From: Candidatus Lindowbacteria bacterium RIFCSPLOWO2_12_FULL_62_27
GTDB taxonomy: Bacteria; Lindowbacteria; 2-12-FULL-62-27
Length of the DNA stretch: 64,000 nucleotides
Assembly: GCA_001784175.1 (NCBI GenBank)
Contig: MFPR01000028.1
Span: forward strand, 255,606 to 319,605
Direction of reading: 5' to 3'
The notes beneath the pieces were generated by a model. That model saw nothing but the letters and a program-made list of their open reading frames with translations. It searched no databases and was not told where the DNA came from. Position 1 is the stretch's first letter; each line of letters opens with the position of its first letter. Positions 1-64,000 of the stretch are shown in pieces. The translations under genes were made by a program, and so were the position numbers.

Positions 1-1
1 G

Positions 2-544
2 AGCCTGACCAAAATCGCCAACGACATCCGCTGGCTGGGCTCGGGCCCGCGCTGCGGCATCGGCGAGCTGATCTTGCAGGACCTCCAGCCCGGCTCTTCG
101 ATCATGCCCGGCAAGGTCAACCCCGTGATGCCCGAGATGATGCTCATGGTCTGCGCGCACGTCATCGGAAACGACGCAGCCGTCACGGTCGGCGGCCTGT
201 CCGGAAATTTCGAGCTGAACGTCATGAAACCCGTCATGGCCTATAATCTTCTCCAGTCAATCGAAATCCTCGCGCACGCCTCGGACGCGTTCACCACACG
301 CTGCGTCCGCACCCTCCGCGCCAACAAGGAGCGCTGCGCGGAGCTGATCGAAAAGAGCCTGGCGATGTGCACCGCGCTCGCGCCCAAAATCGGATACGAC
401 GCGGCGGCCGCGATCGCCAAGGAATCCTACAAGACCGGCAAGACCGTCCGCGAAATCGCGCGGGAAAAACGGCTGATGTCCGACAGGGAATTGGACAGGA
501 TCCTCGACGCGAGGCGCATGACCCACCCGGGCATTCCGGGCTGA
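2..544 (+). CDS. fumC: class II fumarate hydratase, C-terminal part (5' end outside window)
   Basis: The reading frame is open from base 2 and gives the last 180 residues of a class II fumarase, the TCA-cycle enzyme that interconverts fumarate and malate in the cytoplasm. The fumarase/aspartase superfamily signature GSSIMPGKVNP is visible about 30 residues into the fragment (near base 95); its first serine lies in the mobile catalytic loop of the family. The segments GNFELNVMKPV and ARRMTHPG near the end are typical of the fumarase C-terminal domain and argue against aspartase or argininosuccinate lyase. The gene ends normally at TGA. There is no obvious terminator after it; the next gene has its own promoter about 60 bp downstream. 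Only the truncation by the window edge limits the call. Confidence 0.93.
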   Translation, partial: SLTKIANDIRWLGSGPRCGIGELILQDLQPGSSIMPGKVNPVMPEMMLMVCAHVIGNDAAVTVGGLSGNFELNVMKPVMAYNLLQSIEILAHASDAFTTRCVRTLRANKERCAELIEKSLAMCTALAPKIGYDAAAAIAKESYKTGKTVREIAREKRLMSDRELDRILDARRMTHPGIPG

Positions 545-599
545 GCATTCGTCGGTCCCCCTCTACCGACCGCTTTCTCGCTCCTTTGTGATTACATCA

Positions 600-613
600 A
601 TTGACAAGTCAAT
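600..613. promoter_or_regulatory. palindromic operator overlapping the -35 box
   Basis: ATTGAC-AA-GTCAAT is a perfect 6+6 inverted repeat that covers the -35 hexamer of the toxin-antitoxin promoter. Ribbon-helix-helix antitoxins normally repress their own operon by binding such palindromes, so this is the likely autoregulatory site. The symmetry is seen directly; the binding is inferred. Confidence 0.55.
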
Positions 614-629
614 ACAAATACAGTTAAAT
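601..629 (+). promoter_or_regulatory. sigma70-type promoter of the RHH-Doc module
   Basis: TTGACA at 601-606 and TTAAAT at 624-629 are separated by 17 bp, close to the sigma70 consensus. The predicted start of transcription is near 636, at the strong AGGAGGTGA ribosome-binding site (636-644) of the antitoxin gene. The -35 box is embedded in the palindrome at 600-613. Confidence 0.65.
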
Positions 630-649
630 ACATACAGGAGGTGATCCAG

Positions 650-874
650 ATGAAGGCGACGACGATGACGTTGAAGCTGGATCGGAAACAGATGACGGAA
701 CTCGAACGGGTGTCGGAGGCGACTCGCATTTCCAAGTCCGAGCTGGTGCGGCAGGGCATCGAGATGGCGGTGAGGAAATACACGGATGGATCCATTACCC
801 GGGAATTCCGGCGGCAGGTGGACCAGAATTTGCGCGCGGACAGGAAACTTCTCGGTCGGCTGAAGGACGCTTGA
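650..874 (+). CDS. ribbon-helix-helix antitoxin of a Doc-type module
   Basis: This 74-residue protein begins MTLKLD shortly after its start and has the beta-strand, helix, helix pattern of a MetJ/Arc/CopG ribbon-helix-helix DNA-binding fold (residues about 5-45, with SKSELVRQGIEMAV as the second helix). The C-terminal tail is charged and probably wraps the toxin. ATG 650 is chosen over an in-frame GTG at 641 because a perfect AGGAGGTGA Shine-Dalgarno ends 5-6 bases before it. The stop codon overlaps the toxin start (TTGA), so the two genes are translationally coupled. It likely neutralises the downstream toxin and represses the operon through the palindrome at 600-613. No specific named family could be assigned. 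Confidence 0.75.
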   Translation: MKATTMTLKLDRKQMTELERVSEATRISKSELVRQGIEMAVRKYTDGSITREFRRQVDQNLRADRKLLGRLKDA

Positions 875-1257
875 ACTATCTCTATCCGGACCAGGTCCTC
901 TACATTCACGACCAGGTTGTGGCGGTCAGCGGCGGATCGCTTGGACTGCGGGACCGGTCCATCCTCGAGTCGGCCGTTTTTCGGCCGCAGTCCAGTTTCG
1001 GCGGCCTGGACCTCTATCCCGATCTCTTCACGAAGGCCGCGGTCCTGTGCCATTCGCTCATCCTCAATCATCCTTTCGTCGATGCGAACAAACGCGCGGC
1101 TTACGAAACCCTTCGGGTGTTCCTCCAGATCAATGGCAGAGATATATCGGCCAAAGACGGCGACAAATTCGACATGCTCTTGGCCGTCTCGGAAAAGAAA
1201 ATGACGGTCGATCAGATCGCTGCCTGGCTGGAGGCTCATACCAAGCCGTTGAGATAA
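871..1257 (+). CDS. doc: Doc/Fic-family toxin (death-on-curing)
   Basis: This 128-residue protein has the Fic-fold motif HPFVDANKRAA at residues about 66-76. The ANKR version, with lysine where classic Fic enzymes have glycine, is characteristic of Doc, which phosphorylates elongation factor Tu rather than AMPylating targets. The length and the N-terminal YLYPDQVLYIHD segment also match the Doc family, which begins with a similar Y-L-x-x-x-x-V-x-x-I-H pattern. The start is TTG 871, inside the antitoxin stop codon (4-bp overlap); there is no independent Shine-Dalgarno, so coupling controls the toxin dose. All the key motif residues (H, F, D, N, K, R) are intact, so the toxin appears functional. 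Confidence 0.88.
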   Translation: MNYLYPDQVLYIHDQVVAVSGGSLGLRDRSILESAVFRPQSSFGGLDLYPDLFTKAAVLCHSLILNHPFVDANKRAAYETLRVFLQINGRDISAKDGDKFDMLLAVSEKKMTVDQIAAWLEAHTKPLR

Positions 1258-1284
1258 AATAACCTATTTCTTTCCTCAGGCCGT

Positions 1285-1313
1285 TTGTCCGTGTGAACGA
1301 AATGTGTTAAAAT
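1285..1313 (+). promoter_or_regulatory. promoter giving a possible leaderless mRNA
   Basis: TTGTCC (1285-1290) and TAAAAT (1308-1313) are separated by 17 bp. The next ATG is at 1319, five bases after the -10 box, so transcription would begin at or next to the start codon. No Shine-Dalgarno precedes that ATG. Confidence 0.5.
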
Positions 1314-1318
1314 ACGGC

Positions 1319-1516
1319 ATGCAGAGAGTCACGGAGTTCAAAACGGGTTCATTCGCGGATGCCCGGTCGTTTGACGCCAGGTTCTGGCGGCAAACAGGTT
1401 CCAGCAAACGCTTTGCGGCCGTCTGGCAAATGGTCCGTGAATACCTGAAACTAAAGGGTAAGAATGGAAATCAGCTCCGATTACGAAGATCTGTTCAAAA
1501 TATTAAATCGTTTTAA
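1319..1516 (+). CDS. small partner protein of the nucleotidyltransferase
   Basis: This is a 65-residue, basic, probably cytoplasmic protein. The pattern F-x(6)-A-x-x-F-D-A-x-F-W-R followed by RFAAVWQMVREYLKLKG resembles the short proteins often encoded immediately upstream of stand-alone minimal nucleotidyltransferases, where they are thought to act as the second component of a toxin-antitoxin-like pair. The last 53 bp overlap the nucleotidyltransferase gene in another frame, so the real C-terminus may be slightly variable in sequence. ATG 1319 is preferred to GTG 1304 because GTG 1304 would lie inside the putative -10 region. The gene is short and identified mainly by context, so confidence is moderate. 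Confidence 0.55.
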   Translation: MQRVTEFKTGSFADARSFDARFWRQTGSSKRFAAVWQMVREYLKLKGKNGNQLRLRRSVQNIKSF

Positions 1517-2003
1517 GATCAAGTACCTGGTGGTCGGGGCTTACGCCGTGTCCTACTATGCCGCCCCGCGATTCACCAAGGACCTGGACATCTGGATCAT
1601 TCCGGACATGAACGAGGCCGGCCGCATTTACCGCGCGCTCAAAACATTCGGGGCGCCGTTGCGGGAAATCTGTCCGGACGATTTTTTGGACAAAAACATG
1701 ATCTACCAGATCGGCGTTGCGCCGGTGCGCATCGATATTCTTACCCATCTGCCCGGCGTGCCGTTTAAACAGGCGTGGAAAAACCGAAAGCGCTGCCGGT
1801 TCGGCGGGACCCCCATTCAGATCGTCGGCATTCGCGAATTGATTCGGGCCAAGAAAATCGCCGGCCGGCCTCAAGATCTGCTTGACCTCGCCAATCTCAA
1901 CATCTCGCCCGTCCGGAAAAAGCGGCATCAAAAAGATTTTCAGGCCGCGCTCGATAAGGCCAATCGCCTGCACGGCGGAACACTCCGCAAACTTGCGAAA
2001 TGA
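1464..2003 (+). CDS. nucleotidyltransferase-fold protein (AbiEii/MNT-like)
   Basis: This 179-residue protein has the DNA polymerase beta-type nucleotidyltransferase signature: GAYAVSYYAAPRFTKDLDIW at residues about 27-46, with the metal-binding D-x-D pair in DLDIW. A third acidic position is plausible in VRIDILTH near residue 92. Proteins of this size in the family (DUF6036/AbiEii-like) transfer nucleotides to tRNA or protein partners in several toxin-antitoxin and phage-defence systems; the substrate here is unknown. An AAAGGG ribosome-binding site (1453-1458) lies five bases before ATG 1464. The gene overlaps its small upstream partner by 53 bp, and the two sit next to a Doc module, which supports a toxin-antitoxin role. 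Confidence 0.75.
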   Translation: MEISSDYEDLFKILNRFKIKYLVVGAYAVSYYAAPRFTKDLDIWIIPDMNEAGRIYRALKTFGAPLREICPDDFLDKNMIYQIGVAPVRIDILTHLPGVPFKQAWKNRKRCRFGGTPIQIVGIRELIRAKKIAGRPQDLLDLANLNISPVRKKRHQKDFQAALDKANRLHGGTLRKLAK

Positions 2004-2010
2004 TCGAGCG

Positions 2011-2038
2011 CGTAGCCGACCCTTAAAGGGCGGCTGCG
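2011..2038. repeat. 28-bp palindromic repeat, copy 1
   Basis: A near-perfect inverted repeat starts CGTAGCCGACCC and ends GGGCGGCTGCG, centred on CTTAAAG. A second copy, differing at one base, lies at 34178-34205. Both follow directly on the 3' end of a gene. It may act as a transcription-attenuating hairpin or be a small dispersed repeat of the genome. Confidence 0.7.
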
Positions 2039-2070
2039 GGGTTGCTCACGCTTTGGAGGAAACTTTTCCC

Positions 2071-2099
2071 TTGACGAATCCTCCGGCGCGGAATACCAT
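2071..2099 (+). promoter_or_regulatory. candidate promoter of the giant surface-protein gene
   Basis: TTGACG (2071-2076), a 17-bp spacer and TACCAT (2094-2099) lie 42 bp before the start codon. The -10 match is only partial. An AAGGGG ribosome-binding site (2129-2134) precedes ATG 2141 by six bases. Confidence 0.35.
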
Positions 2100-2140
2100 G
2101 CCTCTCTTTATACACACATATATATACTAAGGGGTGGCTG

Positions 2141-5100
2141 ATGCTCGGAACTCGCGGGGGCGGGGGGGGCGGTCGTGAATCTCGTCTGTCAGGTGCGGGG
2201 GGTGCGTATGTCCGCGCGGCTGCGCGTCACCGCCCAAATAACTCAATAACTCAATACTTGGCACTGATTATGCTGTTTCTGGTCCTGCCGGCCGCTTCCT
2301 TTGAGGCGTCGGCCGCTGTCTGGTACGTGAATGACACGTCCACGACCGGCGACTCGTACACGTACGCTGCCGGGTCGGACACGCAGGGGGGGACGACGAC
2401 CCTGCCGTTCAGGACCCTCAAGCAGGCCATCGATTCGGCGTCGGCCGGGGACACCCTTTACGTCGACGCCGGGATATACGACTCCTACGTTTACATCACC
2501 TCCACCGAAACCGCCGCCGTTCACATCACCAAGGATTCGATCGCGATCATCGGCAAGGATTCGGCGTCGACCATCATCGACCCCGCCGGCGAGAACACCA
2601 TCACGACCATGTACGGCATCTACGCCGACACGCAGGTCAACCTCACGATCAAGAACCTCGCCGTGACCGGCGCCCAGCACGGCGTCTATTTCGTGAACGT
2701 CGATGCTTCGACTCTCACCGGCGACAGCGTCAGTTCGAACGGGGCCGCCGGGATCAAACTGGACGCCGGGTCGGATTCAAACACCATCAGCAACAGCCTC
2801 CTCTACGCCAACGGGTTCGCGGGCGCCAATGTCGTGTCCTCTGCGGGAAATACGCTGACCAACAACCTGATTCAGGGCAACACCGCGATGGGCGTGATGA
2901 TGGACCTCTGTCCGAGCGGCACGGTGAGCAACAACACCGTGACATCGAACCCGCAAGGCTTGGAGGCGTCGGCGTGTACGGGGATCATTTTCACGGGCAA
3001 TATGGTGACGGCGAATTTGGGCGACGGCCTGACGGTCTTTTCGTCCGCCAACTGTCTCGTGACGAACAACGTGTTTCGCAACAATTCGCCGGGGATCAGC
3101 CTGTTCGGGGCCGCCGGCAACGTCTTTGTTCAAAACACCCTGGATTCGAACGCGAACTACCAGATCAGCATTTCGGGCACGTCGTCGTCCGACACGTTCA
3201 TCAAGAACAACATTACGCCCAGTTCCAGCAATCCCGACAGCGCCATCACCAACAGCTCATCGGTGACGACGAACAAATTCACGATGACCCGCAACTGGTG
3301 GGGCACGACGGATGAAGTCACGATCCGAAAACGCCTGTTCCACGACGGCGGCGGGGATTCGGTGACCTTCAGCCCCTACCGGCTGGCCGTGGTCGATACG
3401 TCCGCCGTCGCCGACACGACCGCGCCCCTGCCGCCCATCGGCGTTACCTGCACGGCCGCGACCGGCTACATCACGGTCACGTGGGCGATTCCGACCGTGG
3501 ACGAGGAGACCAACGGCGGGTCGTTCGCGTATGCCGGCGCGAAAATATACCGGCTGACCAACACGGCCGACACGAACAACTGGGCCAACTCCGCGAATCT
3601 CGTGTGGACGGCGTCGTCGACCGCGACGTCGTGGAACGACACCACGGTGTCGTCCGGGAGCACGTACTATTACAGGCTGTCCTCGTTCGACGCCGCGACG
3701 TTCGTCAACCACTCGGCCCTGTCCGACACCAAATCCGCGTCCGCGTCCGGCGCCACCGCCTGGTACGTGAATGACACCTATTCGTCCTCCACCGACTCGT
3801 TCACCTACTCCGCCGGATCCGACACGGGCGGGTCCGGTACGGCGGCCAGTCCGTACCGGTCGGCCGCCAGGGCTCTACAGTCGGCGAGGTCGGGCGACAC
3901 GATCTACGTGGACGCGGGCGTGTATGCGGACACGTACGTGCACGTCTCATCGACCGAGACGGCCGCCTTCAAGATCGACACCGACAACCTCACCATCATC
4001 GGCGCCGGATCGGAGAAGAGCGTGATCGATCCGCCCGGGGCCAACGACATCACGACGATGTACGGCATCTACGCCGACACCCAGTCGGGACTGAAGATCC
4101 AGAATCTGGGTGTGAGGGGCGCGTACGTTGGGATCAAGTTTGTAAACGTGGACACGTCGACCCTGATCGGGGACAGCGTCAGTTCGAACGGCCAGCAGGG
4201 GGTCTATCTTTTAAACTCCTGCGATTCCATCACAATCCTCGATGACACCGTGTCATTCAACGCTTCCAGCGGCCTCCTGATCGAGTCGAGCCGCAAAAAT
4301 CACGTCGGCGGGAGCGTCGTCAGCGCCAACTCGTTCCACGGCATCTACCTCAACGCAAGCACCGGGAACACCCTGCGGGGCAACACGGCGAACTCGAACG
4401 CGGTGATGGGCATGATGGTGGAATTGGGGTCGACCGACAACTTGGTGGAGAGCAACACGCTGAATTCGAACGCGGTGCTCGGCCTGGAGCTGTCGCAGGG
4501 CGCGGACAACAACCAGGTGGTGGGCAACACGATGAAGGCAAACTTGACGAGCGGGATAACGGTGAATGCGAGTTCGTGGAACACGTTTGTCGGCAACGTG
4601 GTGGCGTCGAATTTAACCGCCGGAATTGAGCTTTCGTCGTGCACGGCCAACGTCTTTGCGCAGAATACCCTGGATTCGAACGGGAACTATCAGATCAGCA
4701 TTTTTGGTACATCTTCCTCGGACACGTTTTTCAAGAACAACATCGCGCCATCCTCGAGCTTCCCCGACAGCGCCGTCACGAACAGCTCGACGATCACGAC
4801 GAATAATTTCACGATGACCCGCAACTGGTGGGGCACGACGGATGAAGTCACGATCCGAAAACGCCTGTTCCACGACGGCGGCGGCGATTCGGTGGTGTTC
4901 AGCCCTTACCGGTTTGGCCCGGCCGACACCGCGGCCGGCGCAGACACGACCGCGCCTCTGCCGCCGATCGGCGTTACCTGCACGGCCGCGACCGGCTACA
5001 TCACCGTCACATGGGCGATCCCGACCGTGGACGAAGAAACCAACGGTGGGTCTTTCGGGTACAGCGGCGCGAAAGTCTATCGGCTGACCAACACGGCCGA

Positions 5101-8100
5101 CACGAACAACTGGGCCAACTCCGCGAACCTCGTGTGGACGGCGTCGTCGTCGGCGACATCGTGGAACGACACGACGGTGACGTCCGGGAGCACGTACTAT
5201 TACCGTCTCTCGTCGTTTGACACGGCGACGTATGTCAACCACTCGGCGCTGACCGACACCAAATCCGCGACGGCGACTGGCGGGTCGTCGAAGTGGTACG
5301 TGAACGACACCGCCACGTCGGCCGACTCCTTCACCTACGCCGGCGGCGCGGACACGGCATGGGCTGACGGGTCGGCGTCGAAACCGTACCGGTCGGTCCG
5401 CAAGGCGTTGCAGTCGGCGAAGGCGGGCGACACGATCTACGTCGACGCCGGCCTTTTCGGCGACACCGGCTACGACACGTTCGCCGGGTACACGGAAACC
5501 GCCGTGATCAAAATCGACACGGACCTCATCACGATCATCGGCAAGGATTCCGGCTCGACCATTCTCGACCCGCCCGGCGTGTCGACGCTGGCCGGATCGT
5601 ACGGCGTCTATGCGGACACGCAGTACGGGCTTGTGATCAAGAACGTCGGCATCACCGGCGCCTACGAAGGCGTCCATTTCGAGAATGTCGACTCGTCGGT
5701 CCTGTCGGGCGACAGCGTCGCCTTCGCCGCCAATTACGGCGTGTATTTGCTGGGCAACTGCGAGACCAACACGATCACGAACAGCGTCTTCAACAGCACC
5801 ACAAGCTTGTCCGGCATGTATCTCTACAACGGCTCGCTCCGCAATTTTCTTTCGAACAACATCGTCAACGGCAATGGCCAGGTCGGCATCTATCTCAACA
5901 CCTCGGCCGAAACCAACACGATCACCGGCAACACCGTGAATGCCAATGCCATCTACGGCATCTATCTCATCAACGACTGCAATTTTAACACGATTTTTGG
6001 AAACGCCGTCGGGGCCAACACGCAGCTCGGGATCTACCTGAACGGGCGGGCCAACAACAACCTTGTTTCAGGCAACAGCGTCGACACCAACAACGCCGCC
6101 AACACGACCGGGATCGACGACCGCGGCGGCATCGTGATCGACCAGAGCCGGCTGAACCTCGTGACGGGCAACGCGGTCCGCGCCAACGGCAATCACGGCA
6201 TTTACGTGACCGACAACAGCGAAAGCAACCTGGTCCGAAACAATTTGGTGAAGGACAACCTCCAGTACGGCGTCGGTGTCAGCAACTCGCGCTGGAATGT
6301 GATCGAGCAGAACCAGCTCGACTCGAACGCCATTTACCAAGTTTACCTCACCAACGCCGCCAACGCCGACACGTTCTCGAAAAACAATTTCCGGATGTCG
6401 CCCTCGAATCCCGACAGCGCCGTCTTCAACAACGTGTCGGGCCAACTGTTCGTCTTCACCCGCAACTGGTGGGACACGACGGACGAAGTGACGATGCGCA
6501 AGCGCGCCTCGAGCGTCGAGGGCGGCGACTCGATTGTGTTCAGTCCCTACCGTCTCGGCCTCGCGGACACGACGGCTGACGCCGACACGACGGCGCCTCT
6601 GCCGCCGGTCGGCGTCGCGCTGACGCCGGACACGGTCGGCCAGATCAAAGTCTCGTGGACGATCCCGACGGTGAATGAGGAAACGAACGGGGGGACGGTC
6701 GACTATGGGGGGGCGTACATCTATAGGACGAATATGCCGGATACGACCGATTGGGCAAACCCGGCCAACCTCGTCTGGATCGCCGGGTCGTCTGATTCGT
6801 CCTGGACCGACACGACGACGCTGGCCGGCAACGTCTATTATTACCGGCTGACATCGATCGACACGCGGACGATCGTCAACCAGTCATTTTTCAGCGACAC
6901 CGTCTACGCGCGGGCGACGCGGTCCGTATGGTACGTGAACGACACGTACTCGTCGTCGACGGACTCGTTCACGTACGCGGCGGGTTCCGACACCGGTTCC
7001 GCCGCCGGCTCGCCCTCTAAGCCGTACCGGAGCGTCGCGAAGGTGATGCAGTTCGCGAAGTCGTACGATACGATTTATGTGGATGCGGGGTTGTATGCGG
7101 ACACGTACGTGAACGCGACGGGCTCGACGGATACAGCGGCATTTAGAATAGATACTAATTACATCACGATCATCGGCAAAGACTCAAATTCAACGGTGTT
7201 TGACGCGCCGGGGGACAGCAAACTCACCACATTGTACGGCATTTATGCGTCTGGTAAAGCGGGCTTGGTTATTCAAGGCATTGGCGTCAGGGGCGCGTAC
7301 TATGGCCTGTATTTTAATGATGTCGATTCTTCAAAAATTATATCGGATAGCGTGTGCGACAATTATCTGACTGGCATTTACATGACCAATGCGGATTCGA
7401 ATGTTATTCAATACTCTGTCGCGGGTTCAAATAATGGCGAGACGCAACCCGCACATTTATTAACAAGTTTGTCTGCTTCAGGTATATATGTCTCTGGCAA
7501 TAACAATTTAGTTACGAATACCGTCAGCGAATCAAATGTTTTTGGCATTCGTTTTCGCAACACCTCAAACACGTTAAGCAATAGTTCGATTCGATCCAAT
7601 TCGCAATACGGTGTTTATCTTGATGGCGCTAGTGCGTCGAGAATTGAAAATAATGTAGTCGCCAACAATTTGACGGGTGTTCAAGTGGGTATCACCAGCT
7701 CAAACAACCTTGTGGTGAGCAATATCGTAACTAATAACGATTCGGGTGGAGTCGCCATCTCTGTATATTCGAATACTAATATGATCAGCTATAATGACGT
7801 TTCCTCGAATGATTCTTATGGAGTGTATATATCGTCAAGTAGTTACAACGTCGTGTCAAGCAATAGTATCGATTCAAACTTGGGATATCAGATTTACGTG
7901 ACCCATGGCGTTTACTTCGACGGTTCGCCGGGAACGAGTCCTGATTCAAATATTATTTTTAAGAACAATATAAATGCTTCAAACACATTTCCTGAAAGCG
8001 GTGTCTTCAACCGAACCGGTTTCCTGAACAATCAAGGCAATAACTTTGACTATGGAAGGAACTGGTGGGGAACAACCGATGAGCTGAGAATAAGAACGTT

Positions 8101-11100
8101 AATTACTGATACGTCGACCGGTATCAAACTAAGCCCCTATAGATTGGGCATTGTCGACACGACATCCGGCGCCGACACGACGGCGCCGCTGCCGCCGGTG
8201 AATGTTTCCGTCACCGCCGATTCGACCGGCCAAATCGCGTTGTCGTGGACGATTCCGACCGTGAATGAGGAAACAAACGGCGGCGCGGTCGGATACAGCG
8301 GCGCAAAAATCTATCGCCTGACGAACACGGCCGACACGAACAACTGGGGTAATACGGCCAACCTCGTCTGGACCGCCGGCTCCAGCGCCACCTCTTGGAC
8401 CGACACCACGACGCTGGCGGGCAACACCTATTACTATCGCCTCACGTCGATCGACGGCAACGGCTTCGTCAACCAGTCGTTCTTTACGGACACCAAATGG
8501 GCCACCGCCACGCGCACGGTCTGGTACGTGAACGACACGTACTCATCCGCGACCGACTCATTCACGTACATCGCAGGCTCCGACACAGGCTCCGCCGACG
8601 GCTCGCCGTCCAAGCCGTACCGGAGCGTCGCGAAGGTGATGCAGTTCGCGAAGTCGTACGACACGATCTATGTAGATGCTGGCCTCTACGCTGATACGTA
8701 TGTCGTCGTGTCGGGTACAGAAAAGGCTGCGTTTAAGATTGACACGGACTATCTGACGCTCATCGGGAAGGACTCGAGCTCCGCAGTGATTGATCCGCCC
8801 GGATCTCTTAGCGGCTCAGGTTCCACGAGACTAATCGGTATCTATGCTTCGAATCGAAAGGGTGTGGCTATACACAACATCGGAATCGTCGGAGCCGATT
8901 ACGGCATATATTTCGACAATGTTGATTCGTCGTCAATTGTCTTGGATAGTGTGTCAAATAGTGTCGTCGGGTTTTTCTTGGCTAATGGTTCAGATTCAAA
9001 TGTGTTTCAAGATAATTTCACTTCCTTCAACAATCAGGGCCATGAGGGAGGTGATGAAAAGGCCGGCTATGGTTATTATCTCGATGCCTCCGGCAAAAAT
9101 ATGCTTTTGAACAATGTTTCGAATAGTGATTCGGGTGGAATTGCGATTAGGTTTAGTTCCGGTAATTATCTTTACAAGAATAGAATTTCGAGAAATACCA
9201 CCGGGTCAGGAATAGGCCTTGCTGGGTCCGCCAGTAATGTTCTAAGTGAAAATACCATCGAATCAAAGTCTGTGGGCATAAGTATGGGTGTCGGGTATGC
9301 CGGAAATTATCGTGCTTGTTCCAGTAACATTATTGTAAGAAACAAATTGATCAATAATGACACATGTGGAATCTACTTAGTAGTCATTGATGTTGATAGT
9401 AATGCGTTTGTCCAAAATGAAATCTCAGGTGCCGAAACGGGTATTCTTATTTCTAATTATTATAGTGGCACGCCTCCTCCCAGCAATATTTTCATAAAAA
9501 ATAACATATTCGCATCAAAGGTTAGGGATGTCTATAGTACAGCACCTTCTGCGCAGTACTTCTCAAGAAACTGGTGGGGAACAACTGACGAAGTGACAAT
9601 AAAATCTAAATTTCTTGATACCATTTCAACATTCATTCCCTACCGAATCGGTCTCGTTGATACAAGTATTGGCGCCGACACCACCGCTCCCGGCCTACCG
9701 GCGAGCGTGACGCTCGACACGGCCTCTCCCGGTTTGATCAAACTCACATGGACCATCCCGACCGTGGATGAGGAGACGAACGGGGGGTCGGTTGGGTATG
9801 CCGGGGCGAAGATTTATCGTCTCAAAGGCATTCCGGACACGACGCAATGGGCGAACAGCGCTCTCCTAGTGTGGACCGCCGGCTCTTCGGACACGACGTG
9901 GACGGACACGGGGGCGAAGGAGGACACGACGTATTATTACCGGCTGACGTCGTTTGATTCGGCGACGTACGTGAACCAGTCGTTTTTTACGGACACGAAG
10001 TGGGCGAAACCGACGAGCGCCGGGGTTGTGCGGTTTTTTGAGGACACCGGATTTACCGACGAGGTCGACACGTATCTGACGCGCGATTACATTCTGATCG
10101 AGGTGCGGGACACGGACGAGAACCGCAACTCGAGCGCGAGCGAGACCGTGACGGTCAAGGTCTACGTGGGGAACGGGACGACCGAGGGGGACTCGGCAGG
10201 GCTGGTGCTGGACACGGAGACGATTCTCTTGACCGAAGTCGGTCTTGCGTCGGGCATCTTCCAGTGTTCGCCTGTCATTGTGACCGACTCCAAGGTTCCG
10301 GCGTCGGGTGACGGAATCATCAGTTGGGGCCGCGGGGACACGGTCTACGTCATTTACACCGACTCGAACGACGCCAACGACACGGCCATCGACACCGCGC
10401 TGGCGATCGAGATCGCGTCCACATCCCGCGTTCAATTCTACGACGACACCGCCTTCACCGACGACGTCGACACCTACAAGACGCGTGATGTTTTGTACGT
10501 GGCGGTCTTCGACACGGACGAGAACCGCAACCCCCAGAGAAAAGATACGGTTTCTGTCACCGTTTACGTCGGCCTCAACACCTCCGGACTCATCACCGAT
10601 ACCGAGGTGATCACGCTGACCGAAAGCACAGAAACGAGCGGCATATTCCTGCTGTCGGCCGGGATCAACCTGACCGATACCGCCGCGACGACGTCGAACA
10701 ACGGGTTTCTGACCTGGGCCACGAGCGACACCCTGCAGGTGGACTACCTCGACGTGACCGGCGGCACGACCGACAGCGCCTCCGACACGGCGCTGCTGGT
10801 CGACACCGACGTCCAGTCCTATTCCGGGCCCGTCTGGTATGTGAACGACACCTCGACGACCGGCGATATTTACACCTCGGCCATCGGCTACGACACCTCC
10901 GCCGGCGTCGGGTCGGCCTCCGCGCCGTTCAGGTCCGTCTCGATGGCCCTCCGGTCAGCCAAATCCGGCGACACGATTTACATCGACGCCGGCCGGTACG
11001 GCGATACGGGATATGACACCTTCGCCAATTACACCGAAACGGCCGCCTTCCGGATCGACACCGACTACCTCACGATCATCGGGAAAGACTCAAACGCGAC

Positions 11101-14100
11101 GGTGATCGATCCTCCGGGATCGAACACGACCGTCGGTCTCTATGCCATCTATGCTGACAGCCAAATCGGACTTGTCATCAAGAACCTCGGAGTGACGGGC
11201 GCCTACGACGGTATTCATTTCGTGAACGTCGATCTGTCAACGATCACGGGCGACAGCGCAAGCTCAAACAGCAGCAGCAGCGCCGGCGCGGGCGTCTATC
11301 TTCTGAACGGCTGCGACACCAACACGGTGAGCAACAACACGGCCAATTCGAATTTCATCGGCATCCTGGTGGATACTGGTTCGAACAATACGATCAGCAA
11401 CAACACGACGACTTCGAATTCATGGGCCGGCATCCTTCTGGCCTGGGGTTCGAACAACACAGTGGGCAACAATACCGCCAATTCCACGACCCAGGGACAC
11501 GGCATCGATCTGGAATACACCTCCAGCAACCGGGTGAGCAACAACACGGCCAAATGGAATTCGTGGGACGGCATCGTTCTGAACGGGAGTTCGAACAATG
11601 TTGTTGTTCAAAACATGCTGGATTCCAACGCGAAGTACCAGATCTATATCGACGGACCATCCTCATCGGATACGGTTGCCAAGAACAACATCCGGACATC
11701 GCCGACGAATCCCGACAGCGGGGTGTTCAACGGGACCAACAACGCCCTTGATTTCACCCGCAACTGGTGGGACACGACGGACGAGGTGCGGATCGGCAAG
11801 ATGATTTACGACACGGCGACGGCAGTGAAAATCACGTGGCGCCCGTATCGCCTCGGCCCGGTCGATACCGCATCCGGCGCCGACACGACCGCGCCCGGGC
11901 TGGTCGCGGGCGTGTCGCTCGATACGAGTGTCGGAAACATCGTCAAGCTCACGTGGACGATCCCGACCGTCAACGAGGAGACGAACGGGGGGACGTTCGC
12001 TTACAACGGCGCGCGGATTTACCGACTGCGCAACACGGTCGACACGAACCACTGGGGCAACCCGGCGAACCTCGCGTGGATCGCGGGCGAGTCGGACACG
12101 CAGTGGAGCGACACCGGCGTTGTGGGCGGCGAGACGTACTATTACCGCATCACGTCGCTCGACTCGGCGACATACGTCAACCAGTCGTTTTTCACCGACA
12201 CCCAATTCGCGAAGGCCGATTCGGCCTACGCCGGGCCGAAGTGGTACGTGAACGATACATACTCGTCCTCGGCCGACTCGTTCACGTACGCGGGCGGGAA
12301 TGACACGAGCTTGAGCGTGGGCGACGGCTCGACCTCAAAACCGTTCCGCAGTGTCGCCCGGGCCTTGCAGAAAGCCAAATCGGGCGACACGATCTACGTC
12401 GACGCCGGTCTCTACGCGGACACGTACGTGTGGGTGTCGAGCACGGAGACGGCGGCGTTCAAGATCGACACCGACTACATCACGGTCGTCGGCAAGGATT
12501 CGGCCGCCAGTGTGATCGACCCGCCGGGCGATTCGATGAACCGCCGGGTCTATGGCGTATACGCGACCGGCCGGGTGGGCCTGACGATCAAAAACCTCGG
12601 CGTGACAGGCGCCGGATACGGGATCAACTGGCTCAACGTCGACTCCTCGACCCTCTCCGGCGACGGCGTCAGTTCCTGCGGCTTTTACGGCATCGCGCTC
12701 GGAAGCGCGTCCGACTCCAACACCATCAGCGGCAACCTCACGTATTGGAACGACAGTTACGGCATTTATCTGGAATCTAACCGGAACAACTCCGTGACCA
12801 ACAACCTATCGAGCTGGAACGGCATCCAGGGCATTTTCATGAACTTGAGTTACTCCAACACCGTCTGCAGCAACACCCTGAAGGCCAACTTCTTTTCCGG
12901 CATCTACCTCGAATCCTGCACCGGCAACAGCATCTGCGGCAACACGGCGGACTCGAACAACAACTACGGCATCGCGCTGACGAACGCGTCCAAGTCGAAC
13001 CAGATTTACAGCAACCTCGTCACGTCGAACGGCGAGTACGGCATCAAGATCGATTCAAGCGCCGATAACCTCGTGCGGAACAACCTCGTGCGATCCAATT
13101 TCCGCGTCGGCGTGCAGATTCTGAACTCCGACACGAACACGGTCACGCTGAACGACATCGCCGGCAACGACACCGGCGTGCGCCTGCAGGGCGTCTCGCG
13201 GAACAACCTGATCACAAAAAATAATTTCCTGTCCCGCATCAGCGCCAACGTCTGGAACGCGTCGGCGCAGACCGACACGATCACCTTCAACTGGTGGGGC
13301 ACGACGGCGGAGGATTCGATCACGGCGCTGATCGCCGACACCGCGTCCAACGCGTTCCGGCCCTACCGCATCGGCGTCATCGACACGACGCCGGGCGCCG
13401 ACTCGACCGCGCCCGCGCCGCCGGTGGGGGTGGCGCTGGACACGAACACATACGCGGGCCGGATCGTGGTCACGTGGACGATCCCGACGGTGAACGAGGA
13501 GACGAACGGGGGGACGGTGAGCTGGGCGGGGGCGTATGTGTATAGGACGAATAAGACAGATACGACCCACTGGGCAAACACAGCAAATCGAGTATGGATC
13601 TCGTCGTCGACGGCGACGTCGTGGACCGACACCGGCGTCACGGCAGGCGAGACGTACTATTACCGCCTGACGTCGATCGACGGCTCCGCCGTGCCCAACC
13701 AATCGTTTTTCACCGACACCAAGTGGGCGATCCCGCAGGCCGAAACGCAGGGCCGCAAGTGGTACGTGAACGACACGTACTCGTCGTCGACCGACTCGTT
13801 CACGTACGCCGCGGGATCGGACACCAGTTACGGTGACGGCACCGTCAACAAGCCGTACCGGTCGGTCGCGAAGGCGCTGCAGGGGGCGAAGTCGGGGGAT
13901 ACGATCTACGTGGACGCAGGCCTGTACGCGGACACGTACGTGCTCGTGTCGTCGTCCGAAACGGCTGCGTTCAAGATCGACACCGATTACATCACGATCA
14001 TCGGCAAGGACTCGAACGCTACCGTGTTCGACCCGCCGGGGGCGAAAACGGTGGAGGGTCTGTTCGGCATCTACGCCGACACCCAGACGGGTCTGGTCAT

Positions 14101-17100
14101 CCGTGACCTCGGGGTGACCGGGGCGCTGGCCGGCATCGCGTTTTTAAATGTCGACTCCTCGACGATTTCCGGCGACAGCCTGTGTTCCAATGACGTGGGC
14201 GTCTATTTCGCGAGCGGTTCGGACAGCAACACCGTGACCGGCGTGACGGCCCGTTACAATGGGATCGGGATATATCTCGATTCAAGCTCGTCCAACGCCA
14301 TAAGGAACAACATGGCTGATTCGAATTCAAATTTCGGCGTCTATCTCAAGACCAGCGCGTCCAACACGATCAGCGGCAACACGGCCGATTCGAACTCCGT
14401 CGCCGGCATCTATCTGAATTCTTCCTGGAACAACACGCTGGAGACCAACGCCGCCCGGTTCAATGCTTCCGCCGGCATCTATCTTGCGTCATCCCGGAGC
14501 AACACGCTCTACGGCAACGCGGCCGACTCGAACGCGACCTACGGTTTTTATTTCACCGCGTCGGACACCAACACCCTGTCGGGCAACGCGGCCCATTCGA
14601 ATTCGGGCTTCGGCATCCGGCTGGTGTCGAGTTCCTACAACGTTGTGACCCGCAACGCCACTGATTCGAACGCAACCGCCGGGCTATCCGTCGACACGGG
14701 AACCTACAACACCGTGTCCGGCAACCGGTTCAGCGGCCGTTCGGCAAGCAACCAGTCCGGCATCCTGCTGGCCGGTTCGGATTCGAACGTGATCGCGCAG
14801 AACGACGTGAGCGCCAACGCCTACGGGGTTCTGCTCAACAGAACGTCCAGCGGCAATACGATCACGCGCAACAATTTCACCGGGAACACCACTTACCATG
14901 CGCTCAATCAGGCCGGCCTGTCGCAGGCCTTCACGCGCAACTGGTGGGACACGACGGACGAGGTCACGATTTCGCAGAAATTCGCCGACACCGCCTCGGC
15001 TTTCATCCCGTACCGGCTGGGCAAGGTCGACACGACCGCCGGCGCCGACACCACCGCCCCCGGCCTGCCCGCGAGCGTGTCGGTCTCCTGCACGAGCGCC
15101 GGCTGTTCGGTGACGTGGACGATCCCGACTGTGAATGAGGAGACGAACGGGGGGACGGTGGGGTATGCGGGGGCGATCATCTATAGGACCAATACGACAG
15201 ATACGTCGAATTGGGCGAATAAAGTCAACCTCGTGTGGACCGCGTCGTCGTCCGCGACGTCGTGGATCGACACGCAGGTGACGGCCGGCAACACGTACTA
15301 TTACCGGCTGACCTCGTTCGATTCGCCGTCGGCGACCAGCCCGTTTTTCAATCAGTCGTTTTTCACCGACACGAAATCCGGAACTGTGTCCGCGACGGAC
15401 ACGACTGCGCGCGCGTGGTACGTGAACGACACGTACTCGTCTTCGACCGACTCGTTCACGTACGCGGCTGGCGCGGACACGAGCTACGGCGACGGCTCCA
15501 CCTCCAAACCCTACCGCAGCGTTGCGAAGGCGCTCCAATCGGTCAAGTCCGGTGATACGATCTTTGTGGACGCCGGGTTGTATACGGACACATACGTCAT
15601 GACCTACTTGGGAGAGACGGCGGCTTTCAATATTGACACCGACTACATTTCAATCATCGGCAAGGACTCCAACTCAACGGTCATCGATCCGCCGGGGTCC
15701 GCATCGGTCTTGTTCAATAAAGTGACCCACGGAATTTTCGCCGACAGCCAAGCAGGGCTTTTGATCAAGAATCTGGGAGTCACCGGCGCGTATGACGGCA
15801 TCCATTTCGAAAACGTCGACTCCTCGATCATCACCGGTGACAGCGTCAGCGGCACCGTCAACAGCGCCGTGACGCTGCAATACGGATGCGAAGGCAACAC
15901 GGTCAGTTCCAATCTGATTGTTTCGAACAGCGGCGCAGGAATCTGGCTCTATACATTGAGTTCAGGAAATCTTGTGGACAACAACAGGGTTGATTCCAAT
16001 CTCGGGGGTATCGCGCTGGATAGCAGTTCGAGTAATATTGTGAGTAATAACACTGTCAAATCCAACACCACAGGCATTGACCTGAAAAAATCTTCCAATC
16101 AAAATATACTTCGGACCAACGTGATCAGTTCAAATCTGGCGGACGGCATTTCCCTGTCATCGAGTTCCGATAACTTCTTGGTTCAGAATACGCTGGATTC
16201 AAACGCCCAGTATCAGATTTACATCACGGGTTCCTCATCTTCCGATACCGTACTGAAGAACAACATCCGTACATCGACCCGCAATGCGGATAGCGGCGTG
16301 TTCAACAGCAGCGGCAACACGTTCGATTTCACCCGCAATTGGTGGGACACGACAGACGAGGTCAGGATTTCGAAGATGATCTATGACACGGGCGCGTCGA
16401 CCAACATCAAGTTCAGTCCGTATCGTTTGGGCGCTGTCGACACGACCGCCGGCGCCGACAGCACGGCGCCCGGCCTGCCTGCGAACGTGACGGTTTCGTG
16501 CACGAGCGCCGGCTGTTCGATGAGCTGGACGATCCCGACCGTGAATGAGGAGACGAACGGCGGGTCGGTGGGATATGCGGGGGCGAAAATTTACCGATTG
16601 AAGAATACAGTCGACACGACGAACTGGGGGAACCCCGCCAATCTCGTCTGGACCGCGTCGTCCTCCGCGACGTCATGGGTTGACACGCAGGTCACGGCCG
16701 GCAACACATACTATTACCGGCTGACGTCCTTTGACGCCGCGACGTTCATGAACCAATCCTTCTTCACCGACACCAAATCCTCGACCGTCGTGTCGGGCGG
16801 CGTGACGGTCGACACCGTTACAGTCGTCAGCGGCAACCACCAGATCACGACGATCTCGTCGCGGCTGTCCTCGGCTCTCCGCGTGCGCCTGACCGATTCG
16901 ACCGGCGCCGCGATCCCCTACGCGCGGGTGACGTTCGCGATCGCGTCGACGCCGTCGACGACCGGCGGGTATTTCCGCGACTCGTCCGCGCTCACGTCGA
17001 GCGATTCGGCTTGGACCGACTCCGACGGCTATGTTCAGGACACGTTCACGCTCGGAACGACGCGCGGCGTGTATCTGATCACGGCCACGTCCGATTCGAA

Positions 17101-18571
17101 CACGTCCAAAAAGGCGCTGTTCTATGCCTACGCCGACGGCGTGGATATTACGGCGAGCAAGTGGAGGATGGTGGCGACGAACAAGACGGCCGCGACCACG
17201 TTTGGCACGATCACGGCCGGGATGACGAGCCCGGTAGGATACGGCTGGAACGAGGCCGCCGGGGTGAGCGCCGGCGTTTCGGAATACTCGCAGCTTTCCA
17301 GCAGTTCGGCGATCGACACCGGGCGGTCGTACTGGGTGTACACCGCGTCGTCCGGCGGCTACGCGTACGTGTCCGGCTCGACGGCGTTGGACACCGTGCG
17401 CGTGGCGCTGACGGCCGGGTGGCACATGATCTCGTCCGGGCAGTATTTCTACGTGGACTGGGATTCGGGCGTGTGGTTCGACACGAACGGCGAGAAATAT
17501 CTTCCGGCGAAGGCCGATTCGCTCGGGATCATCAAGAACACTTTGTTCTGGTACACCGGCTCCGGATACTACTGGGGTCCGGACCCGCTGACGGCGCAGG
17601 TATCGCACGTGCAGATGAAACCGATGACGGGGTTCTGGCTCTACACGCCGGTTGCATGCACGATGTGGGTGGGTCCGTACCCGGCGAGCCCGGCGGAGAC
17701 GTCGACGTATATATTGCAGCAGGCGCCAAATTATAAATCTGAAGGGATTGTCCACGAAGGAGCACGAAGGGGCACGAAGGAATACGAAGGATCTGTCATG
17801 GCCGCGCAATATGTGAACGGAGGAAGCGATGTTGACTGGGTGGTAAGATTGACGGCGGCCGCGGGGGATCAGGTGGATTTTCAGAATTATGTCGGCGTCA
17901 AGCCCACGGCGCAGGAGGCGGCGCGCTCCGCGGTGTTTGATCCGCCGGCCGCGGCTGGGAATTTTGTGGCGGTTGGAGTGAGAGCGGGAGAGGGAGCAGG
18001 AGGAGGGTGGTTGGCGGCGTCGTACGCTGAGCCCGTGACAACCGTGAAAACATGGGAGGTCAGTCTGGCGACGGACATGGACTCGCCCGTCGTGCTGTCG
18101 TGGGAGAATGTCGCGAGCATTCCGCCGCAGTACGACGCGTACCTGATCGGCGCCCCGACCGGTCCGGCGAATTTGCGGCAGGTTTCATCGCTGGTATTGC
18201 AATCCGCAATCCACAATCCGCAATCCGCAATCACATTGGCGGTAGGGTTGCCCGAATACTTGGCCGCGTTTCTGGCCGGCAACCTCGACCGGACGCAGAC
18301 CTTCGCGTACCCGAACCCCGGCCCGGACGGGGCGACGGGGAACGTGACGTTCAAGTACAATCTGCAGGCGGCGCAGGACATCACGGTGCGGATCTTCGAC
18401 GTGGGCGGCAGACTCGTGCGGGAGTTGCGGCAAAGCGGCGTCCCGGGGTCCAATCTGCTCCCGTGGGATACGGCCAACCGATACGGGCAGAAACTCGGGT
18501 CGGGAGTCTACATTTACATCATTCAGTCCGGGGGAGAAAAACTGGTGGACAAGGTGGCGATCGTGAGATGA
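2141..18571 (+). CDS. giant secreted repeat protein: nine NosD-type beta-helix plus Fn3 modules, FlgD-like C-terminus
   Basis: This single open frame of 5,476 residues has a signal sequence with hydrophobic core LALIMLFLVLPAA (about 40-52) and likely cleavage near ASA (about 59). Nine modules of 460-550 residues each begin WYVNDT at residues about 61, 541, 1052, 1597, 2128, 2899, 3368, 3874 and 4426. Each module has a right-handed parallel beta-helix (NosD/CASH type, many SN-N-x(n)-GIYL turns), an NWW-x-TTDE signature, then a fibronectin-III-like domain starting DTTAP and holding TIPTVNEETNGG. Two Ig-like repeats (about 2627-2897) interrupt modules 5 and 6. The tail has a Big-1-like domain (about 4887-5000), a WRMV/GWHMIS domain of unknown type and a FlgD-like domain from YPNPG (about 5388) to the end, as in many sorted surface proteins. 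A role in adhesion or glycan binding is inferred; no enzyme active site was recognised. No frameshift is seen. Confidence 0.85.
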   Translation: MLGTRGGGGGGRESRLSGAGGAYVRAAARHRPNNSITQYLALIMLFLVLPAASFEASAAVWYVNDTSTTGDSYTYAAGSDTQGGTTTLPFRTLKQAIDSASAGDTLYVDAGIYDSYVYITSTETAAVHITKDSIAIIGKDSASTIIDPAGENTITTMYGIYADTQVNLTIKNLAVTGAQHGVYFVNVDASTLTGDSVSSNGAAGIKLDAGSDSNTISNSLLYANGFAGANVVSSAGNTLTNNLIQGNTAMGVMMDLCPSGTVSNNTVTSNPQGLEASACTGIIFTGNMVTANLGDGLTVFSSANCLVTNNVFRNNSPGISLFGAAGNVFVQNTLDSNANYQISISGTSSSDTFIKNNITPSSSNPDSAITNSSSVTTNKFTMTRNWWGTTDEVTIRKRLFHDGGGDSVTFSPYRLAVVDTSAVADTTAPLPPIGVTCTAATGYITVTWAIPTVDEETNGGSFAYAGAKIYRLTNTADTNNWANSANLVWTASSTATSWNDTTVSSGSTYYYRLSSFDAATFVNHSALSDTKSASASGATAWYVNDTYSSSTDSFTYSAGSDTGGSGTAASPYRSAARALQSARSGDTIYVDAGVYADTYVHVSSTETAAFKIDTDNLTIIGAGSEKSVIDPPGANDITTMYGIYADTQSGLKIQNLGVRGAYVGIKFVNVDTSTLIGDSVSSNGQQGVYLLNSCDSITILDDTVSFNASSGLLIESSRKNHVGGSVVSANSFHGIYLNASTGNTLRGNTANSNAVMGMMVELGSTDNLVESNTLNSNAVLGLELSQGADNNQVVGNTMKANLTSGITVNASSWNTFVGNVVASNLTAGIELSSCTANVFAQNTLDSNGNYQISIFGTSSSDTFFKNNIAPSSSFPDSAVTNSSTITTNNFTMTRNWWGTTDEVTIRKRLFHDGGGDSVVFSPYRFGPADTAAGADTTAPLPPIGVTCTAATGYITVTWAIPTVDEETNGGSFGYSGAKVYRLTNTADTNNWANSANLVWTASSSATSWNDTTVTSGSTYYYRLSSFDTATYVNHSALTDTKSATATGGSSKWYVNDTATSADSFTYAGGADTAWADGSASKPYRSVRKALQSAKAGDTIYVDAGLFGDTGYDTFAGYTETAVIKIDTDLITIIGKDSGSTILDPPGVSTLAGSYGVYADTQYGLVIKNVGITGAYEGVHFENVDSSVLSGDSVAFAANYGVYLLGNCETNTITNSVFNSTTSLSGMYLYNGSLRNFLSNNIVNGNGQVGIYLNTSAETNTITGNTVNANAIYGIYLINDCNFNTIFGNAVGANTQLGIYLNGRANNNLVSGNSVDTNNAANTTGIDDRGGIVIDQSRLNLVTGNAVRANGNHGIYVTDNSESNLVRNNLVKDNLQYGVGVSNSRWNVIEQNQLDSNAIYQVYLTNAANADTFSKNNFRMSPSNPDSAVFNNVSGQLFVFTRNWWDTTDEVTMRKRASSVEGGDSIVFSPYRLGLADTTADADTTAPLPPVGVALTPDTVGQIKVSWTIPTVNEETNGGTVDYGGAYIYRTNMPDTTDWANPANLVWIAGSSDSSWTDTTTLAGNVYYYRLTSIDTRTIVNQSFFSDTVYARATRSVWYVNDTYSSSTDSFTYAAGSDTGSAAGSPSKPYRSVAKVMQFAKSYDTIYVDAGLYADTYVNATGSTDTAAFRIDTNYITIIGKDSNSTVFDAPGDSKLTTLYGIYASGKAGLVIQGIGVRGAYYGLYFNDVDSSKIISDSVCDNYLTGIYMTNADSNVIQYSVAGSNNGETQPAHLLTSLSASGIYVSGNNNLVTNTVSESNVFGIRFRNTSNTLSNSSIRSNSQYGVYLDGASASRIENNVVANNLTGVQVGITSSNNLVVSNIVTNNDSGGVAISVYSNTNMISYNDVSSNDSYGVYISSSSYNVVSSNSIDSNLGYQIYVTHGVYFDGSPGTSPDSNIIFKNNINASNTFPESGVFNRTGFLNNQGNNFDYGRNWWGTTDELRIRTLITDTSTGIKLSPYRLGIVDTTSGADTTAPLPPVNVSVTADSTGQIALSWTIPTVNEETNGGAVGYSGAKIYRLTNTADTNNWGNTANLVWTAGSSATSWTDTTTLAGNTYYYRLTSIDGNGFVNQSFFTDTKWATATRTVWYVNDTYSSATDSFTYIAGSDTGSADGSPSKPYRSVAKVMQFAKSYDTIYVDAGLYADTYVVVSGTEKAAFKIDTDYLTLIGKDSSSAVIDPPGSLSGSGSTRLIGIYASNRKGVAIHNIGIVGADYGIYFDNVDSSSIVLDSVSNSVVGFFLANGSDSNVFQDNFTSFNNQGHEGGDEKAGYGYYLDASGKNMLLNNVSNSDSGGIAIRFSSGNYLYKNRISRNTTGSGIGLAGSASNVLSENTIESKSVGISMGVGYAGNYRACSSNIIVRNKLINNDTCGIYLVVIDVDSNAFVQNEISGAETGILISNYYSGTPPPSNIFIKNNIFASKVRDVYSTAPSAQYFSRNWWGTTDEVTIKSKFLDTISTFIPYRIGLVDTSIGADTTAPGLPASVTLDTASPGLIKLTWTIPTVDEETNGGSVGYAGAKIYRLKGIPDTTQWANSALLVWTAGSSDTTWTDTGAKEDTTYYYRLTSFDSATYVNQSFFTDTKWAKPTSAGVVRFFEDTGFTDEVDTYLTRDYILIEVRDTDENRNSSASETVTVKVYVGNGTTEGDSAGLVLDTETILLTEVGLASGIFQCSPVIVTDSKVPASGDGIISWGRGDTVYVIYTDSNDANDTAIDTALAIEIASTSRVQFYDDTAFTDDVDTYKTRDVLYVAVFDTDENRNPQRKDTVSVTVYVGLNTSGLITDTEVITLTESTETSGIFLLSAGINLTDTAATTSNNGFLTWATSDTLQVDYLDVTGGTTDSASDTALLVDTDVQSYSGPVWYVNDTSTTGDIYTSAIGYDTSAGVGSASAPFRSVSMALRSAKSGDTIYIDAGRYGDTGYDTFANYTETAAFRIDTDYLTIIGKDSNATVIDPPGSNTTVGLYAIYADSQIGLVIKNLGVTGAYDGIHFVNVDLSTITGDSASSNSSSSAGAGVYLLNGCDTNTVSNNTANSNFIGILVDTGSNNTISNNTTTSNSWAGILLAWGSNNTVGNNTANSTTQGHGIDLEYTSSNRVSNNTAKWNSWDGIVLNGSSNNVVVQNMLDSNAKYQIYIDGPSSSDTVAKNNIRTSPTNPDSGVFNGTNNALDFTRNWWDTTDEVRIGKMIYDTATAVKITWRPYRLGPVDTASGADTTAPGLVAGVSLDTSVGNIVKLTWTIPTVNEETNGGTFAYNGARIYRLRNTVDTNHWGNPANLAWIAGESDTQWSDTGVVGGETYYYRITSLDSATYVNQSFFTDTQFAKADSAYAGPKWYVNDTYSSSADSFTYAGGNDTSLSVGDGSTSKPFRSVARALQKAKSGDTIYVDAGLYADTYVWVSSTETAAFKIDTDYITVVGKDSAASVIDPPGDSMNRRVYGVYATGRVGLTIKNLGVTGAGYGINWLNVDSSTLSGDGVSSCGFYGIALGSASDSNTISGNLTYWNDSYGIYLESNRNNSVTNNLSSWNGIQGIFMNLSYSNTVCSNTLKANFFSGIYLESCTGNSICGNTADSNNNYGIALTNASKSNQIYSNLVTSNGEYGIKIDSSADNLVRNNLVRSNFRVGVQILNSDTNTVTLNDIAGNDTGVRLQGVSRNNLITKNNFLSRISANVWNASAQTDTITFNWWGTTAEDSITALIADTASNAFRPYRIGVIDTTPGADSTAPAPPVGVALDTNTYAGRIVVTWTIPTVNEETNGGTVSWAGAYVYRTNKTDTTHWANTANRVWISSSTATSWTDTGVTAGETYYYRLTSIDGSAVPNQSFFTDTKWAIPQAETQGRKWYVNDTYSSSTDSFTYAAGSDTSYGDGTVNKPYRSVAKALQGAKSGDTIYVDAGLYADTYVLVSSSETAAFKIDTDYITIIGKDSNATVFDPPGAKTVEGLFGIYADTQTGLVIRDLGVTGALAGIAFLNVDSSTISGDSLCSNDVGVYFASGSDSNTVTGVTARYNGIGIYLDSSSSNAIRNNMADSNSNFGVYLKTSASNTISGNTADSNSVAGIYLNSSWNNTLETNAARFNASAGIYLASSRSNTLYGNAADSNATYGFYFTASDTNTLSGNAAHSNSGFGIRLVSSSYNVVTRNATDSNATAGLSVDTGTYNTVSGNRFSGRSASNQSGILLAGSDSNVIAQNDVSANAYGVLLNRTSSGNTITRNNFTGNTTYHALNQAGLSQAFTRNWWDTTDEVTISQKFADTASAFIPYRLGKVDTTAGADTTAPGLPASVSVSCTSAGCSVTWTIPTVNEETNGGTVGYAGAIIYRTNTTDTSNWANKVNLVWTASSSATSWIDTQVTAGNTYYYRLTSFDSPSATSPFFNQSFFTDTKSGTVSATDTTARAWYVNDTYSSSTDSFTYAAGADTSYGDGSTSKPYRSVAKALQSVKSGDTIFVDAGLYTDTYVMTYLGETAAFNIDTDYISIIGKDSNSTVIDPPGSASVLFNKVTHGIFADSQAGLLIKNLGVTGAYDGIHFENVDSSIITGDSVSGTVNSAVTLQYGCEGNTVSSNLIVSNSGAGIWLYTLSSGNLVDNNRVDSNLGGIALDSSSSNIVSNNTVKSNTTGIDLKKSSNQNILRTNVISSNLADGISLSSSSDNFLVQNTLDSNAQYQIYITGSSSSDTVLKNNIRTSTRNADSGVFNSSGNTFDFTRNWWDTTDEVRISKMIYDTGASTNIKFSPYRLGAVDTTAGADSTAPGLPANVTVSCTSAGCSMSWTIPTVNEETNGGSVGYAGAKIYRLKNTVDTTNWGNPANLVWTASSSATSWVDTQVTAGNTYYYRLTSFDAATFMNQSFFTDTKSSTVVSGGVTVDTVTVVSGNHQITTISSRLSSALRVRLTDSTGAAIPYARVTFAIASTPSTTGGYFRDSSALTSSDSAWTDSDGYVQDTFTLGTTRGVYLITATSDSNTSKKALFYAYADGVDITASKWRMVATNKTAATTFGTITAGMTSPVGYGWNEAAGVSAGVSEYSQLSSSSAIDTGRSYWVYTASSGGYAYVSGSTALDTVRVALTAGWHMISSGQYFYVDWDSGVWFDTNGEKYLPAKADSLGIIKNTLFWYTGSGYYWGPDPLTAQVSHVQMKPMTGFWLYTPVACTMWVGPYPASPAETSTYILQQAPNYKSEGIVHEGARRGTKEYEGSVMAAQYVNGGSDVDWVVRLTAAAGDQVDFQNYVGVKPTAQEAARSAVFDPPAAAGNFVAVGVRAGEGAGGGWLAASYAEPVTTVKTWEVSLATDMDSPVVLSWENVASIPPQYDAYLIGAPTGPANLRQVSSLVLQSAIHNPQSAITLAVGLPEYLAAFLAGNLDRTQTFAYPNPGPDGATGNVTFKYNLQAAQDITVRIFDVGGRLVRELRQSGVPGSNLLPWDTANRYGQKLGSGVYIYIIQSGGEKLVDKVAIVR
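2162..2169 (+). repeat. G8 homopolymer tract in the N-terminal coding region
   Basis: Eight consecutive G residues, preceded by G5-C, encode part of a Gly6 stretch at residues 6-11 of the giant surface protein, about 20 bp after its start codon. Tracts like this are prone to slipped-strand changes, and a +/-1 change here would switch the gene off. Confidence 0.6.
2237..2256 (+). repeat. 8-bp tandem repeat (AATAACTC x 2.5)
   Basis: AATAACTC is present twice in tandem, followed by AATA. It is translated in frame as part of the N-terminal region, directly before the hydrophobic core of the giant protein's signal sequence. A tandem repeat of the same size (TAAGTCTA x 2) lies at 54768-54783. Confidence 0.5.
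17749..17792 (+). repeat. CACGAAGG repeat, single arm, inside the giant gene
   Basis: TCCACGAAGGAGCACGAAGG is followed by two further CACGAAGG/TACGAAGG units. It is translated in frame as HEGARRGTKEYEG between the WRMV domain and the C-terminal part of the giant protein. The same unit forms full hairpins at 19072-19162 and 20648-20747. Confidence 0.75.
18199..18233 (+). repeat. GCAATCC heptamer tandem repeat (5 copies) inside the giant gene
   Basis: Five head-to-tail heptamers (GCAATCC, GCAATCC, ACAATCC, GCAATCC, GCAATCA) are read through in frame as QSAIHNPQSAI, in the linker just before the FlgD-like C-terminal domain. The low-complexity peptide is unlike its surroundings. Confidence 0.75.
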
Positions 18572-19032
18572 CCTCTGATATCCGCGAAGAATCGGAAAGC
18601 GTGTCCGAGTCGGAGGTGGCGGACAGCACAGGCATGGATGACGCGCGGCTGGTGAAGAAACCTCTTTTATATAACGAAGAGGTCTTCGAAATTATAGGGG
18701 CTGCGATGGATGTCCATCGCGAGCTCAAGTCCGGATTTAAAGAAGAGGTCTACCAGGAAGCTCTGGAGATAGAAATGACCGACCGCGGCATCCCGCACGA
18801 GCCGCATAAGCTATTGCGGATTCGATATAAGAGTCGAACCTTGAAAAAAGAATATGCGCCCGATTTGGTCTGCCACGGCAAGATCATCGTTGAAATTAAG
18901 GCGCTCAGCAGGCTCAGCGGTACTGAAGAATCGCAGGTGTTGAATTATCTCAAGGTCTCAGGTCTAAGAGTCGGGTTGCTTGTGAACTTTGGCAGCATTG
19001 GGAGACTGGAATGGAAACGGTACATCAATTGA
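18568..19032 (+). CDS. GxxExxY family protein
   Basis: This 154-residue protein matches the GxxExxY family (PF13366), named for the motif seen here as GFKEEVYQEAL (residues about 53-63). Family features that follow are the conserved hydrophilic strand KEYAPDLVCHGKIIVEIKAL (about 93-112), which has the D-x(n)-E-x-K arrangement of PD-(D/E)XK nuclease-like folds, and the closing NYLKVSGLRVGLLVNFG. Its biochemical role is not established. The ATG overlaps the TGA of the giant gene (ATGA), so it is translationally coupled to it. GxxExxY genes are often found singly and scattered in genomes with many short repeats, as here. The first 35 residues are acidic and variable. Confidence 0.85.
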   Translation: MTSDIREESESVSESEVADSTGMDDARLVKKPLLYNEEVFEIIGAAMDVHRELKSGFKEEVYQEALEIEMTDRGIPHEPHKLLRIRYKSRTLKKEYAPDLVCHGKIIVEIKALSRLSGTEESQVLNYLKVSGLRVGLLVNFGSIGRLEWKRYIN

Positions 19033-20603
19033 TGGAAAAACAAGAAAAAGAGATTCTTGACGGGGAATTCGTTTATCCACGAAGGAGCACGAAGGAGCAC
19101 GAAGGGGCAAAGGGATCAGGAGAGATGCTTCGTGTCAGCTTCGTGTCAGCTTCGTGGATAAAACGGTTTTCTGTTTGCCTGTCGGTTCAATTGGCTCTAT
19201 GTTCGTACCCCGCTTTTTCTCAGATGAGCCAGGAGGAACTCCGGCGCGAGCGGCAGGAGACGTATGAGGAGCTGCGGCGGACGCAGGATGTGTCCGGCGG
19301 GTCCAATTTCATCTGGCGAGGGCTGTCGAACGCGACCGGGTGGGAGGTCGATTATGGCGGGTGGTACGCGCCGCAGTACACCGGCGGGGACAACGGGACC
19401 GACCGGGACAAGGGGACGCCCGACACGCTGGAGCACACGTGGGAGCATGACTGGCGGTTTTTCCTGCGGATCACGAGCGCCACGAAGAAGACCAATTTTT
19501 ACGCGCGGCTCAAGACCACGATGACCTACAACAAGGCCAACACCCCCGCCGTCGACGCGAACGACTGGGCGCTGCCGACGTTCGACATGTTCTACATGGA
19601 TTTCGTCCGGACCGGCCGGACCTTCAAGCACACGTGGACGTTCGGTCGGCAGTACGCGCAGGTCGAGCGCGGGATCGGGTTCGGCATGGTCGCGGACGGC
19701 CTCCGGTACGAGATGGCGTCGCGGCGGAACGAGATGCAGATCTTTTTCATGCGCCAGCAGCCCGGGGACGACAACGTGGACGCGACCGCCGCCGGCTGGA
19801 GCACAGGGCGGACGAAGCGGTGGTTTTACGGGCTTGAGTGGAAGTGGAAGCTTCATCCAAAATTCCTCAACACGGGCCTGTCGGTGCTCGGCAACATCGA
19901 CCAGAACTTCGAGCACGCCGACGGCGGCGGCCAGCGGCACCAGCTTGACTCGATCTATTACGGGCTGGGCCTTTCGGGGAACCTGACGGGGCGGATGAGT
20001 TACTGGACGCAATATATTATGGAGAGCGGCAAGACCTACGAGAGCGGGACCTCGCGGAAGATCAATCTCGACGCCGATGCGCTGGACGCGGGGCTCCGGT
20101 ATTTTTTCCCGACCGCGCTTGCGCCGACGCTGTACCTCGAATACGCCGCCGGCAGCGGCGACGGCGACGCTGCGGTCGGGACGTCGACCACGAACGGCAG
20201 CACAGCCGGCAAGGACGAGCGGTTCATCTCGTTCGGCGGGCTCTCGCTCGGTTATGCGATGGCGCCGCAGCTGATCAATCTGAAGGTGTGGAAATTCGGC
20301 GGGAGCGTCAAGCCGTTCGGCTGGAGCCGCAGCCGGCTGTGGCAGGAGCTGGTGGTGCAGCCGACGTATTACACATACAGCAAAGACAAGGCGGGTACCG
20401 CGGCGTTGCCGGTGCCGGTGCCGGACGTTGTGGCCACCAATCCGTCGAAGAAGCTGGGCAGCGAGCTCGACCTGACGGTTGCGTGGCGATTGGCGGGCGA
20501 TCTCAAGTACCAGTTCAAGTGGGGCCGGTTTCTGCCGGGCGCCGCGTATCCGACGCGGTCGGCGGAATCGTACGTGCGGCTGAAACTCTCGTTGGATCTG
20601 TGA
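19011..20603 (+). CDS. outer-membrane beta-barrel protein (alginate-export/porin-like)
   Basis: This protein of up to 530 residues has a signal-sequence core FSVCLSVQLALCSYPAFSQ at about 46-64. A short coiled-coil-like segment (MSQEELRRERQETYEELRR) follows, then about 440 residues of alternating aromatic and polar strands (for example FFLRITSATKKTNFYARLKT, WTFGRQYAQVERG). It ends in the strand YVRLKLSLDL, a typical barrel-insertion terminus. The strand pattern resembles the alginate-export (AlgE-like) barrel family, but the substrate is unknown. ATG 19011 has a GGGAG site six bases upstream and overlaps the GxxExxY gene by 22 bp; in-frame ATGs at 19032 and 19125 are alternatives. The n-region is abnormally long because the CACGAAGG hairpin is translated within it. 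Confidence 0.7.
   Translation: METVHQLMEKQEKEILDGEFVYPRRSTKEHEGAKGSGEMLRVSFVSASWIKRFSVCLSVQLALCSYPAFSQMSQEELRRERQETYEELRRTQDVSGGSNFIWRGLSNATGWEVDYGGWYAPQYTGGDNGTDRDKGTPDTLEHTWEHDWRFFLRITSATKKTNFYARLKTTMTYNKANTPAVDANDWALPTFDMFYMDFVRTGRTFKHTWTFGRQYAQVERGIGFGMVADGLRYEMASRRNEMQIFFMRQQPGDDNVDATAAGWSTGRTKRWFYGLEWKWKLHPKFLNTGLSVLGNIDQNFEHADGGGQRHQLDSIYYGLGLSGNLTGRMSYWTQYIMESGKTYESGTSRKINLDADALDAGLRYFFPTALAPTLYLEYAAGSGDGDAAVGTSTTNGSTAGKDERFISFGGLSLGYAMAPQLINLKVWKFGGSVKPFGWSRSRLWQELVVQPTYYTYSKDKAGTAALPVPVPDVVATNPSKKLGSELDLTVAWRLAGDLKYQFKWGRFLPGAAYPTRSAESYVRLKLSLDL
19072..19162. repeat. CACGAAGG inverted-repeat hairpin, copy 2
   Basis: The left arm (19072-19107) runs TTTATCCACGAAGGAGCACG and onward. 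The right arm (19127-19162) ends GCTTCGTGGATAAA, the reverse complement of the outer left arm. The unit lies in the N-terminal coding region of the outer-membrane protein gene, directly before the hydrophobic core of its signal sequence. Confidence 0.75.
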
Positions 20604-20610
20604 GGAGAAT

Positions 20611-21240
20611 ATGAAGCGCAAGTGGTCAGAGCATGTGAAAAAATTATTTGTCCACGAAGGGACACGAAGGAACACGAAGAACCCCTTTTATAATTTATTG
20701 AATATCTTGGTACCCTTCGTGTCAGCTTCGTGTCCCTTCGTGGATAAGCGGATGTGTCTAATTGTTTTTGCGTTCTGTTTCATGGCGCCCGCCGCGCATG
20801 CGCAATCGTCCATGGACTTTTACCGCGAACTTGCGCGCAAGCCTCAGGCGACGATTGGGGATGCCGTGCATGCCGTGGCGCGGGCCGAGGGGTATGCCGG
20901 GCCGGTAAATTTGTGGGGGGAACTCGTGTGGCTGCACAAAGAGCGCGGGGTGACGTTCCGGCGGGACGTCGCGGCCCTCGAAAATGTGGCGCTCACGAAA
21001 GGCAACGCCGCGCACATGCTGATGAGCGCGCTGGGCGTGAAGGGCTGGGTGATGCAGCGGATTTTCAAGGGCAGCCAGCGATACGCGCTGCGCGAAGCCG
21101 TCTATCAGAAACTTCTGCCGGCCGAGAGCACCGTGCACCAGAAGATGTCGGGCAACGAGCTGCTCGGGTTTCTGTCGCGCGTGGTGGAGCACACAGAACG
21201 GCGCGGGATCGCCGGGAGTTTGTTGAGGGACAGGGAGTGA
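20611..21240 (+). CDS. small exported protein of unknown function
   Basis: This protein has 209 residues if read from ATG 20611 (GAGGAG ribosome-binding site 3-4 bases upstream), or 162 residues from ATG 20752. The signal-peptide core LIVFAFCFMAPAAHAQ ends at about residue 65 of the long form. The mature part is about 140 residues, helical and basic (DAVHAVARAEG, MLMSALGVKGWVMQRIF, YQKLLPAESTVHQKMSGNEL), and likely periplasmic. I do not recognise the family. The stop overlaps the ATG of the FecR gene (TGATG), and it follows the outer-membrane barrel by 8 bp, so the three are probably one transcription unit for an envelope complex. Residues about 13-46 of the long form are encoded by the CACGAAGG hairpin and are probably not part of the ancestral protein. 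Confidence 0.6.
   Translation: MKRKWSEHVKKLFVHEGTRRNTKNPFYNLLNILVPFVSASCPFVDKRMCLIVFAFCFMAPAAHAQSSMDFYRELARKPQATIGDAVHAVARAEGYAGPVNLWGELVWLHKERGVTFRRDVAALENVALTKGNAAHMLMSALGVKGWVMQRIFKGSQRYALREAVYQKLLPAESTVHQKMSGNELLGFLSRVVEHTERRGIAGSLLRDRE
20648..20747. repeat. CACGAAGG inverted-repeat hairpin, copy 3
   Basis: The left arm (about 20648-20684) contains TCCACGAAGGGACACGAAGG. The right arm (about 20711-20747) contains CTTCGTGTCCCTTCGTGGAT. The 26-bp loop is AT-rich and includes TATAAT (20689-20694). As with copy 2, it sits in frame just upstream of a signal-peptide core. Confidence 0.75.
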
Positions 21241-22313
21241 TGGAGATGAGGAAGATGGACAGCGGCGGACGGATCGTCGCGGCATTGTTGTATTTGTCCA
21301 TGCTCGCGCTCCGCGCCCAGAGCGCGGACATTCTGACCGGGAAGCTCGCGGACGTGGCGGGCGAGGTGGAGGTGCAGAAGCGGGGGTCAGCGTCGTGGAC
21401 GCCGGCGCGCAGCGGGATGGCGGTGGGTCCGGGGGACCAGATCAACACGGGGCTGACCGGCAAGGCGAGTCTGGTGTTCACGAACAGCGTGACGGAGATC
21501 CAGCCGCTGACGCAGTTTGTGGTGGGCCGGGCGTTCGAGGACAAGTCGAGCGTGACGACCGAGCTGTTCTTGCAGGTGGGCAAGGTGGTGTCGAACGTCG
21601 ATCCAAAGAGCGCGAAGGCCAACAAATTCACCGTGACGACGCCGACCGCCGTCGCCGGCGTCCGCGGCACGCGGCAGGAGTGCCGGTTCGACCGGGGTTT
21701 TGGCACGGAGGTCAAGATCAGCGAAGGCGCCGGGTACATGGCGCCGGTGCGCGCGGAGAAACTGCCGCCGGCGGTCCAGGCGATGCTGGGCATGGCGCCG
21801 GCCGGAGGCGGTCGCGAGGGCGGTGTGGGCAGGGGCGACGAGAAGGGCGGAAAGGGTGGCGAGAAGAAGGAGGCGCCGAAAACGGTGTCGGAGGCGGTCG
21901 CGGAATTCAACGCGTGGATCCAGCAGGCCGAGCAGAGCCTCGGCGCGCCGGGCGGCGGGGAAGCCGCGCCGATTTTGGACCCCCAGACGCTCGATTTTGT
22001 CGTGCCGATCGCCGACGGCCTGTCGGCCACGATCCAGAGCGCGACGGATCCGAAGGGGATCACGGACGCGACCGCCGGGCTGGTCCAGTCGGTGGCGCCG
22101 TCGGTGTTGCCGGCGGGCACGAGCGCGGCGGAGGAGAAGGCGGCGCAGCAGAGCACGGAAGTTGTGGACGCGCCGGTGACCGTCACGGTCGTGGAGGCGA
22201 AGGAGGCGGTCAAGGCGGCGGTCAAGATACAGGAGACGACCACCCTGACGACGATCACGACGACCGTCACGCCGCCGAACCGGCCGGCGCTGGGGCAGGA
22301 TCAGGGGAAGTGA
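21240..22313 (+). CDS. FecR-domain exported protein
   Basis: This 357-residue protein has an N-terminal signal (VAALLYLSMLALRAQS, about 11-26). A FecR domain follows (about 28-165), with the features GDVEV-like GEVEVQKRG, GMAVGPGDQINTG, a LVFTNSVTEIQPLTQF strand and TPTAVAGVRGT (about 137-147). The last motif is the hallmark of the secreted FecR-like proteins that accompany surface structures, rather than of iron-citrate anti-sigma factors, since no N-terminal regulatory helix is present. The second half is low-complexity (Gly/Lys-rich near 195-220, then Ala/Thr/Val-rich), probably an extended linker. It is the last gene of the barrel operon, coupled to the preceding gene by TGATG. A structural or ligand-sensing role at the envelope is inferred. 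Confidence 0.8.
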   Translation: MEMRKMDSGGRIVAALLYLSMLALRAQSADILTGKLADVAGEVEVQKRGSASWTPARSGMAVGPGDQINTGLTGKASLVFTNSVTEIQPLTQFVVGRAFEDKSSVTTELFLQVGKVVSNVDPKSAKANKFTVTTPTAVAGVRGTRQECRFDRGFGTEVKISEGAGYMAPVRAEKLPPAVQAMLGMAPAGGGREGGVGRGDEKGGKGGEKKEAPKTVSEAVAEFNAWIQQAEQSLGAPGGGEAAPILDPQTLDFVVPIADGLSATIQSATDPKGITDATAGLVQSVAPSVLPAGTSAAEEKAAQQSTEVVDAPVTVTVVEAKEAVKAAVKIQETTTLTTITTTVTPPNRPALGQDQGK

Positions 22314-22328
22314 TTCATAAAAAAACAT

Positions 22329-22357
22329 TTGCTTTTTGGGATTGCTTTTGGTACAGT
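22329..22357 (+). promoter_or_regulatory. candidate promoter of the TIGR04073 gene
   Basis: TTGCTT (22329-22334) and TACAGT (22352-22357) are separated by 17 bp in a locally AT-rich stretch. The predicted transcript starts near 22364 and has a strong AAGGAGGTGA site (22386-22395). Confidence 0.45.
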
Positions 22358-22404
22358 TAACAAATTTGCTAGTCATTGTTTGTGAAAGGAGGTGAAGCGG
22401 TGCT

Positions 22405-22713
22405 ATGAAGAAGACAGCGATTTTCGCTATGGCAGTTGCACTGTGTTTTACGTTTACAGTTGGCGCATACGCCGCGGAGAACAACGCGATCGGCAAGCTG
22501 ACGCGCGGCGTGATGAACGCCGGATTCGGCTGGGTTGAGTTTTTCGGCGCGTTGAAATCCGAGGGCGGCAGAGGGCTGGGAACCGGTATTGTCAATTCGG
22601 TGAAGCGGGAGCTGGTGGGAGCAGTCGAGATTGTGACGTTTCCGATCGGCGTTCCGAACGAGGATTTTTCTCCGTTGATCGAGCCGGAATCTCCGTTTGA
22701 CTCGTGGAAGTGA
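22405..22713 (+). CDS. exosortase system-associated small exported protein, TIGR04073 family
   Basis: This 102-residue protein has a cleavable signal (MKKTAIFAMAVALCFTFTVGAYA) and a short mature domain. The sequence KLTRGVMNAGFGWVEF, then GLGTGIVNSVKRELVGAVEI, then VTFPIGVP and PLIEPESPF matches the pattern I know for TIGR04073 (R-G-x-x-N-x-x-x-G-W-x-E and a C-terminal P-L-I-E-P-E). The family co-occurs with exosortase/PEP-CTERM-type sorting systems; its function is unknown. No exosortase is in this window. The gene has a textbook ribosome-binding site nine bases upstream, its own candidate promoter and a strong terminator, so it is a monocistronic and probably well-expressed gene. Confidence 0.85.
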   Translation: MKKTAIFAMAVALCFTFTVGAYAAENNAIGKLTRGVMNAGFGWVEFFGALKSEGGRGLGTGIVNSVKRELVGAVEIVTFPIGVPNEDFSPLIEPESPFDSWK

Positions 22714-22767
22714 CACAGTAGATTCGCGAATCGACTGTAATCGTCAGATCAAGATAGAACACGATCG

Positions 22768-22797
22768 AGGACACCCGATGAGGGTGTCCTTTTTTTT
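22768..22797 (+). terminator. rho-independent terminator
   Basis: A perfect 9-bp stem AGGACACCC/GGGTGTCCT (22768-22776 with 22782-22790) with a 5-nt loop is followed directly by eight T residues. It ends the TIGR04073 transcript and insulates it from the converging minus-strand operon. Confidence 0.9.
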
Positions 22798-22805
22798 CTG
22801 CTTCG

Positions 22806-23270
22806 CTACTGCCGGAAGGCCATGCCCGGTTCTTCCTGGTGGGCAACGGCCGGGGCGGCTGCGAGTTCGGAGCGGATGCGGCGGCTCATCATGCGCAAAA
22901 GGCCCATGGAGATTTCCGGGTACTGCCCGAGGAGCGCCACGAACCGGTCGCGGTCGATCCTCAGAAACTTGCAGGGCGCCACCGCCTTGGCCGTGGCCGA
23001 GCGCGGTTCGTCATCGATGAGGGCCATTTCGCCGAAGGCCTCGAAGGTCGAGAGGGTCTTGACGGGCGTGCCGTCGGCGAGGACGATCTGGACGCCGCCT
23101 TCGATGATCATGTACATGGAATCGCCGGGCTCGCCCTGATTGAAGACGATTTCTCCCTGATCCTCCTCCGTTTCCTCAACGATGTCGGCGATCAGCCGGA
23201 GTTCCTGGATATTAAGCCCGGCGAAGAGGCTCACCTGTTTCAATAGTAAGATTCGTTCAAGGGTCAGCAT
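22806..23270 (-). CDS. cyclic-nucleotide-binding domain protein
   Basis: This 154-residue, single-domain protein has a cNMP-binding (CAP effector) fold spanning about residues 8-130. The phosphate-binding cassette is recognisable as FGEMALIDDEPRSATAKA (about 80-97), with the Gly-Glu and the Arg expected to contact the cyclic phosphate. There is no helix-turn-helix, so it is not a transcription factor by itself. The start codon lies inside the end of the NTT/HEAT gene (14-bp overlap), and proteins that fuse NTT-like membrane domains, HEAT repeats and a cNMP domain are common, so this is probably a detached regulatory domain of that transporter. It is last in the minus-strand operon. Confidence 0.88.
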   Translation of the reverse strand: MLTLERILLLKQVSLFAGLNIQELRLIADIVEETEEDQGEIVFNQGEPGDSMYMIIEGGVQIVLADGTPVKTLSTFEAFGEMALIDDEPRSATAKAVAPCKFLRIDRDRFVALLGQYPEISMGLLRMMSRRIRSELAAAPAVAHQEEPGMAFRQ

Positions 23271-26046
23271 GGGTTTTTAACCCCCCATCGGTTATTTGCA
23301 CGGCCGCTGCGTGTTCGCGGACGAGCGCGGACGAGTGCGACCGCAGAGACGCGACGAGGTCGCGGCGGGCCGGGTCCGGGTTGTCCTTCCACACGTAGAG
23401 GATGGCCGAGATCATGTATTCGTAGGGCCGGGCGACGAGGTCCTCGAGGGTGCGGCCCACGTCAAAGTGGGCGTCCGGGACGTGCTTCAAAAACTCCCTG
23501 CGGGCCTCCACCATCGCGCCGTTCAGGACGGGCAGGAGGATGCCGGTCCAGGGTTTGAGGTCCCCCATATTTTCGAGCGCCTCCAGCGCGAGGGCGCGTT
23601 CGGCCGGCGCGCCGTGGACGGCGTTCCGGTAGACGCGCTGGAGGGTGAGCCGGTCGGAGAGAAATCCGAGCTCGATAAACACGAGCTTGCACGCGTCCCG
23701 CGCCTCCTGGTCGAACACGTAGTTCGTCACGTCGCGCGCGCGGTCGGTCCGGCAGAGTCCGAGAAGATGTTCGCGGAGGGTTTCGATTCGGATCCAGTGT
23801 TCGATCTCGCGTTTCAATATTCGGACCGCCTCCTCCGCCGGGAGCCTGCCGTCGATGCGCTGGGCGAGGGACACGACGCAGAGGTCGCGGATCGCAGGCT
23901 CGTCGGAATGGATCTCCTGGAGCAGGAGGTCGGTCGGGTCCCATTTCGTATTTCGCGCGATGGCGGCGAGAAACCGGAGTTTGACGCGCCGGCGGCTCAC
24001 CTCCTGCCGGTAGGCCAAAAGGATTGTGGTTCGGAGATGCTCGCCGCACGAGGCGAAATACCGCTGCACGTGTGGAAAGAGAATGTCGTCGCGGAGGGCG
24101 TCGACCAGCGCCGGGATGACGCGTTCGTCCTTGAAGGCCGTGAGGGAGCGGACGGCCGCCCGCGAGATTTTCGGATTGGCGTGTCGCGCCATCTCCAGGA
24201 GCGTGGGTAGAAAAGATTTGATGCGCAGCCGCCCGAGGATGGACGCGAGGAGTTCCAGCTCGCGGGGGTCCTCGCTTTTGGCCCAGCGCTTGAGCATCTC
24301 GGCAGTGGAAAGGATGCCGTCGAACCCGCCGATTTCCGCCTCGGTTTCGACCGCCTCCGCGACCACGCCGATGTCGGGATGCATGCGCAGAATTTCGAGC
24401 GCCATGATCTGTTCCTCCGACCCGAGCCTCCGGAACCCCGCGAGCGCCTCGCGGACCACATCCGGGTGCGGATCGCCCAGGCGGTCCTCCAAGTGCGTCA
24501 GCATGTCGCGTCCGCCGATCTGCCCGATGGCGCGGCAGGCCATGCGCCGGACTTCGGGGTTGGCGTGTTCGAGGAGCGGCACACAGAGAGCAGCGGCGGG
24601 TTCGTATTTGATGAAAAGGAAATACTCGATCGCAAACGAGATGTCCTCCTGGTTGGCGGACTTGAGCCGCTGTTCCATTTCGCGGACCGTCGCCTCCGCG
24701 TTTTCGATCGACAGCGCCGACAGGACGGGCACGCCGGCCTGCGGCGCGGCCTGGAGGTTGGAGACGACGGCCTTGAGATAATTCTTGCGGAGCAGGATCG
24801 TCGCGACGAACCAGACGGCGGCGAGTCCGAAGTTGCAAGCCGCGATCTGGGCCGGCTCCAGTTTCAATTCGACCAGCAGCAGCAAGGCCGCGCCGGCCAG
24901 ACCCATCGAAAAGGGTTTGATGTAGCCTTCGACAAACGCCCGCGCCCGTCCGCGCTGAGCGGGCGGGATGGGGTTGAAGAGAAGCTGGTAGGCGACGTCG
25001 GTGGCCGTGTAGAGCAGCACATGATCGCCGAACTTGGTGACGCAGGCCGACGCGAACCCGAAGGAGACGATCATGCTGCCGATGGAGAAGAGGAGAAATG
25101 CGGGATGCAGCGTCATCGCCCCGGTCACACCGAGCTTGCGGATCGCCAGGGGCGTGAGGAATATCTGGAAGAGGAGGCAGCACGCGCCGGCCCAGCTTCG
25201 GAAAATTCCGAGGAAGGACGTCAGGGCGTCCTTGTCGGTCATGGCCACGCCGTTGACCTCCTTCGTGAAATTCGCGCGCGCGACTTGGCTGAACTGGTAG
25301 TCGATCAGGGTGAAGACGAGCCAGAGCGCAAGAATGAGGACGACCATGTTGACGAGGAGCGGCGTGCGCCGGACGTTCCGGAAGCCTTCGAGGAACTGCT
25401 GCCACTGGCTGAGCTTGGGCGCCTTGCGGGCCGCCTTGCCCGGCGGCGCCTTGGGGCGGTACCGCGCGAGGGCCGCGACGACGAGGAGTCCGGCGCCGAG
25501 GAGTACGGCCCACGCGATGAAGAGTTTTTCGGTGCCGAACGTTTTGACGAGCGGTTTGGCCACGAGCCCCGAGGTGATCATGCCGACGAGCCCGCCCATG
25601 CCGACGAGGGGAAAGATGCGTTTGGCCTGGACGGCGTCGAAGAAATCGGCGGCGAAGGTCCAGAACATCATGAGGGACATGAGCCACACCACCTGGATCA
25701 GCGAGTAGGTCGCCCAGTAAAACCACATCCATTCGGTCTTCAGGCCCAACACCACCGTGGCGAGCGTCGCGATGAACAGGATCAGGACCGCCCGCACGAA
25801 TTTGAATCGGTCGAGCTTGTCGACAAACATCGCGTAGACCGCGGCTGACCCGATGGCGATGACGGCGTTGAGCATGTACGCGTAGGGCAGTGCGGCAAGG
25901 CCGACCTTGACGAGGAAGATCGAGTCGCGCGCGTTGCGTCCGAAGAAGATTCCGTTGACGAGGAGGAAGAAGAGGAGCGCGAGGAGGGACGTGCGCGCGA
26001 ATTCGTCCTCGGAGAGTTTGAGTTTGGAGAGGAGGAAGGCTTTCAA
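23257..26046 (-). CDS. NTT (ATP/ADP translocase-like) membrane protein with HEAT repeats
   Basis: This 929-residue protein has about twelve hydrophobic segments in residues 25-425, starting LLALLFFLLVNGIFFGRNARDSIF, a pattern of the NTT nucleotide-transporter/MFS-like superfamily. Residues about 470-900 are a HEAT/armadillo solenoid with repeats such as HANPEVRRMACRAIGQIGG and HANPKISRAAVRSLTAF. This architecture occurs in free-living bacteria, where the substrate is not known to be ATP/ADP, so nucleotide import should not be assumed. The gene starts 10 bp after the reductase gene and overlaps the cNMP-binding protein gene, suggesting that a cyclic nucleotide gates the transporter through the cytoplasmic solenoid. 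Confidence 0.82.
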   Translation of the reverse strand: MKAFLLSKLKLSEDEFARTSLLALLFFLLVNGIFFGRNARDSIFLVKVGLAALPYAYMLNAVIAIGSAAVYAMFVDKLDRFKFVRAVLILFIATLATVVLGLKTEWMWFYWATYSLIQVVWLMSLMMFWTFAADFFDAVQAKRIFPLVGMGGLVGMITSGLVAKPLVKTFGTEKLFIAWAVLLGAGLLVVAALARYRPKAPPGKAARKAPKLSQWQQFLEGFRNVRRTPLLVNMVVLILALWLVFTLIDYQFSQVARANFTKEVNGVAMTDKDALTSFLGIFRSWAGACCLLFQIFLTPLAIRKLGVTGAMTLHPAFLLFSIGSMIVSFGFASACVTKFGDHVLLYTATDVAYQLLFNPIPPAQRGRARAFVEGYIKPFSMGLAGAALLLLVELKLEPAQIAACNFGLAAVWFVATILLRKNYLKAVVSNLQAAPQAGVPVLSALSIENAEATVREMEQRLKSANQEDISFAIEYFLFIKYEPAAALCVPLLEHANPEVRRMACRAIGQIGGRDMLTHLEDRLGDPHPDVVREALAGFRRLGSEEQIMALEILRMHPDIGVVAEAVETEAEIGGFDGILSTAEMLKRWAKSEDPRELELLASILGRLRIKSFLPTLLEMARHANPKISRAAVRSLTAFKDERVIPALVDALRDDILFPHVQRYFASCGEHLRTTILLAYRQEVSRRRVKLRFLAAIARNTKWDPTDLLLQEIHSDEPAIRDLCVVSLAQRIDGRLPAEEAVRILKREIEHWIRIETLREHLLGLCRTDRARDVTNYVFDQEARDACKLVFIELGFLSDRLTLQRVYRNAVHGAPAERALALEALENMGDLKPWTGILLPVLNGAMVEARREFLKHVPDAHFDVGRTLEDLVARPYEYMISAILYVWKDNPDPARRDLVASLRSHSSALVREHAAAVQITDGGLKTHADP

Positions 26047-26056
26047 CGCAATTGAA

Positions 26057-26884
26057 TCACCAGTAATCTTCAGTGAAGATATGTTCCGGCGCGGTCCAGC
26101 CTTGCGCAGTGATGGCGGCCTTGGCGTCCGCGATCATGTCGGGGTTGCCGCAGAGGAAGAAGGCGGTCTGTCCCTTGGGCATGCGCGCGACGAGCGCGTC
26201 GCGTGTCTGGTGGGCCGGCAGGACAGGATCGACCTTGCCCTGTTTCGGCAGGCCGAGGAGGAGCCGGAACGTATCGTTGACGCGGCCCTTGCCCATGGCC
26301 GGGCTCCATCCGGCGTCGCCGTCGGGCCGGCTGACGGTGGGCAGGTAGACGAAATCAAGGTCGGCGTCGACTTCGCAGCCACGAAGCTCCTCCACGTATC
26401 CCATCTCCTTGCTGGTGCGGTTGCCGAACATGAGCGTGATGGTTTTTCCGCGTCCCTGCCCGGACGTCTTGAGGGTCCGGAGCATGCTGATGAAGGGCGC
26501 AAGTCCGGTGCCGGTGCACATGAACACCATGCGGGTGAGGGCTGTGCGAGAGAGAGTGAATTTGCCCTTCGGCCCCATGTACCAGACCTGCTCGCCGATT
26601 TTTTTCCGGAAGAGATGTGGCGTGAATTCGCCGCCGTCGACTTCGACGATATAGAACTCGACCGAGTCCTTGACGAGCGGCGAGGATGCGACCGAGTAGG
26701 GCCGCGGGACGAACTTGACGCCGGCGGCCTGCTGGACGTCGTCGCCGATCGTGAGGTACTGCCCGGCCTCAAAATCGACGATGGGTCCATCGGTGGGCTT
26801 GAAATGAAAAACGGCGAGGCCCGGAAACCCGACCTCCTCCTTTTTCGTCAAGATCAGCGGCTTCATGCGGTCTTTCAGCGCCAT
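26057..26884 (-). CDS. ferredoxin-NADP reductase-like flavoprotein
   Basis: This 275-residue protein has the two-domain FNR fold. The FAD domain carries RPYSVASS (about 61-68, the R-x-Y-S flavin motif). The NAD(P) domain carries CTGTGLAPFISML (about 123-135) and the late CGNPDM (about 247-252) with a C-terminal aromatic residue (EDYW), as in bacterial ferredoxin-NADP+ reductases. No iron-sulfur or haem domain is attached, so it should transfer electrons between NAD(P)H and a separate ferredoxin or flavodoxin. It lies 10 bp upstream of the NTT/HEAT gene. The start MALKDRMK is the only good ATG; the partner protein is not in the window. Confidence 0.85.
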   Translation of the reverse strand: MALKDRMKPLILTKKEEVGFPGLAVFHFKPTDGPIVDFEAGQYLTIGDDVQQAAGVKFVPRPYSVASSPLVKDSVEFYIVEVDGGEFTPHLFRKKIGEQVWYMGPKGKFTLSRTALTRMVFMCTGTGLAPFISMLRTLKTSGQGRGKTITLMFGNRTSKEMGYVEELRGCEVDADLDFVYLPTVSRPDGDAGWSPAMGKGRVNDTFRLLLGLPKQGKVDPVLPAHQTRDALVARMPKGQTAFFLCGNPDMIADAKAAITAQGWTAPEHIFTEDYW

Positions 26885-26918
26885 GGATGAATTCCTTTAT
26901 ATGATTTCGGCGCGCAGG

Positions 26919-27605
26919 TCAACGGTCGACCGGAACGATCCGGCTGTAGGCCGGGTCGAGCCGGAGTTTCATGCGGCCGGCGCGGCGCGTTTCCGTGTCG
27001 GTGCGCCAGAGGGCGCGGCCTTCGAGGAGGATGGCGCGGGCGGCCGGGAAGAACGTGGAGTGGGCCGCCGTGGCGGAGGCGCTTTCGGTCCGGATGTCGG
27101 GCTCCACAGCGTCGATGCGGTCGAGCGAGAGGGGGCCGGCGGCGGCCGCCGCGCGGAAGGAAAGGGGCTCGCGGTCGAACCGGACGGCGTCCCGGGCGGA
27201 CCAGGCGCCTTCGCCGAAGGAAATCTCCATCGACGATGCCGTAAAGCGGCCGCCGTAGTACAGGCGTCCGGAAATTTCCTTGAGAGAGATTCGGCCGGAA
27301 TCAGGCGCCTCCATGCGTGCCTGGCCGGCGCGGGCGATGAGGTTCAGGAAGACCAGGTTATTCCGGTAAAACGCCACATCCACCGAATCCATGTCGACGC
27401 GGTCGCTTCCCCAGAGCGCCGCCGTTTCGCCGTGGATCTCGACAAACCGCTCCTCGCCGGTCTGGTACCGCAGGACGTACTGATGGAGGCGGGTGTGACC
27501 CGCGTCCGGCGCCGCCGGCTCGTGCCCGGGGCGACCGGGGCTCGATCCGCAGGCGGCGAGCAAGAGAAGCGGGAACAAGAGAACAACTCGATCAAGTCTC
27601 ACCAT
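26919..27605 (-). CDS. LptC-like lipoprotein
   Basis: This 228-residue protein has a lipoprotein signal (VVLLFPLLLLAAC; lipobox LAAC at about residues 16-19 counted from ATG 27605). The mature part is a series of short beta strands (FVEIHGETAALWGSDRVDMD, ISGRLYYGGRFTASSMEISF, RFDREPLSFRA) typical of the LptC/OstA beta-jellyroll family that carries lipopolysaccharide across the periplasm. No LptA or LptB gene is adjacent, so the assignment is by fold pattern only. ATG 27605 is preferred over the upstream in-frame TTG 27623, which adds an unusual N-terminus. The gene lies 34 bp upstream of the reductase gene in the same direction. Confidence 0.6.
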   Translation of the reverse strand: MVRLDRVVLLFPLLLLAACGSSPGRPGHEPAAPDAGHTRLHQYVLRYQTGEERFVEIHGETAALWGSDRVDMDSVDVAFYRNNLVFLNLIARAGQARMEAPDSGRISLKEISGRLYYGGRFTASSMEISFGEGAWSARDAVRFDREPLSFRAAAAAGPLSLDRIDAVEPDIRTESASATAAHSTFFPAARAILLEGRALWRTDTETRRAGRMKLRLDPAYSRIVPVDR

Positions 27606-27649
27606 CGTGAAACAATAACCCAAAAGAATCCGTGCGGCAATGTGGGCGG

Positions 27650-29956
27650 TCAGGGAACCGTGAACGCCGCCGTCCGCGTGTTGTTGAGTTCGTTCGATTC
27701 ATGGACCCAGTTGAGGGAATCGACCTCGACGGTGACCGTGTAGAACCCGGCCGGGAGTCCGGCGTTAAAGAGGAAATTTGAGTACGTTTCACTTCCGGGC
27801 GAAAAAATCGAGTTGATGCTTTCGGACTTCTCTCCGATCTGGACACCGTCCCGGTATATCCGGCATCGGGCCGCGATGCTGGACGACGGCCCGGCGCCTT
27901 GGTTTCTGTATACCGCCCGGAGCCTGAACGCCGACCCGGCCGCCGGCGTCTGTGGATCGAGCGCAAGCGACGTCACCGTCCAGTCGGGTTTCTCCACCGC
28001 GGGAACCACCGTAAACGCGGCTGTTCTCCGGTTGTCCGCCATGTTCGCCTCCCGGCCGATGTAGTCTCCTCCCAGAAGCAGGTCCGCTTCGAACTCGTAG
28101 TTTCCCGGCTCATGAAGGACGAGGTGAACCGCGCCCGAGGGCGGACTGATCTCGCAGGTGTCTCCCGGCGCGAGCGGCCGCATCAGGTTGTAGGAGAACG
28201 CGCTCGACTGCAAATCCGGCTGGCCGGTCTTGCGGTACTTCCATGCGACAGACACGCCGCACGGATTGAGCGTTTCGGTCCCCACGTTCCGCATCACGAT
28301 TTGGACGGCGCCGTTCTGCAGTACCTCGATCGTCGACGGCACGACCGCCAGCGTCGCAAGCGCCACGTCGGGCGGCACGAGGACGCTTCCGCCGGCGCTG
28401 GTTCGGAATGTGCCGGACCGCGAGTTATTGGACTCGTTCGATTCCTGGACCCAGTTATCCGAATCGACCTCGACGGTGACCGTGTAGGTCCCGGCCGGGA
28501 GTCCGGCGTTGAAGAGGAAATTAGAGTACGTTTCACTGCCGGGCGAAAAAATCGAGTTGATGCTTTCGGACTTCTCTCCGACCTGGACGCCGTCCCGGTA
28601 TATCCGGCATCGGACCGCGATGCTGGACGACGGCCTTGTTCCCTGGTTTCTGTATACCGCCCGGACCCTGAACGCCGACCCGGCCGCCGGCGTCTGTGGA
28701 TCGAGCGTAACCGACGTCACCGTCCAGTCAGGTTTCTCCACCGCGGGGACCACCGTAAACGCGGCAGTTCTCCGGTTGTTCGCCATGTTCACCTCCCGGC
28801 CGATGTAGTCTCCTCCCAGAAGAAGGTTCGCTTCGAACTCGTAGTTTCCGGGCTCATAGAGGAAGAGGAGGAACGCGCCTGAGGGCGGAACGATCTCGCG
28901 GGTGTCCGCCGGCGCGAGCGGTTGGAGCAGGTTGTAGGAGAAGAGGCTCGATTGCAAATCCGGCTGGCCGGTCCTTCGGTACTTCCATGCGACGGACACG
29001 CCGCACGGATTGAGCGTCTCGATCCCCACGTTCCGCATCACGATCTTGACGGTCCCATTCTGCAGGACTTCGAGGGGCGCCGGCGTGACGGTCAGCGTCG
29101 AAAGCTCCACGTCCGGCGGAACGAGGCGGGCAGGCGTGGGTGAATCCTGGGTTCTTGATCCTGACGTATCCTGCGCGACGATCAGATTCATCGTCCTGAC
29201 GGCGTTTCTCATGTAGGCCGGCCGCGCCTTGTTCCCGATGTCGGCTTCCGCCACCAGCCGATACCGGCCCGCCGGCATGCCCGTGGGGATTTCCAAGTTC
29301 AAAGTGGCGGATGCCCCGTTGGCCAGGCGTTTCCGGACCGGTTCCTCTTTTGCGGCGACCACCCTCTGACCCTTGTACATGGACAGCCGGTTGACGACGA
29401 GATTCGGCTCAACGGCGTTCGATCTATTCACGAACAGGGCGCTGGCGGTAAAGGGCGCCGAGGCCCTCGGATTCGGCGGCGTCACCCGGATTGATTTGGC
29501 TTCGATCGAGTACTTGCCCGTGACGGTGACCTTGTCCGTTCGGGCCTCCTGGATCACGATGCGGCCACTCGGACCTCCAACGCCCTCAAGCACGATCTTG
29601 CTTGCCTCGATCTCAAAGACACCTGTCTTTGCAAACACGATCTCATCCTTACGGAACGGATATGACCGGACTTCAGAGGGTTTGAGGCTCTCGGCCGCAT
29701 AGAAGGCGGCCTGCCCGGCGGCGATCCATTTGCCGCCCGCGGGCCTCACTCGCATCGAAACCTCGGCACGCACAAAAGAAACGGGCTCTTTGCCGTGGTT
29801 GGCGAGGGTCACCATGAACAGCAGTTTCTGACGCGGCTCGACGCGATCGGGTGTGACGGTGAATCGCTCGAAGTCAATGACGGGCGCGTGACTTGCGGCG
29901 GCCTGAATCGGCGCTGCGAGGCAGGCCAGTAGTAGAATGACGGGACTTATTTTCAT
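27650..29956 (-). CDS. exported CARDB-domain repeat protein
   Basis: This 768-residue protein has a signal peptide (PVILLLACLAAPIQAAA, about 4-20) followed entirely by Ig-like beta-sandwich domains. The recurring closing pattern E-S-N-E-x-N-N-x-R (VQESNESNNSRSGTF, VHESNELNNTRTAAF) and NMANNRRTAAFTV is characteristic of CARDB domains, which are cell-adhesion-related modules. Two near-identical units of 248 residues follow the first 280 residues in tandem, each with two CARDB-like domains. The start is set by a GGAGGAG site seven bases before ATG 29956, which also overlaps the stop of the preceding gene (ATGA). The protein is probably periplasmic or surface-exposed. No enzyme motif is visible. 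Confidence 0.8.
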   Translation of the reverse strand: MKISPVILLLACLAAPIQAAASHAPVIDFERFTVTPDRVEPRQKLLFMVTLANHGKEPVSFVRAEVSMRVRPAGGKWIAAGQAAFYAAESLKPSEVRSYPFRKDEIVFAKTGVFEIEASKIVLEGVGGPSGRIVIQEARTDKVTVTGKYSIEAKSIRVTPPNPRASAPFTASALFVNRSNAVEPNLVVNRLSMYKGQRVVAAKEEPVRKRLANGASATLNLEIPTGMPAGRYRLVAEADIGNKARPAYMRNAVRTMNLIVAQDTSGSRTQDSPTPARLVPPDVELSTLTVTPAPLEVLQNGTVKIVMRNVGIETLNPCGVSVAWKYRRTGQPDLQSSLFSYNLLQPLAPADTREIVPPSGAFLLFLYEPGNYEFEANLLLGGDYIGREVNMANNRRTAAFTVVPAVEKPDWTVTSVTLDPQTPAAGSAFRVRAVYRNQGTRPSSSIAVRCRIYRDGVQVGEKSESINSIFSPGSETYSNFLFNAGLPAGTYTVTVEVDSDNWVQESNESNNSRSGTFRTSAGGSVLVPPDVALATLAVVPSTIEVLQNGAVQIVMRNVGTETLNPCGVSVAWKYRKTGQPDLQSSAFSYNLMRPLAPGDTCEISPPSGAVHLVLHEPGNYEFEADLLLGGDYIGREANMADNRRTAAFTVVPAVEKPDWTVTSLALDPQTPAAGSAFRLRAVYRNQGAGPSSSIAARCRIYRDGVQIGEKSESINSIFSPGSETYSNFLFNAGLPAGFYTVTVEVDSLNWVHESNELNNTRTAAFTVP
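27662..29120 (-). repeat. tandem duplication, period 744 bp, within the CARDB gene
   Basis: Two consecutive copies are offset by exactly 744 bp (for example GAGGAAATT at 27770 and 28514, and CACGTC at 28364 and 29108). Long stretches are almost identical in DNA as well as protein, which points to a recent duplication or ongoing gene conversion. Confidence 0.85.
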
Positions 29957-30495
29957 CTGAGTGCTCCTCCCTCGTTTTCGTAATACAGTCCGACGGCATA
30001 TCTTCCCGGCGCGCCGCCCAGCAGCCAATCACGGAAAGTCCGACAGGCGCCGAGCAGAAACATGGAATCAAACGAGCGCGAGATGACGCAAGCGCGCGCG
30101 CCGGGGATTTCCGGCGCGGCCGGTTTTCCCGCGGTCTTTGCCTGCGCCTGCGCCGCCTGGTACCTCAGCTTCAAGGACACCTTGGATCCGGCCGGGAAAT
30201 ACTGCACCTGCGATGTCACGATCTTGAGCACGCCCTCCACCGGAGGATTGTCAATGCCCGGCACGGCGGTGTTCAACAAATTCAAATATCCATCCCGCGT
30301 GGCCCATGCGCCTCTTATGGCCTCGACCCGATTGTCGGGCGTCTGGACCTCGCCCCGGTAATCTTGATTGGATCCATTGAAACCATAGAGTTCCCACATA
30401 TAAAGCGGCGCGGCGGTTGCCGCGGTGCCGGAAAACAGGCACAGGCAAATCACGGTTACTAACATTGCGCTCCAATCTCGCTTCTTCATTGTCAT
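29953..30495 (-). CDS. small exported protein of unknown function
   Basis: This 180-residue protein has a clear signal peptide (MLVTVICLCLFSGTAATAA). The mature part begins PLYMWELYGF and contains an internal disordered Ala/Lys/Pro segment (AQAQAKTAGKPAAPEIPG). It carries two cysteines, in ACVISRSFDS and GACRTFRD, which could form a disulfide in the periplasm. I do not recognise a family. Start ATG 30495 (MTM) is chosen because the signal peptide follows at once; an ATG at 30489 is equally possible. It is the first gene of the minus-strand operon, overlapping the CARDB gene by ATGA, so the two products probably work together at the envelope. Confidence 0.7.
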   Translation of the reverse strand: MTMKKRDWSAMLVTVICLCLFSGTAATAAPLYMWELYGFNGSNQDYRGEVQTPDNRVEAIRGAWATRDGYLNLLNTAVPGIDNPPVEGVLKIVTSQVQYFPAGSKVSLKLRYQAAQAQAKTAGKPAAPEIPGARACVISRSFDSMFLLGACRTFRDWLLGGAPGRYAVGLYYENEGGALR

Positions 30496-30657
30496 CACCC
30501 GCTCTGCCTTCTCCCTCCTGCGAGGGTTCTTGATATGACCTACCATTCGCGCCGCGAACTGAACGGAACAGTGGCAATCGCCGTGCCAGATCGTCCGGCG
30601 CGGCTGCATATTTTCTAAGTAGCAGAGCCGAAGTCGATTAATCATTCACACAAAGTC

Positions 30658-30673
30658 TGTGATCCAGATCACA
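30658..30673. promoter_or_regulatory. CRP/FNR-family binding site
   Basis: TGTGATCCAGATCACA is a perfect TGTGATC-N2-GATCACA palindrome, matching the classic CRP consensus at all ten TGTGA/TCACA positions. It lies 163 bp upstream of the minus-strand operon start and 118 bp upstream of mqnE. Its centre is about 119 bp from the predicted mqnE transcription start, too far for ordinary activation, so the minus operon is the likelier target. Confidence 0.7.
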
Positions 30674-30749
30674 AAGATGTTGAACGTTATAGATTTATAT
30701 ACGTGGGCGGATGAATCTTCAGACGGATGCACAGTTCAAAACAAACGCA

Positions 30750-30778
30750 TTGACAACCGGCGGCCGGGCGACTAAAAT
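30750..30778 (+). promoter_or_regulatory. sigma70 promoter of the mqn operon
   Basis: TTGACA (30750-30755), 17 bp and TAAAAT (30773-30778) form a near-consensus promoter. ATG 30791 lies 12 bases after the -10 box, so the leader is at most about six bases and has no room for a Shine-Dalgarno. Confidence 0.75.
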
Positions 30779-30790
30779 GCGGTTTACTTT

Positions 30791-31897
30791 ATGCAACTAC
30801 ACTCACGAAGCGCCGCAGACCGGATCGAGGGGAAGATCGATCGAGGGGATCGGCTGGATTTTGAAGACGGGATGGAGATTCTGACGAACTTTGACCTCTT
30901 GCGGTACGGCCGGCTGGCAAACCGCGAGCGGGAGCGGCGGCACGGGGACCGGGCGTACTACGTCATCAATTTTCATTTGAATCCGACGAACATCTGCGTC
31001 TACCGGTGCATGTTTTGCGCGTTCCGGCGGGACGAGGGTGAGGCGGGTGCGTATTTTTTTGAGGTACCGCACGCGGTGGAGCACTGCGTGGAGGCGCACC
31101 GGCGGCTGGGGTTTACGGAGATTCACATGGTCGGCGGGATGCATCCGACGCGGCACTGGGAGTATTCGCTGGATCTTCTGAGGGCGCTGAAAGCGGCGCT
31201 TCCGCAAGTGCACCTGAAGGCGTTCACGGCGGTCGAGATCCAATTTTTCGCGCGGGTGACGGGTCTGCCTGTGGAGGCGGTGCTGGAGCGCATGGTCGAC
31301 GCGGGATTGGACAGCCTGCCGGGCGGCGGCGCGGAGATTTTTGCGCCGCGCGTGCGTCGCGCGATCTGCGCGGAGAAGGCGAGCGCAGAGGAGTGGCTGA
31401 GCGTGCACCGGCTCGCGCACCGGATGGGATTGAAATCGACGTCGACGATGCTGTACGGCCACATCGAGCGCCCGGAGGAGGTCGTCGACCACATTCTGCG
31501 GATCCGCGACCTGCAGGACGAGACGAGCGGCTTCAACGTTTTCATTCCCCTGGCCTTTCATCCCGAAAACACGAATTTCGAATCGACGCGCCGGCCGACC
31601 ACCGGCCTCCGCGATCTCAAGATGCTCGTGCTGTCGCGGCTATTGCTGGACAATGTATCGCATATCAAGGCCTACTGGATCATGCTGGGCGAGAAGCTTT
31701 CGCAGGTCGCGCTGTCCTTCGGCGTCGACGATTTTGACGGCACCGTCGGCGAGGAAAAGATCACGCACATGGCCGGCGCGACCACTCCGCAGGAGTTGCC
31801 GACCGAGCGGATCCGCCGGATCATCCGGGAGGCGGGCCGGGTTCCGGTGCAGCGGGATTCGTTGTACGATCTTCTCGAGATGGCCGGGGTGGCGTGA
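30791..31897 (+). CDS. mqnE: aminofutalosine synthase
   Basis: This 368-residue radical SAM enzyme performs the second step of the futalosine menaquinone pathway: it joins 3-(1-carboxyvinyloxy)benzoate to SAM to give aminofutalosine. The iron-sulfur ligand motif is CVYRCMFC (about residues 65-72, C-x3-C-x2-C). Family motifs VGGMHPTRHWEYSLDLL (about 115-131), LPGGGAEIF (about 176-184) and IPLAFHPENT (about 250-259) separate it from MqnC. It is followed without a gap by mqnA and mqnC, giving the order E-A-C under one strong promoter. Translation probably starts on a nearly leaderless mRNA. Full length. Confidence 0.95.
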   Translation: MQLHSRSAADRIEGKIDRGDRLDFEDGMEILTNFDLLRYGRLANRERERRHGDRAYYVINFHLNPTNICVYRCMFCAFRRDEGEAGAYFFEVPHAVEHCVEAHRRLGFTEIHMVGGMHPTRHWEYSLDLLRALKAALPQVHLKAFTAVEIQFFARVTGLPVEAVLERMVDAGLDSLPGGGAEIFAPRVRRAICAEKASAEEWLSVHRLAHRMGLKSTSTMLYGHIERPEEVVDHILRIRDLQDETSGFNVFIPLAFHPENTNFESTRRPTTGLRDLKMLVLSRLLLDNVSHIKAYWIMLGEKLSQVALSFGVDDFDGTVGEEKITHMAGATTPQELPTERIRRIIREAGRVPVQRDSLYDLLEMAGVA

Positions 31898-32727
31898 TGG
31901 CGCGGCTGAAAATCGGGTCGGTGCCGTATTTGAACGCGCTGCCGCTGATCGAGGGGCTGGAGGACAAGGTCAGCGTCGATCTGACCTTCGCGTCTCCGGT
32001 CCAGCTCGAAGTGGATCTGGACCGGGGCGTTCTGGACGCCGCGCTGGTGCCGGTCATCACGCTCTTCGACCGGCCGCACCTGTCGATGTTTCCGTTCGCG
32101 GGGATCGCGTGCGAAGACGAAGCCGGCAGTGTCCTGTTTTTCCGCCGGCCGGGGTCGGAGTTGAAGCGGGTGGCGTATGACCGCGGCTCGCGTTCTTCCC
32201 TGACGCTTCTGCGGGTGATCCTGGCGCATGAGGGCCTGAGGCCGCAGTGGGTCCCGATGGACGCGAATCTGGACAAGATGCTCGCCGCGGCCGACGGCGC
32301 GCTTCTGATCGGCGATGCCGCGCTGGCCGCGCGCGGCGATCCGCGCCTCGTGTTTGATCTGGGTGGGCGGTGGCGGAAGCAGACCCACATGCCGTTCGTG
32401 TTCGCGGTCTGGGCGGCTCGGACGGACCATTTGCGTCGGACCGACCTGGGGCATCTCTTGACCGACGCGTCGGCGCAGGGCCTGAACAAGCTGGTGGCGA
32501 TCTCGAACCGGGTGGCCGGCCGGGCGGGCATGTCGGCCATGGACATTCTGGTCTATTTCACGAAAAATCTACGATACCGGCTGGGGATCATTCATCTGGA
32601 CGCGCTCGATCAGTTCCGCAAGCTGAGCGCGGCGCTGCCGCCGATGTCCGAAGTTCTCGCCAGCGAAATCCCCGCCTCCCCGGCCTCTTCCAACCCCGGC
32701 GCGCCCCGTCCGGTCAAGATTCTGTGA
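31897..32727 (+). CDS. mqnA: chorismate dehydratase
   Basis: This 276-residue, periplasmic-binding-protein-fold enzyme without a signal peptide starts the futalosine pathway by dehydrating chorismate to 3-(1-carboxyvinyloxy)benzoate. The opening LKIGSVPYLNALPLIEGL is the family signature, and the second half has the usual GDAAL and LG-x-R-W motifs (LIGDAAL near 129-135; FDLGGRWRKQTHMPFVFAVW near 147-166). ATG 31897 shares its A with the mqnE stop (TGATG), which favours it over the GTG three bases upstream. The 3' end overlaps the mqnC start by four bases (GTGA). The Ala/Pro-rich tail of about 20 residues is probably unstructured. Confidence 0.95.
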   Translation: MARLKIGSVPYLNALPLIEGLEDKVSVDLTFASPVQLEVDLDRGVLDAALVPVITLFDRPHLSMFPFAGIACEDEAGSVLFFRRPGSELKRVAYDRGSRSSLTLLRVILAHEGLRPQWVPMDANLDKMLAAADGALLIGDAALAARGDPRLVFDLGGRWRKQTHMPFVFAVWAARTDHLRRTDLGHLLTDASAQGLNKLVAISNRVAGRAGMSAMDILVYFTKNLRYRLGIIHLDALDQFRKLSAALPPMSEVLASEIPASPASSNPGAPRPVKIL

Positions 32728-33773
32728 CCGCCGCCGTCGCCGTCGCTGCGCGGCTGTCGGTGGACGACGCCGTCCGGCTCCACGAGCGCGCGTCCCTGCC
32801 GGAACTCGGCGAGATGGCGTTCGCGCGTCGCCGCGAGCTGCATCCGGACGGCGTGGTGACCTACGTGATCGACCGGAACATCAATTACACAAACGTGTGC
32901 GTGACCGGTTGCAGTTTCTGCGCGTTCTTCCGATACCCGCACGAGACCGGCGGCTACGTGCTGTCGCAGGCGGAGATGGACAAAAAAATTCAAGGGACGC
33001 TGGACCTCGGCGGCACGGGGATTCTGATCCAAGGCGGGCTGAACCCGCGGCTGGGGTTGAACTATTACGTGGACCTTTTTTCAGACATCCGCGAAAGATT
33101 CCCGGAGATCCACATTCACGGCCTGTCGGCCGAAGAGATTTTCTTCATCGCGAAGATATCCAAACAATCGTTCGAGGAAGTTTTGAGCGCACTCCAGGCC
33201 GCGGGCCTCCGGACGCTGCCGGGCGGCGGCGCGGAGATTCTGGTCGACGAGCAGCGCCGGAAGGTCCACCGGTCGCAGTGCACGGCCGACGCGTGGTTCG
33301 AGATCCACCGGACCGCGCACCGGCTGGGCCTCCGGTCGACGTGCACGCAGGTGATCGGATTTGACGAAGCGGTCGAGCAGCGGGTCCGGCACCTGGAGCG
33401 GCTGCGGGACCTGCAGGACGAGACCGGCGGATTTACGGCGTTCATCACGTGGACGTACCAGCCGACCGATGCGCGCGGACTGGGCGGCTCGGTGACGGGG
33501 CCGAACGCATATCTGAAGCACCTCGCGCTGTGCCGGCTTTTTTTGGACAACGTGCCGAATCTCCAGTCGTCGTGGCCGACGCAGGGCGAGAAGATCGGCC
33601 AGCTTGCGCTTTTTTTCGGCGCGAACGACATGGGCAGCACGATGATCGAGGAGAACGTCGTCGCATCGGCCGGAACGATCTATCACATGAGCGAAAAACG
33701 GGTCCGGGAGCTGATCACCGATGCGGGATTCATGCCTAAGAAAAGGACGCACCTCTACGAGCGCCTCGAATAG
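32724..33773 (+). CDS. mqnC: cyclic dehypoxanthinyl futalosine synthase
   Basis: This 349-residue radical SAM enzyme cyclises dehypoxanthine futalosine to the spiro intermediate of menaquinone synthesis. The cluster ligands are in CVTGCSFC (about residues 57-64). ILIQGGLNPRLGLNYYVDLF (about 97-116), LPGGGAEIL (about 163-171) and FITWTYQPTD (about 237-246) are MqnC-specific counterparts of the MqnE motifs. The start is GTG 32724 inside the mqnA stop codon; an open stretch further upstream in this frame overlaps mqnA and is not used. The intermediate step enzyme (MqnB or another nucleosidase) and MqnD are not in the window. Confidence 0.95.
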   Translation: MTAAVAVAARLSVDDAVRLHERASLPELGEMAFARRRELHPDGVVTYVIDRNINYTNVCVTGCSFCAFFRYPHETGGYVLSQAEMDKKIQGTLDLGGTGILIQGGLNPRLGLNYYVDLFSDIRERFPEIHIHGLSAEEIFFIAKISKQSFEEVLSALQAAGLRTLPGGGAEILVDEQRRKVHRSQCTADAWFEIHRTAHRLGLRSTCTQVIGFDEAVEQRVRHLERLRDLQDETGGFTAFITWTYQPTDARGLGGSVTGPNAYLKHLALCRLFLDNVPNLQSSWPTQGEKIGQLALFFGANDMGSTMIEENVVASAGTIYHMSEKRVRELITDAGFMPKKRTHLYERLE

Positions 33774-33774
33774 G

Positions 33775-34182
33775 GTGCCTCGAAAAACCAAACCCAAGGC
33801 AAGTCCGAAATCCGTTACAGCCGGTCGCCGCCGTGCGCGCCCCTCCGGTCCTCCGACGCTTGAGCGGCGGATTATCGACATTCTGTCGGACTTCAAAGCC
33901 GAGAACATCCAAACCGTCCCGCTGGAAAACCATGTCGCAGATTCGTTCGTGATCGCGACCGCCACAGGCGTGCGGCACCTGCACAGCCTGGCGGAAAATC
34001 TGCTGGAGAAGATGCAATTGCAGGGCGTGCGCGCGCACCACGTCGAGGGCTACGGCGCGTCCCCGTCGGCCCGGTGGGTCCTGGTCGACTACATGGACGT
34101 CGTCGTCCACCTCTTCACGGAGGAGGGCCGGCGGTTTTACAATCTCGACCGACTGATGGAGGAAAGGCGCCCCGCCGCGTAG
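33775..34182 (+). CDS. rsfS: ribosomal silencing factor RsfS (Iojap/YbeB)
   Basis: This 135-residue protein has the RsfS domain from about residue 25: DFKAENIQTVPLEN, DSFVIATATGVRHLHSLAENL, HHVEGYGASPSARWVLVDYMDVVVHLF and the terminal R-x-F-Y-N-L-D-R-L. RsfS binds ribosomal protein uL14 and blocks subunit joining when nutrients are short. The start is GTG 33775, one base after the mqnC stop; this adds about 22 basic residues to the usual ~110-residue protein, so a shorter start is possible. Its position behind mqnC suggests read-through from the mqn promoter. The stop codon TAG lies inside the 28-bp palindromic repeat. Confidence 0.92.
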   Translation: MPRKTKPKASPKSVTAGRRRARPSGPPTLERRIIDILSDFKAENIQTVPLENHVADSFVIATATGVRHLHSLAENLLEKMQLQGVRAHHVEGYGASPSARWVLVDYMDVVVHLFTEEGRRFYNLDRLMEERRPAA

Positions 34183-34205
34183 CCGACCCTTAAAGGGCGG
34201 CTACG
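34178..34205. repeat. 28-bp palindromic repeat, copy 2
   Basis: CGTAGCCGACCC, then TTAA, then AGGGCGGCTACG forms a 14-bp stem with one mismatch. It spans the convergent ends of rsfS and the threonine synthase gene and supplies the rsfS stop codon; the opposite strand contributes the last codons of the synthase. It could serve as a bidirectional transcription barrier. Confidence 0.75.
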
Positions 34206-35442
34206 GAGTTTTACCAGTTTTGAGAAATATCTCGACGTGTTTCAGCGCGGATTTTCGGTTGACCGGAACAGGCCGGCTCAACTTTTCGATCGAGGTCTTG
34301 GCGGATTTCACGTCCTTCAGGCCATTTCCCGAAACAAGGCACAGAACCGACGCGGTTCTGGGGATGCAGCGGTCCCGCGCGGCTCGGCGCAGCGCCGCGG
34401 CGGCGCAGGCGGCGGCCGGTTCGGCGAAGACGCCGGCCTTGCGCGCGAGGTACGGGATCGCGGCGAGGATTTCGGCGTCGGTGACTTCAACGGCGAACCC
34501 GTCCGACCGGCGGATATAATCGACCGCGAGGTCTCCGTCGCGCGGGAGGTCGACGCTGATCGAATCGGCGACCGTTGTCGCGCGCACGGGGCGCAGCCGG
34601 CCGGTCTTGAGCGCGCGCGCGATCGCGTTGCTCCGGGTGGATTGCGCCGCGATCATGCGGGGCACGCGGCGGGTCAGTCCGAGGGTTTTCAATTCGAAGA
34701 ATCCCTTTGCGACGCCTGAAATGATGTTGCCGTCGCCGGTGGCGACGATGACGTACTCAGGCACGTTCCAGCCCATCTGCTCCGCGATTTCGTATGCGCA
34801 TATTTTTTTCCCTTCCCGCGTGAAAGGATTCAGTCCCGTGTTGCGGTTGTAGAGTCCGAACGTCTCCGTGGCCTTCACCGAGAGATCAAATGCGTCGTCG
34901 TAGGTGCCGTCGACGGCGAAGACGGTTGCGCCGAACACGAGGAGCTGCGCGATTTTGGCTTCCGGCGCGGCCGCCGGGACGAAAATCAGCGTGCGCACGC
35001 CCACGGCCGCCGAGAGGCACGCGAGCGACGCGGCGGCGTTGCCGGTCGACGCCGCGACTACGCGGCGGCGGTTCAGGTTCAGCGCACGCAGAATCGCGAC
35101 GGAGCTGGCGCGGTCCTTGAAGGACGCCGACGGCAGCCGTCCGTCGTCCTTGACCATGACCCGGCGAAATCCGGTGTCCTTCGCGAGCGCCGCCGAATCG
35201 TACAGCGGCGTATCGCCGATCAGGAGCGGGATCGAGGGCGTGTCCGCCCGCAGGGGCAGGACATCGCGCCAGCGATCCAGGCCGCACCCGCGCCGGGCGC
35301 GGACGCGGCGGGCGAGCGGCTTCGTCAGGTCAAAAACGACTTCCAGATTTTTCCCGCAGGAAGGACACCCATACACGATCCGATCCGGCCGCGGTTCGGA
35401 AAAACCGCAAAACCGGCACGACCGGCGCCAAGCCGGATTCAA
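34201..35442 (-). CDS. thrC: threonine synthase (PLP-dependent)
   Basis: This 413-residue protein converts O-phosphohomoserine to threonine. An N-terminal zinc-ribbon-like segment (CRFCGF at about 10-15, GCPSCG at about 25-30) is followed by the PLP fold. The Schiff-base lysine lies in SASFKDRA (about 104-111), the phosphate-binding loop is STGNAAASLA (about 130-139) and SGNGLKD (about 374-380) is the typical C-terminal signature. This is the class with the zinc ribbon, close to archaeal and actinobacterial enzymes. The start appears to be TTG 35442, one base after the moeB stop, with no clear ribosome-binding site. The gene converges on rsfS and shares the palindrome there. Confidence 0.9.
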   Translation of the reverse strand: MNPAWRRSCRFCGFSEPRPDRIVYGCPSCGKNLEVVFDLTKPLARRVRARRGCGLDRWRDVLPLRADTPSIPLLIGDTPLYDSAALAKDTGFRRVMVKDDGRLPSASFKDRASSVAILRALNLNRRRVVAASTGNAAASLACLSAAVGVRTLIFVPAAAPEAKIAQLLVFGATVFAVDGTYDDAFDLSVKATETFGLYNRNTGLNPFTREGKKICAYEIAEQMGWNVPEYVIVATGDGNIISGVAKGFFELKTLGLTRRVPRMIAAQSTRSNAIARALKTGRLRPVRATTVADSISVDLPRDGDLAVDYIRRSDGFAVEVTDAEILAAIPYLARKAGVFAEPAAACAAAALRRAARDRCIPRTASVLCLVSGNGLKDVKSAKTSIEKLSRPVPVNRKSALKHVEIFLKTGKTP

Positions 35443-35443
35443 T

Positions 35444-36604
35444 TCAATACCGCGGCACAGACGGGTCGACGTCGGTGCTCCAGGATTCGATGCCGCCTTT
35501 CATGCTTTTGATATTCTCGAACCCCTGCTCGCGGAGGAAATTGGCGGCCTTGAGGGAGCGCATGCCGCGGTGGCAGAAGGCGACGATCTCGTCCCTGGGA
35601 TTGAGCAAATTGAAGTGTGTCGGAATCTCCCCGAGCGGGATGTGCATCGCGCCGTCGATCCGGCAGATGGCGAGTTCCGAATCTTCGCGCACATCGACCA
35701 TCACCAGTTTCGGATTCTTTTTGCGCAGGTCCGCGACCTCCTCCGCCGTCAGTTCCTGGACGCCGTTGGCGCCCGCGGCCGCCTCCGGCGCCGCGGCCTC
35801 GCCCCGGCCCAGTCCGCAGAACTGTTCGTAGTCGATGAGCTGGTGGATGGTGCGGTTGGCGCCGCAGACGGGGCACTCGGGATTCTGGCGGATCCTGACC
35901 TCGCGGAACTTCATCTCCATCGCGTTGAAGAGGACCAGCCGGCCGATGAGGGGGCTGCCTTTGCCGAGAATGATCTTGATCGCCTCCGTCGCCTGGATCA
36001 GCCCGATGATCCCGGGCAGAATTCCCAGAACGCCCCCCTCGGCGCAGCTCGGCACCGCGCCCGGCGGCGGCGGTTCGGGATAGAGACAACGGTAGCAGGG
36101 ACCCTTGCCCGGATAAAACACGGTGGCCTGGCCTTCGAACCTGAAGATGGAGCCGTAGATGTTGGGTTTCCCGGAGAGGACGCAGGCGTCGTTCATCAAG
36201 TACCGCGTCGGGAAATTATCGGTGCCGTCGATGACGATGTCATGGTCGCGGATGATGTCCATGGCGTTGTCGGACGAAATTTTCGCAACGACCGTGTTGA
36301 CCTTGCAGAACGGATTGATCTCGGCGATTTTCGCCTTGGCGGACTCGACCTTGAGTTTCCCGAGGTCGGACGTGAAATGGATGACCTGCCGCTGTAGGTT
36401 CGACTCGTCGACGCGGTCGAAGTCGACCAGCGTCAGCTCTCCAACGCCGGCGGCGGACAGGTACATCGCGAGCGGCGACCCGAGCCCACCGGCGCCGATG
36501 AGGAGAATTTTCGCCTTGAGCAGTTTTTCCTGCCCCTCGACCCCGACTTCCGGCATGATGAGGTGCCGGCTGAACCGTGCGATCTGCGCTTGTGTTAACG
36601 GCAT
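35444..36604 (-). CDS. moeB: MoeB/ThiF-type adenylyltransferase with C-terminal rhodanese domain
   Basis: This protein of about 386 residues is an E1-like enzyme. LLIGAGGLGSPLAMYLSAAG (about 34-53) is the ATP-binding loop, followed by DFDRVDESNLQRQ, IDGTDNFPTR, a zinc site (PCYRCLYP and ECPVCG), and the PSCAEGGVLG region that contains the catalytic cysteine. A rhodanese domain occupies the last 110 residues, with active loop CHRGMRS. This MoeZ-like layout adenylates and then thiocarboxylates a ubiquitin-like sulfur carrier (MoaD, ThiS or CysO). The carrier is not in the window; the neighbouring threonine synthase recalls CysO-linked cysteine synthesis, but that is conjecture. ATG 36604 is preferred to GTG 36619. 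Confidence 0.9.
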   Translation of the reverse strand: MPLTQAQIARFSRHLIMPEVGVEGQEKLLKAKILLIGAGGLGSPLAMYLSAAGVGELTLVDFDRVDESNLQRQVIHFTSDLGKLKVESAKAKIAEINPFCKVNTVVAKISSDNAMDIIRDHDIVIDGTDNFPTRYLMNDACVLSGKPNIYGSIFRFEGQATVFYPGKGPCYRCLYPEPPPPGAVPSCAEGGVLGILPGIIGLIQATEAIKIILGKGSPLIGRLVLFNAMEMKFREVRIRQNPECPVCGANRTIHQLIDYEQFCGLGRGEAAAPEAAAGANGVQELTAEEVADLRKKNPKLVMVDVREDSELAICRIDGAMHIPLGEIPTHFNLLNPRDEIVAFCHRGMRSLKAANFLREQGFENIKSMKGGIESWSTDVDPSVPRY

Positions 36605-36619
36605 GCCGGTATTCTGCAC

Positions 36620-37279
36620 CTATTCGATATAATTTTCAAGTTCACGGAGATTGCCGATGAGGACATCCGGCCCGGCGGCCTCGAGTTCCATGCGGTCGCC
36701 GATACCGCACGTGACGCCGACCGTCATCATGCCCGCGTTCCGCCCGGCCACCACATCGGTCGAGCGGTCGCCGACCGCGCAGACGAGGTCCGGTGGAACG
36801 CCGAGGAACCCGGCGGCTTTGACGAAACTTTCCGGATCGGGTTTCATCCGCCGGACCGATTCGGGCCCCCAGACGAGTTCAAACCGGCCGCTGACGCCCA
36901 AGCCCTCCAGAATTTTTCTCGTGAAGGCCCCCGGCTTGTTGGAGATCACGGCCAACTGCTTGGACGAAAACCGATCCAGCGTTTCGCGCACGCCGTCGTA
37001 GAGAACGGTCGAATCGAGGCAATGCGCGTCGTACCACGGATTGAAATCCTCCGCCGCCGCCCGGACCGCCTCCGCGTCGTCGGTCTTGAGGGCCCGGCCG
37101 AGAAGTTTGGCCAGTCCGTCGCCGACGAAGGTCCGAACAACTTCCTGGGCCACGCCCGGCCGGCCGCGTTTTTCCAGGACATGATTGACGGCGGCCGTCA
37201 GGTCAGAAATGGAATTGACGAGGGTGCCGTCGAGGTCAAAGATAATCGCCTCAATCTGCCGCTTCGTTATTACGGACAT
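36620..37279 (-). CDS. gph: HAD-family phosphatase, phosphoglycolate phosphatase-like
   Basis: This 219-residue protein has the four HAD motifs: FDLDGTLVNS (about 14-23, with the nucleophile and acid/base aspartates), VISNKP (about 111-116), KPDPESF (about 146-152) and VGDRSTDVVAGRNAGM (about 167-182). A helical cap lies between motifs I and II. The layout matches Gph-type phosphoglycolate phosphatases, but related sugar or nucleotide phosphatases cannot be excluded. It begins one base after the stop of the GT2 gene and ends just before moeB, within a four-gene minus-strand run that probably forms one transcript. Confidence 0.85.
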   Translation of the reverse strand: MSVITKRQIEAIIFDLDGTLVNSISDLTAAVNHVLEKRGRPGVAQEVVRTFVGDGLAKLLGRALKTDDAEAVRAAAEDFNPWYDAHCLDSTVLYDGVRETLDRFSSKQLAVISNKPGAFTRKILEGLGVSGRFELVWGPESVRRMKPDPESFVKAAGFLGVPPDLVCAVGDRSTDVVAGRNAGMMTVGVTCGIGDRMELEAAGPDVLIGNLRELENYIE

Positions 37280-37280
37280 C

Positions 37281-38006
37281 TCAAGCGTGCCGGAACCGGA
37301 CGTCGAAGAAGAGCCGGGCGACGGTGCGGATCATGTCCGCCGTGTTTTTGATCGTGAAGGCCTTGGACCTTCCGTGGGGCCGCCGGTGCTGGCGCGCGGA
37401 TATTTCGAGGGAGGAGCATCCGGCCGACGCGAGGCGGATCAGCAATTCGGCCAGAAAGGCCGTGCCGCCGCCGCGGAACGTGTGCGACGCAAGGACCGCC
37501 CGCACGGCCTTCGTCCGGTAGACCGCCGGGCCGTTGTAATATTTGAAGTTCAGCCCGAAGAGAAGGTTCAGCATTTTCGTGTAGAGGTCCGAGACGAAGC
37601 GCCGTGAGATCGTCCGATACCCGGGATTGGCGATGTAGGAAAGAATCACGTCGGCCTCGCCCATGCGTTCGAGCATCGGCTGGAGCGACCGTTCGTCCGG
37701 GCCGTTGTTTCCGGGATACCAGAGGAGGAACTCGTGCAACGCCAGGCCGAATCCTTCCCGGAGGCTGAACCCGAGACCCATGCTCGCCGGATGATGGATG
37801 ACGCGGATCCGCCGATCGCCGGCCGCCATCCGGTCCGCGAGGGCGCCGGTCGAGTCGCGGCTGCCGTCGTCGATGATGAAGAGTTCCACGGCTTGCGCGA
37901 AGGATCCGGCGGCGTCCAGAGCGGCGCGGACGGCCAATTCGAGATTGCCGGCCTCGTCCCGGGCCGGAACGACGATCGATACGGTTCGTTTCTGATCCGA
38001 CGGCAT
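37281..38006 (-). CDS. family 2 glycosyltransferase
   Basis: This 241-residue GT-A enzyme opens VSIVVPARDEAGNLE (about 9-23) and has IIDDGSRDSTG (about 44-54), as in dolichol-phosphate-mannose synthase-like and GtrB-like transferases. Where these proteins usually have a D-x-D or GDN metal site it reads WYPGNNGPDE (about 95-104), so the first metal ligand is replaced by Asn. The later R-H-x-x-R-x-x-G-x-S-K (QHRRPHGRSKAF) motif is also typical of the family. There are no C-terminal membrane helices, so it is a soluble or peripheral enzyme, probably acting on a polyprenyl phosphate. It starts the minus-strand run, divergent from bluB, with 48 bp between them. Confidence 0.85.
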   Translation of the reverse strand: MPSDQKRTVSIVVPARDEAGNLELAVRAALDAAGSFAQAVELFIIDDGSRDSTGALADRMAAGDRRIRVIHHPASMGLGFSLREGFGLALHEFLLWYPGNNGPDERSLQPMLERMGEADVILSYIANPGYRTISRRFVSDLYTKMLNLLFGLNFKYYNGPAVYRTKAVRAVLASHTFRGGGTAFLAELLIRLASAGCSSLEISARQHRRPHGRSKAFTIKNTADMIRTVARLFFDVRFRHA

Positions 38007-38054
38007 GCGAATGGCTTATAGCATCGCGTATGGGATTGTGCTACTGTTTGCGCC

Positions 38055-38786
38055 ATGACCACCCAGCGGGAAGATCGGATCGGGGGTGCTGAGGGAAAAC
38101 TTCATGAGTTTCCCGATGAATGGAAGGAAGGTGTCTATCGCGCCATCTATGCCCGGCGGGACATCCGTTCGCAGTTCAAGCCGGACCCGATCGCCGAAGA
38201 CGTATTGGCGCGGATTCTACGTGCCGCCCACCATGCGCCGTCGGTCGGGTTCATGCAGCCGTGGGACTTCATTCTCATCCGCGACGTTGCCATCAAACAA
38301 AAGATCCGCGAGGATTTCGAGCGCGCCACCGAGGAGGCGGCGGTGAAGTTCGCTCCGGAAAAGGAGGCGGTGTACCGCAAGCTGAAGCTGGAGGGCATCC
38401 GTGAGGCGCCGATCAACATCTGCGTGACCTGCGACCGGCGCCGGTTCGGGCCGGTCGTCATCGGCCGGACCTCCCAGCCGGTCATGGATCTGTTCAGCTC
38501 GGTCTGCGCCGTCCAGAACCTGTGGCTGGCGGCCCGGGCCGAGGGCCTGGGCGTCGGCTGGGTCAGCATTCTTCATCCGCGGGAACTCAGGCGAATTCTG
38601 GCGCTTCCGGCCGAGGTCGAGCCTATCGCATACCTATGCGTCGGCCACGTCACAGAATTTCCCGACCGGCCGGAGCTGGAGAGCGCCGGGTGGCTGCCGC
38701 GGATGCCGCTCGGGGACGTGATCCGGCTCGACGGCTGGGACACCCCGATTCAAAACAAATGGGAGGAACTGGAAGCTGAGCTGTGA
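38055..38786 (+). CDS. bluB: 5,6-dimethylbenzimidazole synthase
   Basis: This 243-residue nitroreductase-fold flavoenzyme breaks down FMNH2 with oxygen to make 5,6-dimethylbenzimidazole, the lower ligand of cobalamin. Diagnostic BluB stretches are VYRAIYARRDIRSQFKPDPI (about 27-46), AAHHAPSVGFMQPWDFI (about 57-73) and GLGVGWVSILHP (about 165-176). The enzyme needs oxygen, so the organism sees at least microaerobic conditions. No cobalamin riboswitch is visible in the 48-bp upstream gap and no other cob genes are in the window. A TACTGT box ends seven bases before the ATG, another possible leaderless start. Confidence 0.93.
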   Translation: MTTQREDRIGGAEGKLHEFPDEWKEGVYRAIYARRDIRSQFKPDPIAEDVLARILRAAHHAPSVGFMQPWDFILIRDVAIKQKIREDFERATEEAAVKFAPEKEAVYRKLKLEGIREAPINICVTCDRRRFGPVVIGRTSQPVMDLFSSVCAVQNLWLAARAEGLGVGWVSILHPRELRRILALPAEVEPIAYLCVGHVTEFPDRPELESAGWLPRMPLGDVIRLDGWDTPIQNKWEELEAEL

Positions 38787-38841
38787 GCGGCTGATCCGGG
38801 CCTGCGCGCCGGCCGCGCCCGTCGCGGTCGCGGTCACACTG

Positions 38842-40590
38842 TTGATCTTCGGCGGTCCCGCAGAAGGAACCTCCGACACGGTCCCGCCGGCCTTGCAGTC
38901 TCTCTATGTTGAAGCCGATCGGGGCGATCCCGCGTCGCAGGCGAAACTGGCCGGGGCGTTCCGGCGCGGCGAGCACGTGAGGCGCGACTATCGCCGCGCG
39001 CTGGAGTTGGCGACCCGCGCGGCGGAGAGGAAACATCCGTACGGCTGGTTTGAACTTGCCGTGATGTATCGAGACGGCTTGGGTGTGGAGAAAAATTCCG
39101 AAAAGTCGATGGAGCTTTTCAAACTTTGTGCCGGCGGAATCAAAAAAATGGCGGAAAAGGGCGACCCCTACGCCCAGGCGAACCTTGGCTGGATGCACGA
39201 CCGGGGCGTTGCGGTGCGGCAGGATGGCAAGGAGGCCGCGAAGTGGGCGCGCCGCGCGGCAGACCAGGGATATGCGCGGGGGCAATTCAACCTCGGCGTG
39301 ATGTACAGCCAGGGCAAGGGCGTGCCGTTGGACGATGCGGAAGCCGTGAGATGGTATCGCAAGTCGGCGGACCAGGGATTTACCCACGCGCAGCTCAATT
39401 TGGGATTCATGTTCCAGAAAGGCCGCGGGACCCATCAGGACGACACCGAGGCGGTGTCGTGGTATCGGCGCGCGGCGGAACAGGGCATGGCGGGAGCGCA
39501 GTTCAACATGGGAGTTCTTTGCATGAGCGGCTTGGGCGTTGCGGGAAATGACACGGAGGCGGCCGGATGGTTTCGTTTGGCCGCGGACCAGGATGAAGTG
39601 CAGGCGATGACCGCGCTGGGTGAAATGTACGCCGCCGGCCGCGGTGTGGCCCGGAACGATACGGAATCGGCGGTCTGGTACAGGCGTGCGGCTGAAAAAT
39701 ATCATGTTCTTGCGCAGGCTCGGATGGGAGTGCTGTACGAACGCGGCCAAGGCGTGCCGCGGGATGACACGGAGGCCGCCCGGTGGTACCGGAGGGCGGC
39801 GGTCCAGGGCGACACGGTGGCGCGCTACAATCTGGGAGTTCTACAGGATCTCGGCCGGGGCGTTGCGCGGGACACGGCGCAGTCGGTGAAATGGTATCGG
39901 TCCGCCGCCGAGCAGGGGTATCCGCCGGCGCAGTTTCAACTTGGCGTCAAGTATCTCAAGGGCGAAGGCGTGGCTCGCGATCCGACGGAATCCGGCCGCT
40001 GGTTCCGAAAGGCGACCGCGTCGGGCGACGCGACGATCCGGTACCGGCTGGGCCTCATGTACGCGACCGGCGACGGCGTCCAGAAGGACGACGCGCAGGC
40101 GATCCGGTGGTTGTTGGATGCGGCGCAACTCGGGCATGCGGCGGCGCAATTTTCCGTGGGAAACCTCTACGCCCGTGGCATTGGCCTGCGCAAAGATCCA
40201 AACGAGGCGGTCAAATGGTATCAGCTCGCGGCCGATCAGGGATACGAGGAGGCGGCCAAGTCCCTCCGTGAGATGAGCCGGCCGGCGGACGTAGATCCGA
40301 AAAAACTCGAGGCCGAACTTGTCAAGGCGTCGAAGGCGTATCTGGCGGCGAGATCGAAGTACGAGCGGCGCGCCGGGGATCTCAAGGCCGTCCGGACCGG
40401 CGACACCGAATCGCAGTACGTGGAGCTGATGCGCTTCGCGGCCGACGAAGTTCTTCCGGCGACGACGCGATTCGGCCGTCTGATGGCCGCGTACCAGAAA
40501 CAGTTCGGCCGGCCGAAGCTGGTGGATCTCGCCGCGCGGCACGGCTTCCGGGACCTCCTGGGCACGGCGGAGGGCCGGGCGGCGTTCTGA
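38842..40590 (+). CDS. Sel1-repeat protein, probably exported
   Basis: This protein of at least 582 residues is built of about eleven or twelve Sel1/TPR-like repeats of 36 residues (for example GQFNLGVMYSQGKGVPLDDA, AVRWYRKSADQGFTHAQLNL) between residues 20 and 465. A charged C-terminal helical region of about 110 residues follows. Sel1 repeats form protein-binding solenoids. No ATG or GTG is in frame after the preceding stop at 38719-38721. The first standard start is TTG 38842, but the frame continues upstream to a CTG at 38776 with GGGAGG nine bases before it. The extra residues (ERLIRACAPAAPVAVAVTLL) make a convincing signal peptide, so the real start may be CTG 38776. Confidence 0.85.
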   Translation: MIFGGPAEGTSDTVPPALQSLYVEADRGDPASQAKLAGAFRRGEHVRRDYRRALELATRAAERKHPYGWFELAVMYRDGLGVEKNSEKSMELFKLCAGGIKKMAEKGDPYAQANLGWMHDRGVAVRQDGKEAAKWARRAADQGYARGQFNLGVMYSQGKGVPLDDAEAVRWYRKSADQGFTHAQLNLGFMFQKGRGTHQDDTEAVSWYRRAAEQGMAGAQFNMGVLCMSGLGVAGNDTEAAGWFRLAADQDEVQAMTALGEMYAAGRGVARNDTESAVWYRRAAEKYHVLAQARMGVLYERGQGVPRDDTEAARWYRRAAVQGDTVARYNLGVLQDLGRGVARDTAQSVKWYRSAAEQGYPPAQFQLGVKYLKGEGVARDPTESGRWFRKATASGDATIRYRLGLMYATGDGVQKDDAQAIRWLLDAAQLGHAAAQFSVGNLYARGIGLRKDPNEAVKWYQLAADQGYEEAAKSLREMSRPADVDPKKLEAELVKASKAYLAARSKYERRAGDLKAVRTGDTESQYVELMRFAADEVLPATTRFGRLMAAYQKQFGRPKLVDLAARHGFRDLLGTAEGRAAF

Positions 40591-40591
40591 C

Positions 40592-42295
40592 ATGCAGAAT
40601 CTCGTTTCCTTCTGCGGCATGTTCGTTCTGATCTTTCTGGCCTGGCTCATTTCGGATAACCGGCGGGCGTTTCCGTGGCGCGTGGTGGTGTGGGGGATCG
40701 CGCTGCAGATGGCGTTCGGGTTTCTGGTGCTGTGGTGGGAGCCGGGGTCCCGGTTTTTTCTCAAGCTCAACGACGTCTTTAACGCGCTCTTGGGGTTCAG
40801 CAAGGAGGGCGCCGTCTTTGTGTTCAACTCGGTTGGGTTGGCTGACCAGACCGGTGGAATCCCGCCGTCGCTCAAGGATTATCTGACGCGGCTCGGCGCC
40901 GAGTCGAAGGATCCCGTGGTGCAGCTTGCGATCCGGACCGGCACCGTGCCCGGATTTTTCTTTGCGTTCCAGGTGTTGACGACGATCATCTTTTTCAGCG
41001 CGCTGATCTCGGTGCTCTATTACCTGGGCGTCATGCAAAAAATCGTCCTCCTCTTCGCAAAGATCATGGCGCGCACGATGCGGGTGTCCGGGGCCGAGTC
41101 GCTGTCGAACTCGGCGAACATCTTCGTCGGCCAGACCGAGGCGCCGCTCGTGGTTCGGCCGTACATCGAAAAAATGACGAAATCGGAAATCATGGCCATC
41201 ATGGTCGGCGGGTTCGCCAACACCGCCGGCGGCGTGCTCGGCGCCTACGTCATGATGCTGTCCGGGTATTTTCCCAACGTCGCGGCGCACCTGATCTCGG
41301 CGTCGCTCCTGTCCGCGCCGGCCGCGTTCATCTTCGCCAAGGTCATGGTGCCGGAACGCGAGGATCCCCTGACGATGGGCGAGGTGCGGATGGATGTGCC
41401 GATCGAGGACGCGAACCTGATCGACGCCGCCGCCAACGGCACGACGGTCGGCTGGCAACTGGCCATCAACGTTGCGGCGATGCTGATCTCCTTCGTCGCG
41501 CTGATCGCAATGGCCAACCTCGGCGTGACGTGGGTGGGCGGATTCTTCCACGATCCGGCCGGGTTCGTACACTTCAACCTGATGGCGGCCGCGGCGATCG
41601 CGGCGCTCCTGGCCGTCGAGCGCTACGGCCCGCAACGTGACCTGCACGTGTGGGTCCTCTTTGTCGCCCTCGTTCTCGCCTTCTTTTTCGGCAAGGCGCT
41701 CCTGCCGGGCGATACGGCGCGCAAGCTGGCGCTGATCGGTCTTGCTGCGTGGCTGCCGCTGTTTCTGCAGATGTACCGGAAACGGCCGTACGGCGCGTGG
41801 GGCTGGGGCAGCCTTCTGGCGATCGCCGTCGCGGCGGACCTCGTCTATTTTCTGAAAGGCCCGCTGGGGCCGGACACGAAACTTTCCCTGCAGCTCATTC
41901 TGGGATGGATGCACTGGCCGATCGCCTTCTGCATGGGCGTGCCGGCCCAGGACTGCCTCGCGGCCGGAAAACTGCTGGGCGAGAAATTGATCCTGACCGA
42001 ATTCATCGCGTATCTCGACTTGTCGAGCATGTTGGGCGCCGCGGGCCGCGGGGAGATTCCGGCGATGGACCCGAGGTCGATCGTGATCGTCTCCTACGCG
42101 CTCTGCGGGTTTTCGAATTTCGCCTCGATCGCGATCCAGATCGGCGGCATTTCGCCGCTCGCGCCCTCCCGGCGCCACGACATCGCGCGGCTGGGATTCA
42201 AGGCGATGGTGGGGGGCGCCCTCGCCACTTTCATGATCGCCTGCGTGGCCGGCACGTTCTACACGGGCCGGTCGATGCTCGGGATCATTGAATGA
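40592..42295 (+). CDS. NupC-type concentrative nucleoside transporter with internal insertion
   Basis: This 567-residue integral membrane protein has the CNT family motifs: the gate region GAESLSNSANIFVGQTEAP (about 165-183) and GGFANTAGGVLGAY (about 208-221) in the first half, and GVPAQDCLAAGKLLGEKLIL, TEFIAYLDLS and YALCGFSNFASIAIQIGGI in the second. Canonical bacterial NupC is about 400-420 residues. The excess is largely an insertion between VALIAMANLG (about 305) and LQLILGW (about 435) containing three to four extra hydrophobic segments. It should carry nucleosides with Na+ or H+. The gene starts two bases after the Sel1 stop and overlaps the CstA gene by ATGA. Confidence 0.88.
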   Translation: MQNLVSFCGMFVLIFLAWLISDNRRAFPWRVVVWGIALQMAFGFLVLWWEPGSRFFLKLNDVFNALLGFSKEGAVFVFNSVGLADQTGGIPPSLKDYLTRLGAESKDPVVQLAIRTGTVPGFFFAFQVLTTIIFFSALISVLYYLGVMQKIVLLFAKIMARTMRVSGAESLSNSANIFVGQTEAPLVVRPYIEKMTKSEIMAIMVGGFANTAGGVLGAYVMMLSGYFPNVAAHLISASLLSAPAAFIFAKVMVPEREDPLTMGEVRMDVPIEDANLIDAAANGTTVGWQLAINVAAMLISFVALIAMANLGVTWVGGFFHDPAGFVHFNLMAAAAIAALLAVERYGPQRDLHVWVLFVALVLAFFFGKALLPGDTARKLALIGLAAWLPLFLQMYRKRPYGAWGWGSLLAIAVAADLVYFLKGPLGPDTKLSLQLILGWMHWPIAFCMGVPAQDCLAAGKLLGEKLILTEFIAYLDLSSMLGAAGRGEIPAMDPRSIVIVSYALCGFSNFASIAIQIGGISPLAPSRRHDIARLGFKAMVGGALATFMIACVAGTFYTGRSMLGIIE

Positions 42296-43938
42296 GCCTC
42301 ATCGCCATCGGCCTGACCGGCGTCGGGCTTCTCCTGGCCGGATACTGGATTTACGGCCGGTTCATCGCCGGCGTGTTCGGCCTCGATCCGGCGCGCCGGA
42401 CGCCCGCGCGGGAGATGAACGATGGCGTGGATTTCATCCCGACGCGGCCCGTGGTTCTCTTGGGCCAGCATTTCGCCGCGATCGCGGCCGTGGGGCCGAT
42501 CGCCGGGCCGATTCTGGCCGGGACGAAATACGGGTGGCTGGTCAGTTTCGTGTGGATCATCTTCGGCGCGATTCTGATCGGCGCCGTCCACGATTTTTCC
42601 GCGCTCGTCGCGAGCGTCCGCCACAAGGCGCGGTCGATCGCGGAGATCGTGGGCGCCTACATGAATCCGTGGGCGCAGAAATTGTTTCAGGTCTACATCT
42701 GGCTGTCGCTCGTGTACGTGATCGTCGTTTTCACGGACCTGACGGCCGCCGCCTTTGCGACGCGGCCGGAGCAGGGCGCGGAGAATTTCGGTCCGGGCGT
42801 GGCGTCAAGCTCCTTTCTGTATTTGATTCTCGCCGTCGTCATGGGCTTTTTGATGTACCGCCGGCACGCGCCGCTGTGGGCGGTGACGGCCGGCGGCGTG
42901 CTGTTGCTCCTGGTGTTCATTCAGCTCGGCCAGTCGATTCCGGTTCATCTGAGCCGGGAATCCTGGCACATGGTGATTCTGGGGTACTGCTTCATCGCCA
43001 GCGTCATTCCGATGTGGATCCTGCTTCAGCCGCGCGGGTATCTGGGCGGATTCATTCTGTACGCGAGTCTCTTGGCGGGCCTGCTGGGTTTTATTTTTTA
43101 TTCGGAGCCAGTGACGGCGCCGACGGTGTCGCCCGACACCCACTGGGAGATTTTCCCGCTCGGCGCCGGGCTCTTTCCGCTCCTCTTTACGACGATCGCC
43201 TGCGGCGCCTGTTCCGGATTTCACGGCCTCGTGTCCGCCGGCACGACCGCCCGCCAGCTCGCGGACGAACCGGACGCGCGGCTGGTCGGGTACGGCGGGA
43301 TGCTCCTCGAGGGATTCGTCGCACTGGTGGCATTGTCGACCGTGATTCTCTTCGTCTCCAAGGGCTCGACCGGGCCGTCGACGCCCGACGAAATTTACGC
43401 GCGCGGACTGGCGACCTTCCTGCAACTGGTCGGGATCCCGTTCGCGCTTGGCGTGGCGTTCGCGAAACTTGCGTTCGCGACGTTCATCTACGACACGCTC
43501 GATGTCGCCACGCGGCTGGGCCGGTACATTTTTCAGGAGCTGACCGGCTGGTCCGGCCGCGCCGGAAAATACATCGGGACGTTTCTGACCGTCGCCGTCC
43601 CCGGGTACGTGCTTCTGACCGCACCGGCCGGCGGCGCGCCGCCGTGGAAAACATACTGGCCGCTCTTCGGCACGTCGAACCAGCTTCTCGCGTGTCTCAC
43701 GCTTGCGGCGGTCACGGTGTGGCTCAAGCGCGAGGGCCGGAAGTGGTGGGTGACCGGCGTGCCGTGCGTGTTCATGGCGCTGGTGACATTGACGAGCCTC
43801 GTGGCGATCAATCTGAAATGGATCCGGGCCGGCGAATCGGTCAGCGCCGTGAGCGTCGCCAGTGCGGCGCTCTTTGCGCTTGCGGTGGCGCTGCTCGTGA
43901 CGGCGCTCCATTATTTTCGAAAGCCCGTCGCCGCCTGA
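42292..43938 (+). CDS. cstA: carbon starvation protein A (CstA-like transporter)
   Basis: This 548-residue protein has about fourteen membrane spans. The CstA features are the N-terminal DFIPTRPVVLLGQHFAAIAA (about 45-64) followed by GPIAGPI, the VHDFSALVASVRHKARSI loop (about 100-117) and CGACSGFHGLVSAGTTARQL (about 304-323). E. coli CstA (about 700 residues) and its relative BtsT import pyruvate and perhaps peptides; this is the shorter version common outside enterobacteria. The start overlaps the nucleoside transporter stop (ATGA), so two nutrient-uptake genes are coupled. No BtsSR-like sensor is present. Confidence 0.92.
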   Translation: MSLIAIGLTGVGLLLAGYWIYGRFIAGVFGLDPARRTPAREMNDGVDFIPTRPVVLLGQHFAAIAAVGPIAGPILAGTKYGWLVSFVWIIFGAILIGAVHDFSALVASVRHKARSIAEIVGAYMNPWAQKLFQVYIWLSLVYVIVVFTDLTAAAFATRPEQGAENFGPGVASSSFLYLILAVVMGFLMYRRHAPLWAVTAGGVLLLLVFIQLGQSIPVHLSRESWHMVILGYCFIASVIPMWILLQPRGYLGGFILYASLLAGLLGFIFYSEPVTAPTVSPDTHWEIFPLGAGLFPLLFTTIACGACSGFHGLVSAGTTARQLADEPDARLVGYGGMLLEGFVALVALSTVILFVSKGSTGPSTPDEIYARGLATFLQLVGIPFALGVAFAKLAFATFIYDTLDVATRLGRYIFQELTGWSGRAGKYIGTFLTVAVPGYVLLTAPAGGAPPWKTYWPLFGTSNQLLACLTLAAVTVWLKREGRKWWVTGVPCVFMALVTLTSLVAINLKWIRAGESVSAVSVASAALFALAVALLVTALHYFRKPVAA

Positions 43939-43939
43939 C

Positions 43940-44701
43940 ATGCTGGTCCCCGACTTGAAAGGCCAGGTCGCGCTCGTGACCGGCGGCAACCGCGGGATCG
44001 GCCGGAGCGTCGCGCTGGCGCTGGCGCGGCAGGGCGCGACGGTCTGCATCACGGGCCGGAACCGCGAGACGCTGGCCTCGACCGCCGAGGAGTTGCAGGC
44101 GGCCAGCCCGGACTCGTTCTGGATGGCGTGCGACGTGCGGGACGAGAAGCAGCAGCAGGCGGTGTTTCAGGAGATCCTGAAGCGGCACCTGCGGCTGGAC
44201 ATCTGCGTCGCGAACGCGGGCGAGGCGGCGCTGGCGACGGCGACACGGACGACGCTGGAGGACTGGCGTCGCGACATCGACACGAACCTCACGGGCCTCT
44301 TCATCACGACGACCGAGAGCCTCCGGATCATGATGCGCCGGAAATCCGGATACATCATCGGCATTGTCTCCAAAGCCGGCACGACCGCCTTCGTCGCCCG
44401 CGCGTCCTATTGCGCGTCGAAATGGGGCGCGCGCGGGTTTCTGAAATGCCTGGCGATGGAAGCCGAGAAATCGAACGTCAAGGTCACCGCGCTGTGCCCG
44501 GCGTCGGTCGCGACTGATTTTCAGAAAAACAATCCCAAGGGCACGGACTGGATGATGGCGTCGGAAACCGTCGCCGACGCGGTGCTGTACCTCTTGTCGC
44601 TCGAAAAAAACGCCTACATCGACGAGTGGCTCATCTCGGTCTGGATCAAACCCGAAAAGCCGAACCCCGACCAGCCTTCTCTGATTAAACCGCCCGGCTG
44701 A
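43940..44701 (+). CDS. short-chain dehydrogenase/reductase
   Basis: This 253-residue protein is a classical SDR. The nucleotide-binding motif is TGGNRGIGRSVA (about 14-25), the structural NAG motif is VANAGEA, the catalytic serine is probably in IGIVSKAG, and the catalytic pair is YCASK (about 155-159). The basic residue after the first Gly loop and TGRNRE near residue 36 suggest NADP(H) preference. The C-terminal region has VTALCPASVATDF. The substrate is not predictable. It starts one base after the cstA stop and its last 17 bp overlap the convergent glycosyltransferase gene. Confidence 0.9.
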   Translation: MLVPDLKGQVALVTGGNRGIGRSVALALARQGATVCITGRNRETLASTAEELQAASPDSFWMACDVRDEKQQQAVFQEILKRHLRLDICVANAGEAALATATRTTLEDWRRDIDTNLTGLFITTTESLRIMMRRKSGYIIGIVSKAGTTAFVARASYCASKWGARGFLKCLAMEAEKSNVKVTALCPASVATDFQKNNPKGTDWMMASETVADAVLYLLSLEKNAYIDEWLISVWIKPEKPNPDQPSLIKPPG

Positions 44702-45887
44702 TTTCTTCGAGGACCGTTTTCATCCGGCGTCCGTATGTGTGCCGGGCGCGGATCATCTCCTGCATCCCGCGGATTCCTTCGGCGCGCCGCTCCGGTTGCC
44801 GGACCGCGTCGTGGATTCGCCGGACCAGTTCCTGCGCCGTGCCGTACTGCGGGACGCGCAGGCCGGGCAGGAGGTCCCGGATCGCGGGCCGGGCGTCGGT
44901 GATCAGGAATCCGCCGCAAGCCGGCACGTCGAGCAGCCGCTGATTGCAGCCGCGGGACATTTGCGCGTGGGAAATATTCAGCGTGATGAGGGATCTCCGG
45001 TAGACCGTGCTCAGGCCCGCGTAGTACGGCACCGGGCCCTTATAGTGCGCCGTGCCGTCCAGCGCTTCCTTCCAATCCTCGAACCCGTACACGTTCACTC
45101 CGACGGTTTCGAGCGCGCGGACCAGATGCAGTTTGCACCGGATCGTCGCCAGCCGCAGGGCGGCGTGGCGCACGCGCCCGTCCGGATCGGCAATCTCGGC
45201 GCCGGCCTCGCGAAGGAAATCCTCCCACGCGAGGCAGCACCGCTCGCATCGCGCCTCCGCGTACTCGCGCGCCAGGCGGGCCGCGCCCGCGTCGAATTCA
45301 GAGAGCATCCCATCGAAGATCGGGAGGCTTGCGAGATCGAGATTTCCGACGAACGTGACCGGCGCATCCGGCAGGTTTGGAACATCCGCGGCGCCTTCGG
45401 CCCACGCCGGGTTTACGGCGTGCGGCAGGTATACGGCGTTGCGATATCCGCGGGCTTTCAGGGACTCGACAAATGTCTCATCGACTGCAAAAAAAAAGAG
45501 CCGCTCGTAATCGCGCGCGGCTGGTCCCAGCCGCCGGTCCGCGTGCCAGGGCGCATAAGAGTTGAAGGGATCGTCGACGTACCAGAGGGCGATCGTCTTT
45601 TTCAACCGCATGAGGTCCGCCGCCATGATTCCACCGTCGTCGAGGCCGTCCCCGTTGATCGCGAAAAAAAAGTCGTACCGGCCTTCCCTCACGGCCTCCC
45701 GGAGCGCGGGTTCGGAAAAAAAAACTTGCGGATCGGCGGCGTTCCGGCGCACGGCCGGATAGCGCACGGCGCATCCGTTTTCCAGAAATCCTTCCACGCA
45801 ATCGTCCATGATCACGTAGTAGACGCCGGTCAGCGCCGTCATCGCGCGCCCGGCGCCGGCCGGATCCAAACGCCGGATCAGGTCCAA
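44685..45887 (-). CDS. CgeB-like glycosyltransferase (DUF3880/GT4-type)
   Basis: This 400-residue protein has an N-terminal half with WYVDDPFNSYAPWH (about 103-116), VDETFVESLKARGYRNAVYLPHA and TFVGNLDL, as in DUF3880/CgeB-type transferases. The C-terminal Rossmann half has the LDVPACGGFLITD (about 311-323) motif of the Glyco_trans_1_2 domain, where a conserved acidic residue normally contacts the sugar nucleotide. It probably modifies surface glycan or a glycosylated protein. The gene starts at TTG 45887 within the end of the YfhO-like gene, or at ATG 45842. It is the last gene of the minus-strand run that starts at ridA. Confidence 0.75.
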   Translation of the reverse strand: MDLIRRLDPAGAGRAMTALTGVYYVIMDDCVEGFLENGCAVRYPAVRRNAADPQVFFSEPALREAVREGRYDFFFAINGDGLDDGGIMAADLMRLKKTIALWYVDDPFNSYAPWHADRRLGPAARDYERLFFFAVDETFVESLKARGYRNAVYLPHAVNPAWAEGAADVPNLPDAPVTFVGNLDLASLPIFDGMLSEFDAGAARLAREYAEARCERCCLAWEDFLREAGAEIADPDGRVRHAALRLATIRCKLHLVRALETVGVNVYGFEDWKEALDGTAHYKGPVPYYAGLSTVYRRSLITLNISHAQMSRGCNQRLLDVPACGGFLITDARPAIRDLLPGLRVPQYGTAQELVRRIHDAVRQPERRAEGIRGMQEMIRARHTYGRRMKTVLEEISRAV

Positions 45888-48301
45888 CGCGTTCGGAGAA
45901 ACCAGAACGCCAGCCAGCCCAGCCCGAAAATCCCGAAGACCCAGCCCAGCTTGACTTCCCGCGGGTCGTACCAGAACACAACCTGGCTTGCGCCGGGACC
46001 GATCTCGACGCCACGGAACAGGTAGTCGGCCCGCAGGACCGGCTGTTCAACGCCGTTCACGCTGGCCCGCCAGCCGGAGCGATACCGGTCCGTCAATACG
46101 AGCACGCCGCCCGTGCGGGTTTCCGCCGCGATTTCGATCCGGCTCGATTTGTATGAAACCGGCCGGGCGGTCGGCGTGTCGGCCTCCCAGTCCGTCCGGG
46201 AGGCAGGCCGGTCGAGGACGGCCACCGACTTCACGTCCTCTCCGAGGCGTTTCAGCGCCTCCAAGCCGGCCTCGCCGGGCGCGACGACGGTTTTTTGCGC
46301 GACGAAGATTCTGGGCAGGCGCTTTTCGTTTTCGTACAGATAGACCGTGCTCTTCTTGTCGAAAATCAGGTCCATGTAATTGACGCTCCGGTAGACGGGG
46401 TGGTCGGTGTCGCTCATGACGAGCCGGTGGCCGGGCGTGTCCACGGGCGCTTCGGTCAGGAGGTACCGGACGCCGAGCAGATTGTAAAGCGGATGGTCGA
46501 TATGCCGGATCCCCTCGATCTGGCCGATGAGTTCCTTCCGAAACGAGGCGCCCTCGATGACTTCCAGGTAATTCATGTAAATCCGCTCGTTGATCCCCAT
46601 CCCGCCGTTCACGTCCTGCCAGCCGTACTTGAGGGAGGTGTCGATGGCCCACGCGCCGGCATAGCCGTTCAGCCGCTCGATGCCGATCGTGTCATTAATA
46701 TATTTGTATATACGTGAAGTGGGGAAGTAATGCTCGAGATGGCCCGGGAAAATAAATTTCCCGTTTGCGACCCAGACGTCCAGAAAGACGAGCACCGGCA
46801 GAAGGATCACCCCGACCCGGCCGAACCGCGCGACTGAGAAGACCCATCGGAAAAACGCCAGCATGATCAGGATCGACACGCACGCGGTCGTCACCGCGCG
46901 CAGGATGGCGGAATACACGCGCGGGATATGTCCGTAATAATACTCGATCGGGTTGGCCGGGCCCCGCGCGCGCGCATAGTAATAATCGATGATCCTGACG
47001 CCGATGGGCCGCACCTGCTCGTAGATCGGGTCGCGAAACGCCCACACCACGGCGGGCGCCGCGAGACACAGGACGGCGCAGGCCCAGAGCATCCGCCGGG
47101 CCGTCCGGCCGGCCACGAGCGGTTCGGCCGCAGCTCTCTGGCGCATCATCTCCTGCCAGCCCAGCGCCGCGAGCACGCAGATAAAGAACTCGGCCACCGG
47201 GATGATTTTGTAAGTCATCCGGAACGAGGAAAAGAGCGGCAGAATTTCTCTCAGCGCCGGAAACACCGGCGTGTAGCCGCCCATGGCGAGAAGCAGATAG
47301 ACGAGGGCGAAGCCGCCGAAAAACCGGGCCACGGCCATCGCCGGCCCCACGCCGCGCGCGGCCGCCCAGAGCGCTCCGAAAACCGTGGCGACGCCGAGAT
47401 ACGGAAACGCGCCCCAGATGCTGCTGACCGGACCCCAGAACGTCCCGTCAAACGGCGAGCCGAACACGTCCGGAAACAAATAGAGGAAGAGGTACAGCGG
47501 ATGGAGCGCGGAGGCTTTCGAGTCATAGTCGACGTCCGCGATCACGCGCGTGCTTTCATTCAGAAGCTGCCATGCCGGCATGCTCTGAGGCAGGGCCATG
47601 AGCGCGGCGGACACGCCGTAGACGGCGAGGCCTTTCGCGGCGAACCAAAACGCCTCGCGGCGGGTCCCCGCGCCTGAGCGCATCCATGAGCGGATGAGAA
47701 CGTACGGCAGGAAGGCGTTGCCGAGGAAGATCGCGTACTCGGCGAATCCTGTCAGAACAGGGAGCGCGTTGAAGAGTCCGGCGAGCGCGAACCACACAAG
47801 CCTTCGGTGTCTCAGGCCGCGTTCGATCGCCCAGAAAAACCAGGGGATCCATGTCAGCGACTGAAGGACGCACGGCAGGCCGCCGACGATCCTCATCATG
47901 ACGTTCCGGCCAAGCGCAAACGCCAACCCCGCCGCCAGCGCGCAGGACCGGCCGGCGCCGAGGTCGCGCGTAAACAGATAGACGCCCATCGCCGCGAGCG
48001 ACAGATGGATCAGGTAGTCGATGAGGAAATACTGCGGCCAGGGCGCGCCGAGAAAAAACGGCCAGTTGAACGGATAGTAGACGCCGGTCATGGAATGGAT
48101 CCATGGCTGGCCGGCCCATTCGGCCGTCGTCCAGTACGGAAACCCGCCTTCGAGGATCAACTGCCGGGTGTGGTAGGGAAACGCGCCGAGCGAGGAGAAA
48201 TCGAAAAACGAGAAGGGCATGAGCTGGGGACTGTCGAGGACCGGGAGAAAGAAAACCGCGAGGGCCGCGAGCAGTCCCAGGAACGGCGCCGCTTTTTTCA
48301 C
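45878..48301 (-). CDS. YfhO-like polytopic membrane protein (GT-C fold)
   Basis: This 807-residue protein starts at GTG 48301 (overlapping the previous stop, GTGA) with a membrane segment PFLGLLAALAVFFLPVL. About twelve to thirteen hydrophobic spans fill residues 5-600, including FFDFSSLGAFPYH, IHSMTGVYYPFNWPFFLGAP and YPLYLF-type loops typical of bacterial membrane protein YfhO. A large extracytoplasmic domain follows (about 610-770) and a final span (KLGWVFGIFGLGWLAFWFL) sits near the C-terminus. YfhO proteins are lipid-linked-sugar-dependent glycosyltransferases that decorate teichoic acids or glycolipids in Gram-positives; in this Gram-negative context the acceptor is unknown. The adjacent soluble glycosyltransferase suggests a shared glycan pathway. 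Confidence 0.8.
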   Translation of the reverse strand: MKKAAPFLGLLAALAVFFLPVLDSPQLMPFSFFDFSSLGAFPYHTRQLILEGGFPYWTTAEWAGQPWIHSMTGVYYPFNWPFFLGAPWPQYFLIDYLIHLSLAAMGVYLFTRDLGAGRSCALAAGLAFALGRNVMMRIVGGLPCVLQSLTWIPWFFWAIERGLRHRRLVWFALAGLFNALPVLTGFAEYAIFLGNAFLPYVLIRSWMRSGAGTRREAFWFAAKGLAVYGVSAALMALPQSMPAWQLLNESTRVIADVDYDSKASALHPLYLFLYLFPDVFGSPFDGTFWGPVSSIWGAFPYLGVATVFGALWAAARGVGPAMAVARFFGGFALVYLLLAMGGYTPVFPALREILPLFSSFRMTYKIIPVAEFFICVLAALGWQEMMRQRAAAEPLVAGRTARRMLWACAVLCLAAPAVVWAFRDPIYEQVRPIGVRIIDYYYARARGPANPIEYYYGHIPRVYSAILRAVTTACVSILIMLAFFRWVFSVARFGRVGVILLPVLVFLDVWVANGKFIFPGHLEHYFPTSRIYKYINDTIGIERLNGYAGAWAIDTSLKYGWQDVNGGMGINERIYMNYLEVIEGASFRKELIGQIEGIRHIDHPLYNLLGVRYLLTEAPVDTPGHRLVMSDTDHPVYRSVNYMDLIFDKKSTVYLYENEKRLPRIFVAQKTVVAPGEAGLEALKRLGEDVKSVAVLDRPASRTDWEADTPTARPVSYKSSRIEIAAETRTGGVLVLTDRYRSGWRASVNGVEQPVLRADYLFRGVEIGPGASQVVFWYDPREVKLGWVFGIFGLGWLAFWFLRTRWT

Positions 48302-49284
48302 GACTGGTCCAGCCCGACGATTTTGCCGGCCTTCTGACCGACGGCCAGATCGTAGATTTTTTTTGCCAGCGCGATGTCCAGGATGGCGACGCCGGTCGAA
48401 TCGAACAGCGTGACCTCCGAATCGGCGGTCCGGCCCGGTTTTTTTCCGGCCACGATCTCGCCCAGCGTCGCGTGGATCCGGTCCGGCCGGTAGAGGCCCT
48501 TTGCAATCGGCACGTTGATCTCGCCGCTGTGGGCTGCCTGCTCGCGGCTGTCCACCACGACCTTCGCGCGCGACAGGATCGCCGGCGGGAGTTCCTGTTT
48601 GCCGGGCGCATCGGCGCCGATGGCGTTGACGTGCGAGCCGGGTCGGAAGGCCTCCGCGCCGCAGACAGGCCCTTGGCCGGGTGTGGTGGTGACCACGATC
48701 GGCTCGCCGGCCGGTTCCTGCGCGGCTGCGGCCACGGTGGCGCCGGATATCCCAAGCTGCCGGGCGTACTCGCAAAAACCCTCGGCCTTTTTCCGGTCGA
48801 TGTCATACACCTGGATGGAGCGGATCGGCCTAACGCGCATGAGGAACTTGAGCTGCTGGCGCGCCTGCGTGCCGCCGCCGATGAATCCGGCGCGTTCGGC
48901 GTTCGGCGGCGCGAGGAGTTTCGCGGCGAGCGCGCCGGCCGCCCCGGTGCGGATGGCGGTGAGCGCGCTGCCGGCGATAATCGCGAGGGGTTGGCCGTTC
49001 TGCGGATCGTTGAGGATGACCAAGGCCATCACGGTCGGCAGTCCCGCCTTTGGATTCTCCGGATGGGAATTGACGACCTTGACGCCCGCGGCGTTGAGGC
49101 TCGGCAGATACGCCGGCATGGTTCGCAGATCGCCGTGATATTCCGAAAAGGTCAGATAGCTTTTCTCAGGCATCTGCACCTGTCCAAGCCCGTCCAGCCG
49201 GAACGCCTCTTCGACGGCCGACATGACGAGGCCTTCTTCGGCGAGCCGCCCGACCTCGGATTCGGCCAGAATCAAGACCTGCAT
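48298..49284 (-). CDS. ornithine cyclodeaminase/mu-crystallin family dehydrogenase (possibly alanine dehydrogenase)
   Basis: This 328-residue NAD(P)-binding enzyme has SALTAIRTGAAGALAAKLLA (about 106-125), where family members contact substrate through the Arg and the nearby aspartate position. It also has the Rossmann loop GFIGGGTQARQQL (about 133-145) and GADAPGKQELP (about 224-234). The family includes ornithine cyclodeaminase, archaeal-type alanine dehydrogenase and ketimine reductases; the sequence alone does not decide. Its position 21 bp after ridA is suggestive, because RidA hydrolyses the enamine/imine intermediates that such enzymes generate. The stop overlaps the YfhO-like gene start. 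Confidence 0.82.
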   Translation of the reverse strand: MQVLILAESEVGRLAEEGLVMSAVEEAFRLDGLGQVQMPEKSYLTFSEYHGDLRTMPAYLPSLNAAGVKVVNSHPENPKAGLPTVMALVILNDPQNGQPLAIIAGSALTAIRTGAAGALAAKLLAPPNAERAGFIGGGTQARQQLKFLMRVRPIRSIQVYDIDRKKAEGFCEYARQLGISGATVAAAAQEPAGEPIVVTTTPGQGPVCGAEAFRPGSHVNAIGADAPGKQELPPAILSRAKVVVDSREQAAHSGEINVPIAKGLYRPDRIHATLGEIVAGKKPGRTADSEVTLFDSTGVAILDIALAKKIYDLAVGQKAGKIVGLDQS

Positions 49285-49305
49285 GATTCGTTGCTCAAAT
49301 GAAAA

Positions 49306-49686
49306 TCAGACTTCGCCAATGCAGACCGCGTCCAGTTCGATCCGCACCCCCTTGGGAAGGGCGGCCGCCTGGAGGACGCTCCGCGCGGGTTTGTGCGTGC
49401 CAAAAAACGTTTCATAGAGTTGATTGAACTTCGGGAAATCGCCCAAGTCCGTCAAATACACGGTCGTCTTGATGACATCCTTCAGCGAAAACCCCGCGGA
49501 CTCGACGATGCCGCGCAGATTTTCGAGCACGCGCGCTCCCTGGTCCTCGATGGTCTTGCCGACCACTTCGGAGGTCCTGGGATCCAGCGGGATCTGCCCG
49601 GAAATGTAAAGGTGCCCGCCCCGGAGAAGCGCCTGACTGTAGGGCCCCACCGGTTTTGGCGCGCGATCTGTCGTGATGACTTCCAT
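49306..49686 (-). CDS. ridA: RidA family reactive-intermediate deaminase
   Basis: This 126-residue protein has PKPVGPYSQALLRGGHLYIS (about 10-29), NLRGIVESAGFSLKDVIKTT and the C-terminal signature A-R-S-x-x-x-A-A-A-L-P-K-G-V-x-I-E-L-D-A-V. The active-site arginine of RidA proteins is present in ARSVLQAAALP. The enzyme speeds up water addition to 2-aminoacrylate-type imines, protecting PLP enzymes. ATG 49686 is chosen because it starts at the usual RidA N-terminus (MEVITTDRAPKPVGPYSQ); an in-frame upstream extension adds nine residues of no family character. It is first in the minus-strand run and divergent from the amidotransferase. Confidence 0.93.
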   Translation of the reverse strand: MEVITTDRAPKPVGPYSQALLRGGHLYISGQIPLDPRTSEVVGKTIEDQGARVLENLRGIVESAGFSLKDVIKTTVYLTDLGDFPKFNQLYETFFGTHKPARSVLQAAALPKGVRIELDAVCIGEV

Positions 49687-49745
49687 CGGCGAAGAGGCTA
49701 ACAGCGCGGCCATGGGCCGTCAACGGACGCGCCGCGTCTCTGCAC

Positions 49746-49775
49746 TTTACAATCCCGGCCAATTTGAACTACTAT
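49746..49775 (+). promoter_or_regulatory. promoter of the sugar amidotransferase gene
   Basis: TTTACA (49746-49751), 18 bp and TACTAT (49770-49775) precede ATG 49784 by eight bases, again giving a leaderless or nearly leaderless transcript. No Shine-Dalgarno is present. Confidence 0.5.
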
Positions 49776-49783
49776 CCGTCGCC

Positions 49784-50953
49784 ATGGATACGACAAAATC
49801 CTCGGACATCCGGATCTGTTCGAGATGCGTGATGGATTCGAACATCCGGACGATCCGGTTCGACGATCAGGGGATCTGCAATTACTGCAAGCTCCACGAC
49901 GAACTCGAGAAGGAATTTCCTCTGGACGAGCGAGGCCGGAAGGAATTGGACGGCATCATCGAGCGCATCAAGGCGGAGGGCGCCGGCCGGGAGTATGACT
50001 GCATCGTGGGCATCAGCGGAGGCCGCGACAGCACCTACACCCTGTATCTGGCCAAAAAACAGTGGGGACTGCGCCCGCTGGCAGTCCATTTCAACGACGG
50101 CTGGGGCAACCCTGTCAGCGGCGCCAACATGAAACGCGTGACCGAGCAGTTGGGCGTCAAGATGCTGACCGTGTCGTCGGACTGGCGTGAATCGAAAGAC
50201 CTCAAGATCGCCTGTCTCCAGGCCTCCGTGCCGGAAATGGATCTCGGCACCGACATCGGATACACGGCGGCTCTCTATTCGGTGGCCGCCGCCAAGAACG
50301 TCAAAAACATCGTGTTCGGCCATTCATTCCGGGCCGAGGGGATCGCGCCGCTCTACTGGAATTTTCAGGAGGGCAATTATCTGAAAGAAATTCACAGGCG
50401 ATTCGGTTCGCATCCGCTCAGGCCCTGGAAGGCAACGGATGCCGGATTTAACTTTCAGATGCGGCATATTTTCTATTACACGGTCATTCGCCGGATCAGA
50501 TTCATCCCGGTCCTCAACTACCTCAAGTACAACCGGAATGAACTCGGCGAGTTCCTCACCAAGGAACTCGGCTGGCAGGACACGGTCGCGCGATATTTCG
50601 ATGACCTCTACCACGGGTTCATGAGCAAGGTCCTCAGGGAAAAATTCAGCATCGATCTGCGGAAGCTCTCCTACGCCGCCCTTGTGCGCACGGGATACAT
50701 GACACGGCAGGAGGCGCTGGACAAATTGAAGGAAATCCAGATTTCCGAGCGGCCGGATATCATCAACCTGTGCATCGACCGGCTCGGTGTCACCCAGGCA
50801 CAATTGGACGAATGGCTGAGCCGGCCGGTCAAAACGTTCAAGGATTATTCCAAGGTATACCGGTGGATGATCCTGTTGAAATGGCCCGCCTGGCTGTTCA
50901 GCCGGGTCCATCTGATCCCGGGGCATGCATACGCCAAATTTTATAAAGCTTGA
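49784..50953 (+). CDS. N-acetyl sugar amidotransferase (PseA/WbpG-like)
   Basis: This 389-residue protein has an N-terminal four-cysteine site (CSRCVMD and CNYCKLHD, about residues 11-40) followed by the PP-loop ATP pyrophosphatase motif GISGGRDSTYTLYLAK (about 71-86). This is the organisation of N-acetyl sugar amidotransferases such as PseA and WbpG, which convert a C-acetamido group on a nucleotide-linked sugar to an amidine during LPS O-antigen or flagellin glycan synthesis. The ammonia-supplying HisH/HisF-like partners are not in the window. It is divergent from ridA and likely independent. The downstream gene hppA starts 44 bp later. Confidence 0.9.
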   Translation: MDTTKSSDIRICSRCVMDSNIRTIRFDDQGICNYCKLHDELEKEFPLDERGRKELDGIIERIKAEGAGREYDCIVGISGGRDSTYTLYLAKKQWGLRPLAVHFNDGWGNPVSGANMKRVTEQLGVKMLTVSSDWRESKDLKIACLQASVPEMDLGTDIGYTAALYSVAAAKNVKNIVFGHSFRAEGIAPLYWNFQEGNYLKEIHRRFGSHPLRPWKATDAGFNFQMRHIFYYTVIRRIRFIPVLNYLKYNRNELGEFLTKELGWQDTVARYFDDLYHGFMSKVLREKFSIDLRKLSYAALVRTGYMTRQEALDKLKEIQISERPDIINLCIDRLGVTQAQLDEWLSRPVKTFKDYSKVYRWMILLKWPAWLFSRVHLIPGHAYAKFYKA

Positions 50954-50997
50954 CCCCGCATTGACTTTTTGCTGACTTTTAGTTTTTCTTCCACCCC

Positions 50998-53471
<2,474 letters not shown>

Positions 53472-53475
<4 letters not shown>

Positions 53476-53834
53476 GGCTCGGGCCCGTCCTGTTTGAACA
53501 GCCGCAAAATGTCCTTCCCCTTCTGATTGACAAATTTTGAAATGGCGGAATGGATCGCGCCGTCGACGCTGTTGCCGACGCCCAACACCGGCAATCCCGT
53601 GTCGACCTCCAAGGATTCCCGGCGCTCAATCACCGCAATCTTGTTTTCACCCATAAATCGGATGAGAGATGATTTGAGGGACTCATAGCGCTCTGCCGGC
53701 TCGACGCCATCGTCCACGATAAAAACAGACCCCTCATGCGACGCGTCCCAGATGCCCGCAACCGTTTTGCCGCGAAGTTCCTTGTTTTTTTCGCGCGCCT
53801 CCTCAATTTCGCTCCGAGGCAGGGACACCAGCAC
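53472..53834 (-). CDS. hypothetical protein
   Basis: This is a 120-residue, mixed alpha/beta, probably soluble protein. LRGKTVAGIWDASHEGSVFI (about 20-39), IRFMGENKIAVIERRES (about 58-74) and GNSVDGAIHSAISKFVNQKG (about 87-106) suggest a Rossmann-like beta-alpha-beta layout, but I do not recognise the family. It starts at GTG 53834 and its stop overlaps the end of hppA on the other strand by four bases. The same reading frame continues upstream through an in-frame TAA (53850-53852) into another 34 open codons, so it may be the 3' part of a larger, broken gene. Confidence 0.55.
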
Positions 53835-53847
53835 GTGTGACTGCCAG

Positions 53848-53955
53848 ACTTATCCCACGGTCTTGCTTCCGGACTGTTTGGCGAATTTTTCCGTATACCA
53901 GTCGATGGCCATCATCCCGGCCAGAAACGCTCCGGACCTTAAAACGTGGATAAGT
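53848..53955. repeat. 108-bp segment bounded by short inverted repeats
   Basis: ACTTATCCCACG (53848-53859) and CGTGGATAAGT (53945-53955) are inverted copies with a one-base gap. The DNA between them is open on the minus strand (AGMMAIDWYTEKFAKQSG) and is closed at both ends by TAA stops inside the repeats. It could be a miniature insertion or a gene remnant. Confidence 0.4.
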
Positions 53956-54187
53956 TAGCAGCCGAAGTTTGGCGAGGGGCAAATTTCGTCGACGGTGTTC
54001 AAATCAGAGAGCAAGAAAGGATCGCCGCTTGATCATGCGATCCACAACATTTGACAATATCTCGGTCGCCTCCGACACGACCCAATTTTGTTGCGGTCTT
54101 TTATTGAACACACTGGACTTCCTTTCCCGGAATGGGAGCAGTGAAATTAAAAACACTGGAGTCAATAAGCACAAACAGGTCCAAATT
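53956..54187. other. non-coding or decayed stretch
   Basis: This 232-bp stretch is more AT-rich than its surroundings and has no convincing gene. On the minus strand a short frame right after the ParE-like stop reads LFVLIDSSVF, which recalls the start of a PIN-domain toxin, but it stops after about 27 codons. Nothing else is recognised. Confidence 0.4.
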
Positions 54188-54481
54188 CTATCTGGTTTTC
54201 CAGTAATCCGGATCGCGGCGCAGGTGCATGACGGCCATGACAATGACTTGGCGTGGTTTGTCTCTGAATAGGATGCCAAAGGGAAATGTCTTCGTGAGGC
54301 ATCGGCGGACGTCAATGTCTACGACAGGATATATTCGAGGATTGAGGAGGACACGATTGATGGTGTCCTGAACGGAAGCAAGAAAACGGTGACCGAGTCC
54401 CTCCTGCTGTGCCTCATAATACGCCGCCGCCGCCGCAATCATCTCGGCCGCCGCGTCAGGATGGAATTTGACCCTCTTCAC
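54188..54481 (-). CDS. RelE/ParE-family toxin
   Basis: This 97-residue protein starts KRVKFHPDAAAEMIAAAAAY and contains QQEGLGHRFLASVQDTINRV, PRIYPVVDIDVRRCLTKTFP and ILFRDKPRQVIVMAVMHLRR. These are the strand-helix-strand pattern and closing HxxRxPxYWxxR (HLRRDPDYWKTR) of the ParE/RelE toxin superfamily. Members either inhibit gyrase (ParE) or cleave mRNA on the ribosome (RelE); the sequence does not decide. The start is GTG 54481 overlapping the antitoxin stop (GTGA), chosen over a longer frame that would run through the antitoxin gene. The protein is full length. Confidence 0.87.
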   Translation of the reverse strand: MKRVKFHPDAAAEMIAAAAAYYEAQQEGLGHRFLASVQDTINRVLLNPRIYPVVDIDVRRCLTKTFPFGILFRDKPRQVIVMAVMHLRRDPDYWKTR

Positions 54482-54708
54482 GCAATAGCCGCACGTGCCC
54501 TGGCAAAAACGGTGTTGGCATCGCGAAGTCTGACCATCCCCCGATCCAGTTGCGCGCAACGCCGGCGGATTTCCCGTTTCCACTTGGCTGATAATCTCGG
54601 AGACGTCGGCGCATCAAGACTCTCAATCAGTTTCTCCGCGACAAACGCCCGCAATGCCGGCGGAAGTTCCAGCGCCTCCGACACAACTTTCTCTGCTGTG
54701 CTTTTCAT
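54478..54708 (-). CDS. addiction-module antitoxin (PF09720-type)
   Basis: This 76-residue protein shows the pattern of the putative addiction module component family: ALELPPALRAFVAEKLIESL (about 12-31), then the W-x-x-E-I-x-x-R motif in WKREIRRRCAQLDRG (about 43-57) and a terminal A-N-T-V-F-A-R-A-R-A. This family pairs with ParE-like toxins, as here with a 4-bp overlap. The ATG is only six bases from the -10 box TATAAT, so its mRNA is probably leaderless, while the toxin depends on coupling. It is divergent from the VapBC module, 134 bp away. Confidence 0.85.
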   Translation of the reverse strand: MKSTAEKVVSEALELPPALRAFVAEKLIESLDAPTSPRLSAKWKREIRRRCAQLDRGMVRLRDANTVFARARAAIA

Positions 54709-54714
54709 GCCACC

Positions 54715-54742
54715 ATTATACTGATTTCGAACCGGATATCAA
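54715..54742 (-). promoter_or_regulatory. consensus promoter of the antitoxin-ParE operon
   Basis: On the minus strand TTGATA (54742-54737), 16 bp and a perfect TATAAT (54720-54715) lie six bases before ATG 54708. The predicted transcription start coincides with the start codon. Confidence 0.75.
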
Positions 54743-54767
54743 CGGCGGCGGTCGCATGTTCATTCAA

Positions 54768-54783
54768 TAAGTCTATAAGTCTA
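54768..54783. repeat. 8-bp tandem repeat (TAAGTCTA x 2)
   Basis: Two perfect tandem copies lie between the divergent promoters of two toxin-antitoxin modules. The repeat may be a regulatory half-site pair or one of the short dispersed repeats of this genome. Confidence 0.45.
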
Positions 54784-54816
54784 TGTCCGGCACCCAAGGC
54801 CGGAAATTTGACAGAA

Positions 54817-54840
54817 ATACAGATATATGGAAATCTGTAT
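54817..54840. promoter_or_regulatory. palindromic operator of the VapBC module
   Basis: ATACAGAT (54817-54824) and ATCTGTAT (54833-54840) are perfect inverted 8-mers with an 8-nt spacer, two bases before ATG 54843 and a few bases after TTGACA (54808-54813). This fits autorepression by the VapB dimer or VapBC complex. Confidence 0.6.
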
Positions 54841-54842
54841 AC

Positions 54843-55103
54843 ATGAAAACCACCTTACAGTTGCCGGACGGGCTCTACCGGAGTCTCAAGGTGACGGCGG
54901 CGTCCGAGGGGCGGACGTTGACGGAGTTGATCCAGGAGTGTCTGAAGAAGGGGCTGGCCCTGATGCGGTCGACTTCAAAACGAAAACATGCGCCCTATCG
55001 CCTTCCGGTTATTCGCAGTAAACGGCCCGGCGCGTTAAATCTGACATCGGAGATGATGGACGCCCTTCTGTGGGACGATCCGGCCGGCGTGAAGCGCAGA
55101 TGA
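54843..55103 (+). CDS. vapB: VapB-type ribbon-helix-helix antitoxin
   Basis: This 86-residue protein begins MKTTLQLPDGLYRSLKVTAA, the strand and first helix of an RHH domain; TLTELIQECLKKGLAL is the second helix (about 24-39). The basic linker KRKHAPYRLPVIRSKRPG and the acidic tail TSEMMDALLWDD are typical of the toxin-wrapping part of VapB. ATG 54843 is preferred over an earlier in-frame ATG because the RHH strand should be at the very N-terminus and because the operator lies immediately upstream. The stop overlaps the vapC start (ATGA). Confidence 0.85.
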   Translation: MKTTLQLPDGLYRSLKVTAASEGRTLTELIQECLKKGLALMRSTSKRKHAPYRLPVIRSKRPGALNLTSEMMDALLWDDPAGVKRR

Positions 55104-55531
55104 ATTTGCCGGACGCCAATGTCCTTCTGGCGATGTGCGCCGAGCGCCACGCCCACCATTCCGTTGCGGTGGAATGGCATCGTCTGGCGGCGGTTCGGGG
55201 AGAAGGGTGGGGCATGTGCCGGCTCACGACCTTGGCGCTTCTTCGAATGCTGACCAACCCGGCGATCATGGGTACCGATGTCCAGTCATCGGCGGCGGCC
55301 TGGAAATGCCTGGAGCAATTGGAGTCGGACCCGCTGTACCGTTTTCTTGAGGAGCCGGCCGGCTGTTGGCCGCTCTTTCAAAATCTGACGCGCACCGTGA
55401 AGGAGGGCCACCGCCATTGGACGGACGCCTATCTCGCCGCCCTCGCCGAATCCGCCGGCTGCCGTATCGTGACCTTCGACCGGAATTTCAGCGCCTGGCC
55501 CGGCGTGACGTCTACGATTCTCAAGCCTTGA
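55100..55531 (+). CDS. vapC: VapC-type PIN-domain toxin
   Basis: This 143-residue PIN ribonuclease has acidic metal ligands at NLPDANVLLA (Asp about 5), WTDAYLAALAE (Asp about 109, after HRH) and IVTFDRNFSAW (Asp about 127). An intermediate acidic position is less clear. The conserved hydrophobic pattern and TFDRNF near the end place it among the VapC toxins that cleave tRNA or rRNA loops. It starts inside the vapB stop codon and looks intact. The converging DUF1646 gene ends 12 bp downstream. Confidence 0.88.
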   Translation: MNLPDANVLLAMCAERHAHHSVAVEWHRLAAVRGEGWGMCRLTTLALLRMLTNPAIMGTDVQSSAAAWKCLEQLESDPLYRFLEEPAGCWPLFQNLTRTVKEGHRHWTDAYLAALAESAGCRIVTFDRNFSAWPGVTSTILKP

Positions 55532-55543
55532 TTTATTTGTCCG

Positions 55544-56602
55544 CTATTCCGACCGGATCAGCGCCAGCATCAAAATAAAGTAGATCGTCATCAGTGCCAG
55601 GCCGATCGGCGCGGCGAACCTTGCCCATGCGCCGCTCTTGATGTCGAGTTTCGCCGCGCAGATGATGTTCGGGATATTGCCGGGGATCAGCATGCCGCCG
55701 GCGATCAGGAGGCCCATCAGCAGAAACTCGATGCGCGCCAGACTCATCTTCGGCGAGATTTCCGCCGCCGCCAGCGTTGCGTTGTCGAGTACGGCTGACA
55801 CGCTGTTCACCCAGTAGAGGGCGGATTTGGGCATCTCGATCAAGTAGCGGTCGGCGAACGGCTGGAAGCCGCTGCCGAGCAGGACGAGCGCCGCCACGAA
55901 CACGTAGACTTTCGCGGTCCGGCTCAGGACGTCGACCCATGTTTCCGGGCGGTCCTCTTCCAAGCCGCTCTCTGAGCTGCTGCCGGCCCGCCGGACGGCC
56001 CACACCGCCATCACGCCCAGCGACAGGATCCCGCCGATGACCCACGGCCACAGCATCCGGAACAGAAAAAAGAAACCGGCATGATGGGGTTCGCCCGACA
56101 GCTTCGCGGTCGCGATCGTCGACAGCGGCTCGCCGATCGGCGTGAGGGCCGCACCGAGGCCGATCGAATAGCAGGAGAGGATGACGACGCGCCGTTCCCG
56201 GTCCTTGTCCCACTGCAGGCCCGAGATGATCTCCGCCAGCGTGAGCGCCGCCATGATGGCGGTGATCACGCTCGACAGAAGGCCGAGGCCGACCACCAGC
56301 GCAAAAACGAACCCGGCCGGGCCAAGCCGCCGCACCCATTGATTCACATGGTCATGGATGGCCGCGCGGGTGAGCCGGAAGATAATCCCGAAAACGAAAA
56401 CGGCCGCCGTGATCTTGAGCGGCTCCGTCAGCGCCTCTCCAATCAGATGCCGGCTCCAGAGGCCGCTGATCGTCACGGCCGCCGTGCCCATGACGAGCAA
56501 AAACGCCTCCAGCTCCTCCTCGATCCGGCGGACCGTGAACGGCAGGACCAGGACGAGCGACATGACGGCGCCAAGGCCGATCAGCACATGGATGTGTTCC
56601 AT
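55544..56602 (-). CDS. DUF1646 family putative cation transporter
   Basis: This 352-residue membrane protein with about ten spans matches my recollection of DUF1646, a family related to NhaD/ArsB-type permeases. SCYSIGLGAALTPIGEPLS (about 144-162) and WVNSVSAVLDNATLAAAEI (about 268-286) are the two pseudo-symmetric conserved stretches, the second resembling the DNAT motif of sodium/proton antiporters. IPGNIPNIICAAKL (about 311-324) is also family-typical. The gene is the last of a four-gene minus-strand operon with DUF1538 and two PII-like genes, 31 bp behind the second PII gene, suggesting coordinated, PII-controlled ion transport. The ion is not known. Confidence 0.82.
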   Translation of the reverse strand: MEHIHVLIGLGAVMSLVLVLPFTVRRIEEELEAFLLVMGTAAVTISGLWSRHLIGEALTEPLKITAAVFVFGIIFRLTRAAIHDHVNQWVRRLGPAGFVFALVVGLGLLSSVITAIMAALTLAEIISGLQWDKDRERRVVILSCYSIGLGAALTPIGEPLSTIATAKLSGEPHHAGFFFLFRMLWPWVIGGILSLGVMAVWAVRRAGSSSESGLEEDRPETWVDVLSRTAKVYVFVAALVLLGSGFQPFADRYLIEMPKSALYWVNSVSAVLDNATLAAAEISPKMSLARIEFLLMGLLIAGGMLIPGNIPNIICAAKLDIKSGAWARFAAPIGLALMTIYFILMLALIRSE

Positions 56603-56633
56603 TCTTTGGCCCCCCGTGGCCGGATTGGTTCGG

Positions 56634-56978
56634 TTACTTGGTCTGTTCGGCTGGAATGTCGGGCAGGGCGAAGGGCACGGACTTGCGAAGGCGCGTCATG
56701 TAAATGAGGCCGCCGCCCGGCCGGTCGATGTTCGCGGTTTCGTGCATGAGATCAAAGAGTTCTTCGGATTCCTCGCCCTTCACGGTCACCGTCACGATTT
56801 CCTTCTCCACTTGTTCGGGTGATCCGCTCTTGCCGGTGGGATCGCCATAATCCGAACCCCGCGAGAAGCAAAGGTTGGTCGTGGTCACGCCCCGCTTGTG
56901 GATGGCCTCCAGAAGCGGCAAGCCGGCGCCTTTCGGCAGGATGCAGGTAATGAGTTTGCTGCCGGAATCCGCCTGCAT
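56634..56978 (-). CDS. PII-like signalling protein, second copy
   Basis: This 114-residue protein has the ferredoxin-like PII fold: KLITCILPKGAGLPLLEAIH as the first strand and helix, a long loop RGSDYGDPTGKSGSPEQVEK in place of the T-loop, then EIVTVTVKGEESEELFDLMH, and a closing strand GGLIYMTRLRK. The uridylylation Tyr of GlnB is not found at its usual position, so it belongs to a divergent group likely to bind nucleotides without covalent modification. It shares the I-D-x-P-G-x-G-x-I-Y-M-T motif with its neighbour, indicating an old duplication. It lies 15 bp behind the first PII gene and 31 bp before the DUF1646 gene. Confidence 0.8.
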   Translation of the reverse strand: MQADSGSKLITCILPKGAGLPLLEAIHKRGVTTTNLCFSRGSDYGDPTGKSGSPEQVEKEIVTVTVKGEESEELFDLMHETANIDRPGGGLIYMTRLRKSVPFALPDIPAEQTK

Positions 56979-56993
56979 GGTCGAATGCCTCCC

Positions 56994-57365
56994 CTACGCC
57001 TTGTGCGCCTTGGAAAGTTTTTCGATCAGGAACTGCGGGATGTAGGTCGCCGCCTTTTCAAGCTCGGTCATATAGATGAATCCCATGCCGGGCGTGTCGA
57101 GATTTCCCGCGAGAAACATCGCCTCGAAAATCCGGTCGGCGTCGTCCGAGCCCACGACGATGTTGATGATTTCCTTTTCCGCCTCCACCGCCACGCCGAG
57201 GATTCCAAGCCGCTCCCGAATGCCCGTGCCGCGCGCGAAAAACACCGTCGCGGCCTGCGCCCCGGCCTCCGTCGCCGCCTTCACGATCTTGTCCGCCACC
57301 CCGCGCTGGACGATGCACGTGATCAGCGTCACGTCGGTCAGCACGGTAATCTGTCGCTTGGTCAT
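56994..57365 (-). CDS. PII-like signalling protein, first copy
   Basis: This 123-residue protein has DVTLITCIVQRGVADKIVKA (about 11-30), then ATVFFARGTGIRERLGILGV (about 39-58) as the shortened T-loop segment, EKEIINIVVGSDDADRIFEA (about 63-82) and PGMGFIYMTELEKAA (about 92-106). The order of strands and helices is that of PII/GlnB trimers, but the modified tyrosine is absent. The start codon overlaps the stop of the DUF1538 gene by four bases, the arrangement seen for PII proteins that gate a neighbouring transporter (such as GlnK-AmtB). The likely partner is therefore the DUF1538 membrane protein. Confidence 0.85.
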   Translation of the reverse strand: MTKRQITVLTDVTLITCIVQRGVADKIVKAATEAGAQAATVFFARGTGIRERLGILGVAVEAEKEIINIVVGSDDADRIFEAMFLAGNLDTPGMGFIYMTELEKAATYIPQFLIEKLSKAHKA

Positions 57366-59140
57366 GCCACAGCTCCTCCCGCCGCCACCTGCGCTGCCTG
57401 CGCGGCCTTTTGTCGGTTTGTCCGCCATTGAACAAACAATCCCACCGCCAGCACCGAAATGATCGGACACACCGACGCCATCGCCAGAATGCCGAATCCT
57501 TCCGCGGCGCTGACCGCGTTGCCGAATCCCAATCCCATGGCGAGCACCAGGGGAACCGTCACGGGTCCCGTCGTCACGCCGGCGCTGTCCCAGCCGATGT
57601 TCACGTATTCTTCCGAAGAGAAATGCGTCATGATCAGCAGCGGGATGTACGACCCGATCAGCATCCATGCCAGCGGCCAATTGTACAGAATCTTCAGTAT
57701 GCCGATGGAAATGCCGGCGGCCACCCCGACCGCAACAGAGTACATGAGCGCCGATTTTTTAAATGCTCCGTTTGAAAGATTCTCGACCGTGAGGCCGAGG
57801 GCGTTCAGGGCCGGTTCCGCCAGCGTCGCGCCAAAGCCCAGCGCGTAGGCGAAAATCATCGCCAAGAGGACGCCGACGAAATAGGCATACAGCGGCGAGG
57901 ATGGAATGGTGTCGAGCCGCATGAACGCGGCCGGAACGATCTGTCCCGACTGGTCGCCCAGCTTGGCGAGACCGTAGGTTAATCCGATATTGAAGAGAAT
58001 CATCCCGATGATGGACAGCGTGATGCCGTACGTCAGAATTCCGGTATTTCGGATTTTTTCCCGCAGGACGAAAATCAACACCATGAACAGAAACGCGATG
58101 AGCGGCAGGATGGCTCGAAGGGACATGACAATCTCAAGCCCCGGGCTGGCCTGGTACCAGGTCGGCTCGCCTGAGGCCGCCGCCGCTTCGGCGGCCGCTT
58201 TCGCGCTCGCCAGAATGGTCTCGGTCGGAACAGTGAGGTAGATGAAAATACCGAGCCCCAATACCATCAGGATCGGAAAAACGGATGCCAGCGTCACGAT
58301 GCCGAATCCCGACAGGCTCCCGCCGCCCTTGCCGACGGCCGTCGCCACGCCGATGCCCAGCGCCAGCACCACCGGCACGGTGACCGGCCCGGTGGTCACG
58401 CCGCCGCAGTCCCAAGCCAGGCCGATGACGGCGCGCAAATTAGGATTGTAATTGCAGTAGGCGGTGACCGCCATGGTCGGGATCAGGGAGGAGTAGATCA
58501 GAGGTTTTAGACTCCAGCCATAGACGAATCTCAAGGTTCCCAGCGTTGCGGCGATGCCCACTCCGATCCCGACCATGACGACGGTCCACTGCGCGTAGGT
58601 GTTCAAGAGCGCATACAAAATGGGAGCGCTCTCCGGTTTGACCAGTCTCCCCGCGTACTGCAGGGCGCCGATGGCGGGTTCGGCGTAGGTGACGAGCACG
58701 CCGAGAACAAACGCGATCAAGAGAACGACCGGCAGCGGCCGCTTGGTCGGCAGCATGTTCCCGATGACTTCGGCGAACGGCATGATCCCGAGTTTCAGGC
58801 CTTCCATGTAAAACATCAGCCCGAGGATGACCGCAAGAAGCCCGCCATTGATGACGTAGGGGTCGGCGACACCCTGCCGCAGAATGATCAACTGAAAGAG
58901 CACGAGGTACACGCCCAGCGGCACCACAGCGCGCAACTGCTCCGCGAGCCGCGGCGTCACGTACGGCTTGAGTATCCGCGCCGTCTCCTTCGGCGTCACC
59001 TTCAGTTTCGCGGGCTTGTAGGGAATGGGCTTCCCGTCCGGCCCCTTCTGGATTTTGGGCATGAGAAGATTGTAGCTGAGCTGACTCTGCTGAACGGAGA
59101 CTTCCCGTGCAAATTCTCCGAATCGAACTGCCTTTTCCAT
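57362..59140 (-). CDS. DUF1538 membrane protein (two-repeat, UmpAB-like)
   Basis: This 592-residue protein has two homologous membrane halves (about 70-320 and 345-575). Each carries the same signature: WDCGGVTTGPVTVPVVLALG near residue 243 and WDSAGVTTGPVTVPLVLAMG near residue 516. Each also has a YAEPAIGAL/LAEPALNAL segment. The first 65 residues are hydrophilic and cytoplasmic. DUF1538 proteins occur as one fused or two separate genes; a pair called UmpAB from a Halomonas species has been described as a monovalent cation/proton antiporter, which I recall but cannot verify here. It heads the PII-containing operon. The region upstream to 59232 has no clear promoter. Confidence 0.85.
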   Translation of the reverse strand: MEKAVRFGEFAREVSVQQSQLSYNLLMPKIQKGPDGKPIPYKPAKLKVTPKETARILKPYVTPRLAEQLRAVVPLGVYLVLFQLIILRQGVADPYVINGGLLAVILGLMFYMEGLKLGIMPFAEVIGNMLPTKRPLPVVLLIAFVLGVLVTYAEPAIGALQYAGRLVKPESAPILYALLNTYAQWTVVMVGIGVGIAATLGTLRFVYGWSLKPLIYSSLIPTMAVTAYCNYNPNLRAVIGLAWDCGGVTTGPVTVPVVLALGIGVATAVGKGGGSLSGFGIVTLASVFPILMVLGLGIFIYLTVPTETILASAKAAAEAAAASGEPTWYQASPGLEIVMSLRAILPLIAFLFMVLIFVLREKIRNTGILTYGITLSIIGMILFNIGLTYGLAKLGDQSGQIVPAAFMRLDTIPSSPLYAYFVGVLLAMIFAYALGFGATLAEPALNALGLTVENLSNGAFKKSALMYSVAVGVAAGISIGILKILYNWPLAWMLIGSYIPLLIMTHFSSEEYVNIGWDSAGVTTGPVTVPLVLAMGLGFGNAVSAAEGFGILAMASVCPIISVLAVGLFVQWRTNRQKAAQAAQVAAGGAVA

Positions 59141-59231
59141 CTTTTACACTTTCACCTGACCGGTCGTGGGCGCGCGCATGGCTGAGTAAAATCGTTACTA
59201 TGCAGGCGCCGTGTTTGCAAGACCGCGATGA

Positions 59232-60275
59232 CTATTTGGCGGCGGCCTGATGAAGTACCCGCTGCGGAAACGGGATCTCGATCCCCTCGCGCCCGAAGCG
59301 CTCATGGACGCGCTTGATGAATTCGTGCGTCGCCAGGTGCTGGTCCTCGAATGCCATCACCCGGAGCAGGATCATGAAATCGACGGATGACTCGCCGAAG
59401 GCCTGATACCGCAGAATCGGTTCGAAGCCCGGGATCGCGCCCGGAACCTCCCTCTGCACGCCCGCCGCCACCTCCAGCGCCACGCGCTCGACGCGGGACA
59501 GATCGCTCGCGTACGAAACGCCGAGCCGCACGGGAACGGAAAACTCGCGTCGCGGGAGATTCAGATTCGTCACCACCGCCTGCGCGATTTTGGTGTTTGG
59601 GATCAGGATGAAATTGTCCGCCCGGTCGCAGATCGTGGTCGACCGCCAGCCGATGTCCCTCACGAATCCCTCCGCGCCGCTGTCGAGTTTGATGTAATCC
59701 CCCAGGCGGATCTGGCGGTTGACGATGATGTAGATGCCCGAAAACAGATTTGACAGCGTGTCCTGCAGCGCCAGCGCGACGGCCAGGGAGCCGACGCCGA
59801 GCGCCGTGAGGAGCGGCGCGATCGAGATGTCGAGGTTGGCGAGGATGAGCAGGAGGCCCATCCCGTAGATGACGAGCCGCGTCAGGTTTTCGAGGAGCGT
59901 GGTCGTGCCGAGCGCCAGCCGCGTCGCGACGGAGTGGATCCACACGACGGCGATCCGGGCGATGGCCAGCGACACCGAGAGGACAAACAGGACCATCAGC
60001 AGGTGGTCGATGTGCCGGATCCAGAGCGGATGCAGGCCGCGCAGCGGCGACAGCCGCAGGCCGACGACGATGCCGGCCAGCGTGAACCAGAACGGAATGT
60101 GCCGCCGGCCGGCCGCGTACAGCACCTCTTTCATCTGCGGCTCGACTTTCTCGAAAAACCGCGCGAGGGGCCGAAGCAGAACGGCCGGCGCCAGAAATCC
60201 GGCGATGGCGGCGGCCAAAAAGATCAGAATGGGTTTGAGCCACGGTCCGGCCCATGCAAGCATTGGGATGTCCAT
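59232..60275 (-). CDS. mscS: small-conductance mechanosensitive channel (MscS family)
   Basis: This 347-residue protein has four predicted transmembrane helices: one at 16-34, then about 60-80, 90-115 and the pore-lining helix with Gly/Ala packing in ALGVGSLAVALALQDTLSNLFSG (about 157-179, cited in part). The beta domain follows with IIVNRQIRLGDYIKL and GFVRDIGWRSTTI, then NFILIPNTKIAQAVVTNL, standard MscS hallmarks. The C-terminal alpha/beta domain ends near FGREGIEIPFPQRVLH. It opens on hypo-osmotic shock to release solutes; the trehalose genes next door supply a compatible solute, so an osmotic-stress grouping is plausible. Confidence 0.93.
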   Translation of the reverse strand: MDIPMLAWAGPWLKPILIFLAAAIAGFLAPAVLLRPLARFFEKVEPQMKEVLYAAGRRHIPFWFTLAGIVVGLRLSPLRGLHPLWIRHIDHLLMVLFVLSVSLAIARIAVVWIHSVATRLALGTTTLLENLTRLVIYGMGLLLILANLDISIAPLLTALGVGSLAVALALQDTLSNLFSGIYIIVNRQIRLGDYIKLDSGAEGFVRDIGWRSTTICDRADNFILIPNTKIAQAVVTNLNLPRREFSVPVRLGVSYASDLSRVERVALEVAAGVQREVPGAIPGFEPILRYQAFGESSVDFMILLRVMAFEDQHLATHEFIKRVHERFGREGIEIPFPQRVLHQAAAK

Positions 60276-60318
60276 TGATTATTATTTCGTCACAAACGGG
60301 CGGAATCTTGTTGAAAAT

Positions 60319-61116
60319 TTACCGGCGGCGCCGTCTCCAGCGGGCGATCAGCCTCCTCAGAAACTCGGTCACCTCCGACGGATCCTTCAGCCGATAATTC
60401 CCGCCGGCCGGCCGGTGTCCGACGGCGATGCCGGCGCCCCGGCCGCGCACGGCGCGCAGGAGATCCGCGTCCGTGCGGTCGTCGCCGATCGCGATGCAGA
60501 AGTCGCGTTCCACCGGCCGCTCCCCGCAGAGCGCCGTCACGGCGAGTCCCTTGTGGGCTGCGACGGCCTTTGCCTCGATCGCGCCTTTCCCCCGCATCAC
60601 CCGCAAGACGCCCTTGTCTACGGGGGGCCGCAGCAGGCTCAGGAAATGCCGGCACACGGCCCGGCGCCGGCCGGGGGCGGCTCGCCGGTAGTGGAGGGAC
60701 ACGGCGAATTTCTTGTCTTCGACGGAAAACGTTTCGTCCGCGACGCCTCGCATGCCTGCGAGAATCCTGCGGACGGCAGGCCGCGCTTCGGGCGCGTCGA
60801 TCAGAAGCCGCACGCGGCCCATTCCCCGCGCGCACTCGGCGCCGTGCGTTCCGACGTACCACGCCCGCCGAAGCGGCATAAGGCTGCGCATGCCGCGAAT
60901 CGACCGCCCCGTCACGATCGCCAGGGTGACGCCGCGCGTGCGAGCGATTCGGCGCATCAGCGCCACCAGCGCGCGTCCGGGCACGGCGTCTTCCGGCCGG
61001 GGCGCGATGGGCTTGAGCGTGCCATCGTAGTCGAGAAACAGCACGAGCCTTCGGGCGCGCGCCATCCGCCCGGCGATGTCGCGCAGAATTTTTGCGGGTG
61101 TCGTAAAGCGCATCAT
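60319..61116 (-). CDS. otsB: trehalose-6-phosphate phosphatase
   Basis: This 265-residue HAD phosphatase converts trehalose-6-phosphate to trehalose. Motif I is LFLDYDGTLKPIAPRPEDA (about 26-44) with the catalytic aspartates, motif II is AIVTGRSI (about 66-73), the substrate-specific GTHGAE follows at about 89-94, and the late motif is GDDRTDADLLRAV (about 212-224). The GTHGAE and GDDRTD motifs are specific to OtsB rather than general HAD phosphatases. The C-terminus is a run of arginines. The synthase partner lies on the other strand across tRNA-His. Confidence 0.93.
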   Translation of the reverse strand: MMRFTTPAKILRDIAGRMARARRLVLFLDYDGTLKPIAPRPEDAVPGRALVALMRRIARTRGVTLAIVTGRSIRGMRSLMPLRRAWYVGTHGAECARGMGRVRLLIDAPEARPAVRRILAGMRGVADETFSVEDKKFAVSLHYRRAAPGRRRAVCRHFLSLLRPPVDKGVLRVMRGKGAIEAKAVAAHKGLAVTALCGERPVERDFCIAIGDDRTDADLLRAVRGRGAGIAVGHRPAGGNYRLKDPSEVTEFLRRLIARWRRRRR

Positions 61117-61200
61117 CTGCGCGTTGTACCTGTTCGAGCCGGCCTGTCAAGCCGACGGATTGATCGACCTCCTTCGCGATGGTAATAAGATGAAGGAAAT

Positions 61201-61273
61201 GGTGGCTATAGCTCAGCGGCAGAGCACCTGACTGTGGCTCAGGGGGTCGCGGGTTCAAATCCCGTTAGCCACC
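61201..61273 (+). tRNA. tRNA-His (GTG)
   Basis: The cloverleaf can be drawn fully. The acceptor stem GTGGCTA/TAGCCAC carries the extra 5' G-1 (61201) opposite C73 that is unique to tRNA-His. The D arm is GCTC...GAGC, the anticodon stem CCTGA/TCAGG encloses loop CTGTGGC with anticodon GTG, and the T arm is CGGGTTCAAATCCCG. The 3' CCA is not completely encoded (CAT follows C73), so it must be added enzymatically. Confidence 0.96.
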
Positions 61274-61332
61274 CATCTATTTGCCAACCGCGCGTTCCCA
61301 TCGTCGATGTTTCAGGATAAGCTCATCTCACC

Positions 61333-63597
61333 ATGCGCATCAGCCTTCGTCTGATTGTCTCTTTGGTGGTCGCCGTGTCCGTGGTGGCCTGTTTCTTCGC
61401 GTATGTCCAGGTCGGCCAGGAGAAGGAGCGGCACAGCGACGAACTGGACCGCCGGTCCCGGCTCCTGGCGGAAAGTCTTCAGGAAACGATTGGCCCGCTG
61501 ATCGAGAAGGGACCGTCCGGCGATTTGGAACGGCTCGTGGAGAAATATGGAAACCGTGAACGGCTGGCCGGAGTGGCGGTCTACGACGCCAGGGAAAGTC
61601 CCCTCGCCGTCACGGCCAGCCTGTCCGCCGCCCTGCCCACGCCTCTGCCGATGGTGGGCGAGGCGATGCGGGGCGACGTCGATGTCGGCCGGTTTGAGAC
61701 ATTCGGCGGGAGGGAAATGCACGTCTATGCCATGCCCCTTCGGATTGGAGAAAGTATCGCGGGCTGCCTCCTGATCTTTCATGACGCGACGTTCATCCGG
61801 ATTCAACTGTCCCGAATCTGGCGCCAGACATTTCAGCGGTTGCTGGTGCAGATGGTGCTGATCGCGATCGTGACCTTGCTGATCGTCCGCTGGAGCATCG
61901 CAGGACCGATCGCGCGGATGGCGGACTGGATGAAAAATCTCCGCGCCGGAGACGTCGGCGAGCCGTTTTCGGCGCCCAAGGAAGACCTGTTTTCACCCAT
62001 CGCCAAGGAAGCCTCCCGCTTCGCCCTGCATCTGACGATTGCGAAGCAGGCCGCGGAGGATGAGGCGCGGCTTCGTCAGGAGGCGTCGACCCTCTGGACG
62101 CCCGATCGGTTGAGAGAACATGTCCGGTCGAAATTGCAGGGCAGCCCCCTGTGTGTGGTTTCCAATCGCGAGCCTTACATGCACATTCGGCGCGGCCGCA
62201 AAGTCGAGTGCATTGTTCCCGCCGGCGGACTCGTGACCGCCTTGGAGCCTGTCCTGCGATCCTGCAGCGGCACCTGGATCGCCCATGGTTCCGGCGACGC
62301 CGACTGGGAAGGCTTGGACGAAAAAAATCGCATCAAGGTTCCGCCCGATGATCCGCTCTACACGCTGAAACGGGTGGCGCTCACCAAAGAGGAGGAGAAC
62401 GGATATTACTACGGGTTTGCCAACGAGGGACTCTGGCCGCTCTGTCATATCGCGCATACCCGGCCGGTCTTCCGGGCAGAGGACTGGGCGTATTACCAGA
62501 AAGCCAACCGGAAATTCGCCGCCGCAGTACTGGAGGAACTGAAGGACGTGGCGTCGCCCTGCGTTTTGATCCAAGATTATCATTTCGCCCTCCTGCCCCG
62601 GATGATCAAGGACGAACGGCCGGACGCGCGCATCGCGCTCTTCTGGCACATCCCCTGGACCAACCCCGAGGCGTTCGGCATCTGCCCCTGGCAGAGGGAG
62701 CTTCTCTACGGAATGCTGGGTGCGGATTTGATCGGCTACCACACGCAGTTCCACTGCAATAATTTCCTGGACACGGTCGACCGCGCGCTCGAATCCCGCA
62801 TCGATTGGGAGCGATTCGCCGTCAAGAAAGAAGGCCATACCACCCTCGTCAAACCGTTTCCCATCAGCGTCGCCTTCCCGGAAACGTTTCAGGACACCGC
62901 CGGCGCGGACCTGGTGGACCGCGACGCCCTTTTGAAGGAACACGGGATCAGGGCCAAGTATCTGGGGATCGGCGTTGAGCGGATGGATTACACCAAGGGC
63001 GTGCTGGAGCGGTTCCGGGCGATCGAGCGCTTTTTGGAAAAAAATCCCGCCTACCAGGGCGAGTTTGTCTTCGTCCAGATCGGCGCGCCCAGCCGCACGC
63101 ACATCAAGCGGTACCAGGACTTTCTGTCGGAAGTGGAGTCCGAGGCCGACCGGATCAACTGGAGGTTTCCGCCCAAGGATTACAAACCCATTGTTTTTCT
63201 AAAGAAGCACCACAGCCATCAGGAGATTTTGCCCTTTTACAAAGCAGCCGACCTCTGCATGGTCACGTCGCTTCATGACGGCATGAACCTCGTCGCCAAG
63301 GAATTCGTGGCGGCCCGGGATGATCAGAACGGCGCGCTGATTCTAAGCCGTTTCACAGGCGCCTCCCGGGAACTTCGCGACGCGCTCATCGTCAATCCCT
63401 ACGATATCGAACAAATGGCCGAGTCCATCCGCTACGCGCTGGAGATGGATCCTGAAGAGCGGTCCGCGCGGATGGGCCGGATGCGAGAAACGGTTCGGGA
63501 ACACAACGTCTACCGCTGGGCCGGCAATCTCGTCGAAGAGCTCACCAAAATCCGAATTGACGAACGGCCGGCTCCCGCCGGCGTAGGCACAAATTAG
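61333..63597 (+). CDS. membrane-anchored sensor-like/HAMP protein fused to trehalose-6-phosphate synthase (GT20)
   Basis: This 754-residue protein has TM1 at about 5-24, an extracytoplasmic sensor-like region at about 25-155, TM2 at about 170-188 and a HAMP-like linker (about 186-238, GPIARMADWMKNLRAGDVGE). Residues about 270-735 are a complete glycosyltransferase-20 domain, making trehalose-6-phosphate from UDP- or GDP-glucose and glucose-6-phosphate. Catalytic motifs match OtsA: VVSNREPYMHIRRG (about 276-289), LIQDYHFALLPRM (about 413-425), VERMDYTKGVLERF (about 552-565) and DGMNLVAKEFVAARD (about 651-665). OtsA is normally soluble and about 470 residues. Here membrane sensing may control synthesis directly. 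The phosphatase gene is nearby but divergent, across tRNA-His. Confidence 0.9.
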   Translation: MRISLRLIVSLVVAVSVVACFFAYVQVGQEKERHSDELDRRSRLLAESLQETIGPLIEKGPSGDLERLVEKYGNRERLAGVAVYDARESPLAVTASLSAALPTPLPMVGEAMRGDVDVGRFETFGGREMHVYAMPLRIGESIAGCLLIFHDATFIRIQLSRIWRQTFQRLLVQMVLIAIVTLLIVRWSIAGPIARMADWMKNLRAGDVGEPFSAPKEDLFSPIAKEASRFALHLTIAKQAAEDEARLRQEASTLWTPDRLREHVRSKLQGSPLCVVSNREPYMHIRRGRKVECIVPAGGLVTALEPVLRSCSGTWIAHGSGDADWEGLDEKNRIKVPPDDPLYTLKRVALTKEEENGYYYGFANEGLWPLCHIAHTRPVFRAEDWAYYQKANRKFAAAVLEELKDVASPCVLIQDYHFALLPRMIKDERPDARIALFWHIPWTNPEAFGICPWQRELLYGMLGADLIGYHTQFHCNNFLDTVDRALESRIDWERFAVKKEGHTTLVKPFPISVAFPETFQDTAGADLVDRDALLKEHGIRAKYLGIGVERMDYTKGVLERFRAIERFLEKNPAYQGEFVFVQIGAPSRTHIKRYQDFLSEVESEADRINWRFPPKDYKPIVFLKKHHSHQEILPFYKAADLCMVTSLHDGMNLVAKEFVAARDDQNGALILSRFTGASRELRDALIVNPYDIEQMAESIRYALEMDPEERSARMGRMRETVREHNVYRWAGNLVEELTKIRIDERPAPAGVGTN

Positions 63598-63600
63598 AGC

Positions 63601-63628
63601 TTGACGATCGGCGCCGATAGGGTATACT
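63601..63628 (+). promoter_or_regulatory. MazEF promoter with palindromic operator in the spacer
   Basis: TTGACG (63601-63606), 16 bp and TATACT (63623-63628) are followed by AGGAGG (63644-63649). The spacer holds the perfect palindrome ATCGGCGCCGAT (63607-63618), a likely MazE/MazEF autorepression site. Confidence 0.7.
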
Positions 63629-63656
63629 CATTGTAGACACCACAGGAGGCCTTTCA

Positions 63657-63899
63657 ATGACTACAACCGTTCAAAAATGGGGGAATAGCTTGGCTCTTAG
63701 GATACCGAGCGCTCTCGCCAAGGACGTTCATCTTCATCGGGGATCGGAAGTTGAGGTCGCAATTGTTGCAGGCGCAATGGTGATCAAGCCAAAGGGTCGG
63801 CGTAAATATTCTTTGCGCCAATTGCTCAAGGGAGTTACGAAGGAGAATCTTCATAAGGAACAGGATTGGGGCGGTCCTGTGGGGCGGGAAATCTGGTGA
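63657..63899 (+). CDS. mazE: MazE-type (AbrB fold) antitoxin
   Basis: This 80-residue protein starts TTTVQKWGNSLALRIPSALA, the swapped-hairpin DNA-binding domain of MazE/AbrB/SpoVT proteins (Q-K-W-G-N-S-L-A-x-R-I-P). EVEVAIVAGAMVIKPKGRRK follows as the closing strands, then a flexible acidic/Trp-containing tail (KEQDWGGPVGREIW) that should bind the toxin groove. A strong AGGAGG site lies seven bases upstream. Its stop codon overlaps the toxin start (GTGA). Confidence 0.9.
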   Translation: MTTTVQKWGNSLALRIPSALAKDVHLHRGSEVEVAIVAGAMVIKPKGRRKYSLRQLLKGVTKENLHKEQDWGGPVGREIW

Positions 63900-64000
63900 C
63901 TTCCGGCCCCTATTGTCCAAAACGCGGCGATGTCGTTTGGCTCAACTTCATTCCGCGGGCCGGCCGTGAGCAGGCGGGTCGCCGACCGGCGTTGACGCTT
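63896..64000 (+). CDS. mazF: MazF-type mRNA interferase, 5' part (cut by window end)
   Basis: The 35 visible residues start at GTG 63896. CPKRGDVVWLNFIPRAGREQ and GRRPALTL correspond to the opening R-G-D-V-x-W-x-x-x-x-P-x-x-G-x-E-Q-x-G-R-R-P-A-L of MazF/PemK toxins, which cut single-stranded mRNA. The gene overlaps mazE by four bases. The rest lies beyond the window. Confidence 0.9.
   Translation, partial: MTSGPYCPKRGDVVWLNFIPRAGREQAGRRPALTL

Follow-up and report, generated by a model that had tools for sequence, protein, structure and literature searches.

A four-gene operon of Candidatus Lindowbacteria bacterium RIFCSPLOWO2_12_FULL_62_27 places two PII-like genes between two genes for membrane transporters. 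To which of the transporters are the PII-like proteins coupled, and do they act separately or together? The operon lies in a stretch of 64,000 nucleotides (GenBank assembly GCA_001784175.1, contig MFPR01000028.1, positions 255,606 to 319,605), here called the window, to which coordinates refer unless another locus is named.

Operon Organization and Genomic Surroundings

The following genes are considered.

57362-59140, minus strand: DUF1538 gene, coding for a fused UmpA-UmpB-type putative membrane antiporter of 592 amino acids
56994-57365, minus strand: PIIa, a conserved PII module of 123 amino acids, directly 3' of the DUF1538 gene
56634-56978, minus strand: PIIb, the second PII gene, a degenerate PII module of 114 amino acids
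55544-56602, minus strand: DUF1646 gene, CitMHS/ion-transporter type, 352 amino acids, the lineage-specific last gene
50998-53475, plus strand: hppA, membrane pyrophosphatase (NCBIfam membrane PPase, 1380 bits), convergent to the operon and on a separate transcript

The compact layout described in an earlier note on this DNA is borne out by the coordinates: the stop codon of the DUF1538 gene and the start codon of PIIa share 4 bp (ATGA), and gaps of 15 and 31 bp separate PIIa from PIIb and PIIb from the DUF1646 gene. The full four-gene order was found again in genome L034, which belongs to a second genus of the same family. The arrangement is not due to chance, because adjacency of DUF1538 and PII is universal in the sampled genomes (below) and the four-gene order recurs in L034.

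In each of the three genomes of the phylum that were examined, hppA and the PII-antiporter operon meet tail-to-tail. The distance between them is about 13 bp in L034 and in the sister genus L014/L041 (hppA at 5677-6633 in L034 and 10907-11119 in L014). The pyrophosphatase contains the motif GNTFKA, which we take to mark the K+-independent, usually H+-pumping type of membrane pyrophosphatase. In the window, toxin-antitoxin-like genes at 54188-55531 separate hppA from the operon and are missing at this place in both sister genomes; they comprise an RHH protein with a PIN/VapC protein (54783-55531) and a further small pair (54188-54708), judged by eye. Just upstream of the operon is a gene for an MscS-type mechanosensitive channel (59232-60275, minus strand), itself preceded by a trehalose phosphatase gene, and these surroundings are an osmotic-stress neighbourhood. 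A search of positions 50000-64000 against Rfam detected no Na+ riboswitch ahead of the operon, the sole Rfam match being a tRNA.

The DUF1538 Protein Is a Fused UmpA-UmpB-type Protein

Pfam DUF1538 matches the first gene product in two stretches (E = 2e-104, 348 bits, cut-off 22.6). Judged by sequence, the protein is a natural fusion of UmpA and UmpB, because among the NCBIfam families its two homologous halves place closest to UmpA (N-terminal half, 217 bits) and then to UmpB (C-terminal half, 186 bits). These scores stay below the equivalog cut-offs of 490 and 500 bits (NF041627/NF041628), with homology at E = 2e-64.

The UmpAB protein of Halomonas zhaodongensis was shown experimentally to be a hetero-dimeric Na+(Li+,K+)/H+ antiporter and is the only UmpAB protein with demonstrated antiport activity (PMC5484666). 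By homology to it, Na+(Li+,K+)/H+ exchange is the most likely activity of the fused protein of the window. Both systems are built from a DUF1538 pair, which the window fuses in the order UmpA-UmpB; unlike the Halomonas system, the window has a single chain with PII genes attached, and the published work left PII unconsidered, making no mention of it (PMC5484666). A search of open-licence papers for UmpA, UmpB or DUF1538 together with PII returned no relevant literature. In an independent machine-learning study, DUF1538 is among the key families of pH adaptation (PMC13255231).

A structure model of the DUF1538 protein is an all-helical membrane protein (pLDDT 78, pTM 0.78). Among solved structures, a sequence search gave no relative and Foldseek nothing at or below E = 0.001, and VIA comparison gave Z-scores of at most 5.7, which are not meaningful and do not by themselves establish a novel fold. 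Taking the fold from solved structures was dropped for want of a clear sequence or fold relative.

A PII Module Follows DUF1538 in Every Testable Locus

When 19 loci were drawn from 84,980 genomes by DUF1538 alone, a PII gene was immediately downstream in all 19. Addition of samples from Pseudomonadota and Desulfobacterota gave 82 independent DUF1538 loci, those examined being the better-scoring ones of each sample. Two were set aside, as their contigs end 70 and 121 bp past DUF1538. The other 80 better-scoring loci, whose contigs continue for at least about 180 bp past DUF1538, all have a PII module downstream on the same strand. A separate UmpA search within one gammaproteobacterial order found PII at 20/20 loci, 17 of them new. 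The adjacency holds for split and fused transporters alike and covers Gammaproteobacteria, Campylobacterota, Desulfobacterota, Zixibacteria, Cloacimonadota, Calditrichota, Chloroflexi, Dependentiae, and the window's own phylum. In a Chloroflexi metagenome-assembled genome (L018), a PII module is fused to the C terminus of DUF1538 (93 bits to the class-A HMM). The PII link to DUF1538 is the robust result.

Outside DUF1538 and PII, the loci compared have no conserved genes in common, so we regard these two as the unit. Upstream enzymes, kinases, and channels were considered as further conserved neighbours and rejected, as they are not shared between loci. A further DUF1538-PII pair of the window genome (L005, 4700-8809) lies between a Kup K+ transporter gene, which directly precedes it, and a gene identified by eye as recG-like; five other P-II matches in this genome score as ordinary PII.

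PII Form Follows Transporter Form

Copy number and form of PII vary in step with the form of the transporter. Split UmpA and UmpB genes are accompanied by one PII gene (18 loci) or by two fused modules (2 loci, the group to which L104/L110 belongs). Short fused DUF1538 proteins of about 600 amino acids are followed by two PII genes, PIIa and then PIIb (34 loci, including L018, which has another PII gene besides its fused module), and PIIb keeps the same position across these loci. With long fused DUF1538 proteins of about 700 amino acids, a single gene encodes three PII modules (17 loci). L014/L041 have PIIa and a PIIb-PIIb fusion. The gene order in L034 is DUF1538#1-PII-DUF1538#2-PIIa-PIIb-DUF1646, so that the two separate DUF1538 loci of the window genome are one cluster there.

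The idea that the PII modules always total three is contradicted by two-module chains with no third PII gene in L106, L107, L110, and L112. In the Desulfobacterota loci L112 (792-1568) and L110 (812-1864), such PII-PII chains stand beside DUF1538.

PIIa Is Conserved and PIIb Is Degenerate

PIIa matches Pfam P-II (E = 4.5e-8, 33.8 bits, cut-off 25) and scores as a member of the PII superfamily. PIIb matches no Pfam family even at E = 10 and falls short of the superfamily score. It is nevertheless homologous to PIIa and its relatives, as seen from phmmer cross-hits and from a score of 57 bits with the class-A HMM; a class-B HMM, self-trained, gives 118 bits. By this homology to PIIa, we classify PIIb as PII-like.

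The canonical GlnB/GlnK signatures are Y-[KR]-G-[AS]-[AE]-Y in the T-loop, G-D-G-K in the B-loop, and Arg-101/Arg-103. The T-loop and B-loop signatures are matched by none of 37 PIIa and none of 37 PIIb sequences. PIIa retains the GlnB residues Thr-29, Gly-35, Gly-37, Lys-58, Gly-87, and Gly-89 and is without Tyr-51, Lys-90, Arg-101, and Arg-103. Few GlnB residues are left in PIIb, from which most canonical ligand-site residues are gone. At the position of GlnB Tyr-51, PIIa has Val and PIIb has Glu, confirming that both lack the canonical T-loop tyrosine; PIIb has a tyrosine elsewhere in the loop. Over the same 37 loci, mean pairwise identity is 61% for PIIa versus 30% for PIIb. In the three-module chains, it is 54% for the PIIa-like middle module T2 and 29 and 40% for the outer modules T1 and T3.

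The PII fold was modelled for the homologous three-module chain of L029. The predicted structure contains three β-α-β-β-α-β folds (pTM 0.81), and its closest solved structures are GlnK/PII proteins (Z = 10.5-12.0). A number of PII chains from solved structures could be aligned with residues 7 to ∼365 of the model; a side-by-side position of modules 1 and 3, resembling a closed ring, would fit this, but the alignment is only suggestive.

DUF1646 Is a Lineage-specific Addition

The last gene product is a DUF1646 protein (Pfam E = 5e-108, 362 bits, cut-off 21.4) that also passes the CitMHS threshold weakly (5e-8, 32.8 bits, cut-off 31.9). An orthologue with 70% identity occupies the same place in L034. 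Within the phylum, DUF1646 is in the DUF1538-PII operon of two of three genomes, both from one family, and it is missing from all 10 other DUF1538-PII genomes tested. As a comparison, 11 DUF1646 matches in a Desulfobacterota sample include one with PII nearby, in a canonical glnK/amtB cluster. A constant partnership with DUF1646 was rejected on these two counts. In the Desulfobacterota locus L154 (3964-7997), DUF1646 lies inside an amtB-glnK/amtB cluster near a glutamine synthetase gene, and the glnK frame is broken in the available sequence.

DUF1646 is therefore a lineage-specific add-on to the DUF1538-PII operon. The conserved gene order that the earlier note proposed to look for was found for DUF1538-PII and, as four genes, in L034; its four-gene unit does not generalize. 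Its PII-gated cation/pH system survives as a coupling of PII to the UmpAB family and loses the DUF1646 part, for whose control by PII position is the sole argument.

Na+ riboswitches tie DUF1646 proteins to Na+, and Na+/H+ antiport is predicted for some of them (PMC9337991). The window protein shares their family and its link to Na+ biology, but stands in a PII operon and has no Rfam match for the riboswitch.

The same data bear on the suggestion that PIIa and PIIb are independent homotrimeric sensors, each with its own ligand and its own transporter to control (DUF1538 or DUF1646). The PII genes are separate, the transporters lie at both ends of the operon, and PIIb adjoins DUF1646 in the window and in L034. 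However, PIIb accompanies short fused DUF1538 also where DUF1646 is missing, has lost most canonical ligand-site residues, and is far less conserved than PIIa; outer modules are degenerate as well, and in sister lineages the modules are joined in a single chain. We consider two separate sensors unlikely. One composite PII assembly appears to be the better reading, because the form of PII changes with that of the transporter, both PIIb and the outer modules are degenerate, and modules are fused in sister lineages.

Proposed Mechanism

We think it likely that the operon encodes a PII-regulated monovalent cation/proton antiporter, with PIIa as the docking protein, PIIb as its partner, and DUF1646 as an add-on. 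AmtB and SbtA are established cases of a transporter gated by the PII protein encoded beside it (PMC10710835), and the genomic context gives good support to the predicted gating of the antiporter. The ligand of PIIa would be a metabolite (probably an adenine nucleotide), bound at a site without the GlnB phosphate-gripping residues Lys-90, Arg-101, and Arg-103; that PIIa senses such a nucleotide or a related metabolite is suggested by the retained cradle and the missing phosphate grips. The conserved PIIa loop, RERLGxLG, would dock on the cytoplasmic face of the antiporter and switch transport on or off by energy or metabolic state, as indicated by the universal adjacency, the one natural fusion, and the GlnK-AmtB and SbtB-SbtA precedents. 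PIIb, as a degenerate partner, most likely joins PIIa in one assembly; our hypothesis is a mixed trimer, tentatively 1:2, and hence an asymmetric PII ring as opposed to the symmetric rings of GlnK and SbtB. Only in the window's lineage would DUF1646 contribute a further ion transporter with the same physiology.

A wider proposal can be put forward only tentatively: symmetry-broken PII assemblies (PIIa/PIIb mixed trimer, PIIa with PIIb-PIIb, and single-chain three-module rings) may control DUF1538 and may have evolved for a two-half, pseudo-dimeric transporter. An antiporter composed of two homologous halves would depart from the trimer-on-trimer pattern, and PII might have adapted to such a transporter by having unequal modules.

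Several points count against this mechanism. The window protein is well under the UmpA and UmpB equivalog cut-offs, and a PII trimer on a reported hetero-dimer breaks the trimer-on-trimer pattern (PMC10710835). Halomonas UmpAB is functional in E. coli without its own PII (PMC5484666); PII is therefore dispensable for activity and would be a modulator. The two-module chains count against the composite ring.

Could the antiporter link reflect shared expression only, with the PII proteins regulating transcription or a cytoplasmic enzyme? Co-transcription alone can keep genes adjacent, and many PII proteins act on soluble targets. Yet no other gene of the neighbourhood is conserved, L018 has a natural DUF1538-PII fusion, and PII number and form change with the transporter, which makes a soluble target quite improbable. 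That PIIb is a decaying duplicate of PIIa with no role is very improbable: its low conservation, lost ligand-site residues, and missing Pfam match fit decay, but its frame is kept open in the short fused DUF1538 loci, it is duplicated and fused in L014/L041, and T1 and T3 are likewise retained in 17 three-module chains.

The PII-gated antiporter that we favour resembles GlnK-AmtB in having a gene for a PII-fold regulator beside that of a membrane transporter, the gating being proposed for the window. It differs in that AmtB is a channel whereas the window protein belongs to an antiporter family, in having no canonical GlnK signatures, and in having two unequal PII proteins where GlnK forms one homotrimer. 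With SbtB-SbtA, it shares a non-canonical, probably nucleotide-sensing PII beside a Na+-linked secondary transporter; the transporter families are unrelated, and SbtA and SbtB are homotrimers whereas the PII modules here are concatenated or, by hypothesis, heteromeric. A precedent for a divergent PII clustered with a proton/cation antiporter is PII-NG, which adjoins CzcABC proton/metal antiporters (Sant'Anna 2009, as cited in PMC7726332). CzcABC is an RND heavy-metal efflux pump, unlike DUF1538, and that article describes no fused or paired PII modules.

What is new here is the UmpAB-type family as a PII partner, which is not in the PII literature found among open-licence papers, and its association with unequal or concatenated PII modules; its proposed way of working is that of the known PII-transporter pairs. 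If the mechanism is correct, PII control would extend to monovalent cation/proton antiport, and hence to pH and sodium homeostasis, and a widespread family of antiporters of unknown structure would gain a regulator that earlier work missed. The natural single-chain and mixed PII assemblies would offer a ready system for PII rings with three unequal sites and a test of whether PII acts on non-trimeric transporters, contrary to the known pattern (PMC10710835).
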